DNA of 34,729 nucleotides from Bacteroidaceae bacterium. Lineage in GTDB: Bacteria > Bacteroidota > Bacteroidia > Bacteroidales > Bacteroidaceae. The notes beneath the pieces were generated by a model. That model searched no databases. It was not told the DNA's origin and was given only the letters and a program-made list of their open reading frames with translations. This document shows positions 1-34,729 of this stretch, piece after piece. Where the stretch lies: NCBI GenBank assembly GCA_017525235.1, contig JAFXTC010000064.1:1-34729 (forward strand). The letters run 5' to 3'. A program made the translations under genes and the position numbers. Every line of letters starts with the position of its first letter. Positions within the stretch are counted from its first letter, which is position 1.

Positions 1-28
1 GGATATCTCCCCGTATCTGATCGTACAT
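1..28 (-). other. possible 5' end of a gene leaving the left edge
   Basis: On the minus strand an ATG at 26-28 opens a frame (MYDQIRGDI) that runs off the window, and a TATCTTTG box resembling a Bacteroidetes -7 element lies at 65-72. The open frame continues upstream of the ATG to about position 72, so the true start is uncertain. Nine codons are too few to name a family. This is recorded only as a possible edge gene. Confidence 0.2.
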
Positions 29-465
29 ATCTTTGCCCAGTTTAAAAACTGCAATGAAGAATTGCAAAGATACAATATTTTTGCCAAATATATTCTTCTG
101 ACCGATAAAAATGAGTTAAAGACGCAAAATAGTTGAAGAAAACACCAATTATTTCTATTGCAAAGGTTCTTCTTCCCGCTTTTATCATAGCGAAAACATT
201 TCTTGAATTCACAAAAAATCACTCTACGTTTCAGAAGGTTACGCGAGGTCACTTTATCCTCAAGAAGGTCACTCCATTCTCATCCGATATTCATCAGAAG
301 CATTGTCTAATTTCCGAAAGTCCTTTTTTGTCATGATTCTATTTTTCTACGCAATAGCGTGTTCTTCATCATAGGCAGCAACCTTTACCACATCGGCATT
401 CAGTGCCATTTTCTGATATGTCTGTTACCCCCTTCTTATTTGGGAGGACTTCCCATTAACAACAG
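29..465. other. intergenic region with no supportable gene
   Basis: No convincing coding sequence is visible. A plus-strand open frame at 133-336 has no family resemblance and no promoter. Two tiny minus-strand frames (about 20 codons each, near 280-405) could be decayed coding remnants but are too short to assign. TGGGA and TCCCA arms at about 440-454 could form a weak hairpin just beyond the 3' end of the LRR gene. I see no tRNA, insertion-sequence end or long repeat here. Confidence 0.4.
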
Positions 466-2086
466 CTAAGGTCTAATGTCTAAGCTTTTTTTCCCATTCT
501 GGATGTAGATACCTTTTTTCCTCAATTGAGAATTGACCTTGCGCCCTTGAAGGTCGTAGATGCTATTGGCATTTTCTTTGGCAATGGTGGTGTTTATGGA
601 TGTCTCGGCTTCGGAAATATCTTTTATGCTAACAAATTTTTTCCATATTTCCGCCGACTTGTATGCATCTATACTGTTCTTGGGTACATAGAGGGTACAT
701 TTTTCTGGTGTGCCCGCAAAAGTCATTATGTCACATGTTGGTGGAATCTCGGCATAACAAGCCAAAAAGGTCGGCCAACATTCCCAAAAAGCTTCTACCT
801 TAATATTTTTAAGACTACTTCCAAGAGTTATGGATTTCAACTTTCTGCAATTCATAAAGGTTTTTTTGTCTATGCTCGTTACATTATTGGGGATTGTTAT
901 GGATTCTAGCCCATTACAACCGTAAAAAGAGGCATAACCAATACTTCTCACTCCTTCTGGAATAGTTATGGAGGTTAAACCTCTGCATAACCAGAAAGCA
1001 AAGTCACCAATCTGTAATACATCATCTGGGATAACTGTGTTCTGACAGCCTAAAACAAGTGTGTTTGTAGCTGTTTCTATAATTGCATTGCAACCATCTC
1101 GGGAATCATACACGCAGTTTCCCTCTTCTATAACAATGGAGATTAGATTATTCAGATCATCAAAAATATGATCGCTAATATATGTAACACTTTTAGGAAT
1201 GAAAATAGAGGACAGACCAGGACAAATCTCGAACATATTCTGGGATAACCCTTTTGTTCCTTCTTTGATTACAATCTGAGTTCCTTCCGGCATCTCACCT
1301 TTGTATTTATAGGCCACCTTTCCTGCATAGACTAATCCATCTGGCTGATTGTCGTACCAGGGCGTTGAATAGAAAGCATCATTACCAATGCAGTTTACTC
1401 CATCGGGAATATCTATAGAGACAAGGTTTGTACACCCCCTGAAAGCACGTGAACCAATCGTTGTCACGTTCTCAGGAATAGTTATTGATGTCAGGCCAGT
1501 ACAGCTCAAAAAAGCACAAGTACCAATCGTTGTCACGTTCTTGGGAATAATCACCGATGTCAAACTTTTACAGCCGGCAAAAGAATCGTCGCCAATATTT
1601 GTCACAGCCTCGGGTATAATAATAGATTCCAAACTATAGCACGATTGACAATGTATAATTATTAAGGCTTGTGACATCAGTGGGAATGTTGACTGTAATT
1701 AAACTTATACAATCACGAAAGGCACTATCTCCAATGTACGTTACGCTCTCAGGAATATGAATAGTGGTTAGACCAGTGCAGTTTGCAAAGGACCAATCAG
1801 CAATACGTATAACACTTGCAGGTATCGTAATGGAAGTAAGTTCACTACTATAAGAGAATGCTGATCGGCCGATTTCCGTTACACGGTATTCCTTCCCCTC
1901 GAATGTTACGAATTCTGGGATAATTACATCACCCGAGTAATTATCGCGAGCATTCTTCACTCTGAAAGTCACTATTGCTTCATCTCCAGAGAAGTTATAA
2001 TAGACACCATCAATCTCAGCATCATAGGCCAGCAGAGTGGTGTTGGCTACAAAGGAGAGTATAAAAAGGAATATAAACTTTTTCAT
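466..2086 (-). pseudogene. BspA-like leucine-rich repeat surface protein, frameshifted
   Basis: The gene is split into two overlapping minus-strand frames. The 5' part (2086 to 1634, 150 codons) has a signal peptide (MKKFIFLFILSFVANTTLLA) and then BspA-type LRR_5 repeats of the form LTSITIPxxVxxIxxxxFxxC. The 3' part (open to 466) continues the same repeat series. Its tail, IYDLQGRKV followed by KKGIYIQNGKK, resembles C-terminal sorting domains common in Bacteroidales surface proteins. The frame changes near 1635-1660, inside one repeat: the first frame stops after NNYTLSIVL while the second resumes the expected CYSLESIIIPEAVTNIG. One extra base there would explain the break. The restored product would be about 540 residues, secreted, possibly an adhesin. 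It could be a pseudogene, a phase-variable gene or a sequencing error. The last two residues (RP) and the stop lie in a TCTAATGTCTAA repeat shared with other gene ends in this window. Confidence 0.85.
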
Positions 2087-2122
2087 GATAGTGTTTTTTT
2101 GATTTTATATGGTTTTCTTCTG

Positions 2123-2154
2123 CAAAGATACAAGGAATCAGGCGGAAAACAAAA
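2123..2154 (-). promoter_or_regulatory. Bacteroidetes-type promoter of the LRR gene
   Basis: On the minus strand TTTTG (2150-2154) is followed after exactly 19 bp by TATCTTTG (2123-2130), matching the lineage -33/-7 consensus TTTG and TAnnTTTG. The ATG of the LRR gene is 37 bp further on. A functional promoter suggests the broken gene is still transcribed. Confidence 0.75.
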
Positions 2155-2210
2155 TAAAAGGTTTCCTTTTTTCTTCCGAAGGGGCAGGCTATACCGGAAA
2201 TGTCATAAGA

Positions 2211-2243
2211 GCAAAGCCCTGCAAGATTGCTCCTGCAGGGCCA
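2211..2243 (-). terminator. hairpin terminator after the VirE-like gene
   Basis: A perfect 8-bp stem, GCCCTGCA (2216-2223) with TGCAGGGC (2234-2241), surrounds a 10-nt loop about 10 bases beyond the stop codon of the VirE-like gene. Read on the minus strand it is followed by TTTGCTCTTA, a short and imperfect U-tract, so termination may be partial. Confidence 0.65.
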
Positions 2244-2251
2244 TTCTTTTG

Positions 2252-4450
2252 TTAGTAAAACACCTTAATGGGACGTGGGACGCGGGACGTTTTGCGGAAA
2301 TGCTGACGGTCAATGGGTTCTATCCAACCATCGTTCTTCCAACGCATGATGACGTTTCTCAGCCCGCTATCCGTTGTGCCTTGTTTCAAGGCTCTGAGGT
2401 CGTCTCTTGTGAACGTTGGTGCAAGCTGGTCAAAAACGCTGTGGTTGGTACTATAACGCTGACACTCATCCTGCGCACAGATGTACTGATTTTTGAGCGC
2501 CTCGCCAAAGAGCTTCATCTGACCTTCCAGACAGTAGTTTGCCATCAGCAGGGCAAAGTCGATGCAAGACTTACTCTCTTTCTCCGTTTCCTCCAATAAG
2601 TGAAAGATAACACCGCAACGAAAACCTATAACGGCTGCTCTACGTCGATATGTGTCCATCACGCGGTCTATGTTCATTGCAGCCTCCACGCGTTTCTCTT
2701 CCAGCCATTTCTCTATGGCTTTCTGCAAACGTGGCACTTCCACCTCTCCGTTAGCGTTTCTCAACTTGGTTACAGCCTCTTGGATTCTGGCTTCCTCATC
2801 AGCTGTACGCTTACGGAACTTGGTCAGCTTAGCAAAGGCCCCGTCAGGCATTTCTGCAACAAGAACACGAGAGGAGAGTCCGTTCTCGATGTTATCACCC
2901 CTGAAACACTTCCTTACGGCTCCGTTGGTTCCCAGAATAGTCCAGTTGTAGGCCACATTCACCACACCGCTCTCGGCTTGGTCGCTATTGTAGTCCTGAC
3001 CCCATTCACCGTTATCGAAGCCATAGCGATACACATCATACTTGGCACTCCAAGAGCCTGCTCCATTTGTTTTGCGTAAGGTGTCTATCTCCTCGCTGAA
3101 TGAAAAGAGCGTGTGTCCGCAAGCGTTCTTCATTCGCTTCAGCAGCGTTGAGCAGGATATGGTTATAGGCACTACACGAATTATTACATGAGGGTCTTCT
3201 GGGGCTTTTTCGTTAGCCTTGCGAGCCTTCTTCTGCTCCTTCCATTCCTCCTCGCGCTTACGGGCGATAACGTCTTCTTCATCGAACTGGCGCCTCCACA
3301 CATCCACTGCATTCTTGCAGACACTCTTGTTGCTGGCTTGCTCACCTCTGACGATGGTCATCAGGTTCAGACGATGCGTGTTGCCATCCACATAAACCAC
3401 TCTTATTTCGTCGGCATACGCTCCTGCAATGGGCATTACAGCGCTTAGGACGGGCAAGTGCATATTCTCTGGAATACCTGCGAGGGTTTCTTTCAGACCG
3501 ATGGGGAGGGCATTTCTCAGCCTCTTGGGGAGAATCATTTGCTTTGTTCCCTCGCCATCAAATTCTTCACTCTTCACTCTTAATTCTTCATTCTTGATGA
3601 TTTCGCTCATCACTTTGCTGATACCCTTAGGAGTTTCCTTGCAAGCCGAATCAATGATGCTCTTAAACTCAGCTTCTGCGAGGCCGTAGCGAGGAATTAC
3701 CCTCATCAGTACCTCTTTCTTATTATCACAGATAGCACGAAGGTTTACGGCCAGTTTGTGCAGCCTCACGTTTCTTTCGCCTTCCTCGGGTTCGCCTCCG
3801 TCCCTGTTCCACCATTCAGTAATGATGGTGCTGTAGGGGATTCCTTTGAATGAGAGGGATGTTTCGGGGGCAACGCCAGAAGTGCTTACCTCTTCCTGCA
3901 AGGGATCTTTCTTGGGCTCTTGCTCCTCCACCTTAAAGAGCTCATCATCCAGATAGATAAGGTCATCAGGCTCGGCTGTAGTAGTAAAGAACACACGTGT
4001 AATGTCCTTGGCTCCTTTGTCATATTCCACGCCTAAGAGTTCGCTTGCCCACTTGAGGTTTTCCTCCTGCGAGAGTTCGGCTTTTCGCCTGAATACAAGA
4101 TGGTAGCCTGCAGCACGGGCACTAAGCTCCAGCATCAGCAAGCCCAGCTCGTCTTTCCTGCTCAGGATGCGCTCCTTCACACGTTGCATGTCTTCTGGGG
4201 TAATATGGTCTATATCCATACCAACGGTATTACTCATACGGGTAGCCCCTTTGAGCGTACCATCCTCGTTAGGCAGACACGAATAATTCATTTGCACCAA
4301 GTTGTGTTTCAGCCCGTCATTTCCCTTGCGAACGCTGAAAACATGCTGTTTCTGCATTCCTCCGTTACGCAGGCTCTTGTACTCCTCTGATGTTAATACG
4401 GGAGTCATCATCTTCTTTCCTTCAATAGTCTTAACTAAAAATACTGACAT
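2252..4450 (-). CDS. VirE N-terminal / DUF3987 primase-helicase-like protein
   Basis: Start chosen at 4450 (MSVFLVKTIEGKK), giving 732 residues; the frame is open 17 codons further up. The N-terminal ~180 residues resemble the BT4734-like/VirE_N domain (conserved GMDIDH segment, primase-like). The C-terminal half resembles DUF3987, with a degenerate Walker A, GEQASNKS, about residues 369-376. Such proteins are common on Bacteroidales chromosomes and mobile DNA and are presumed nucleic-acid helicases or primases; the real function is unknown. Two oddities are visible. KNEELRVKSEEF (about residues 286-297) is encoded by a short interspersed repeat (3561-3595). The last ~12 codons lie in a GGGACG repeat that reappears inverted at 6162-6204. 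An unusual palindromic promoter lies upstream, and the gene follows the HIRAN gene on the same strand. It is not the Agrobacterium VirE2 effector. Confidence 0.85.
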   Translation of the reverse strand: MSVFLVKTIEGKKMMTPVLTSEEYKSLRNGGMQKQHVFSVRKGNDGLKHNLVQMNYSCLPNEDGTLKGATRMSNTVGMDIDHITPEDMQRVKERILSRKDELGLLMLELSARAAGYHLVFRRKAELSQEENLKWASELLGVEYDKGAKDITRVFFTTTAEPDDLIYLDDELFKVEEQEPKKDPLQEEVSTSGVAPETSLSFKGIPYSTIITEWWNRDGGEPEEGERNVRLHKLAVNLRAICDNKKEVLMRVIPRYGLAEAEFKSIIDSACKETPKGISKVMSEIIKNEELRVKSEEFDGEGTKQMILPKRLRNALPIGLKETLAGIPENMHLPVLSAVMPIAGAYADEIRVVYVDGNTHRLNLMTIVRGEQASNKSVCKNAVDVWRRQFDEEDVIARKREEEWKEQKKARKANEKAPEDPHVIIRVVPITISCSTLLKRMKNACGHTLFSFSEEIDTLRKTNGAGSWSAKYDVYRYGFDNGEWGQDYNSDQAESGVVNVAYNWTILGTNGAVRKCFRGDNIENGLSSRVLVAEMPDGAFAKLTKFRKRTADEEARIQEAVTKLRNANGEVEVPRLQKAIEKWLEEKRVEAAMNIDRVMDTYRRRAAVIGFRCGVIFHLLEETEKESKSCIDFALLMANYCLEGQMKLFGEALKNQYICAQDECQRYSTNHSVFDQLAPTFTRDDLRALKQGTTDSGLRNVIMRWKNDGWIEPIDRQHFRKTSRVPRPIKVFY
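2259..2293 (+). repeat. GGGACG repeat, copy A (left boundary of VirE/HIRAN cassette)
   Basis: This 35-bp block (AACACCTTAATGGGACGT, then GGGACGC and GGGACGTTTT units) overlaps the last codons of the VirE-like gene. Its reverse complement reappears at 6162-6204 with one mismatch and one extra 8-bp unit, and a diverged copy in this orientation is at 6295-6345. Confidence 0.85.
3561..3595. repeat. short interspersed repeat inside the VirE-like reading frame
   Basis: AATTCTTCACTCTTCACTCT, then TAATTCTTCATTCTT, is a low-complexity repeat of the kind that normally lies between genes in Bacteroidales. Here it is in frame and encodes KNEELRVKSEEF on the minus strand, in the linker between the N-terminal and DUF3987 regions. 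Confidence 0.7.
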
Positions 4451-4622
4451 AATGCATTTAGTTTTGCTTCTGAAGAAGTTCCCTTCGAGTTCGATGGCCA
4501 TCTTTCACGTGAAAACTCTCCGAAAAGCTTCAACCTCTGCATCCGCTGTCCTTTCAGCGGGATTTAAATAATTAAACAATAATCTTGTCGGACAACTCGC
4601 GCTCGAATTTGTTTTGACGCTG

Positions 4623-4690
4623 CAAAGGTAAAGCAAAAAAATAACGGAAATCCCCTATATAGGGGGCTATACAAACTCCTATATAGGGGG
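4623..4690 (-). promoter_or_regulatory. VirE-like gene promoter with doubled palindromic operator
   Basis: Two near-identical boxes lie 24 bp apart: TCCCCTATATAGGGGG (4651-4666) and ACTCCTATATAGGGGG (4675-4690). The first contains a perfect 14-bp palindrome, CCCCTATATAGGGG (4652-4665). On the minus strand a TACCTTTG box (4623-4630) lies 20 bp downstream and fits a -7 element. The palindromes therefore cover the -33 region and just upstream, about 170-240 bp before the VirE-like ATG. A dimeric repressor or activator binding both boxes is inferred. Confidence 0.55.
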
Positions 4691-4730
4691 ACAAATTTAC
4701 TGATAATAATCTACTAATCAGTCAGTTAAG

Positions 4731-6035
4731 CTATAGTGTTTTTTTTGTGTCAAATATCCTCTTTATATCTGCAAATCTTGGTGGCTGCTTGTCCAGTTCT
4801 ATACTCAGCCATTTCTCCTGTGCCAGATTCCTTATACCCCAGTGTTTTTCAAAGATACTCCATTTTGCTTTCAGGTTAAGTACTTTTGCAAATGATTCAG
4901 CTATATACATTGCCTGAACGCGGCTTGTGCTTTTTAACAGCATTTGTTTGCTATCTACAAACCCTTCTTTCTCCAGTCTCTTCCAGTATATCATTGCCTC
5001 TTCCGAGGCTAATGGGCCTACACCCCTTTCCCCCATACCAAGCGCATCCTCTATTCTCTCTATCAGCAACAGAACGCCGAAAAGGTCGTAGATCTCCGTA
5101 CGTGAGAGTCCCAAATAATTCACCTTAAGCGCCATAGCATCAAGGTTTTCGGGGTCGCGCAACTCGCTCCAAGGCATATTCTCCAACCAAAGGCGCAGAC
5201 GCTCCAGTTCCGCCTTCATCTTGTTCTTGTCAGCATCCTTGAAATCCTTGCCGTCTAAGAACGTCTTGCAATACTTGTTGTATAGGTGGAAGGTTATGCC
5301 CTTGTCAGCCTTTATGGCTTGCAGATGCTGCTTGAACACGCGCTCTGGCCAATGGTCAGATGTACGGTGCATGTCACCCACGCACGCGCGCACCTTTTTA
5401 TATATGTCAGCCAGCATAAGGGACTGCTCCTTGGTCAAATCCCAATCCTTGCTTTGCTTTGTGAGTGCGTGTAACTTCTTCATAATCATGTTTCGCCACA
5501 CGTTCTCATCGTAGCAGATAGATGTCTTCATCAGCGGTACATAGTGCGACATAATTTTCAGTAACTCCTGCACGTTCTTTTGCTGGAGCTCTAAATTCAT
5601 TATGCGACAAGCTATCATCTGAAGGGTACTCTCGGCCCTTGTGAACGGCATTCTAACCTCTTCGCCCAGCGGGCTGGCAGGCAGAATGGAGGGGCGGGAG
5701 TTCATTACGTGCGGCTTCACCTGAGCACCCGGTACGGTGACAAAGAGGGTTATATGCCCATCGTTGCGCTCTACAAGGGCATCGCATTGCTGATTGTCGT
5801 CGAGCAAAGGGTGCACCCCTGCCGTCTCTTCTTTGTCTATGTACCCAATGCGCTCATAATCAATGTAAACGGCAATAGCCTGAGTATCCATAGGGTTCTC
5901 GGGCTCGGCCACCAGCACCACGGGTGTGCCCTTCTGCAAACCTGTCACGTACTTCTCTGCCATCTGTGTGCGCACCTCTTGGCTCAGCTCCATAGGGTAC
6001 TGATACCTAATACCTGTAACTGTGAATTCTATCAT
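4731..6035 (-). CDS. HIRAN-domain protein of unknown function
   Basis: The product is 434 residues. Residues 1-110 fit a HIRAN domain: an opening strand (IEFTVTGIRYQYP), then TPVVLVAEPENPMDTQAIAVY and RIGYIDKEE. HIRAN domains bind the 3' end of single-stranded DNA in HLTF-type remodelers and also occur as stand-alone modules in bacteria. The remaining ~320 residues look mainly helical, with no catalytic motif I recognise. Acidic, aromatic-rich stretches such as LENMPWSELRDPENLDAMALKVNYLGLSR occur in it, but I can name no second domain. It precedes the VirE-like gene on the same strand with ~280 bp between, and both sit between the same inverted repeats. A joint role in DNA processing is inference. 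Confidence 0.75.
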   Translation of the reverse strand: MIEFTVTGIRYQYPMELSQEVRTQMAEKYVTGLQKGTPVVLVAEPENPMDTQAIAVYIDYERIGYIDKEETAGVHPLLDDNQQCDALVERNDGHITLFVTVPGAQVKPHVMNSRPSILPASPLGEEVRMPFTRAESTLQMIACRIMNLELQQKNVQELLKIMSHYVPLMKTSICYDENVWRNMIMKKLHALTKQSKDWDLTKEQSLMLADIYKKVRACVGDMHRTSDHWPERVFKQHLQAIKADKGITFHLYNKYCKTFLDGKDFKDADKNKMKAELERLRLWLENMPWSELRDPENLDAMALKVNYLGLSRTEIYDLFGVLLLIERIEDALGMGERGVGPLASEEAMIYWKRLEKEGFVDSKQMLLKSTSRVQAMYIAESFAKVLNLKAKWSIFEKHWGIRNLAQEKWLSIELDKQPPRFADIKRIFDTKKTL

Positions 6036-6096
6036 CCTTCTGAAAAAGTCTCTTTACCTTCTTTCTGGGGTATGGTCTATGTATTTTTGAAGCACA

Positions 6097-6125
6097 AAGG
6101 TACGAAGAAAAAGTAAGTTATCAAA
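6097..6125 (-). promoter_or_regulatory. probable promoter of the HIRAN gene
   Basis: On the minus strand TACCTTTG (6097-6104) matches the -7 element and TTTG (6122-6125) lies 17 bp upstream, slightly shorter than the usual 19-20 bp spacing. The HIRAN start codon is about 60 bp downstream. Confidence 0.45.
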
Positions 6126-6161
6126 GCGAAAGACATTATTATCTTTGCTGTTGGGAGGAGA

Positions 6162-6204
6162 AAAACGTCCCGCGTCCCAGCGTCCCACGTCTCATTAAGG
6201 TGTT
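6162..6204 (-). repeat. GGGACG repeat, copy B, inverted (right boundary of VirE/HIRAN cassette)
   Basis: Read on the minus strand this block gives AACACCTTAATGAGACGT, GGGACGC, TGGGACGC, GGGACGTTTT. It matches copy A at 34 of 35 positions apart from one additional 8-bp TGGGACGC unit. Together the two form inverted boundaries around 2259-6204. Confidence 0.85.
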
Positions 6205-6294
6205 TTTGGGTATGGATATGCAGAGGGAGGGAAGGGTGGTTAGTATTATTAAATATTTATTAATATATATACCCTCTCTCCTACCCCTTGCACT
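6205..6294. other. AT-rich spacer between opposing GGGACG repeats
   Basis: About 90 bp with no gene. Near its centre is a palindromic AT tract containing TAAATATTTA (6250-6259). With the flanking inverted GGGACG blocks it could fold into a long hairpin. Confidence 0.5.
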
Positions 6295-6345
6295 CGAAAA
6301 GGTGCTTAATGGGACGTTGGGACGCGGGACGCTGGGACGCTTTGC
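6295..6345 (+). repeat. GGGACG repeat, copy C
   Basis: GCTTAATGGGACGTTGGGAC followed by further GGGACGC and TGGGACGC units is in the same orientation as copy A and opposite to copy B. It starts about 90 bp after copy B. The TTAATGGGACGT core is conserved, but the outer AACACC end is replaced by AGGTGC. Confidence 0.75.
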
Positions 6346-6378
6346 CCCAACGCCCCAACATCCAAATGTTAAAAACAC

Positions 6379-6510
6379 CACGTGTAGAGTTGGCAAAGTT
6401 CACGTGTAGACTTTGGCATTTCCACGTGTAGTGTTTGGCTTTGCCACGTGTAGACTTCCGCAGCGCCACATGTGGGGTTTGGTATCGCCACACAGGCTTG
6501 ATACCGTGCA
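6379..6510. repeat. six tandem 22-bp units with CACGTG core
   Basis: Units start at 6379, 6401, 6423, 6445, 6467 and 6489, a constant 22-bp period. Units 1-4 begin CACGTGTAG; unit 5 begins CACATGTGG and unit 6 CACACAGG, so the array decays toward the tRNA. The consensus is roughly CACGTGTAGACTTTGGC plus five variable bases. The period is not a multiple of three and no promoter or start fits a coding role. CACGTG is itself a palindrome, and 22 bp is close to two helical turns, which would put every core on the same DNA face. Function unknown. Confidence 0.85.
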
Positions 6511-6524
6511 TGAAATCTGATGAA

Positions 6525-6563
6525 TCAAAAAAGGGATTTGCGATTGCTCGTAAATCCCTTTTC
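6525..6563 (-). terminator. intrinsic terminator of tRNA-Met
   Basis: A perfect 11-bp stem, AAAAGGGATTT (6529-6539) with AAATCCCTTTT (6552-6562), lies directly 3' of the tRNA on the minus strand and is followed there by a T-run. The A/T symmetry means it could also work on the opposite strand. Confidence 0.85.
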
Positions 6564-6565
6564 TG

Positions 6566-6639
6566 TAGCGGGAGTGGGTCACGATCCCACGACCTCCGGA
6601 TTATGAATCCGACGCTCTAACCAGCTGAGCTATCCCGCC
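6566..6639 (-). tRNA. tRNA-Met (anticodon CAU)
   Basis: The minus strand folds as a 74-nt cloverleaf: acceptor GGCGGGA with TCCCGCT (one terminal G-U pair), D-arm GCTCAGCTGGTTAGAGC, anticodon stem TCGGA/TCCGG with loop TTCATAA, and a T-arm containing GGATCGTGACCC. The anticodon CAT is at 6603-6605. The 3' CCA is not encoded. The sequence does not look like an initiator tRNA, so elongator methionine is most likely. A lysidine-modified isoleucine tRNA with the same anticodon cannot be fully excluded. Confidence 0.95.
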
Positions 6640-6658
6640 ATTTTTGCGTTTGCGGTTG

Positions 6659-6690
6659 CAAAGGTATGGCTTTTTCTGCTATCTGCCAAA
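6659..6690 (-). promoter_or_regulatory. tRNA-Met promoter
   Basis: On the minus strand TTTG (6687-6690) is followed after 20 bp by TACCTTTG (6659-6666), matching the Bacteroidetes consensus. The tRNA 5' end is 20 bp downstream. Confidence 0.75.
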
Positions 6691-6727
6691 CTTTTGGGCA
6701 GAAAAAAAAAGAAAAATGCTGTTGATT

Positions 6728-8596
6728 TTATTCTGCCATCCTGTCTAGTCGCGAACCGTACCAGACGTTGCGCAACTGGTTCAGGCGTTCCTTAACCTCT
6801 CTGTCGGACAAACCGTCGCTTGTACGCTTGCCGTTAAGATAAAGGTTCGAGGAGTGTGCCATCTGGCTTACGGTATCGCCGTCCATGACGGGCATTACGG
6901 CATAAGACTGTAGGGAGCCAGATACGTAGGGGTTGATGGCTATCACATTGTGGATGTGTGCGCTGGGCGTGCTCTTCTGCTGTCCGCCTGCTACAAGGCC
7001 TCCAGCATACTGTCCGACCACGCTGCCCGAACTGAAACAGCCCTCCATAGTGAAGGGGGCACGAATCTTGCCCACCAAGCCTCCAGCATAGCTGTTGGAA
7101 CTGGTAACGTCTACCGATGAATAGCAGTTCTTCATAACCGACTTGCTGCCTACATTACCTACCAGACCTCCTGCATAGCACTGACCGTTGATACGACCCG
7201 TAGCGTAGCAATCTTCTATTACAGACACGTTGGGAAATGCTGAATGACCCAGATAACCAGCCACAGCACCAGCACCATAGCCTGTGCAGTAGATGTCGAC
7301 ATTCTCGAAGCCCACGTTTCTGCACTCGCCACAAAGCACGCCAAAGAAACTGCCGTAATAGCTTGTACGCGAGGTGGTAAGATTGCGGATAACATGTCCC
7401 TTACCATCCAAAGTAACCCAGAGGGAATATTCGTCGGCCCTGTCGTTGAGTGGAACCCACTCGATGCCCTGAAGGTCGATATCGTTGGCAAGAGTGAAGT
7501 AGGTCATCTTATAAGGTGTAAGAACCGCCTTCATGTTGCACATCTGACGCACGTTGGAAATGGCATAGGGATGTTCCTTGCTACCGTCACCGCTTGAGAA
7601 ACGTGCTGTATCGGATGCAGGAGTAAAGCATGCCATCTCGTTGTTGGGGTCTATGTTCACTTGATAAAGTCCTGCCCTAAGACCCTTGCTTACATTCAGC
7701 TGGATAACATGGCCGCTACGACTGGTTACCAACTGCTCCAACTCGGCATAGACAGAGTTGGAAACGGTATTATATCTGTAAGTCTCCTGAGCCTGTTTCA
7801 CTTCATCCTCGGTACGAGCCCTGCAATAGGTGTTGCCCGTAAAGGTGTTATAGACAAGCTCATCACCTGCCTCCATGTGAACAATCTTGCCCGTCTTGTT
7901 GTCTGTGAACTCAACCACGCCCTTATCCAGTGAAAGAACATCCTTCTGGCTGCCCCTCTCGCTGGTAAAGTTGAACTCTGTACCCAAAACACGCACCTGC
8001 TCCTTTTCTGTAGAGATAACGAAGGGGTGGCGTGCATCAGAAGAAACATTGAAATAAGCAGAGCCTTGGAACTTCACAGAGCGACGCCCACGAACGAAAT
8101 CGCTGGTGACATAGGAAAGCTCTGAGTTCTCCTTCAGCAGCACCTGAGTTCCATCGGGTAATTTCAGTGTTGATGTCTCGCCTGCTACGGTAGAAGCTAC
8201 CATCACGCCGTCTGACAGACTGCTGAGATTAAGGTACATGATGGTAGTGCACGTGAGCAATATGGGGAACAGGATAGCAGCTGCCCACAACATGGTGTTG
8301 CGAACAACTGTATGATGGCGCTGCATCCATGTATTAGCAGGTACAATGGAACGTTTCATGGCGCTTCTCTTGAAACGCAGGAAAGCCGACTCACCGTCGT
8401 ATGCCTTTTCTATGATAGAAGAGCCCATCCAGGTTTCCTTCATGCGGACAAATTCTTGAGCGTTCTCGTCGGACTGCATGACCCATTCCGCGAGAGCATC
8501 CGCATCCTCCTGCGATATCTCCCCTGTAAGGTAATCAATGATATAAAGAGTTATATCTTTTTTGTTTTTCATTCTATTTTTCATATATGTCTTCAT
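6728..8596 (-). CDS. FecR-type anti-sigma factor fused to GLUG repeats
   Basis: The product is 622 residues from the first ATG; MKNKKDITLYIID at 8572 is another possible start. Residues ~10-80 are the cytoplasmic anti-sigma part (YIIDYLTGEISQEDADALAEWV). A single membrane helix spans about 102-122. Residues ~135-235 are a FecR domain (VAGETSTLKLPDGTQVLLKENSELSY, VLGTEFNF). Instead of the usual C-terminal STN-like/DUF4974 domain, residues ~340-545 carry GLUG-type repeats (YAGGLVGNVG, YAGGLVGKIR, YAGGLVAGG with intervening NCYSSVDV-like segments). GLUG repeats normally occur in secreted surface proteins, so this would be a periplasmic sensor domain of unusual type. The gene lies 29 bp after the ECF sigma gene and probably controls it. 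Confidence 0.85.
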   Translation of the reverse strand: MKTYMKNRMKNKKDITLYIIDYLTGEISQEDADALAEWVMQSDENAQEFVRMKETWMGSSIIEKAYDGESAFLRFKRSAMKRSIVPANTWMQRHHTVVRNTMLWAAAILFPILLTCTTIMYLNLSSLSDGVMVASTVAGETSTLKLPDGTQVLLKENSELSYVTSDFVRGRRSVKFQGSAYFNVSSDARHPFVISTEKEQVRVLGTEFNFTSERGSQKDVLSLDKGVVEFTDNKTGKIVHMEAGDELVYNTFTGNTYCRARTEDEVKQAQETYRYNTVSNSVYAELEQLVTSRSGHVIQLNVSKGLRAGLYQVNIDPNNEMACFTPASDTARFSSGDGSKEHPYAISNVRQMCNMKAVLTPYKMTYFTLANDIDLQGIEWVPLNDRADEYSLWVTLDGKGHVIRNLTTSRTSYYGSFFGVLCGECRNVGFENVDIYCTGYGAGAVAGYLGHSAFPNVSVIEDCYATGRINGQCYAGGLVGNVGSKSVMKNCYSSVDVTSSNSYAGGLVGKIRAPFTMEGCFSSGSVVGQYAGGLVAGGQQKSTPSAHIHNVIAINPYVSGSLQSYAVMPVMDGDTVSQMAHSSNLYLNGKRTSDGLSDREVKERLNQLRNVWYGSRLDRMAE

Positions 8597-8625
8597 AGAT
8601 ATGACAATTTTTTTACCTTCCTGTG

Positions 8626-9219
8626 TTAAACCAATACCATAAAAATTGTTAAAATGGCCAAATATTTAGAGAACCTTTGCTCAATAAGTTTTAGTGCCTG
8701 CTGTATGCGAACCTTAACGGTATTGGCACTTACCCCATCCTCGGCACCTATCTGACGATAGGTCATGTCTTGGAAACGGCTCTTTATGAAAGTTGTCTTA
8801 ATGGGCTCGGGAAGATTCTCAATGCAATCCCGCATCAGTCCCTCCAGCTCATTGTCGAGCAACTTACCCTGTGGCGTTATCGTATCTATACCGGAAAGAA
8901 CGTTGCGCGCATCCTGTTCGCCCAACGTGCTGAATGTCTGTACAGAACGTACCGTCTTGGAATTAAGCAAATTGATACAATGATTACGTGTGCTCATCAT
9001 CAGGTAGCTTCTGAGATTGGAATGAATAACAATCTCGCTGCGTATCTCGTAAATGTGGCTGATAACATCAGAAACAGCGGCCTGTGCCAGGAATTCGTCA
9101 GAAAGAATGCTCTCTGCCAAGATGCACATAGGTCCATAGTATGTATTGAACACATACTTGTATGCATCCTCATCGCCTTCCATAAGGCCTTGAATGATAA
9201 ATTTCTCGTCAGTAGGCAT
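8626..9219 (-). CDS. ECF-type RNA polymerase sigma factor
   Basis: A 197-residue sigma-70 family protein of the Bacteroidetes ECF type. Region 2 spans about 10-85 (FIIQGLMEGDEDAYKYVFNTYYGPM, NLRSYLMMSTRNHCINLL). Region 4 is near 130-185 (ENLPEPIKTTFIKSRFQDMTYRQIG, VSANTVKVRIQQALKLI). The C-terminus is hydrophobic (YLAILTIFMVLV). Its ATG overlaps the stop codon of the upstream GH43 gene as TAATG, which suggests translational coupling. The FecR anti-sigma follows immediately. This is the normal sigma/anti-sigma pairing, but no SusC/SusD pair is adjacent. Confidence 0.93.
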   Translation of the reverse strand: MPTDEKFIIQGLMEGDEDAYKYVFNTYYGPMCILAESILSDEFLAQAAVSDVISHIYEIRSEIVIHSNLRSYLMMSTRNHCINLLNSKTVRSVQTFSTLGEQDARNVLSGIDTITPQGKLLDNELEGLMRDCIENLPEPIKTTFIKSRFQDMTYRQIGAEDGVSANTVKVRIQQALKLIEQRFSKYLAILTIFMVLV

Positions 9220-10199
9220 TATGCTGGTTTCCCTCCCTCAACAAAAGGCCATCCGTCCTTATCCCACTGTATGCGGGACATAAACATTGGGCGCTGTTCC
9301 GGACGACGGCTTTCCTGTATATGGCAATGGTAGAAGATGTACTCGTTGCCATCTGCAGCCGTAAAAATCTCGCCACAATGTCCGGGGCCAAAGAAATTAT
9401 CACCTTTGTCACTATGTAAGACCGGAGTGGCATATCCCTCAGTCATGGGTTTGCCCTCACGGTTAACGAATTCGCCTGTAAGCTTCTTGCTCCGACCCAC
9501 CTGCAACTGATAGGTGTGATTGCCAAAGAAGCCCGAGCTGACAAACAGATACCAGTAGCCCTCGTGCCAGTGAAGGTAGGAGCCCTCAAAAACTTTTGAA
9601 CGGTCGGGGCACTGGTGAACGGTCAGTCCTGCCACATGTTCGTACTTGGCACCTTCCTTGAGGGAAAGACCGTCAGCATTCAGCTCAATGCGGTGAATAC
9701 CGCCCACAGAGCCAAAGAAAAGCCACACCTTTCCCGTCTTAGGGTCTGTAACAACCTCGGGGTCTATGGTGTCTTCTATGCCCGTCTCCTTACCTTTTGT
9801 AATAATACCCTTGAACTGGAACTGGCAGGGAGCGAACTCTTGCAGAACGGCAATGTTACTGTCCTCGGCGCTGTTATACAAAGTAAGGTACATGAGTCGC
9901 TTGCCGTTAACAACAGCTACATCAGGTGCCCAATAGTTACGTGAAATACTTGAGATGGTTGCCCACGAGTTAGCGTCGATGGGTGATATGTCTGACATTT
10001 GCCAGTTAAACAAGTCGTCGCTGACAAGGCTTCGCCTCGGGTTTGTGGCTATACAGAAATACCGTCCGTCATCAGCCTTCCATATTGTGGGGTCGGGCCA
10101 GTTGCGATGCCATGTAGGATTCTTTACCTGCTGTGCACCGGCCAATTGTGTCACCAGAAGAACAAGGCAAAGAATGAGAAGACGGCTGTATCGTACCAT
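9219..10199 (-). CDS. secreted glycoside hydrolase, GH43-like
   Basis: Start chosen at 10199 (326 residues), because MVRYSRLLILCLVLLVTQLAGA is a clean signal peptide and the earlier ATG at 10235 overlaps a -7-like box. A five-bladed beta-propeller family is indicated by RNWPDPTIW near the start, then NYWAPDVAVV, IDPEVV and VFEGSYLHW. The expected catalytic acids are the Asp of PDP (residue ~36), the Asp of IDPE (~146) and the Glu of FEGS (~205). GH43 enzymes mostly cleave arabinan, xylan or related side chains; the substrate cannot be set from sequence alone. It is the first gene of an operon with an ECF sigma factor and a FecR-GLUG anti-sigma, suggesting glycan- or envelope-responsive expression. 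Confidence 0.87.
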   Translation of the reverse strand: MVRYSRLLILCLVLLVTQLAGAQQVKNPTWHRNWPDPTIWKADDGRYFCIATNPRRSLVSDDLFNWQMSDISPIDANSWATISSISRNYWAPDVAVVNGKRLMYLTLYNSAEDSNIAVLQEFAPCQFQFKGIITKGKETGIEDTIDPEVVTDPKTGKVWLFFGSVGGIHRIELNADGLSLKEGAKYEHVAGLTVHQCPDRSKVFEGSYLHWHEGYWYLFVSSGFFGNHTYQLQVGRSKKLTGEFVNREGKPMTEGYATPVLHSDKGDNFFGPGHCGEIFTAADGNEYIFYHCHIQESRRPEQRPMFMSRIQWDKDGWPFVEGGKPA

Positions 10200-10232
10200 T
10201 GTTGTTTCTATGGTTTTTTTCATTACAGGCGG

Positions 10233-10240
10233 CAAAGTTA
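10233..10240 (-). promoter_or_regulatory. putative -7 box of the GH43 operon
   Basis: TAACTTTG on the minus strand fits TAnnTTTG and lies 34 bp before the chosen GH43 start. No well-spaced TTTG is visible upstream, so the assignment is tentative. Confidence 0.35.
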
Positions 10241-10303
10241 CAAATTTTTCTGTTTTTTATTAAAATTTGAAAGAAAAAATGTGTCCCTTTGATAGAAAAT
10301 ATG

Positions 10304-10311
10304 TAATTTTG
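10304..10311 (+). promoter_or_regulatory. putative -7 box of the purH-mre operon
   Basis: TAATTTTG matches TAnnTTTG and lies 43 bp before the purH ATG. Candidate TTTG boxes upstream are at unsuitable distances (12 and 34 bp), so only the -7 match supports this. Confidence 0.35.
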
Positions 10312-10354
10312 CACCTCCATTTATTATACACGTACGCACAAACAAACATTATAT

Positions 10355-10948
10355 ATGGCAGAAACAAGAAAAATCCAGCGAGCACTGGTGTCTGTTTTTC
10401 ATAAAGACGGATTGGAGGAGATTCTGCGCACGCTGAATGCGCAAGGTGTTGAACTTTTGAGCACCGGCGGTACCCAAACCTTTATTGAGAGTCTGGGTAT
10501 TCCCTGCCAGAAGGTAGAAGACGTAACCACATATCCCAGCATTCTGGGCGGTAGGGTTAAGACACTTCATCCCAAGGTATTTGGCGGCATTCTGGGTCGC
10601 AGGGAACTGGAAAGCGACCAGCAGCAGATGAAGCAGTATGACATTCCTGCTATCGACTTGGTAATCGTCGACCTTTATCCTTTCGAGGACACTGTAGCCA
10701 GCGGTGCCAGCGCAGCTGATATCATCGAGAAGATTGACATAGGCGGCATCAGCCTTATCCGTGCTGCTGCAAAGAACTTCCGCGACGTAATCATTGTTCC
10801 ATCCAAGGCTGAATACAAGCCCTTGTTGGATTTGCTGCAGAAGCAGGGTGCACAGAGCGAGATTGAGGACCGCAAGTGGTTTGCAACCCGCGCCTTTGGC
10901 GTAAGCAGCCATTACGATACGGCCATTCACGGGTGGTTTGTTGGATAA
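10355..10948 (+). CDS. purH: IMP cyclohydrolase (PurH N-terminal domain only)
   Basis: The 197 residues match the MGS-like IMP cyclohydrolase half of PurH, which closes FAICAR to IMP in the last step of purine synthesis: RALVSVFHKDGLEEILRTL, LLSTGGTQTFIESLGIP, VEDVTTYPSILGGRVKTLHPKVFGGIL, DLVIVDLYPFE, DIGGISLIRAAAKNF. The usual bifunctional PurH is about 500 residues and carries a C-terminal AICAR transformylase domain. Here the frame ends right after SSHYDTAIHGWFVG. The product is either a stand-alone cyclohydrolase, with transformylase elsewhere in the genome, or a truncated gene. The stop is followed within 2 bp by GGTTAGC heptamer repeats, so a past rearrangement at the 3' end is possible. 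It is first in the strand run that continues into mreB. Confidence 0.88.
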   Translation: MAETRKIQRALVSVFHKDGLEEILRTLNAQGVELLSTGGTQTFIESLGIPCQKVEDVTTYPSILGGRVKTLHPKVFGGILGRRELESDQQQMKQYDIPAIDLVIVDLYPFEDTVASGASAADIIEKIDIGGISLIRAAAKNFRDVIIVPSKAEYKPLLDLLQKQGAQSEIEDRKWFATRAFGVSSHYDTAIHGWFVG

Positions 10949-10950
10949 AG

Positions 10951-11107
10951 GGTTAGCGGTTAGTGGTTAGCGGTTAGCGGTTAGCGGTTAGCGATACTAA
11001 AGTCTAACGTCTAGCGCCTAAAGTCTAATTTTCGTTATCGTTTTCGTTAACTAAGGTCTAAAGCCCAATTTTCAATTTTCAACTTTCAATTATCAATTAT
11101 ATAACAC
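10951..11107. repeat. purH-mreB intergenic repeat cluster
   Basis: Six GGTTAGC/GGTTAGT heptamers (10951-10992) are followed by CTAAAGTCTAACGTCTAG and CTAAAGTCTAATTTTCG elements, CTAAGGTCTAAAGCCC, and CAATTTTCAATTTTCAAC-type A/T repeats up to the mreB start. The whole interval is filled with such repeats and shows no promoter consensus. Related families recur at 470-485, 21830-21910 and 25711-25821. Confidence 0.75.
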
Positions 11108-12127
11108 ATGAGGTGGTTTTCACTTAGCAAAGAGATTGCAATGGACTTAGGCACTGCCAATACCATCATTATCTGTGATGGTAGGATTGTGGTGGACGAG
11201 CCCAGTGTTGTTGCTTTAGATCGCCGTTCGGAGCGCATGATTGCCGTGGGCGACAAGGCAAAAATGATGTATGAAAAGACAAATCCCGAGATTCAGACGA
11301 TACGTCCTCTGCGGGATGGTGTGATAGCAAACTTTAACGCCTGCGAACAGATGATGCGTGGCCTGATTAAAATGGTACATGTGGGTAACCGTCTGTTCAC
11401 ACCTAACATGAAGATGGTGATTGGCGTGCCAAGCGGCAGTACGGAAGTTGAGTTGCGTGCCGTAAGAGACAGCGCAGAACATGCAGGAGGCCGCGAGGTC
11501 TACCTGATTTACGAGCCTATGGCTGCTGCCATTGGTATCGGACTGGATGTGCTGGCTCCCGAAGGTAACATGATTGTTGATATCGGTGGCGGTAGCACAG
11601 AGATTGCCGTAATCAGTCTGGGTGGCATTGTGGCAGACAAGAGTCTGCGCGTTGCCGGCGATGAACTGACTGCCGACATTCAGGAGTACATGAGCCGTCA
11701 GCATAACGTAAAGGTGAGTGAGCGTATGGCCGAGCGTATCAAGATTCACGTAGGTGCCGCTCTTTCCGACCTTGGCGATGATGCACCAGAGGATTACGTG
11801 GTTCACGGTCCTAACCGAATCACAGCACTCCCCATGGAGATTCCCGTATGCTATCAGGAGATTGCACACTGTCTGGAAAAGACTGTCGCCAAGATTGAGA
11901 CGGCCATCCTGAGTGCCTTGGAGGAGACACCGCCCGAACTTTACGCTGATATCGTTAAGAACGGTATCTATCTGGCAGGTGGCGGCGCCTTGCTTCGCGG
12001 CTTGTCAAAACGTCTTACCGACAAGATTAATATCCCCTTCCACGTTGCAGAAGATCCCTTGCATTGTGTAGCAAAGGGTACTGGCGTTGCACTGAAGAAT
12101 ATTCGCGAATTCCCCTTCCTGATGTAA
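11108..12127 (+). CDS. mreB: rod-shape-determining actin homolog MreB
   Basis: A 339-residue actin-fold ATPase that organises the elongasome at the inner membrane. Visible motifs are MDLGTANTIIICDG (phosphate 1), DEPSVVAL, IRPLRDGVIANF, VIGVPSGSTEVELRAVRDSAEHAGGREVYLIYEPMAAAIGIGL, MIVDIGGGSTEIAVISLGGIV (phosphate 2), and GIYLAGGGALLRGL (adenosine motif). Length and order are normal. The N-terminal RWFSLSKEI could serve as the membrane-binding helix. It heads mreB-mreC-mreD-mrdA-rodA, with mreC beginning 1 bp after its stop. Confidence 0.97.
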   Translation: MRWFSLSKEIAMDLGTANTIIICDGRIVVDEPSVVALDRRSERMIAVGDKAKMMYEKTNPEIQTIRPLRDGVIANFNACEQMMRGLIKMVHVGNRLFTPNMKMVIGVPSGSTEVELRAVRDSAEHAGGREVYLIYEPMAAAIGIGLDVLAPEGNMIVDIGGGSTEIAVISLGGIVADKSLRVAGDELTADIQEYMSRQHNVKVSERMAERIKIHVGAALSDLGDDAPEDYVVHGPNRITALPMEIPVCYQEIAHCLEKTVAKIETAILSALEETPPELYADIVKNGIYLAGGGALLRGLSKRLTDKINIPFHVAEDPLHCVAKGTGVALKNIREFPFLM

Positions 12128-12128
12128 A

Positions 12129-12962
12129 TTGAGAGAGCTACTCGACAGAATAACACAGAACGTCCACTGGGTTGTCTTCCTTCTCTTGGAAGTGCTCAGT
12201 GGATTCATGCTTTTCAGATTCAACCATTTCCAAGGCAGTGTCTGGTTTACACAAGCCAACTTTGTAGCAGGATGGGTGTTGGAGCAGGAAGCCAAGGGAC
12301 TCCAATACATAAACCTTGGTAAGGAAAATGCTTACCTTACCCGTCAGAACCTGTTGCTGCAGCATCAGTTGAATATGTTGCGACATGATTTGACGGCATT
12401 AAAGAAAGATACTTCCGCAACCCAGCAATACCAAACAAACCGGTTGAAGGACATGGAGCTGATTCCTGCCCAAGTTATCTCGAACAGCATCAGGCAACGC
12501 GACAATTTCATCACCATCAACGTGGGAAGCAACGATGGCGTGGAACCGGAAATGGGCGTTGTTAGCGGAACAGGCGTAATCGGTATTGTCAGCAAGGTAA
12601 CACCGCACTATGCCCTTGTGCTGTCTGTGCTGAACAGCAAAAGCAGTATCAGTTGCCGACTCAGGGGTACAGAATACTTCGGTTACATGAAATGGAACGG
12701 CGGCAATCCCCTGAAGGTTTCGATGGACGATGTCCCTCGTCATGCCAAGCCCCACGTCGGCGATATTGTGGAAACAAGCGGTTTCAGCAGCCTCTTTCCA
12801 GCGGGAATCTTCATCGGAAGGGTGGCTCAGATACATAACAGCGGAGACGGTCTGGCCTACTCGCTGGAAATACAAATGGGAAATGATATTGCCCACGTGC
12901 AGAATGTGTGTGTGATAAAGCACAACATGAAGGAAGAATTAGACTCACTCAGGCGACAATGA
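12129..12962 (+). CDS. mreC: rod-shape-determining protein MreC (TTG start)
   Basis: A 277-residue bitopic membrane protein. A short cytoplasmic start (MRELLDRITQNVHW) leads into a membrane helix (VVFLLLEVLSGFMLFRF), a coiled-coil-like stretch (residues ~55-100) and the beta-rich periplasmic part (VISNSIRQRDNFITINVGSNDGVEPEMGVVSGTGVIGIV, FPAGIFIGRV). It links MreB to the periplasmic synthases. The start is TTG at 12129, directly after the mreB stop. The first in-frame ATG would remove the membrane helix, so TTG is preferred. The stop overlaps the mreD start as ATGA, indicating translational coupling. Confidence 0.93.
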   Translation: MRELLDRITQNVHWVVFLLLEVLSGFMLFRFNHFQGSVWFTQANFVAGWVLEQEAKGLQYINLGKENAYLTRQNLLLQHQLNMLRHDLTALKKDTSATQQYQTNRLKDMELIPAQVISNSIRQRDNFITINVGSNDGVEPEMGVVSGTGVIGIVSKVTPHYALVLSVLNSKSSISCRLRGTEYFGYMKWNGGNPLKVSMDDVPRHAKPHVGDIVETSGFSSLFPAGIFIGRVAQIHNSGDGLAYSLEIQMGNDIAHVQNVCVIKHNMKEELDSLRRQ

Positions 12963-13462
12963 TTACTAAACAACTGAAACGGTTCATGCTGATGCTACTG
13001 TTGGTGGCAGTTCAGGTGCTGGTGCTTAACCACGTACAGTTTATGGGTTACGGCACTCCCTTGCTCTATGTACTGCTGTTGGTATATCTGCCTATGGGAA
13101 CATCAAGGACAAGTGCCTTGCTCTGGGGGTTCAGTACAGGTCTGATAGTGGATATTCTCAGTAACACGCCCGGAATTGCAAGCGGAGCTATGACCTTTGC
13201 CGCTCTTATTCAACCGCCCTTACTGAATCTGATTGTGCCTCGTGATGCTCCAGAAGACCTTGTACCTTCTGCACAGAACATGGGAAACAGGATTTTTATA
13301 AGGTATGCCATGATTGTGTTCTTCATGCACCATCTGGTGTATTTTACCTTGGCATGCTTCTCGTTCTACCACATAGCAGATGCCGCCTTGTATACAATCA
13401 CAAGCTGGATAACCAGCATGCTGTTGGCCCTTGCCGTAGAACCTTTCCGTAAAAAGAAATAA
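12959..13462 (+). CDS. mreD: rod-shape-determining protein MreD
   Basis: Start set at 12959 (MITKQLKRFMLMLLLV), where ATG overlaps the mreC stop. The frame is open further up but lies inside mreC. The product is 167 residues and almost entirely hydrophobic, with about five membrane helices (LMLMLLLVAVQVLVL, LLYVLLLVYLP, LLWGFSTGLIVDIL, YAMIVFFMHHLVYFTLACFSF, SMLLALAV). The GFSTGLIVDILSNTPGIASGAMTFAALIQP segment is typical of the family. It is the inner-membrane partner of MreC in the elongasome. Confidence 0.9.
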   Translation: MITKQLKRFMLMLLLVAVQVLVLNHVQFMGYGTPLLYVLLLVYLPMGTSRTSALLWGFSTGLIVDILSNTPGIASGAMTFAALIQPPLLNLIVPRDAPEDLVPSAQNMGNRIFIRYAMIVFFMHHLVYFTLACFSFYHIADAALYTITSWITSMLLALAVEPFRKKK

Positions 13463-13479
13463 AAAGGCCCTTTTCTGAC

Positions 13480-15354
13480 ATGGCTGTCGATTATGAATTA
13501 GAGAAACGCAAATATGTGCTGGGCGGTGTGGCAATCCTCATCATCCTCATATATCTGATTCGCCTCTTTACCCTGCAGTTGTTGAGCGACGACTTCAAGC
13601 GTAATGCCGACAGCAATGCCTTTCTGAAACGCATACAATATCCGGCACGAGGAATCATCACCGACAGAAACGGAGCCTTGTTGGTTTACAACCAACCCGC
13701 ATACGATGTTATGGTGATAATGAACGAGCAACTGGGCGTAGACACCGTAGACCTTTGCCAGAGCCTGAACATCACACGCGAATGGTATGAACGTCGAATG
13801 GCTGAAATAAAGGACCTCCACCGTAACCCCGGATACAGCCGTTTCACCCAGCAGCTCTTTATGAGTCAGCTTTCAACAGAAGAGTTCAGTCGTTTTCAGG
13901 AGAAACTCTTCCGCTTCCCAGGCTTTTACATCCAGAAACGTAGCATCCGCCAATACCGCCTTCCCCATGCCGCCCATATCCTAGGGGACGTAGGTGAGGT
14001 GGATCCCGATGAATTGGCAAATGACGAGGACAAGTATTACCAAAGCGGCGACTATATAGGAAAACTGGGTGTAGAACGCAGCTATGAGAAAGAGCTTCGT
14101 GGCGAGAAAGGTATGGAGATTCTGCTGCGCGATGCCCGCGGACGAATCAAGGGACATTACCAAAACGGTAAGTTCGATTTGGCACCTGTCCCCGGACGAA
14201 ACCTAAAACTGAGTATCGACATCAAACTGCAAGCTCTGGGCGAAAGACTTATGAAGGGGAAACTGGGTAGTATTGTTGCCATAGAACCTGCTACAGGCGA
14301 GGTATTATGTATGGTGTCCAGTCCTACGTTCGACCCCAACATGATGGTAGGTCGTCAGCGAGGAAAAAGCCACAGGCTTCTCAGCCAGGACCCACACAAG
14401 CCTTTGCTCAACCGAGCCATTATGGGACAATATCCTCCCGGCTCAACCTTTAAGACCAGTCAGGCACTGACGTTCTTGCAAGAAGGTGTTATCACTCCGG
14501 GAACAGCCTATCCCTGCACTCATGGTTTTCATAACAGAGGACTTACCGTAGGCTGTCACGGACACGGCTCACCGCTGCCGCTCATTCCTGCCATAGCTAC
14601 CTCGTGCAACGGATATTTCTGTTGGGGACTGTATTATATGTTCGGAAACAGAAAGAAATATGCTACCGTTCAGGATGCCATGACCACATGGAAGGATTAT
14701 ATGGTCTCGATGGGTTTTGGCTATAAGTTGGGCATTGACCTCCCCGGTGAGAAACGAGGCATGATTCCCAATGCCCCCTATTACGACAAAGCTTATCGAG
14801 GCGACTGGAGCGGACTTACTGTTATCAGCATATCCATCGGTCAGGGCGAAGTGAACCTGACTCCCTTGCAGATTGCCAACTTAGGCGCCACCATTGCCAA
14901 CAGGGGGTACTACATTATACCACATATTGTGAAAGAGGTGCAGGGACAGCCGCTTGACACCATGTATACCAACAAGCACTATACCAAAGTTGAGCGCAAG
15001 AACTACGAGTATGTAGTACAAGGTATGCGTCAGGCTGTGCTGGGCGGAACCTGTCATACTGCCAATACCAGTATGTATGAAATCTGCGGAAAAACAGGAA
15101 CCGCACAGAACCCGCATGGTCAGGACCATAGCGTCTTTATGGGATTTGCTCCACGCGAGAATCCCAAGATTGCCATCTGTGTGTATGTTGAAAACGGAAC
15201 CTGGGGTGCTACCTACGGCGTTCCCATCGGAGCACTTATGATGGAACAGTACATTAACGGCTCTCTCTCTGAGAGCAGTCAGCAGAAGGCCAGCGCCTTT
15301 GAACATAAATATCTCTTTACACCAACCGTTTATAATGCGACAGAATCAGAATAA
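13480..15354 (+). CDS. mrdA: penicillin-binding protein 2 (elongasome transpeptidase)
   Basis: A 624-residue class B PBP that crosslinks peptidoglycan during elongation. A single N-terminal anchor (GGVAILIILIYLIRLFTLQLL) is followed by the pedestal domain (YPARGIITDRNGALLVYNQPAYDV, GYIGKLGVE-type motif at ~192) and the transpeptidase. Active-site motifs are STFK (Ser322-Lys325), SCN (375-377) and KTG (538-540). Length and motif spacing are normal. It starts 17 bp after mreD and its end overlaps the rodA start by 20 bp, so PBP2 and its cognate glycosyltransferase are coupled. Confidence 0.96.
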   Translation: MAVDYELEKRKYVLGGVAILIILIYLIRLFTLQLLSDDFKRNADSNAFLKRIQYPARGIITDRNGALLVYNQPAYDVMVIMNEQLGVDTVDLCQSLNITREWYERRMAEIKDLHRNPGYSRFTQQLFMSQLSTEEFSRFQEKLFRFPGFYIQKRSIRQYRLPHAAHILGDVGEVDPDELANDEDKYYQSGDYIGKLGVERSYEKELRGEKGMEILLRDARGRIKGHYQNGKFDLAPVPGRNLKLSIDIKLQALGERLMKGKLGSIVAIEPATGEVLCMVSSPTFDPNMMVGRQRGKSHRLLSQDPHKPLLNRAIMGQYPPGSTFKTSQALTFLQEGVITPGTAYPCTHGFHNRGLTVGCHGHGSPLPLIPAIATSCNGYFCWGLYYMFGNRKKYATVQDAMTTWKDYMVSMGFGYKLGIDLPGEKRGMIPNAPYYDKAYRGDWSGLTVISISIGQGEVNLTPLQIANLGATIANRGYYIIPHIVKEVQGQPLDTMYTNKHYTKVERKNYEYVVQGMRQAVLGGTCHTANTSMYEICGKTGTAQNPHGQDHSVFMGFAPRENPKIAICVYVENGTWGATYGVPIGALMMEQYINGSLSESSQQKASAFEHKYLFTPTVYNATESE

Positions 15355-16819
15355 TAAACTCAAGGGTCCCAATCTGATGGCCTCGATAGACTGGTTCACC
15401 ATCCTCATTTATATGATGCTGTTAGCCATGGGATGGATGAGTGTGTGCGGTGCCAGCTACGACCTTGATCAGGGAGGCAGCATTGTAGACTTCTCTACCC
15501 GCAGCGGTATGCAGATTGTATGGATTGGCACATCCTTGCTGTTGGGCGCACTGATACTGATGACAGACGACCGACTGATTGAAGCGCTTTCATACATTAT
15601 ATATATAGGTTTCCTGGTGCTGCTTGCCGCTACTCCGTTCCTGGCCCACGACATCAAGGGGTCTATGTCGTGGATTAAGATTGGAACATTCAGCATCCAG
15701 CCTGCCGAGTTTGCAAAATTCGGAACAGCACTGTGTATCGCAAAGGTAATGAGCAGCTATGGGTTTAACCTGAGTCGGTGTAAAGATTTCGTTATAAGCG
15801 TTGCCCTTATTGTCGTACCTATGGTACTGATTGTATTGCAGCGCGAGACGGGAAGCGCCCTTGTGTATAGTGCTTTTTTCCTGATGCTTTACCGCGAGGG
15901 AATGCCTGGTTGTGTTCTTTTCGCGGGTATTGCGGCAGTTGTGTATTTTGTGATAGGTGTCCGCTACTCGGAAGTAGCTTTGCTTGGTATCTCTCAAATG
16001 ACACTGGGACAGACATTGGTACTCATGCACATTCAGCTTTTTACAATTGGACTGATATGGGTATACACTAAGAACAAGGCAATAGGATGGCAGATTCTGG
16101 GCTGGGGAACATTAGCCTCGAGCGTGGCAATGCTGTTTGCCCGTTTTATCTTTCCGTGTAATATGATGTGGGTATTGCAGGGCGTAAGTGGCGCAACCGT
16201 TCTGTACCTGCTTTACCGCTCGATCCGCGACAATGTAGTACGCTACTTTTATATAGCGATGTTCACCATCGGAAGCCTTGCCTTCTTCTATTCAGCCAAC
16301 TTTGTGCTGAACAACGTGATGGAGCCCCATCAGCAAACACGCATCCGCGTGCTTTTAGGTCTTGAAGATGACCCTCGCGGTGCCGGGTATAATGTCATTC
16401 AAGCAAAGATTGCCATCGGCTCTGGCGGTTTGCGGGGAAAAGGCTTCTTGAATGGAACACAGACAAAGCTGAAGTATGTACCCGAGCAAGATACCGACTT
16501 TATCTTCTGTACCGTAGGAGAGGAAGAAGGTTTTGTTGGATGTGCCGTTGTATTGCTCCTGTTTCTGGCCTTGATACTAAGGCTGATTCATTTGGCGGAA
16601 AGACAGCCTTATGCCTTTGGCAGGATATATGGTTATTGCGTAATGAGTGTATTTCTTTTCCACGTATTCATAAATGTGGGAATGGTATTAGGTCTGACAC
16701 CCGTGATAGGTATTCCCTTGCCTTTCTTTAGTTACGGTGGTTCATCGCTATGGGGATTCACCATACTGCTCTTCGTCTTTCTGCGAATAGATGCCGGTCG
16801 TAACAGGATGAAGCGTTAA
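15335..16819 (+). CDS. rodA: peptidoglycan glycosyltransferase RodA
   Basis: Start set at 15335 (MRQNQNNKLKGPNLMASIDWFTILIYMML), overlapping mrdA by 20 bp, giving 494 residues. The SEDS-family polytopic protein polymerises lipid II glycans with PBP2. Family segments include GSMSWIKIGTFSIQPAEFAKFGTAL, LQRETGSALVYSAFFLMLYREGM, GYNVIQAKIAIGSGGLRGKGFLNGTQTKLKYVPEQDTDFIFCTVGEEEGF and LGLTPVIGIPLPFFSYGGSSLW. It is longer than the E. coli protein (370 residues) because of extra membrane sequence in the middle (about 215-310), which appears usual for Bacteroidetes. Its stop shares the TTAA at 16816-16819 with the convergent gldH stop. Confidence 0.95.
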   Translation: MRQNQNNKLKGPNLMASIDWFTILIYMMLLAMGWMSVCGASYDLDQGGSIVDFSTRSGMQIVWIGTSLLLGALILMTDDRLIEALSYIIYIGFLVLLAATPFLAHDIKGSMSWIKIGTFSIQPAEFAKFGTALCIAKVMSSYGFNLSRCKDFVISVALIVVPMVLIVLQRETGSALVYSAFFLMLYREGMPGCVLFAGIAAVVYFVIGVRYSEVALLGISQMTLGQTLVLMHIQLFTIGLIWVYTKNKAIGWQILGWGTLASSVAMLFARFIFPCNMMWVLQGVSGATVLYLLYRSIRDNVVRYFYIAMFTIGSLAFFYSANFVLNNVMEPHQQTRIRVLLGLEDDPRGAGYNVIQAKIAIGSGGLRGKGFLNGTQTKLKYVPEQDTDFIFCTVGEEEGFVGCAVVLLLFLALILRLIHLAERQPYAFGRIYGYCVMSVFLFHVFINVGMVLGLTPVIGIPLPFFSYGGSSLWGFTILLFVFLRIDAGRNRMKR

Positions 16820-17271
16820 CGGACAACATGAATGCCGACATCCACGATGCCGGGCAACGTATCCTTGTGCATCAGATGGCGAATTCTGACTTCACCTCTT
16901 TGGCCTTTCTTTTGTTCCAAAGGTACTGCCTGTGTCTCGTACTGATAAAGGTTGACTCCGTTCTTCATAAGATTGCCGCTTTCGTCGGCCAGACGATAGT
17001 ATACCGTATCTACTCGGTGGGCAACAGGATGCTGATAATGCTGTGCCACCTCCATTACCAGAATTTCATAAGGATAATTGTTGGTGACACGAAGACCTAT
17101 GAGCATGTTGCAGTTATCGTCGGAGGATAAGGCGGGAAGGGTAAACCTAACCGTATCTGTTCTCTCCCACTGATTATTTTCCAGGGGCTGATAAGAATGT
17201 ATTATAGTATTCTTGTCACACCCTGCCGTCAACAGTAGCAATAACAAGAAAAGCCATATAGAATTACGCAT
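16816..17271 (-). CDS. gldH: gliding motility lipoprotein GldH
   Basis: The 151-residue lipoprotein has signal peptide MRNSIWLFLLLLLLTAGC with the lipobox cysteine at 18. The mature part matches GldH: WERTDTVRFTLPAL, GLRVTNNYPYEILVMEV, and a C-terminal GIVDVGIHVVR. GldH is required for gliding in Flavobacterium and is retained in non-motile Bacteroidales, where its exact role is unclear; association with the type IX secretion envelope machinery is inferred. It overlaps the upstream PSP1 gene by 8 bp and meets rodA tail to tail with a shared TTAA, leaving no room for a terminator. Confidence 0.88.
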   Translation of the reverse strand: MRNSIWLFLLLLLLTAGCDKNTIIHSYQPLENNQWERTDTVRFTLPALSSDDNCNMLIGLRVTNNYPYEILVMEVAQHYQHPVAHRVDTVYYRLADESGNLMKNGVNLYQYETQAVPLEQKKGQRGEVRIRHLMHKDTLPGIVDVGIHVVR

Positions 17272-18421
17272 CCTGAGTATTTTTCTCTGCTATGGGATCC
17301 TGACCGTTGGCATGATCATCGTTATGATGATGTGATTTCTTCTTTTTCTTATTCTTTTTCTTTTTGTCGAAATGGTTCAAGTCGTCCTGAGTAGCAAGGT
17401 CAACGGCACGCTCTGGTTCTTTATGACCGCCTTCCTCAAGTGTTACGGGCTTCTCGCCCTTACTGTTCATCTCGATAACCTCCCTAGCGCGGTCGGCCGT
17501 TATGGTGACGAGATTGCATGCCTGACGCTTATCGGTAGAATATGTAACCATGCCGCTCAGCACATCAGCTTTGAAGAAGTAGTATTCACCCTCTTCGCTT
17601 ATCAGCACCACATCGCGCTGCGGAAGTTTCTGTCCTGCCTCCATGTACTGGTCAACCTCGTAGTTCATGCAGCACTTTAACTTGGCGCACTGGCCGGCCA
17701 GCTTCTGCGGGTTCAGGCTCAGGAACTGGAAACGGGCAGAACCGGTTCCCACGCTCACAAAGTTCTTCATCCATGTGGCGCAGCAGAGTTCCCGACCACA
17801 CGGACCGAACCCGCCAATACGGCCAGCCTCCTGGCGAGCGCCAATCTGCTTCATTTCTATACGCACATGGAAAGCATCTGCCAGCACCTTAATAAGTTGG
17901 CGGAAGTCAACACGCCCATCAGCAATGTAATAGAAGATGGCCTTGTTTCCGTCGCCCTGATATTCCACATCTCCAATCTTCATCTCCAGCCCAAGGTCCT
18001 TGGCAATCTGGCGACTCTGAATCATGGTTTCATGCTCACGGGCCTTTGCTGCCTCGTAGCGTTCCATATCGTTAGGGCGGGCAATACGATAAATGCGCTT
18101 AATATCCTCGCTGCTCTTCAGGTTCGCCTTCTTGATCTGCAAAGGAACCAGTTTTCCTGTAAGGGTGACTGTACCTATATCGTGCCCTGCGGTAGCCTCC
18201 ACCGCCACAATATCGCCATTCTGCAAAGGCAGGTTGTTAACGTTGTGGAAATATCCCTTGCGGGTGTTCTTGAACTGAACCTCCACAAGGTCGGTAGCTT
18301 CCTGATTCCCTGGTATATCCGCCAGATAATTGAATGTGTTCAGCTGTCCGTAGTGACCTGTATTACTGCCTTTGGCGCAGAGACCTCGTCCCCTGCATCC
18401 GCATTTATAATTGTACTCCAT
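17264..18421 (-). CDS. PSP1-domain protein, RicT/YaaT-like
   Basis: The 385-residue protein has a central PSP1 domain: VEVQFKNTRKGYFHN near residues 46-60, KAIFYYIADGRVDFRQLIKVLADAFHVRIEMKQIGARQEAGRIGGFGPCGRELCCATWM, QKLAGQCAKLKCCMNYE. The conserved CGRELCC and KLKCCMNYE cysteines are those that, in Bacillus RicT, help hold iron-sulfur clusters in the RicAFT complex. The N-terminus also has a CGCRGRGLC motif. The C-terminus is a low-complexity tail of lysines then histidines (KKKKNKKKKKSHHHNDDH). The gene starts at the holB stop (TAATG overlap); the holB-ricT neighbourhood is also known in Firmicutes. Role in RNA or ribosome regulation is inference. Confidence 0.9.
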   Translation of the reverse strand: MEYNYKCGCRGRGLCAKGSNTGHYGQLNTFNYLADIPGNQEATDLVEVQFKNTRKGYFHNVNNLPLQNGDIVAVEATAGHDIGTVTLTGKLVPLQIKKANLKSSEDIKRIYRIARPNDMERYEAAKAREHETMIQSRQIAKDLGLEMKIGDVEYQGDGNKAIFYYIADGRVDFRQLIKVLADAFHVRIEMKQIGARQEAGRIGGFGPCGRELCCATWMKNFVSVGTGSARFQFLSLNPQKLAGQCAKLKCCMNYEVDQYMEAGQKLPQRDVVLISEEGEYYFFKADVLSGMVTYSTDKRQACNLVTITADRAREVIEMNSKGEKPVTLEEGGHKEPERAVDLATQDDLNHFDKKKKNKKKKKSHHHNDDHANGQDPIAEKNTQDA

Positions 18422-19551
18422 TATTTCTTTAACAGTATTATCATTTTAAGGGCAAAATCAAAGAATACCATTTGCGCATTCACGTTCTGCTCAATGTCGC
18501 GCTGCGCATCAGAGAGCTCGTCCATAATTCCTATTACATTTGTCTCATTGATGAAGGGTGCGAATTTCTGACCGAACAGCTCCTCTTCCGTTGTCATATA
18601 ACTCATCTCCTCCTTGCGGAAGTTGTACATAAAGTTCTCTCTCAGCAAGCGTTGGAAATATTCCAGCATTCGCTTCTGGCGCTCACGACCCAGTTCCTTC
18701 ACATTCTGGGTCCATGCCTGCAATTCCTTCAGGTTTCTGATATAGCTGCTTCGCATCAGCTGAACGAAAAGCGTGAAGAACTGCTGCTGCTCATTCCCTG
18801 CCTCCAGACGTTTCAGGGCTTCTGTATAGTTGCCGCGAGATATATGTGCGATGTTTCGGGCAAGGTCCTCTGGAACAGCACGTAATGTCATCAGAGCATT
18901 TGTTATTTCCTCTTCCGAAAGCGCAGGGACATTTATGCGCTGCACTCTGCTCTGTATGGTTCCCAACACCATATCTGGATCTTCGCTTACCAACAGGAAA
19001 CAGGTATGCAAGGGAGGTTCCTCTATCAGCTTCAGCAGTTTGTTGGCTACCTCCTGACTCATCTTCTCAGGCAACCACATCAGCACCACCTTACGGCCGC
19101 CCTGACTGGATTTCAATGCCAACTTCTTCTGCAAAGCATCACTCTCCTGCACGTAGAAGGTTATCTGCTGATTCTCAGCCTTTATGTCGTTCAGCCACAT
19201 CTCCGTATCAAAGTACGGAGTCTCCAACAACTGGCTGCGCCAAGCTTCCAGAAAGTTGTCTGAAACAGGGTGGTCAGACGACTTACCCTTGTACACAGGG
19301 AAAGAGAAGTGCAGGTCGGGGTGTGCCCAGTTATCCAGCATGCGGCATCCTGCACATTCCCCACAAACATCACTGTCTGAGGGTTCTGTACATAGCAGAT
19401 AACGGGCAAAGGCCAATGCCAGAGGCAACTTGCCTGCTCCTTGTGGCCCGCAGAACATCAGGGCATGCGGCAACTGATTCTCTCTTACCATTTGCAAGAG
19501 ATGCTCCTTGACGCCCTGCTGTGCTATTACCTGCTGAAATCCGTATGTCAT
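18421..19551 (-). CDS. holB: DNA polymerase III delta' subunit
   Basis: The 376-residue clamp-loader subunit shows an N-terminal AAA+ fold (QQGVKEHLLQMVRENQLPHALMFCGPQGAGKLPLALAFARYLLC) and a zinc module spaced C-x8-C-x2-C-x2-C (Cys54, 63, 66, 69), as in delta'. Further family motifs are KVVLMWLPEKMSQEVANKLLKLIEEPP and VSEDPDMVLGTIQSRVQRI. The C-terminal helical domain is typical. It lies 9 bp after metF and overlaps the PSP1 gene start by 1 bp. Confidence 0.93.
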   Translation of the reverse strand: MTYGFQQVIAQQGVKEHLLQMVRENQLPHALMFCGPQGAGKLPLALAFARYLLCTEPSDSDVCGECAGCRMLDNWAHPDLHFSFPVYKGKSSDHPVSDNFLEAWRSQLLETPYFDTEMWLNDIKAENQQITFYVQESDALQKKLALKSSQGGRKVVLMWLPEKMSQEVANKLLKLIEEPPLHTCFLLVSEDPDMVLGTIQSRVQRINVPALSEEEITNALMTLRAVPEDLARNIAHISRGNYTEALKRLEAGNEQQQFFTLFVQLMRSSYIRNLKELQAWTQNVKELGRERQKRMLEYFQRLLRENFMYNFRKEEMSYMTTEEELFGQKFAPFINETNVIGIMDELSDAQRDIEQNVNAQMVFFDFALKMIILLKK

Positions 19552-19560
19552 ATCCGTTCT

Positions 19561-20514
19561 TTAATATATCTGTTTAGCTATCTGAGCGATACTGTCTACT
19601 GCGCTTACCGTATAGAAATGCAGACTGGGAGCTCCCTTCTGCATCAGTTCCTTACACTGTTTAACACACCATTCAATACCCACCTGCTTAATCTCCTCGT
19701 CTGTCTTGCATTTTACCGCCTCCTGATATAAGTCAGAGGGCAGGTCGCAATGGAAAGTCTTGGGTATCACCGTCAGCTGATTCAATTTTGCCAAAGGCTT
19801 CAGACCCGGAATGATGGGAATGTTGATACCCATCGTGCGAGCTTTTTCAACAAAGTGGAAGTACTTCTCGTTGTCGTAAAATAATTGCGTTACAGCATAT
19901 TGTGCGCCCATATCGGCCTTCTGCTTCAATACCTGAAGGTCGGCTTCCAAGTTGGCGGCCTCCTCGTGTTTCTCAGGATAGCAAGCCACTCCATATTGGA
20001 AGGGAACGCCAGGCACCTTTATGTCAGAACCATCCCAAAACTGTCCTTTGTTGAACTTGTTAATCTGCTCTATCAATTCTGTTGCGTGGGCTGGCCCGTC
20101 TTCTGTCGGTTGGAAGCTAGCATCTTCCTTAGCCTTGTCGCCACGGAGAACCAACAAATCGTTCACACCAAGAAACTGAAGGTCGAGCAGCATGTACTCC
20201 AAATCCTCTCTGTTATTACCGCTGCAGACAATATGAGGAACAACATGCAATCCATATTTCTGCTGAATGGATGCTGCAATGGCAATGGTACCCGGTCTGC
20301 GACGAATGCGCTGACGTTGCATCAAGCCATTGCCCACCTCGTGGTATACATATTCGCTTCTGTGAGTAGTAATGTTTACATATCTCGGATTAAACTCCAG
20401 CAAACGCTCAATGGTATGGAAAAGGTTCTGTGTACCTGTTCCTTTCAGTGGAGGAAGCACCTCAAAAGAGAAAGCTGTTCCTTGTCTGCTGTTTATGATA
20501 TCTATTACGTTCAT
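19561..20514 (-). CDS. metF: methylenetetrahydrofolate reductase
   Basis: The 317-residue FAD-dependent TIM-barrel enzyme reduces 5,10-methylene-THF to 5-methyl-THF for methionine synthesis. Motifs include FSFEVLPPLKGTGTQNL, NPRYVNITTHRSEY, VVPHIVCSGNNREDLEYMLLDLQFLGVNDLLVLRGDKAK, FQYGVACYPEKHEEA, and GAQYAVTQLFYDNEKYFHFV. Length is normal. It begins 6 bp after the nhaD stop and ends 9 bp before holB, so it is probably co-transcribed. I see no riboswitch or regulatory hairpin in front of it. Confidence 0.96.
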   Translation of the reverse strand: MNVIDIINSRQGTAFSFEVLPPLKGTGTQNLFHTIERLLEFNPRYVNITTHRSEYVYHEVGNGLMQRQRIRRRPGTIAIAASIQQKYGLHVVPHIVCSGNNREDLEYMLLDLQFLGVNDLLVLRGDKAKEDASFQPTEDGPAHATELIEQINKFNKGQFWDGSDIKVPGVPFQYGVACYPEKHEEAANLEADLQVLKQKADMGAQYAVTQLFYDNEKYFHFVEKARTMGINIPIIPGLKPLAKLNQLTVIPKTFHCDLPSDLYQEAVKCKTDEEIKQVGIEWCVKQCKELMQKGAPSLHFYTVSAVDSIAQIAKQIY

Positions 20515-20520
20515 TTTCTT

Positions 20521-21819
20521 CTACAGGAATATCAGTTGAACCAAGATAAAGATGGGCAGACAGATAATAAGCGAGAACTTAAACATATAGGTAAAGAAAC
20601 TGGGCATACGGAATCCGCTCTGCTCTGCCATGCTCTTAACCATGAAGTTCGGTCCGTTGCCGATATACGTCATGGAGCCAAAGAATACAGCACCCATTGA
20701 TATGGCACGCAGCAAAGGCTCTGATACACCAGCTACCAGATTCGTTGCTCCAGGCTCTGCCAATGTTGTTGCAGTGGCATGGAACACCATTGCCGTTGGT
20801 GCATTATCCAAGAAGGCCGAAAGTCCTCCTGTGCAATATACAAACTGCCAAGGTTCTGTGATGGGCAACGGATTTTGCTGCAGATACATCAATGCGGGAG
20901 TCATCGTAGCAAAGATGCCACAGAACACACAAACCACCTCCAGAATGGGTGCCCAATTGTAATTATTGTCAACACGGACTTCTTTCTTCGTCGTCAGAAG
21001 TGAGAGGATAATAATCAGGATAAAGGCCCATTCCCTTAACAGCTTTATATAGAAGGGCGCATCGGGCTCTCCCATAGCAGGAATATAAGTGCTGTTGATG
21101 AACATGGTGCTCAGTATCACACAGCACACCCATATCAGGTTTATACGACCTGTAACCGTAATATTTTCCTGTTCCTCTTCATCGGCCAGCAATCTTTCCT
21201 GCGTTTCCATCTTGTAGCATTTACGATCCAGCACATAGTAAACAGCCAGCATCATCAGACCTGTTGCTAACCATTCGGGCGCCAGTCCCATGAACCAGCC
21301 AAATGGTGTTCCCTTCTGGAAAAGCAGGAACAATGGTGGGTCGCCCAATGGAGTTAGTATACCGCCGCAGTTGGCAACCATCGCAATAAAGAACAATACC
21401 GTATGTGTAGTGTATTTGCGTTGGCTGTTGGTCTGCAGGAGCAAACGGATAAGCAACATCGCCGCACCTGTTGTTCCTATAAAGGATGCAAGCAGAAATC
21501 CTGTAGTAAGGATGGTGCAGTTTACTCGTGGAGTTGCCCTCAAGTCGCCTTTTATACAGATACCTCCTGTTGTTACAAACAACGCCATTAGTAGCAGGAT
21601 AAAAGGTATGTAGTCATATATCATCTGATGCTCCAGTTCGTGTGTCATTCCGTTCTTACAGAGCCATATAGCAACAGGCACCCCCAACAGGAATGAGACC
21701 ATCAGCTTATGCAGATTGTTCTCCCACCAATGTTCAATCTTGGTAAGCGGGAATACTGCTATGCACAGAAGTTGACACACAAAAGGTATCAGCATCCATA
21801 AGGGTATTATATGTTCCAT
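20521..21819 (-). CDS. nhaD: NhaD-type sodium:proton antiporter
   Basis: The 432-residue protein has about 11-12 membrane helices. The ion-transporter signature resembles NhaD: TGFLLASFIGTTGAAMLLIRLLLQTN, then FFIAMVANCGGILTPLGDPPLFLLFQKGTPFGWF, and a C-terminal GGLSAFLDNAPTAMVFHATATTLA and MTYIGNGPNFMVKSMAEQSG. It would exchange sodium for protons across the inner membrane. It follows typA after 94 bp of repeats that show no promoter, and leads into metF with a 6-bp gap. Another arsenite/citrate-type (ArsB/NhaD superfamily) substrate is possible but less likely. Confidence 0.9.
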   Translation of the reverse strand: MEHIIPLWMLIPFVCQLLCIAVFPLTKIEHWWENNLHKLMVSFLLGVPVAIWLCKNGMTHELEHQMIYDYIPFILLLMALFVTTGGICIKGDLRATPRVNCTILTTGFLLASFIGTTGAAMLLIRLLLQTNSQRKYTTHTVLFFIAMVANCGGILTPLGDPPLFLLFQKGTPFGWFMGLAPEWLATGLMMLAVYYVLDRKCYKMETQERLLADEEEQENITVTGRINLIWVCCVILSTMFINSTYIPAMGEPDAPFYIKLLREWAFILIIILSLLTTKKEVRVDNNYNWAPILEVVCVFCGIFATMTPALMYLQQNPLPITEPWQFVYCTGGLSAFLDNAPTAMVFHATATTLAEPGATNLVAGVSEPLLRAISMGAVFFGSMTYIGNGPNFMVKSMAEQSGFRMPSFFTYMFKFSLIICLPIFILVQLIFL

Positions 21820-21827
21820 TTCTAACG

Positions 21828-21913
21828 TTTATCGGTTATTGGTTATTGGTTATCGTGACTCCCAACTCTCAACTTTTTCAACTGACTCTCAACTCTAAAC
21901 TCTAAACTGTAAA
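21828..21913. repeat. typA-nhaD intergenic repeat cluster
   Basis: The 94-bp gap contains TTATCGGTTATTGGTTATTG units (21829-21853) and then CCAACTCTCAACTTTTTCAA, CTCTCAACTCTAAACTCTAA and similar pieces. No promoter consensus is present. The same two repeat styles occur at other gene ends in this window. Confidence 0.7.
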
Positions 21914-23713
21914 CTATTTATTCGCTCTTTTTCTCTCCAAATGATCCAAAATCACCTTACGCATACGCATGCTCTTGGGTGTAACCTCAACATACTCATC
22001 TTCCTTGATGTATTCCAATGCTTCCTCCAAAGAGAAGATGGTAGCAGGAATGATGTGTGCCTTTTCGTCTGTTCCGCTGGCACGCACGTTGGTCAACTGC
22101 TTAGCTTTGCACACGTTTATCACAATGTCGTTATCGTGTACGTGCTCACCTACCACCTGACCGGCATACACCTGATCTTGCGGTTCGATAAAGAACCGAC
22201 CTCTATCCTGCAGATGGTCTATGGCATAGGCATAAGCATTGCCACTCTCCAAGGCAATGAGCGAACCGTTTACTCTACGGGTTATCTCACCCTTAAAAGG
22301 CTGATATTCCTTAAAGCGGTGAGCTATGATAGCCTCACCCTGACTGGCTGTCAGCATATTAGTACGCAAGCCAATGATACCACGACTGGGAATATTAAAC
22401 TCAATATTCACACGCTCACCCTGACTCTCCATGCTAGTCATCTCACCTTTTCGGCGGGTAACCATATCAATCATCTTGCTGGCAAACTCTTCAGGAACAT
22501 TGATGGTCATCTCCTCGATGGGCTCGCACTTCACGCCGTCAATTTCCTTGTAGATAACCTGAGGCTGACCCACTTGCAACTCATAACCTTCACGACGCAT
22601 GGTTTCAATGAGTACACTTAGGTGTAGCACACCACGACCAGAGACTATCCAACGGTCGGTATAACCTTCGGGAATTTCCACGCGAAGAGCCAGATTCTTT
22701 TCCAGTTCGCGTTCCAAGCGTTCGCCAATATGACGACTGGTGCAGTACTTACCTTCCTTGCCAAAGAAAGGAGAATCGTTGATAGTAAAGAGCATACTCA
22801 TGGTAGGCTCATCTATGCTGATGGGAGGCAGCGGCTCAGGGTTTTCAAAGTCGCAGATGGTATCTCCAATCTCAAAGTTCTCCAAACCAACAATAGCACA
22901 AATGTCACCGCTTGAAACTTCTGAGGTTTTCTGGCGCCCCATACCTGTGAATGTATGCAGCTCCTTGATTTTTGTCTTTTCCTTGCTGCCGTCGCGATGA
23001 ACGATAGTAATGTTCATTCCCTCTTTCAGGGTTCCGCGATGAACACGTCCTACAGCTATACGACCCGTATAGTTGCTGTAGTCCAGACTGGTAATAAGCA
23101 TCTGGGGTGTTCCCTCCAACACTTCAGGAGCAGGAATGTATTCCAGAATGCTGTCCAAAAGATATGTAATATTATCTGTGGGCTTACTCCAGTCTTCACC
23201 CATCCAGCCTTGTTTGGCAGAGCCGTAGATAACGGGGAAGTCCAACTGGTCTTCTGTTGCATCCAAGTCGCACATCAGATCGAACACCATTTCATAAACT
23301 TCCTCGGGTCGGCAATTAGGTTTATCCACCTTATTGATAACTACCACAGGCTTCAAGCCAATCTGTAAGGCCTTTTGCAGCACAAAGCGAGTCTGAGGCA
23401 TTGGGCCTTCAAAAGCATCTACCAACAGAAGGCAGCCGTCAGCCATATTCAGCACACGCTCCACCTCTCCGCCAAAGTCGCTGTGGCCCGGAGTGTCAAT
23501 AATGTTTATCTTTGTGTTCTTGTAGTTAATACTAACGTTCTTAGAGAGGATAGTGATTCCGCGCTCACGCTCCAACTCATTGTTATCCAACATCAATTCA
23601 CCTGTCTGCTGGTTCTCGCGGAAAAGGTTACCAGCCAGCAACATCTTGTCCACCAGTGTAGTCTTTCCGTGGTCTACGTGGGCAATGATGGCTATGTTCC
23701 TAATACTTTGCAT
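21914..23713 (-). CDS. typA: ribosome-associated GTPase TypA/BipA
   Basis: Start set at 23713 ([25 protein letters not shown], 599 residues); an ATG five codons earlier is almost at the predicted transcription start. Translational GTPase motifs are AHVDHGKTT (G1), ERERGITI (G2), DTPGHSDF (G3), [13 protein letters not shown] (G4) and GSAKQGW (G5). Later domains include [65 protein letters not shown] and the BipA-specific C-terminus ([29 protein letters not shown]). It acts on the ribosome in stress and assembly. It has its own promoter(s) and may be read through into nhaD. Confidence 0.97.
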
Positions 23714-23738
23714 ACAATTATCGCTCATAAATCGGGTG

Positions 23739-23769
23739 CAAAATTACGAATAAGTGAGCGGAATACAAA
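23739..23769 (-). promoter_or_regulatory. typA promoter
   Basis: On the minus strand TTTG (23766-23769) is followed after 19 bp by TAATTTTG (23739-23746), a full consensus match, about 26 bp before the chosen typA start. Two more TATCTTTG boxes (23822-23829 and 23856-23863) lie upstream without a spaced TTTG and could be weak secondary promoters. Confidence 0.75.
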
Positions 23770-23885
23770 ATAAATTTATTTATTTTATTCCCGAACGTGA
23801 GTAATTTCGAGGCGATAGTCTCAAAGATACGAGAGTTTTTTCGAGACGGCTGTCGCAAAGATACGAATAAGCGAGGGAAAAATAC

Positions 23886-25682
23886 TTACATCTCGTATTT
23901 CATGAGGCGTTCGTATTCAACTTCCTTATCCAGAACTTCAATGAATTCGTTGAGTACGCTTTCGTCTATGTCGCCCAATTCAAACTCCTTTACAGCATCT
24001 TTGCGAATTTCAGCTATCCAGGCACGGCGGGCTGTAATGTAGTCTTCCATTACACGCTCGGCAATCTCTGGTGTTATCTCTCCCTCTATGCCATAATATT
24101 CACGAATAAGGCGATAACTCCAAGCCCAGCGATATTCTGAATAGTTTCTGTTAGCCTTGATAAACTCTTCACGGATGGCTCCTATGCTATCCAATTCGCC
24201 GCTCTTTATGGCTTCTACTATGCGCTGCTCCTCAGTAACGGGGATAAGCAGACCGCTGAGATCGCTCCACTTGCCAGTACCCACGCTGGAACGGGGAACT
24301 TCCAGAATGTGACGCTTCATTACGGCACCCATATAGATGCGCAGGGCTATGTCGTAATATTTGATACCTTTCTTCAAAGACGAGTTCTTGATAACGTAAT
24401 CATGGAAGTTGTATGTTGCCACATCGCCTGAGATCTCACGCAATCCCTCCAGTGTACGCTTGGCTACCATGATGCCTCCTACAGAGAAAGGTGAGAGCCA
24501 ATCAAAATTGACAATGGAGTTGCGTGCTTCATCGGGACGTTTGTCACGCTTTGGCCACTTACGGATATCGCGGTACAATCCAACGGTGGTAAGGTTACGA
24601 CCAGGAACCAGATACATTATATCTCCGTATGCGATAAGATACGAGAAGGGCAGTTTGGTGGTGTCGGGATGATGCATCAACTTGCCGAAACATACGCTGA
24701 ACGTTCCAATATGTGCAGGCATAAGAATATAGCTGCCGCTGGCAGTCTTGGTACCACGGTCCAACACACCCCAGTGCATGGGTCCCATTTTGTAAGCGTG
24801 ATTGGAGAAGTTGGTGGCCGAACCAGCATTATAGAAACTGAACATACCACCAATAAGAAGTGAGCTCTTGTGATGGCTGGCAGAGAAAGGACCACAGAAA
24901 GCGGCACAGGCTTCGCCATTACTCATGTAGCAGTTGGCAAAGAACAGACTACTTTCTGCCGTGAATCCGTCGGTAATGACACACGCCTCACCTACAAAAC
25001 AGTTCTCCAACTTGGCATTGTTAAGTACCGAGGAACCATTGTATATTACAGAGTTCTCACAGATAACGCCAACACCTATCTTGACAACTGCATCCGGCAT
25101 GCTTTTAAGGGTACAGTCCTGAAGGCGCAAGGCTCCGTCTATCTGGCAACCATCGCTGATGTGGCAGTTCACAATATTGGTAGTATGAGTTATACGCACA
25201 TCATTTCCTATGGTGGTAACGGGCAGGCTATTAAGTTCAATCTTCTTTTGGATTAAAGAACGAATGGCCTGAGCGAACTCCTTGTCGTGCTCATATTTTA
25301 CCATCAAACAGGCAAGTTGTGAATTCAGTCCGTCAAAAATCATTACATTACCATCGCCCACTTCGTTAAGCACGGAAATAGTATGTCCCTGACCAAATGT
25401 CGCATCGTCAGTTGTGTTGATAAAGCCCACGTGCTCTATTAGACAGTTATCGCCTATAACCGCATTACGCAACGTGGCATATCGGATACCGGAATGCTTG
25501 GTAAATCCGGGAGCTACCTCAATATCCTTCTCGTATACGCCCAACCGAATCTGGCCGTAGAACTCTACATTGTTTATATACTCAGGACTAAAGTTATCGC
25601 CTACCTGAATGACCGACCAATCCTCTGCTATACATCCCTGCTGTTTGAGGGTGGTAATTTCTTTTTCTGTTAAATGTCTCAT
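23886..25682 (-). CDS. DUF4954 family protein with left-handed beta-helix
   Basis: The 598-residue protein matches the Bacteroidetes DUF4954 family as I recall it. The N-terminal two thirds hold many hexapeptide-like turns typical of left-handed parallel beta-helices (ATLRNAVIGDNCLIEHVGFI, VRITHTTNIVNCHISDGCQI, SVIYNGSSVLNNAKLENCFVGEACVITDGF). The C-terminal third is helical with acidic segments (FELGDIDESVLNEFIEVLDKEVEYERLMKYEM). Hexapeptide proteins are often acyl- or nucleotidyl-transferases, but I see no catalytic motif that settles a reaction. No signal peptide is visible, so it is probably cytosolic. It lies downstream of the S41 lipoprotein gene across a repeat-filled gap and ends before the typA promoters. 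Confidence 0.82.
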   Translation of the reverse strand: MRHLTEKEITTLKQQGCIAEDWSVIQVGDNFSPEYINNVEFYGQIRLGVYEKDIEVAPGFTKHSGIRYATLRNAVIGDNCLIEHVGFINTTDDATFGQGHTISVLNEVGDGNVMIFDGLNSQLACLMVKYEHDKEFAQAIRSLIQKKIELNSLPVTTIGNDVRITHTTNIVNCHISDGCQIDGALRLQDCTLKSMPDAVVKIGVGVICENSVIYNGSSVLNNAKLENCFVGEACVITDGFTAESSLFFANCYMSNGEACAAFCGPFSASHHKSSLLIGGMFSFYNAGSATNFSNHAYKMGPMHWGVLDRGTKTASGSYILMPAHIGTFSVCFGKLMHHPDTTKLPFSYLIAYGDIMYLVPGRNLTTVGLYRDIRKWPKRDKRPDEARNSIVNFDWLSPFSVGGIMVAKRTLEGLREISGDVATYNFHDYVIKNSSLKKGIKYYDIALRIYMGAVMKRHILEVPRSSVGTGKWSDLSGLLIPVTEEQRIVEAIKSGELDSIGAIREEFIKANRNYSEYRWAWSYRLIREYYGIEGEITPEIAERVMEDYITARRAWIAEIRKDAVKEFELGDIDESVLNEFIEVLDKEVEYERLMKYEM

Positions 25683-25710
25683 ATATGGTTAATTGTTTTA
25701 TGTATACTGT

Positions 25711-25821
25711 TTATTGGTTATGGGTTATGGGTTATTGACTAAAATCTAAAGTCTAACGCTTGAAGTCTATTGTTCATTATTGACTAAAATCTAAAGTCTA
25801 ACGCTTGAAGTCTATTGTTCA
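25711..25821. repeat. repeat cluster with a perfect 45-bp tandem duplication
   Basis: TTATTGGTTATGGGTTATGG-type units (25711-25731) are followed by two identical 45-bp copies, 25732-25776 and 25777-25821. Each contains GACTAAAATCTAAAGTCTAA and CGCTTGAAGTCTATTGTTCA. The second copy supplies the last three codons and stop (NEQ) of the S41 gene, so the array appears to have grown outward from that gene end. Confidence 0.9.
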
Positions 25822-26825
25822 TTAATAAATTTTCTTGCTTCCTCAATCATCGAGTCTATGCCTTGCGCTGCTTTCTCTGTATCTAACGAACAGGCTATAT
25901 CTGGCGCTATGCCGAACTCTATCTGTTGCTTCTGGGCATCGAAAGAAGGACTGGCGCTAAAGCGGACAGCCCACCCTATTGGCAATTCGCTCGAGAAGGG
26001 AAGTCCCGAACCGCCGCCAGTCTGGTCGCCCATGATGGTAACAAGAGGCATCTCCTTCATGTCCCGGACAAAAGTGTTGGCTGCGCTGTAACAGGAACGG
26101 TTGGTTAGCACCACACATTTCTTCTGCCAACGAACACCGTTGCTGGGTGAGATATATTCTGCTTCAAACGAAGAGAAATCATTATGGCCTGGCCCTGTCT
26201 TGTGCGAACGATAACCCACCAACACCTTTTCGTTGGTGAAATGACTGGCAACCCTCTCGGCATTGGTAAGTTCGCCGCCGCCGTTTCCTCTGATATCAAA
26301 AATCATACCATTACACATTCGCAGTGTTAGGAACATATCGTCAAGGTTACCTTCTCCCACCGACTTCTGAAAACTTTCATAAACCACATAGGCAATGTTG
26401 TCGGGCAAAATTCGGTACTTAAGACCTGCCGCCAGGTTGTAATCTGTTTGCAGATAGGCATCGCGCAACTCTGCATCGAAGTTCAGGGGATAGTCTTCCT
26501 TCCACGACCAGTTACGGCCCAGATCAAGGCTGCTTGATAGGTTCACGTGTCCGTCCTTCAGCTCACTCAACATCTGGCACAGCACCTCGAACAGTTGTAC
26601 ACGGCTCATCTTAGGATTCAGGCGTTCACTGTACTTGGTGTGAATGTCAGCCCATGAAATACCCAGTTCCTTCTCTTTATAGTCAAGGAAGCAGTATTGG
26701 CGGTCAATGATAGACCATAAGGCATCCAGATTAGCCTGAGGCGAATCATTGTACTCCGACTCCCCCTTCTGGCAGGAGCAGAGGCCCAATACAAGAGCAA
26801 GAAGCAGAAACAGTTTATCTTTCAT
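25812..26825 (-). CDS. S41-family peptidase lipoprotein
   Basis: The 337-residue protein begins with a lipoprotein signal, MKDKLFLLLALVLGLCSC, with the lipobox cysteine at 18. It resembles tricorn/IRBP-like S41 peptidases: a small N-terminal helical domain (LWSIIDRQYCFLDYKEKELGISWADIHTKY, LSELKDGHVNL), NGMIFDIRGNGGGELTNAE, then the nucleophile segment VVLTNRSCYSAANTFV (Ser247) and MGDQTGGGSGLP. His93 in the DGH motif is a plausible catalytic partner. No PDZ domain is evident. It is likely membrane-anchored and faces the periplasm or surface; the substrate is unknown. It overlaps the DUF3316-like gene by 11 bp. Confidence 0.88.
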   Translation of the reverse strand: MKDKLFLLLALVLGLCSCQKGESEYNDSPQANLDALWSIIDRQYCFLDYKEKELGISWADIHTKYSERLNPKMSRVQLFEVLCQMLSELKDGHVNLSSSLDLGRNWSWKEDYPLNFDAELRDAYLQTDYNLAAGLKYRILPDNIAYVVYESFQKSVGEGNLDDMFLTLRMCNGMIFDIRGNGGGELTNAERVASHFTNEKVLVGYRSHKTGPGHNDFSSFEAEYISPSNGVRWQKKCVVLTNRSCYSAANTFVRDMKEMPLVTIMGDQTGGGSGLPFSSELPIGWAVRFSASPSFDAQKQQIEFGIAPDIACSLDTEKAAQGIDSMIEEARKFINEQ

Positions 26826-27666
26826 TACGCTTTACAATCTTTAGATACCTGACATAACCAATCATAAAGGAGTGGTTGATGTCGTGCATGCGGATGTTAT
26901 TAACATGGCTCTGTCTGATATCGCCCATATAGCCGAAACGCAGGGAAGCACGCTGGAACTCCAGGTCGAAGGTGAGAAGTTGCCGGAAGCTGAGCGCGTT
27001 GCCAGGATGCGAGAAACAGACATTATGGTCTCGGCTGCCCTGAGAGATATCGTAGTAGCTTTGTCCGAACTGCGGACTGAACATACATCCCATAAGAGGT
27101 AAGTCGGCCTGATACTTTATCAGAATGGGCAGTTTACGAATCTTAAACCTATAGCTGCCGCCTGCTGAAGCAGACACATCCATGCCGAGTCTGCCCTGTG
27201 CAGGGTTATTGGTATTGCGTAAATTGTACAGGAAGCCCAAATCTACACCCACCAAAGCTCCTGCCTTGAGTGTGAGCCTGTCCGTAAGTCTCCAATGATA
27301 ATGCCAGCCTGCATCATAAGCCAAGCGACCACCCCATTCTTTAGCGGTACGGGCAGGGTTCTTTGTATAAGAGAATGCACCTTGCACCAAGCTCTGAAAA
27401 GAGATGTGCCCTTGTGCCCAGTGTGTCATTCGCTCGCGACTTGTCAGGAAACTGGCCTGCCAACCTGTATACTCCATTGGTGAGAGGTAGGTGTCGAGCT
27501 GATTGCTAAAGCCAAAACCGAAAAGCGTGGAAACCTGTATAGGTCTCGACAAAGACGGCGGTTCACTCTTTTTCTTGCCGTTTATCATTTCGGCATAGTC
27601 TTGGGCCGACGCCATGACGACCCAAAGGCAAAAGCTGGAGAAAAGAAGAATTCTTTTAATCATCAA
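26815..27666 (-). CDS. DUF3316-like exported protein, probable outer-membrane barrel
   Basis: The 283-residue protein has signal peptide MMIKRILLFSSFCLWVVMASA and a short linker, then alternating beta-strand sequence ending in aromatic-rich strands (LTFDLEFQRASLRFGYMGDI, HSFMIGYVRYLKIVKR). SNQLDTYLSPMEYTGWQASF and LPLMGCMFSPQFGQSYYDIS resemble DUF3316 proteins of Bacteroidales. A small outer-membrane barrel is inferred; no function is known. It overlaps parC by 11 bp upstream and the S41 gene by 11 bp downstream, so the three are likely one transcript. Confidence 0.72.
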   Translation of the reverse strand: MMIKRILLFSSFCLWVVMASAQDYAEMINGKKKSEPPSLSRPIQVSTLFGFGFSNQLDTYLSPMEYTGWQASFLTSRERMTHWAQGHISFQSLVQGAFSYTKNPARTAKEWGGRLAYDAGWHYHWRLTDRLTLKAGALVGVDLGFLYNLRNTNNPAQGRLGMDVSASAGGSYRFKIRKLPILIKYQADLPLMGCMFSPQFGQSYYDISQGSRDHNVCFSHPGNALSFRQLLTFDLEFQRASLRFGYMGDIRQSHVNNIRMHDINHSFMIGYVRYLKIVKRNER

Positions 27667-30343
27667 ACAAATGTAATTGTCCGTTCATTTCATCTGCCAC
27701 ATCTTGCTGGCTCTTGCCTGCATAGGTGTCATCGGCATCCTCTAATGTTTCCTCTTCAACATCTTCTTCGGGTTCCCCTTCCTCTTCATCGGGGAGGGTT
27801 GTAGGAGAAGGAGTCCTTGTCGGCTCCAGTTCCTCCACCTTAGCCACGTTATTGGTTGTCACACGCTTGCCTCGCGCCTTGAAACTCTTAACAGAGATGA
27901 ACTCTTCAGCATCCACTTCAATGGGTTCACGGAAACTGTCGTTGCCACCCATGGTAACCAACAAACGTGGATAAGGCACATCCGTAAGTACGAGCATGAC
28001 ATTTTCGGGATTCTCGCCCAGGAAGTTCTGCCGGCGTGTGGTAGCCTCCATACTGAAGCGCTTCACATAGAGGAAGCCACTCTGGTCCTGGTCGAAGAGT
28101 GCTACCGTCCAAACCTTATTGGCATCATATTTCTCGATGCGCAGCAGATTATCCTCAAAATGATTGTTGAGGTCGAAGTTGGTCAGATAGAAATCGCCGT
28201 TCTTCAGTATCACCAGAATCTGTTCGCCGCTGTTGAATTCGCCCAAGTAAATACCTTGCTCATCATAGTTAAGACGTTTCACATCAGGGTCAAACCAAAC
28301 CTGTCTACCGCCAAGCGTACTCATACCATGACTCTTAAGTGTAATCTTGCTGACATCCAGTTTGGTAAGCATGTTACCCATGCTCTGACGTCCCTTGATA
28401 GCCAGTTCAGAAAAGTCCTTATCGAAGAAGACCTTCTTAAGCTTAGGATTGGGTTTCAGGATAACCTTGATAACCTCGGCCTCACCGTTAGGATTGGCGG
28501 TGAAGTAAAGAACCTTGCTGCCAGGCTTACCCTGTGTGAGATCGTATTCACGGTCGCGTGTCACGCTGGTTACATTAAAACGCTTAATGTAGCAGATTCC
28601 TCCCTTTCCGTCGCGATATACCACATTGAAGATGGTACGCGAATCGCTCTTGCGGAAGATGGCGAGATGTATGATTTCTGCCTTCTTCTTCTCTGCCTTG
28701 CTGCGTTCCGTATCGCCCACAAACAGCTTTTCGGCTATACGAACCACCTTATAGGTACCGTCCTTATAGAAGATGATGACATCATCAATGTCGGAACAGT
28801 TGCAAACAAACTCGTCTTTCTTGAGCGAGGTGCCTATGAAGCCCTCCTCACGGTTGATGTACAGCTTCTCGTTAGCCTCCACCACCTTGGCAGCGCTGAT
28901 ATTGTCGAAGTTACGAATCTCCGTCAGACGCGGATGATCCTTGCCGTATTTCTCCTGTATGAAGCGGAACCAGTCGCAAGTAACCTCCACCATATTGGCC
29001 AGTTCCTTGTCGATCTGCTTTACCTCGTCCTTGATACGTGCAATGTTCTCCTCAGCCTTGTCCTTGTTGAACTTCAGGATGCGTGCCATCTTAATCTCCA
29101 TCAGGCGTAGGATATCGTCCTTTGTCACCTCGCGCACCATCTTGGGGTACCAGGGAGTGAGCCTTTCGTCAATCCACTCGCAGGCAGCATCCATGGTCTT
29201 GGCATTCTCGAATTGCTTGTCCTTATAGATGCGCTCCTCAATGAAGATTTGTTCCAATGTGGCAAAATGCAGAGCCTCCATCAGTTCGCCTCTGCGGATA
29301 AGACGCTCCTTCTTGAGCAATTCCAGTGTGGTGTCTACGTTACTGCGCAACACATCGCTGACGGAAAGGAAGCAGGGCTTGCGGTCGTCAATCACACAGC
29401 AGTTGGGCGAAATGCTTATCTCGCAGTCCGTACAGGCATACAGGGCATCTATGGTCTTGTCGCTGCTGGCTCCCGGTGTCAGGTGGATAAGAATCTCCGC
29501 CTTGGCAGCCGTAAGGTCTTCAACGTTACGAATCTTAATCTTTCCCTTCTCGTTTGCCTTCAGAATGCTCTCAATAAAGGTACTGGGCTTGCTGGCCGTT
29601 CCCGTAGTCTTGCCGTATGGAATCTCTGTGATGGCAAGTGTTTTGTTGTCGCGCTTCTCTATCTTGGCACGAACACGCACCACGCCACCTCGCTGTCCGT
29701 CGTTATAACGCGATACGTCTATGCTGCCGCCTGTGGGGAAGTCGGGATAGAGATGAAACTCCTCGCCATGCAGGTACTGTATGGCAGCCTCACAAATCTC
29801 GTTCAGGTTATGTGGCAGAATCTTGCAGTTCAGACCAACGGCAATACCCTCGGCTCCTTGAGCCAGCAGAAGAGGAAACTTGACGGGCAGGGCTATAGGC
29901 TCCTTGTTTCGTCCGTCGTAGGAGAGTTTCCACTCCGTTGTTTTGGGATTGAAGACAACATCCAAGGCAAACTTGCTCAGTCGGGCCTCGATATAACGAC
30001 CCGCAGCAGCATCGTCGCCTGTGATGATATTACCCCAGTTACCTTGGCAGTCAACCAACAAGTCCTTTTGTCCCAACTGCACCAACGCATCCTTTATACT
30101 GGCATCCCCGTGTGGGTGGAACTGCATGGTGTGACCCACAATGTTAGCCACCTTGTTGTAGCGACCGTCGTCCATGCGCTTCATGGAGTGCATGATGCGT
30201 CGCTGAACAGGTTTGAATCCGTCGCCAATATGAGGGACTGCTCGTTCCAGGATTACGTAAGAAGCATAATCCAGGAACCAACTCTGGTACATTTTGTTAA
30301 GGTGATGGGTAATCCCATCCGTCATCGTTACGTTGTCTGTCAT
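27656..30343 (-). CDS. parC: DNA topoisomerase IV subunit A (ParC-like)
   Basis: Start set at 30343 (MTDNVTMTDGITHHLNKMYQSWFLDYASYVILERAVPHIGDGFKPVQRRI, given here in part), 895 residues; the frame is open 45 codons further but crosses the promoter. The breakage-reunion domain shows HPHGDASIKDAL (76-87), GNWGNIITGDDAAAGRYIEARL with active-site Tyr117, and later the C-terminal beta-pinwheel with repeated blades. The tail is very acidic (DEEEGEPEEDVEEETLEDADD). It decatenates chromosomes together with ParE, which is not in this window. The order of domains and lack of a clear GyrA box favour topoisomerase IV over gyrase, but this is not certain. The residue equivalent to E. coli GyrA Ser83 is Ala81. 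Confidence 0.9.
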   Translation of the reverse strand: MTDNVTMTDGITHHLNKMYQSWFLDYASYVILERAVPHIGDGFKPVQRRIMHSMKRMDDGRYNKVANIVGHTMQFHPHGDASIKDALVQLGQKDLLVDCQGNWGNIITGDDAAAGRYIEARLSKFALDVVFNPKTTEWKLSYDGRNKEPIALPVKFPLLLAQGAEGIAVGLNCKILPHNLNEICEAAIQYLHGEEFHLYPDFPTGGSIDVSRYNDGQRGGVVRVRAKIEKRDNKTLAITEIPYGKTTGTASKPSTFIESILKANEKGKIKIRNVEDLTAAKAEILIHLTPGASSDKTIDALYACTDCEISISPNCCVIDDRKPCFLSVSDVLRSNVDTTLELLKKERLIRRGELMEALHFATLEQIFIEERIYKDKQFENAKTMDAACEWIDERLTPWYPKMVREVTKDDILRLMEIKMARILKFNKDKAEENIARIKDEVKQIDKELANMVEVTCDWFRFIQEKYGKDHPRLTEIRNFDNISAAKVVEANEKLYINREEGFIGTSLKKDEFVCNCSDIDDVIIFYKDGTYKVVRIAEKLFVGDTERSKAEKKKAEIIHLAIFRKSDSRTIFNVVYRDGKGGICYIKRFNVTSVTRDREYDLTQGKPGSKVLYFTANPNGEAEVIKVILKPNPKLKKVFFDKDFSELAIKGRQSMGNMLTKLDVSKITLKSHGMSTLGGRQVWFDPDVKRLNYDEQGIYLGEFNSGEQILVILKNGDFYLTNFDLNNHFEDNLLRIEKYDANKVWTVALFDQDQSGFLYVKRFSMEATTRRQNFLGENPENVMLVLTDVPYPRLLVTMGGNDSFREPIEVDAEEFISVKSFKARGKRVTTNNVAKVEELEPTRTPSPTTLPDEEEGEPEEDVEEETLEDADDTYAGKSQQDVADEMNGQLHLFDD

Positions 30344-30366
30344 TACAAATTCTGCATTATTGCGTG

Positions 30367-30374
30367 CAAAGATA
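30367..30374 (-). promoter_or_regulatory. putative -7 box of parC
   Basis: TATCTTTG on the minus strand lies 24 bp before the parC ATG. The upstream region is a GGGAAAAGAGAAAAGGG purine tract without a spaced TTTG, so the call rests on the -7 match and position. Confidence 0.45.
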
Positions 30375-30449
30375 CAAAATAAAGGGAAAAGAGAAAAGGG
30401 AAAAGTGAAAAATTGCTTTTCTTTTTTAAAATCCCCCCCTTGGTTCACA

Positions 30450-30482
30450 AATAAAAAGGGGTGTGCCTTTCGACACACCCTC
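30450..30482 (-). terminator. intrinsic terminator of glgP
   Basis: On the minus strand GGGTGTG (30474-30480), loop TCGAAAGG, CACACCC (30459-30465), then C and TTTTTATTTG. A perfect 7-bp GC-rich stem followed by a U-tract begins 12 bases after the glgP stop. Confidence 0.92.
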
Positions 30483-30491
30483 TTACGTTGT

Positions 30492-33068
30492 TTAGTTAGT
30501 AAAGACTGGAAGCTCCAGCCATTTGATGTAGCAGAAATCCTGACGATGCGGCAGGTTCTTGTTTTTGGGATACATTCGCACAGCGCTCTTGTATTCTCCT
30601 GCCTGCTTGGGGGCTAAGGTGGCCTCGAAGGTGAAGTTGTTGCCTTCGCGACCTGTCATCTGCAACGGCTCAACAGAGAAGATGTGCTCTACTCCGTCCT
30701 TGTCTACACAGATATTTACCTTCTCCAAACCTACAGCATCATCCAGACCCTGCTCGTCGATGACGATTTTCAGGTAGTAGTTCTGACCCGTTTCGCCACC
30801 CGTCACGGGGAAGGAATACTCGCTGCTGACCACACTGATGGAATCCCAGCGCTCAGCCACAGCTTCCTTCCACTGGGCAATCTCCTTGGCCAGACGATAG
30901 TCGTTCTTGGCAAGAGAATGGAAGCGCTTGGACAGCTTCTCGTAGAACTTGGAGTAATAGTCGTCAAGCTGACGCTTCATGGTATAATGCGGTGCAATCT
31001 GAGCGATGGAGTTCTTTATAACCTTAATCCATCCCTTTGAGATACCTTTTTTGTCCTTATTATAATAAAGAGGTACAATCTCTTCTTCCAACAGGTGGTA
31101 GATAGTGGCTGCATCGAGGCGGTCCTGATACTCCTGATTCTGGTAAGTACGTTTCTCGGTCAGTGCCCATCCTGCACCCTCACGATAGCCTTCCAGCCAC
31201 CAACCGTCCTTTACACTGAGGTTCACAACACCGTTCATTTCTGCTTTCTCGCCGCTGGTGCCGCTGGCCTCCATCGGACGGGTAGGTGTATTCATCCAAA
31301 TGTCCACACCACTGACAAGGTTGCGTGCCAACATGAAGTCATAGTCCTCGACAAAGATAATCTTACCCTGAAACTCCGGACGCTGCGAGATCTCATAAAT
31401 CATCTTTATAAGTCCCTGTCCGGCACCATCTGCAGGGTGAGCTTTACCTGCGAAAAGGAAGATGACAGGACGTTCGGGGTTGTTCACAATCTTGGAGAGA
31501 CGCTCCAAATCATTGAACAGCAGGTGGGCACGCTTATAGGTTGCAAAGCGACGACAGAAGCCTATAACCAGCGCATTGGGGTTGATACGTTCTGCCAACT
31601 TGGTAATGCGAGTGGGATCTCCCTGATTCTTCAGCCAAGTGTCACGGAACTGTATCTCAACATAGGCGAAGAGTTTTTTCTTCAGCTCCTGACGAACTGC
31701 CCAGATTTCCTCATCAGGACAATTATAGATACCATGCCAGATTTCCTCGTTGGACTGGTCATACAGATGGTTGGCATCAAAGTATTTGGCATATACCTTT
31801 CGCCACTCGGTGGCGCACCAGGTGGGGAAGTGTACACCGTTGGTGACATAGCCCACATGGCTCTCGTCAGGATAGTAACCGCTCCAGATATCGTTGAACA
31901 TCTTCTTGCTTACTTCACCATGCAACCAACTTACGCCATTCACTTCCTGACAGGTGTTGCATGCAAAGGTGCTCATGCAGAATTTCTCGCTGTGGTCGTC
32001 GGGATTTGTACGACCCATGCCGATAAACTCTTCCCATGTGATGCCGAGCCTCTTCGGGTAGCCGCCCATATATTTGCCGAACAAACCCTCGTCGAAATAA
32101 TCATGACCGGCAGGAACGGGTGTGTGGACAGTGTACAGGCCGCTGGCGCGAACCAACTCCATTGCTTGATTAAATGTCAAGCCCTCCTCAATGTAGTCAA
32201 TCAAACGTTGCAGATTACACAAAGCGGCGTGGCCCTCGTTGCAGTGATAAACATCTTTGCGAATACCCAGCTTCTTCAGTAATAACATACCTCCTATGCC
32301 AAGCAAAATTTCCTGCTTCAGGCGATTCTCCCAGTCGCCGCCATAAAGAGCGTGAGTGATAGGACGGTCATACTCCGAGTTCATTTCGTTGTCGGTATCA
32401 AGCAAAAAAAGTTTTACACGCCCCACATTGACACGCCATACACAGGCGTGAACATAATAGTCCAGATAAGGCACATCAATCACTAACGGATTCCCATCTG
32501 CATCAAGCTGGCGTTCAATGGGTAGGTTGGCAAAGTTCTGAGCCTCGTAGTTAGCAATCTGCTGACCGTCCATGGCCAGGCTCTGTGTAAAGTAGCCATA
32601 ACGGTAGAGGAAGCCCACAGCACACATATCAACATTCGAGTCGCTGGCCTCCTTTACGTAGTCACCGGCCAACATTCCCAATCCGCCGCTGTAGATTTTC
32701 AGCGCCGAATGAATACCGTACTCCATGCAGAAGTATGCAACGGAAGGACGGGTACGGTCGGGCTTTTCATCCATGTATTTACGGAACATGGCGTAAACAT
32801 CCTTAATACGTTTCAACAGCGCCTTGTCTTTCAGGATTTCCTCCTTACGGGCGTAAGTCAGGCGCTCCAATAACATCACGGGATTGTGCTTAACCTCGTG
32901 ATACAATTCACGATCCAAATCGCGGAAAAGGTCGCGAGCCTCATAATTCCATACCCACCACATGTTATGGGCAATTTCGTGCAAGCACTTCAATTCCTGT
33001 GGCAGCGTAGCCTTCACGGTTAGAACTCTCCACTGTGGCGTGTTTGTATAATCTGCCTTGATTTTCAT
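30492..33068 (-). CDS. glgP: alpha-glucan (glycogen/maltodextrin) phosphorylase
   Basis: The 858-residue GT35 enzyme of the short bacterial/archaeal GlgP type releases glucose-1-phosphate from alpha-1,4-glucan. Motifs are an N-terminal DUF3417-like region ([33 protein letters not shown]), [92 protein letters not shown], and the pyridoxal-phosphate region [15 protein letters not shown] followed by GWWLEGY. An extra C-terminal beta domain (~740-858) is present. It is cytosolic, with no signal peptide. It follows the small winged-helix gene by 28 bp, shares its promoter and ends at a strong terminator. Confidence 0.95.
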
Positions 33069-33096
33069 GGTTTATTTATAATTAATCAATCACTTC

Positions 33097-33312
33097 TCAA
33101 TAATATCTTTCTTGATAGAGACAGACAGACGTGATGCCGTTCTCCTTATTAAAACTGATCTTGTCCTCGCGTGCCAGCCATCCGATGGCCGCAAACATAG
33201 CAGCCATATCCAACTCGGTCTCTGCCTGTAACTGCTCATAACTAAGACTACCCTTGCTCTCCAATGTTCGCCAAACAATACCGGCGTTCTCTCCTATAAT
33301 TCTTTTCTCCAT
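33097..33312 (-). CDS. small winged helix-turn-helix protein (DUF2582-like)
   Basis: The 71-residue protein is one compact winged-helix domain: EKRIIGENAGIVWRTLESKGSLSYEQLQAETELDMAAMFAAIGWLAREDKISFNKENGITSVCLYQE, quoted here only as a description of its extent. The pattern (helix, SYEQLQ turn, AAIGWLAREDKI recognition helix, short wing) matches the stand-alone wHTH family frequent in Bacteroidales. It is the first gene of a two-gene operon with glgP. A DNA-binding role, possibly autoregulatory for glycogen breakdown, is inferred from position only. Confidence 0.82.
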   Translation of the reverse strand: MEKRIIGENAGIVWRTLESKGSLSYEQLQAETELDMAAMFAAIGWLAREDKISFNKENGITSVCLYQERYY

Positions 33313-33432
33313 TGTCGTAATTTGTTTATGGTTAATGTCTGTATTTCATGATATCTCTCACTCATGGGTTATTTGTTGATGTGTCTAATTGCTAAAGAGT
33401 ATGTTTGTTCGTTTAGTTTTAAAATCTGATGA

Positions 33433-33463
33433 CAAAAATACGATAAAGTGAGAGAACTACAAA
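33433..33463 (-). promoter_or_regulatory. promoter of the winged-helix/glgP operon
   Basis: On the minus strand TTTG (33460-33463) is followed after 19 bp by TATTTTTG (33433-33440). The predicted leader to the winged-helix ATG is about 110 nt. I see no clear hairpin in it. Confidence 0.75.
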
Positions 33464-33538
33464 ATAAAATCGTGTTTTTTTCATTATATCTCTTTTTTTC
33501 GTTGGAGGAGCAATTCTCTTGGTATTGAAGGACACTAT

Positions 33539-33952
33539 CTATAGAATCCCTTCGTGTTGTAGCATTTCCAGCATCTCCGCAGGGGTCACAACAATAGGTT
33601 TCTTAGGGAAATGCTTTATATTGCCTGTCACAAGATAAGCATCCTCCTTCGACAAAGCGACTTCATAGAACACGACATCATTAGGGTCTGGAAAAGATTC
33701 ATCGCTTAACACACGTTCTCCACGAACACCATTGGTAACAACCTTGTCTAATGCCCATTTTATAAGATGCTCAGGGATGCCAAACTTCTCGCGATGTAAC
33801 ACTTCAGAATACTCATTGAGGATTTCCTCATTATAAATGGGCGTCAGTTTTCCTTGCAATACAGCCTCCCAGACCTTGGAAGTTGCTGCTTCCAAATTCT
33901 TTGTGATATATGCCGACACAATCACATTCGTGTCGATTACAACTTTAATCAT
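33539..33952 (-). CDS. PIN-domain ribonuclease toxin
   Basis: The 137-residue PIN_3-like protein is presumed to be a metal-dependent RNase toxin. Acidic positions are Asp7 (KVVIDTNVIVSAY), Glu42/Glu43 (YNEEILNEYSEVL) and Asp89/Asp92 (SFPDPNDVVFYEVAL). The fourth acid position has Asn111 (YLVTGNIKHFP) where many PIN proteins have Asp. Its ATG overlaps the antitoxin stop by 4 bp, the usual antitoxin-first coupled arrangement. The partner is RelB-like rather than a VapB, Phd or MazE type. Confidence 0.88.
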   Translation of the reverse strand: MIKVVIDTNVIVSAYITKNLEAATSKVWEAVLQGKLTPIYNEEILNEYSEVLHREKFGIPEHLIKWALDKVVTNGVRGERVLSDESFPDPNDVVFYEVALSKEDAYLVTGNIKHFPKKPIVVTPAEMLEMLQHEGIL

Positions 33953-34263
33953 AAGGTAGTCTTTTCTCTAGCAGCCCTTTCTTCACGTGCCAGTCGTATT
34001 TCCTCGTTGATTTCATCCAGCGTGAGTTCTGGTCTGTCACTGGAAGCAACCATATTTCTGAATTTACGGAATTCACTCAAAGCCAAGTCTTCCACATCTA
34101 TAGGATTTGCACTTATCCTAAAGGGAATGCTACGACTTTTGATCACCGCTTTCACAAAGATGTTAAATGCGGTATTTGCACTCATGCCAAACTGACTGCA
34201 TAGCGCATCAAACTGTGATTTCATATCAGAATCTAACCTTACGGTAACTGCTGATTGTGCCAT
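33949..34263 (-). CDS. RelB/DinJ-family antitoxin
   Basis: The 104-residue protein has a ribbon-helix-helix N-terminus: VTVRLDSDMKSQFDALCSQFGMSANTAFNIFVKAVIKSRSIPF, with only its type stated here. This is the RelB/DinJ signature (TVRLD, GMSANTAFNIFVKAV, IPF). The C-terminal half (about 55-104) is charged and helical (LTLDEINEEIRLAREERAAREK), suited to wrap the toxin. It should neutralise the PIN toxin and repress its own promoter. A consensus promoter and a palindrome lie immediately upstream. Confidence 0.9.
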   Translation of the reverse strand: MAQSAVTVRLDSDMKSQFDALCSQFGMSANTAFNIFVKAVIKSRSIPFRISANPIDVEDLALSEFRKFRNMVASSDRPELTLDEINEEIRLAREERAAREKTTL

Positions 34264-34286
34264 AACCTTTCTTTTTTACTTCAACA

Positions 34287-34305
34287 TGACTGCAATATGC
34301 TGTCA
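34287..34305. promoter_or_regulatory. palindromic operator of the toxin-antitoxin operon
   Basis: A 19-bp interrupted palindrome (TGAC-n-GCA-nnn-TGC-n-GTCA on the minus strand) lies between the -7 box and the antitoxin ATG, 24 bp upstream of the latter. Ribbon-helix-helix antitoxins autorepress through such sites, so this is the likely operator. Confidence 0.65.
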
Positions 34306-34314
34306 TTTCAATGG

Positions 34315-34346
34315 CAAAGGTAAGTGATTTTATTATAACTTCCAAA
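34315..34346 (-). promoter_or_regulatory. toxin-antitoxin promoter
   Basis: On the minus strand TTTG (34343-34346) is followed after 20 bp by TACCTTTG (34315-34322), a full Bacteroidetes consensus match, 52 bp before the antitoxin start. Confidence 0.75.
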
Positions 34347-34473
34347 TTATAGAGCGGCAAAATTAAAAACACACCCTTTTTTCCGTAATTCCTTTGCTCC
34401 GTAATTCCATGATTCCAGATAATCGTGAACCCTTAATCCTGAACTATAATTGCTATTATCAGTGACCCGTCGG
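34347..34473. other. intergenic region with short CCGTAATTCC repeats
   Basis: No gene is visible. CCGTAATTCC occurs twice (about 34382 and 34400) followed by related CATGATTCC and CCTTAATCC pieces, another example of the short degenerate repeats scattered between genes here. Confidence 0.5.
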
Positions 34474-34582
34474 GTTAGGTGTTGGGTTAGGTGTTAAGTT
34501 AGGTGTTTGAGCAACACCTAACCCACAGCAACGCTGACAACCATCGATGTTCTGAAGCTATCAGGTTAGGAGGTTAGGTGTT
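34474..34582 (+). repeat. GTTAGGTGTT direct repeats with a 10-bp hairpin
   Basis: GTTAGGTGTT occurs at 34474-34483, 34486-34495 and 34498-34507 (12-bp period) and again at 34573-34582. An inverted copy, AACACCTAAC (34513-34522), pairs perfectly with the third copy across a 5-nt loop. It precedes a probable mobile-element gene and may be its end structure, a terminator or an insertion target. Confidence 0.8.
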
Positions 34583-34609
34583 TTTGTGAAATGTCTTTCC
34601 CTGGAAAAA

Positions 34610-34629
34610 GTTGACTCATAAAAGTCAAC
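34610..34629. repeat. short inverted repeat before the edge gene
   Basis: GTTGAC (34610-34615) and GTCAAC (34624-34629) form a 6-bp inverted repeat ending 3 bp before the ATG at 34633. It could be a translational-control hairpin or part of an insertion-sequence end. Confidence 0.4.
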
Positions 34630-34632
34630 ATC

Positions 34633-34729
34633 ATGAAGTATTATCGAACAGAAAAACAAAGACTTTATTACGACAAAGTGATAGCACTTTATCGTGACAA
34701 GCACATGGGATGGCAACGGATTTCTAAAA
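34633..34729 (+). CDS. probable transposase or HTH protein, N-terminus only (cut by window edge)
   Basis: An ATG at 34633 opens a frame (MKYYRTEKQRLYYDKVIALY, then RDKHMGWQRISK) that stays open to the window end. The segment VIALYRDKHMGWQRISK looks like the first helices of a helix-turn-helix as found at the start of Bacteroidetes insertion-sequence transposases. Only 32 codons are available, so the family cannot be named. Nearby repeats and the hairpin agree with a mobile element, but this is not proof. Confidence 0.5.
   Translation, partial: MKYYRTEKQRLYYDKVIALYRDKHMGWQRISK

What the first reader, a model, noticed from the sequence alone, without database searches (positions are those of the whole stretch)
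2259..6204. VirE/HIRAN gene pair bounded by near-identical inverted GGGACG repeats
The 35-bp block at 2259-2293 reappears inverted at 6162-6204 with a single mismatch plus one extra 8-bp TGGGACGC unit. Between them lie exactly two genes, a VirE-N/DUF3987 protein and a HIRAN-domain protein, both on the minus strand. The left copy encodes the C-terminus of the VirE-like protein. The unit looks like a compact cassette with terminal inverted repeats and no transposase, next to a tRNA gene. It could be a non-autonomous mobile unit, a DNA-processing or defence module, or two genes that happen to be marked by a family of genomic repeats.
Basis: partly seen in the sequence, partly recalled or inferred. 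Interest (0 to 1): 0.72.

Follow-up and report, generated by a model that had tools for sequence, protein, structure and literature searches.

The report
Primase element with a private origin address
The repeats around this gene pair look like binding sites that one of the two proteins, a DNA-copying enzyme, reads with its own tail, and related elements in these gut bacteria carry different addresses, as if they were separate small replicating units.

Summary
The repeats are real, but there are three, not two. One three-unit array forms the 3' end of the VirE-like gene. The right-hand copy is one arm of a 183-bp palindrome (6161-6343): two inverted iteron arrays around an AT-rich core. Of 80 relatives, 37 have such a palindrome upstream of the gene, and the iterons differ between loci. 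The iteron core NNN (in YGNNNCA) is predicted by 13 residues of the protein's recognition helix in 38 of 42 loci; residues 1-659 give 15. Columns 716, 719 and 722, one helix face, lead the signal. Palindrome arrays kilobases away covary with the same segment (partial correlation 0.67; 0 of 300 permutations), so linkage alone does not explain it. The protein has a PrimPol-like N-terminus and a predicted C-terminal winged helix. Best reading: a SaPI-like initiator, its iteron origin and exchangeable cargo (HIRAN here; EcoRII, methyltransferase or pAgo-like genes elsewhere), with no integrase. Binding is very likely; origin function is inferred; mobility rests on non-orthologous positions only, and no empty site or free form was seen. 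The cassette idea is partly right; chance repeats are not.

The parts
2213..2256 (-). terminator-like hairpin just after the VirE-like gene (by eye); left end of the block shared with G067
2264..2289 (-). third iteron array (3 units CGTCCC, ends CATTAAG); encodes the last residues of the VirE-like protein
2252..4501 (-). VirE-like / DUF3987 PrimPol-ATPase-winged-helix protein, 749 aa, proposed initiator
3932..4453 (-). PrimPol-like domain, residues 17-190; D96, D98, H134, D166
2525..3451 (-). DUF3987 ATPase-like region, residues 351-659; P-loop-like GEQASNKS 386-393
2282..2446 (-). C-terminal winged helix, residues 686-740
2333..2371 (-). recognition helix, residues 711-723; columns 716, 719, 722 track the iteron core
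4731..6035 (-). HIRAN-domain partner protein, 434 aa (HIRAN about 1-106, then helical)
6161..6199 (.). palindrome arm next to the operon, 4 units (one imperfect)
6200..6304 (.). AT-rich spacer of the palindrome, 105 bp
6305..6343 (.). outer palindrome arm, 4 units; identity with G067 ends at 6339
6140..6147 (+). promoter-like TATCTTTG pointing into the palindrome (motif TAnnTTTG recalled, not tested)
   Evidence: sequence

Best explanation
The 749-aa protein is the replication initiator (primase-helicase) of a small chromosomal element. Its C-terminal winged helix binds short iterons. The iterons form an origin-like palindrome (two inverted arrays around an AT-rich core) at one end of the element, and a third array at the 3' end of the gene itself. 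The iteron core differs between elements (ten types among 57 arrays) and goes with a matching recognition helix; elements of one genome differed in all pairs examined. That would keep elements in one cell from firing each other's origins, much like plasmid incompatibility groups. Binding at the palindrome would let the ATPase open the AT-rich core and the PrimPol prime it, amplifying the element and its cargo. In the window the cargo is the HIRAN gene; in relatives it includes restriction, methylation or Argonaute-like genes. Shown by computation: anatomy, helix-iteron covariation, predicted folds of the two ends. Inferred: binding in the cell, origin firing, amplification, transfer.
For: Palindrome upstream of the gene in 37 of 80 relatives and in the window; 43 palindromes in 102 loci scanned (42 distinct, L132 and L178 are one place) against 0 in the same sequences reversed; 25 of 35 loci with at least 7.9 kb upstream. 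The 3' array matches its own locus's palindrome better than others' (mean score 26.1 against 14.6; 0 of 10,000 permutations, 34 loci; own palindrome ranks first in 12 of 34, since many loci share a type). VirE window 701-729 against 3' arrays: partial correlation 0.56 (47 loci; 0 of 300 permutations; next best separate region 0.20). Against palindrome arrays 1.5-7.6 kb away: 0.67; windows ending before residue 660 at most 0.17 (34 loci; 0 of 300). The HU-like gene beside the palindrome does not track it (rho 0.16, 20 loci) while VirE 692-737 does (0.66). Leave-one-out: helix 38 of 42, residues 1-659 15 of 42, majority guess 19. Code: TCC with N716/M719/K722 in 9 of 9, TGA with K/Q716 and S719 in 19 of 19. 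Of 31 loci outside that table given to, 23 have the motif; the rule covered 19 by eye and was right in 17 (not blind for most, see full report). Spacer AT 70%, richest 50 nt 93%, 1 kb beside it 54% (38 palindromes). PrimPol-like and winged-helix folds. Outside the genus, 5 of 12 DUF3987 loci examined have an iteron inverted pair directly after the stop codon, the position of SaPI origins (passages of PMC7581432).
Confidence: 0.65

Rival explanations
1. Autoregulation. The winged helix binds the palindrome as an operator of its own operon (and of the divergent HU-like gene in relatives); the 3' array is a second control site. The primase acts elsewhere.
For: In many relatives the palindrome lies between a divergent HU-like gene and the operon (by eye; HU-HIG by Pfam in 3 of 3 tested); promoter-like motifs lie beside it.
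Against: Long inverted iteron arrays around a strongly AT-rich core fit origins better (inference). In 5 of 12 loci outside the genus the inverted pair lies directly after the gene.
Confidence: 0.18
2. Recombination or transposition ends. The arrays are the terminal sites of a mobile cassette that the protein or a host enzyme cuts and joins.
For: The block shared with G067 ends at the outer arm; flanks differ and cargo is exchanged. Next to the same tRNA-Met, 6 of 6 relatives fetched (of 8 with a long match, of 139 searched) have other sequence without VirE or HIRAN.
Against: Pfam finds no transposase or integrase domain in either gene; in relatives with an HU-like gene the palindrome is internal. 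Target-site duplications were not searched for systematically.
Confidence: 0.1
3. REP-like genomic repeats that happen to sit near the genes.
For: Orphan palindromes exist (own C56, two in G009, one in G008), and half arrays elsewhere in G067.
Against: Iteron sequence follows the recognition helix. Within five genomes 11 pairs of elements share no core (2.4 expected, P 0.06, so weak on its own).
Confidence: 0.03
4. A defence system in which the HU-like and primase proteins recognise invading DNA (reading recalled from a 2017 HU-superfamily paper that is not held).
For: HU-HIG genes; defence-type cargo; the HIRAN protein matches the PADLOC candidate PDC-M03B over its HIRAN domain (4.8e-8) and the VirE-like protein a CRISPR-associated PrimPol model weakly (0.0018).
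Against: The iterons are in the element itself and differ between elements; both PADLOC matches cover one common domain only.
Confidence: 0.04

Closest known systems
SaPI / PICI replication module (Rep initiator plus iteron origin)
   Same: ATPase initiator with AEP primase, iterons at the 3' end of the initiator gene, C-terminal DNA-binding domain, chromosomal location (passages of PMC7581432)
   Different: No integrase or packaging gene found; extra upstream palindrome; DUF3987 instead of D5-like or DUF927 ATPase; Bacteroidales
PICMI satellites of Vibrionaceae
   Same: Small island with a DUF3987 primase (passages of PMC10803314)
   Different: PICMIs carry integrase and AlpA; neither is in this two-gene unit; a fis site was not looked for
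SCCmec cch2 operon
   Same: Initiator helicase binding direct repeats next to its gene through its C-terminal domain (passages of PMC7581432)
   Different: Primase-polymerase is a separate protein there; fused here
BT4734-like AEPs and DUF3987 primase fusions
   Same: Family-level resemblance of the protein (passages of PMC5862659)
   Different: No iterons or recognition code in the passages seen
PINSR, 188-bp Prevotella intermedia repeat
   Same: Intergenic repeat of similar length in a related lineage
   Different: Reported to lack terminal inverted repeats (passages of PMC4755523)

Membership tests
SaPI/PICI phage satellites | integrase at one end | tested here: not met
   only two genes in 2213-6343; Pfam finds no integrase
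SaPI/PICI phage satellites | primase-helicase initiator | tested here: met
   PrimPol-like fold, conserved motifs, DUF3987; activity not tested
SaPI/PICI phage satellites | iteron array at 3' end of initiator gene, read by its C-terminal domain | tested here: met
   array present; reading shown as covariation only
SaPI/PICI phage satellites | packaging or capsid-interference genes | tested here: not met
   no such match for the two genes
PICMI | integrase and AlpA genes | tested here: not met
PICMI | insertion next to fis | not tested
   flanks in the window are a surface-protein gene and tRNA-Met
iteron replicon | tandem iterons plus AT-rich region | tested here: met
iteron replicon | autonomous replication | not testable with these tools
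   needs an experiment or read coverage
MITE / non-autonomous transposon | terminal inverted repeats with target-site duplication | tested here: inconclusive
   inverted arms present; duplications not searched for systematically
REP/RAYT repeats | linked Y1 transposase | tested here: not met
   no such domain in the two genes
BT4734-like N-terminal domain (PF08800) | score above gathering cut-off | tested here: not met
   14.3 against 22.4 bits

The most novel reading that the evidence does not exclude
Rumen Prevotella relatives carry several integrase-free chromosomal replicons side by side, each with an origin address written in three bases and read by about three residues of its own primase; on a signal they amplify themselves and their defence cargo, and new addresses arise by joint change of helix and iterons.
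Probability: 0.35. Interest if true: 0.87.

Novelty: new variant of a known kind. Interest (0 to 1): 0.75.

Why it matters
It gives a function-level hypothesis for a large, poorly named class of Bacteroidales genes and a directly testable protein-DNA recognition code. It would explain how several related elements share one cell, and would place defence genes of gut bacteria on self-copying chromosomal units.

Tried and rejected
GGGACG repeats as a genus-wide family: the two-unit pattern matches 47 of 61 genomes, but most matches are unlike the element and the reversed pattern is about as common in many genomes. HIRAN-VirE as an obligatory pair: HIRAN-protein matches in 19 of 61 genus genomes, mostly over its C-terminal region only. 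Free or plasmid form: no plasmid match; two phage-collection scaffolds are linear; viral contigs gave 2 loci, used only. Empty site: with the window's flanks joined, 94 of 139 genus genomes matched, on the tRNA side only apart from the own genome; no joined match. Pfam, PHROGs and NCBIfam gave no useful name for the non-HIRAN partner genes tested, and PADLOC none; the HIRAN protein did match PADLOC PDC-M03B. The Cell Cycle 2017 HU paper is not held. Searches for print showed nothing on such arrays in their listings or in the passages opened; no paper was read whole and most subscription papers are not in the library. Rows dropped: proteins with internal stops or under 480 aa (63 of 81 kept), loci without a clear 3' array (57 of 81 kept), both tests passed by 47; core types seen once (47 to 42). 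Of 15 DUF3987 matches, 12 were examined (two own-genome rows and one fragment left out). A script fault gave empty tblastn output, repaired; one search failed on a missing row and was rerun.

Full report
WHAT IS THERE. The window has two minus-strand genes: a 749-aa VirE-like/DUF3987 protein (2252-4501) and a 434-aa HIRAN protein (4731-6035). The GGGACG repeats occur in three places, not two: near 2270-2289 (plus), 6166-6186 (minus) and 6311-6339 (plus). The last two are the arms of a palindrome, 6161-6343, around a 105-bp AT-rich core. The left copy is inside the end of the first gene. In this genome the pattern occurs at only one other place, a second palindrome on contig C56 with no such genes beside it. 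The own genome is 73% complete, so further copies may be missing.

RELATIVES. The closest relative found (G067, the same contig as L178; protein 87% identical) has the same block: 83% DNA identity over window 2213-4641 and 6084-6339, but two other genes in place of HIRAN, without a Pfam match. The flanks outside differ. The window's tRNA-side flank has a long match in eight of 139 genus genomes. In the six that I fetched, no VirE or HIRAN gene lies in the 11-13 kb taken, and homology begins at 6520-6529. G067 is one of the six, and its VirE-like gene is on another contig. So the two copies are not at orthologous sites. That suggests movement but does not show it: the other flank was not found in these genomes, so no true empty site was seen.

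GENERAL ARCHITECTURE. A scan of species genomes gave 80 loci. A generic search for inverted array pairs, not tied to GGGACG, found a palindrome upstream of the gene in 37 of 80; in the 102 loci scanned there were 43 (42 distinct), and none in the reversed sequences. Of 35 loci with at least 7.9 kb upstream, 25 have one. Between palindrome and gene lie 1.5-7.6 kb of partly variable genes: EcoRII with Vsr and an HNH protein in L188, a C5 methyltransferase in L196, a pAgo-like protein in L193, and by eye toxin-antitoxin-like pairs. Many loci have a divergent HU-like gene beyond the palindrome (by eye; HU-HIG in 3 of 3 tested) and a gene like DUF5675 after the array (by eye; 1 of 1 tested). HIRAN partners recur in L183, L224 and L248. 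L194, L199, L200 and L211 are syntenic, so the element can also be inherited in place.

ADDRESSES. Most arrays end in CATTAAG and have units YGNNNCA with a variable core: TGA 23, TCC 11, TAA 7, CCA 7, TTG 3, TTA 2 and four single types among 57 of 81 loci with a clear 3' array. In 13 loci the TAA of the array's end is the stop codon of the gene. The 3' array resembles its own palindrome more than others' (mean 26.1 against 14.6, 0 of 10,000 permutations), though its own ranks first in only 12 of 34 because many loci share a type. Within single genomes elements differ: RUG11493 has TTA, TAA, CAA and an ATGACAA type. Among 11 within-genome pairs in five genomes none share a core; 2.4 were expected, P 0.06.

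In 30-residue windows, controlled for overall identity, the C-terminus covaries with iteron sequence: 0.56 for 3' arrays (47 loci; other regions up to 0.20, permutation maxima 0.15 on average) and 0.67 for the distant palindromes (34 loci; windows ending before 660 at most 0.17), with 0 of 300 permutations in each. The HU-like neighbour, nearer to the palindrome, does not (rho 0.16 against 0.66, 20 loci chosen by eye). AlphaFold places a winged helix at 686-740 with its recognition helix at 711-723; this is the segment that covaries. It predicts the core in 38 of 42 loci against 15 of 42 for residues 1-659 and 19 for the majority guess; with neighbours limited to under 70% identity elsewhere, the winged helix gives 27.7 and the rest 3.0 of 42. 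Columns 716, 722 and 719 have the highest mutual information of 624. The rule read was then applied by eye to loci outside that table: of 31 given to, 23 have the motif, the rule covered 19 and was right in 17, wrong in L202 and L215. This was not a blind test: most of these arrays had been printed before, for eight loci the helix too, and some loci are close to table loci; L259 and L232 look identical.

MECHANISM. SaPI initiators bind iterons just after their own gene through a C-terminal domain (passages of PMC7581432). The 3' array here is in that position. In 12 DUF3987 loci outside the genus (nine from other Bacteroidales families, three from one genome of another genus in the family), 7 have a tandem array near the stop above all 30 shuffles. 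Six have an inverted pair after the gene above all 60 shuffles; one of these (L281) is a plain GC hairpin, so I count 5 as iteron pairs. I therefore read the palindrome as an origin and the protein as its initiator. What is shown is covariation and anatomy; binding, origin firing and amplification are inferred. An operator role is the main rival and may hold as well.

LIMITS. The loci are related by descent; I controlled for identity but did not count independent events on a tree. L196 contradicts locus matching, and L202, L214 and L215 lack a matching 3' array. No free form of the element was seen.

Noticed in passing
window 6379-6490: 22-nt CACGTGTAG repeats, a separate dispersed family: 26 further match rows in the own genome at E<1e-3, besides C56.
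   Followed up: partly
L044 15553-15842: Orphan palindrome of the same address plus CACGTGTAG repeats, 90% identical to the window's, with no VirE-like gene beside it.
   Followed up: partly
window 6140-6147: Promoter-like TATCTTTG pointing into the palindrome, also in G067, although no HU-like gene is seen by eye beside either palindrome.
   Followed up: no
L132 478-664, 5414-5601, 7178-7248: Duplicated gene-end segments (array, terminator, part of an upstream region), 92-97% identical, around the G067 element.
   Followed up: no
L134 2486-2543; L132 8464-8522: Half arrays directly after the stop codons of other genes in G067.
   Followed up: no
L277, L278, L279, L282, L287: DUF3987 genes outside the genus with iteron inverted pairs right after the stop codon.
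   Followed up: partly
L199 and L200: At a syntenic site one element has extra genes between palindrome and partner genes and the other has none: cargo gain or loss in place.
   Followed up: no
L227, L228, L210: tRNA genes lie within about 200 bp of the gene after the array, at the element's end; the window's palindrome is also near a tRNA-Met.
   Followed up: no
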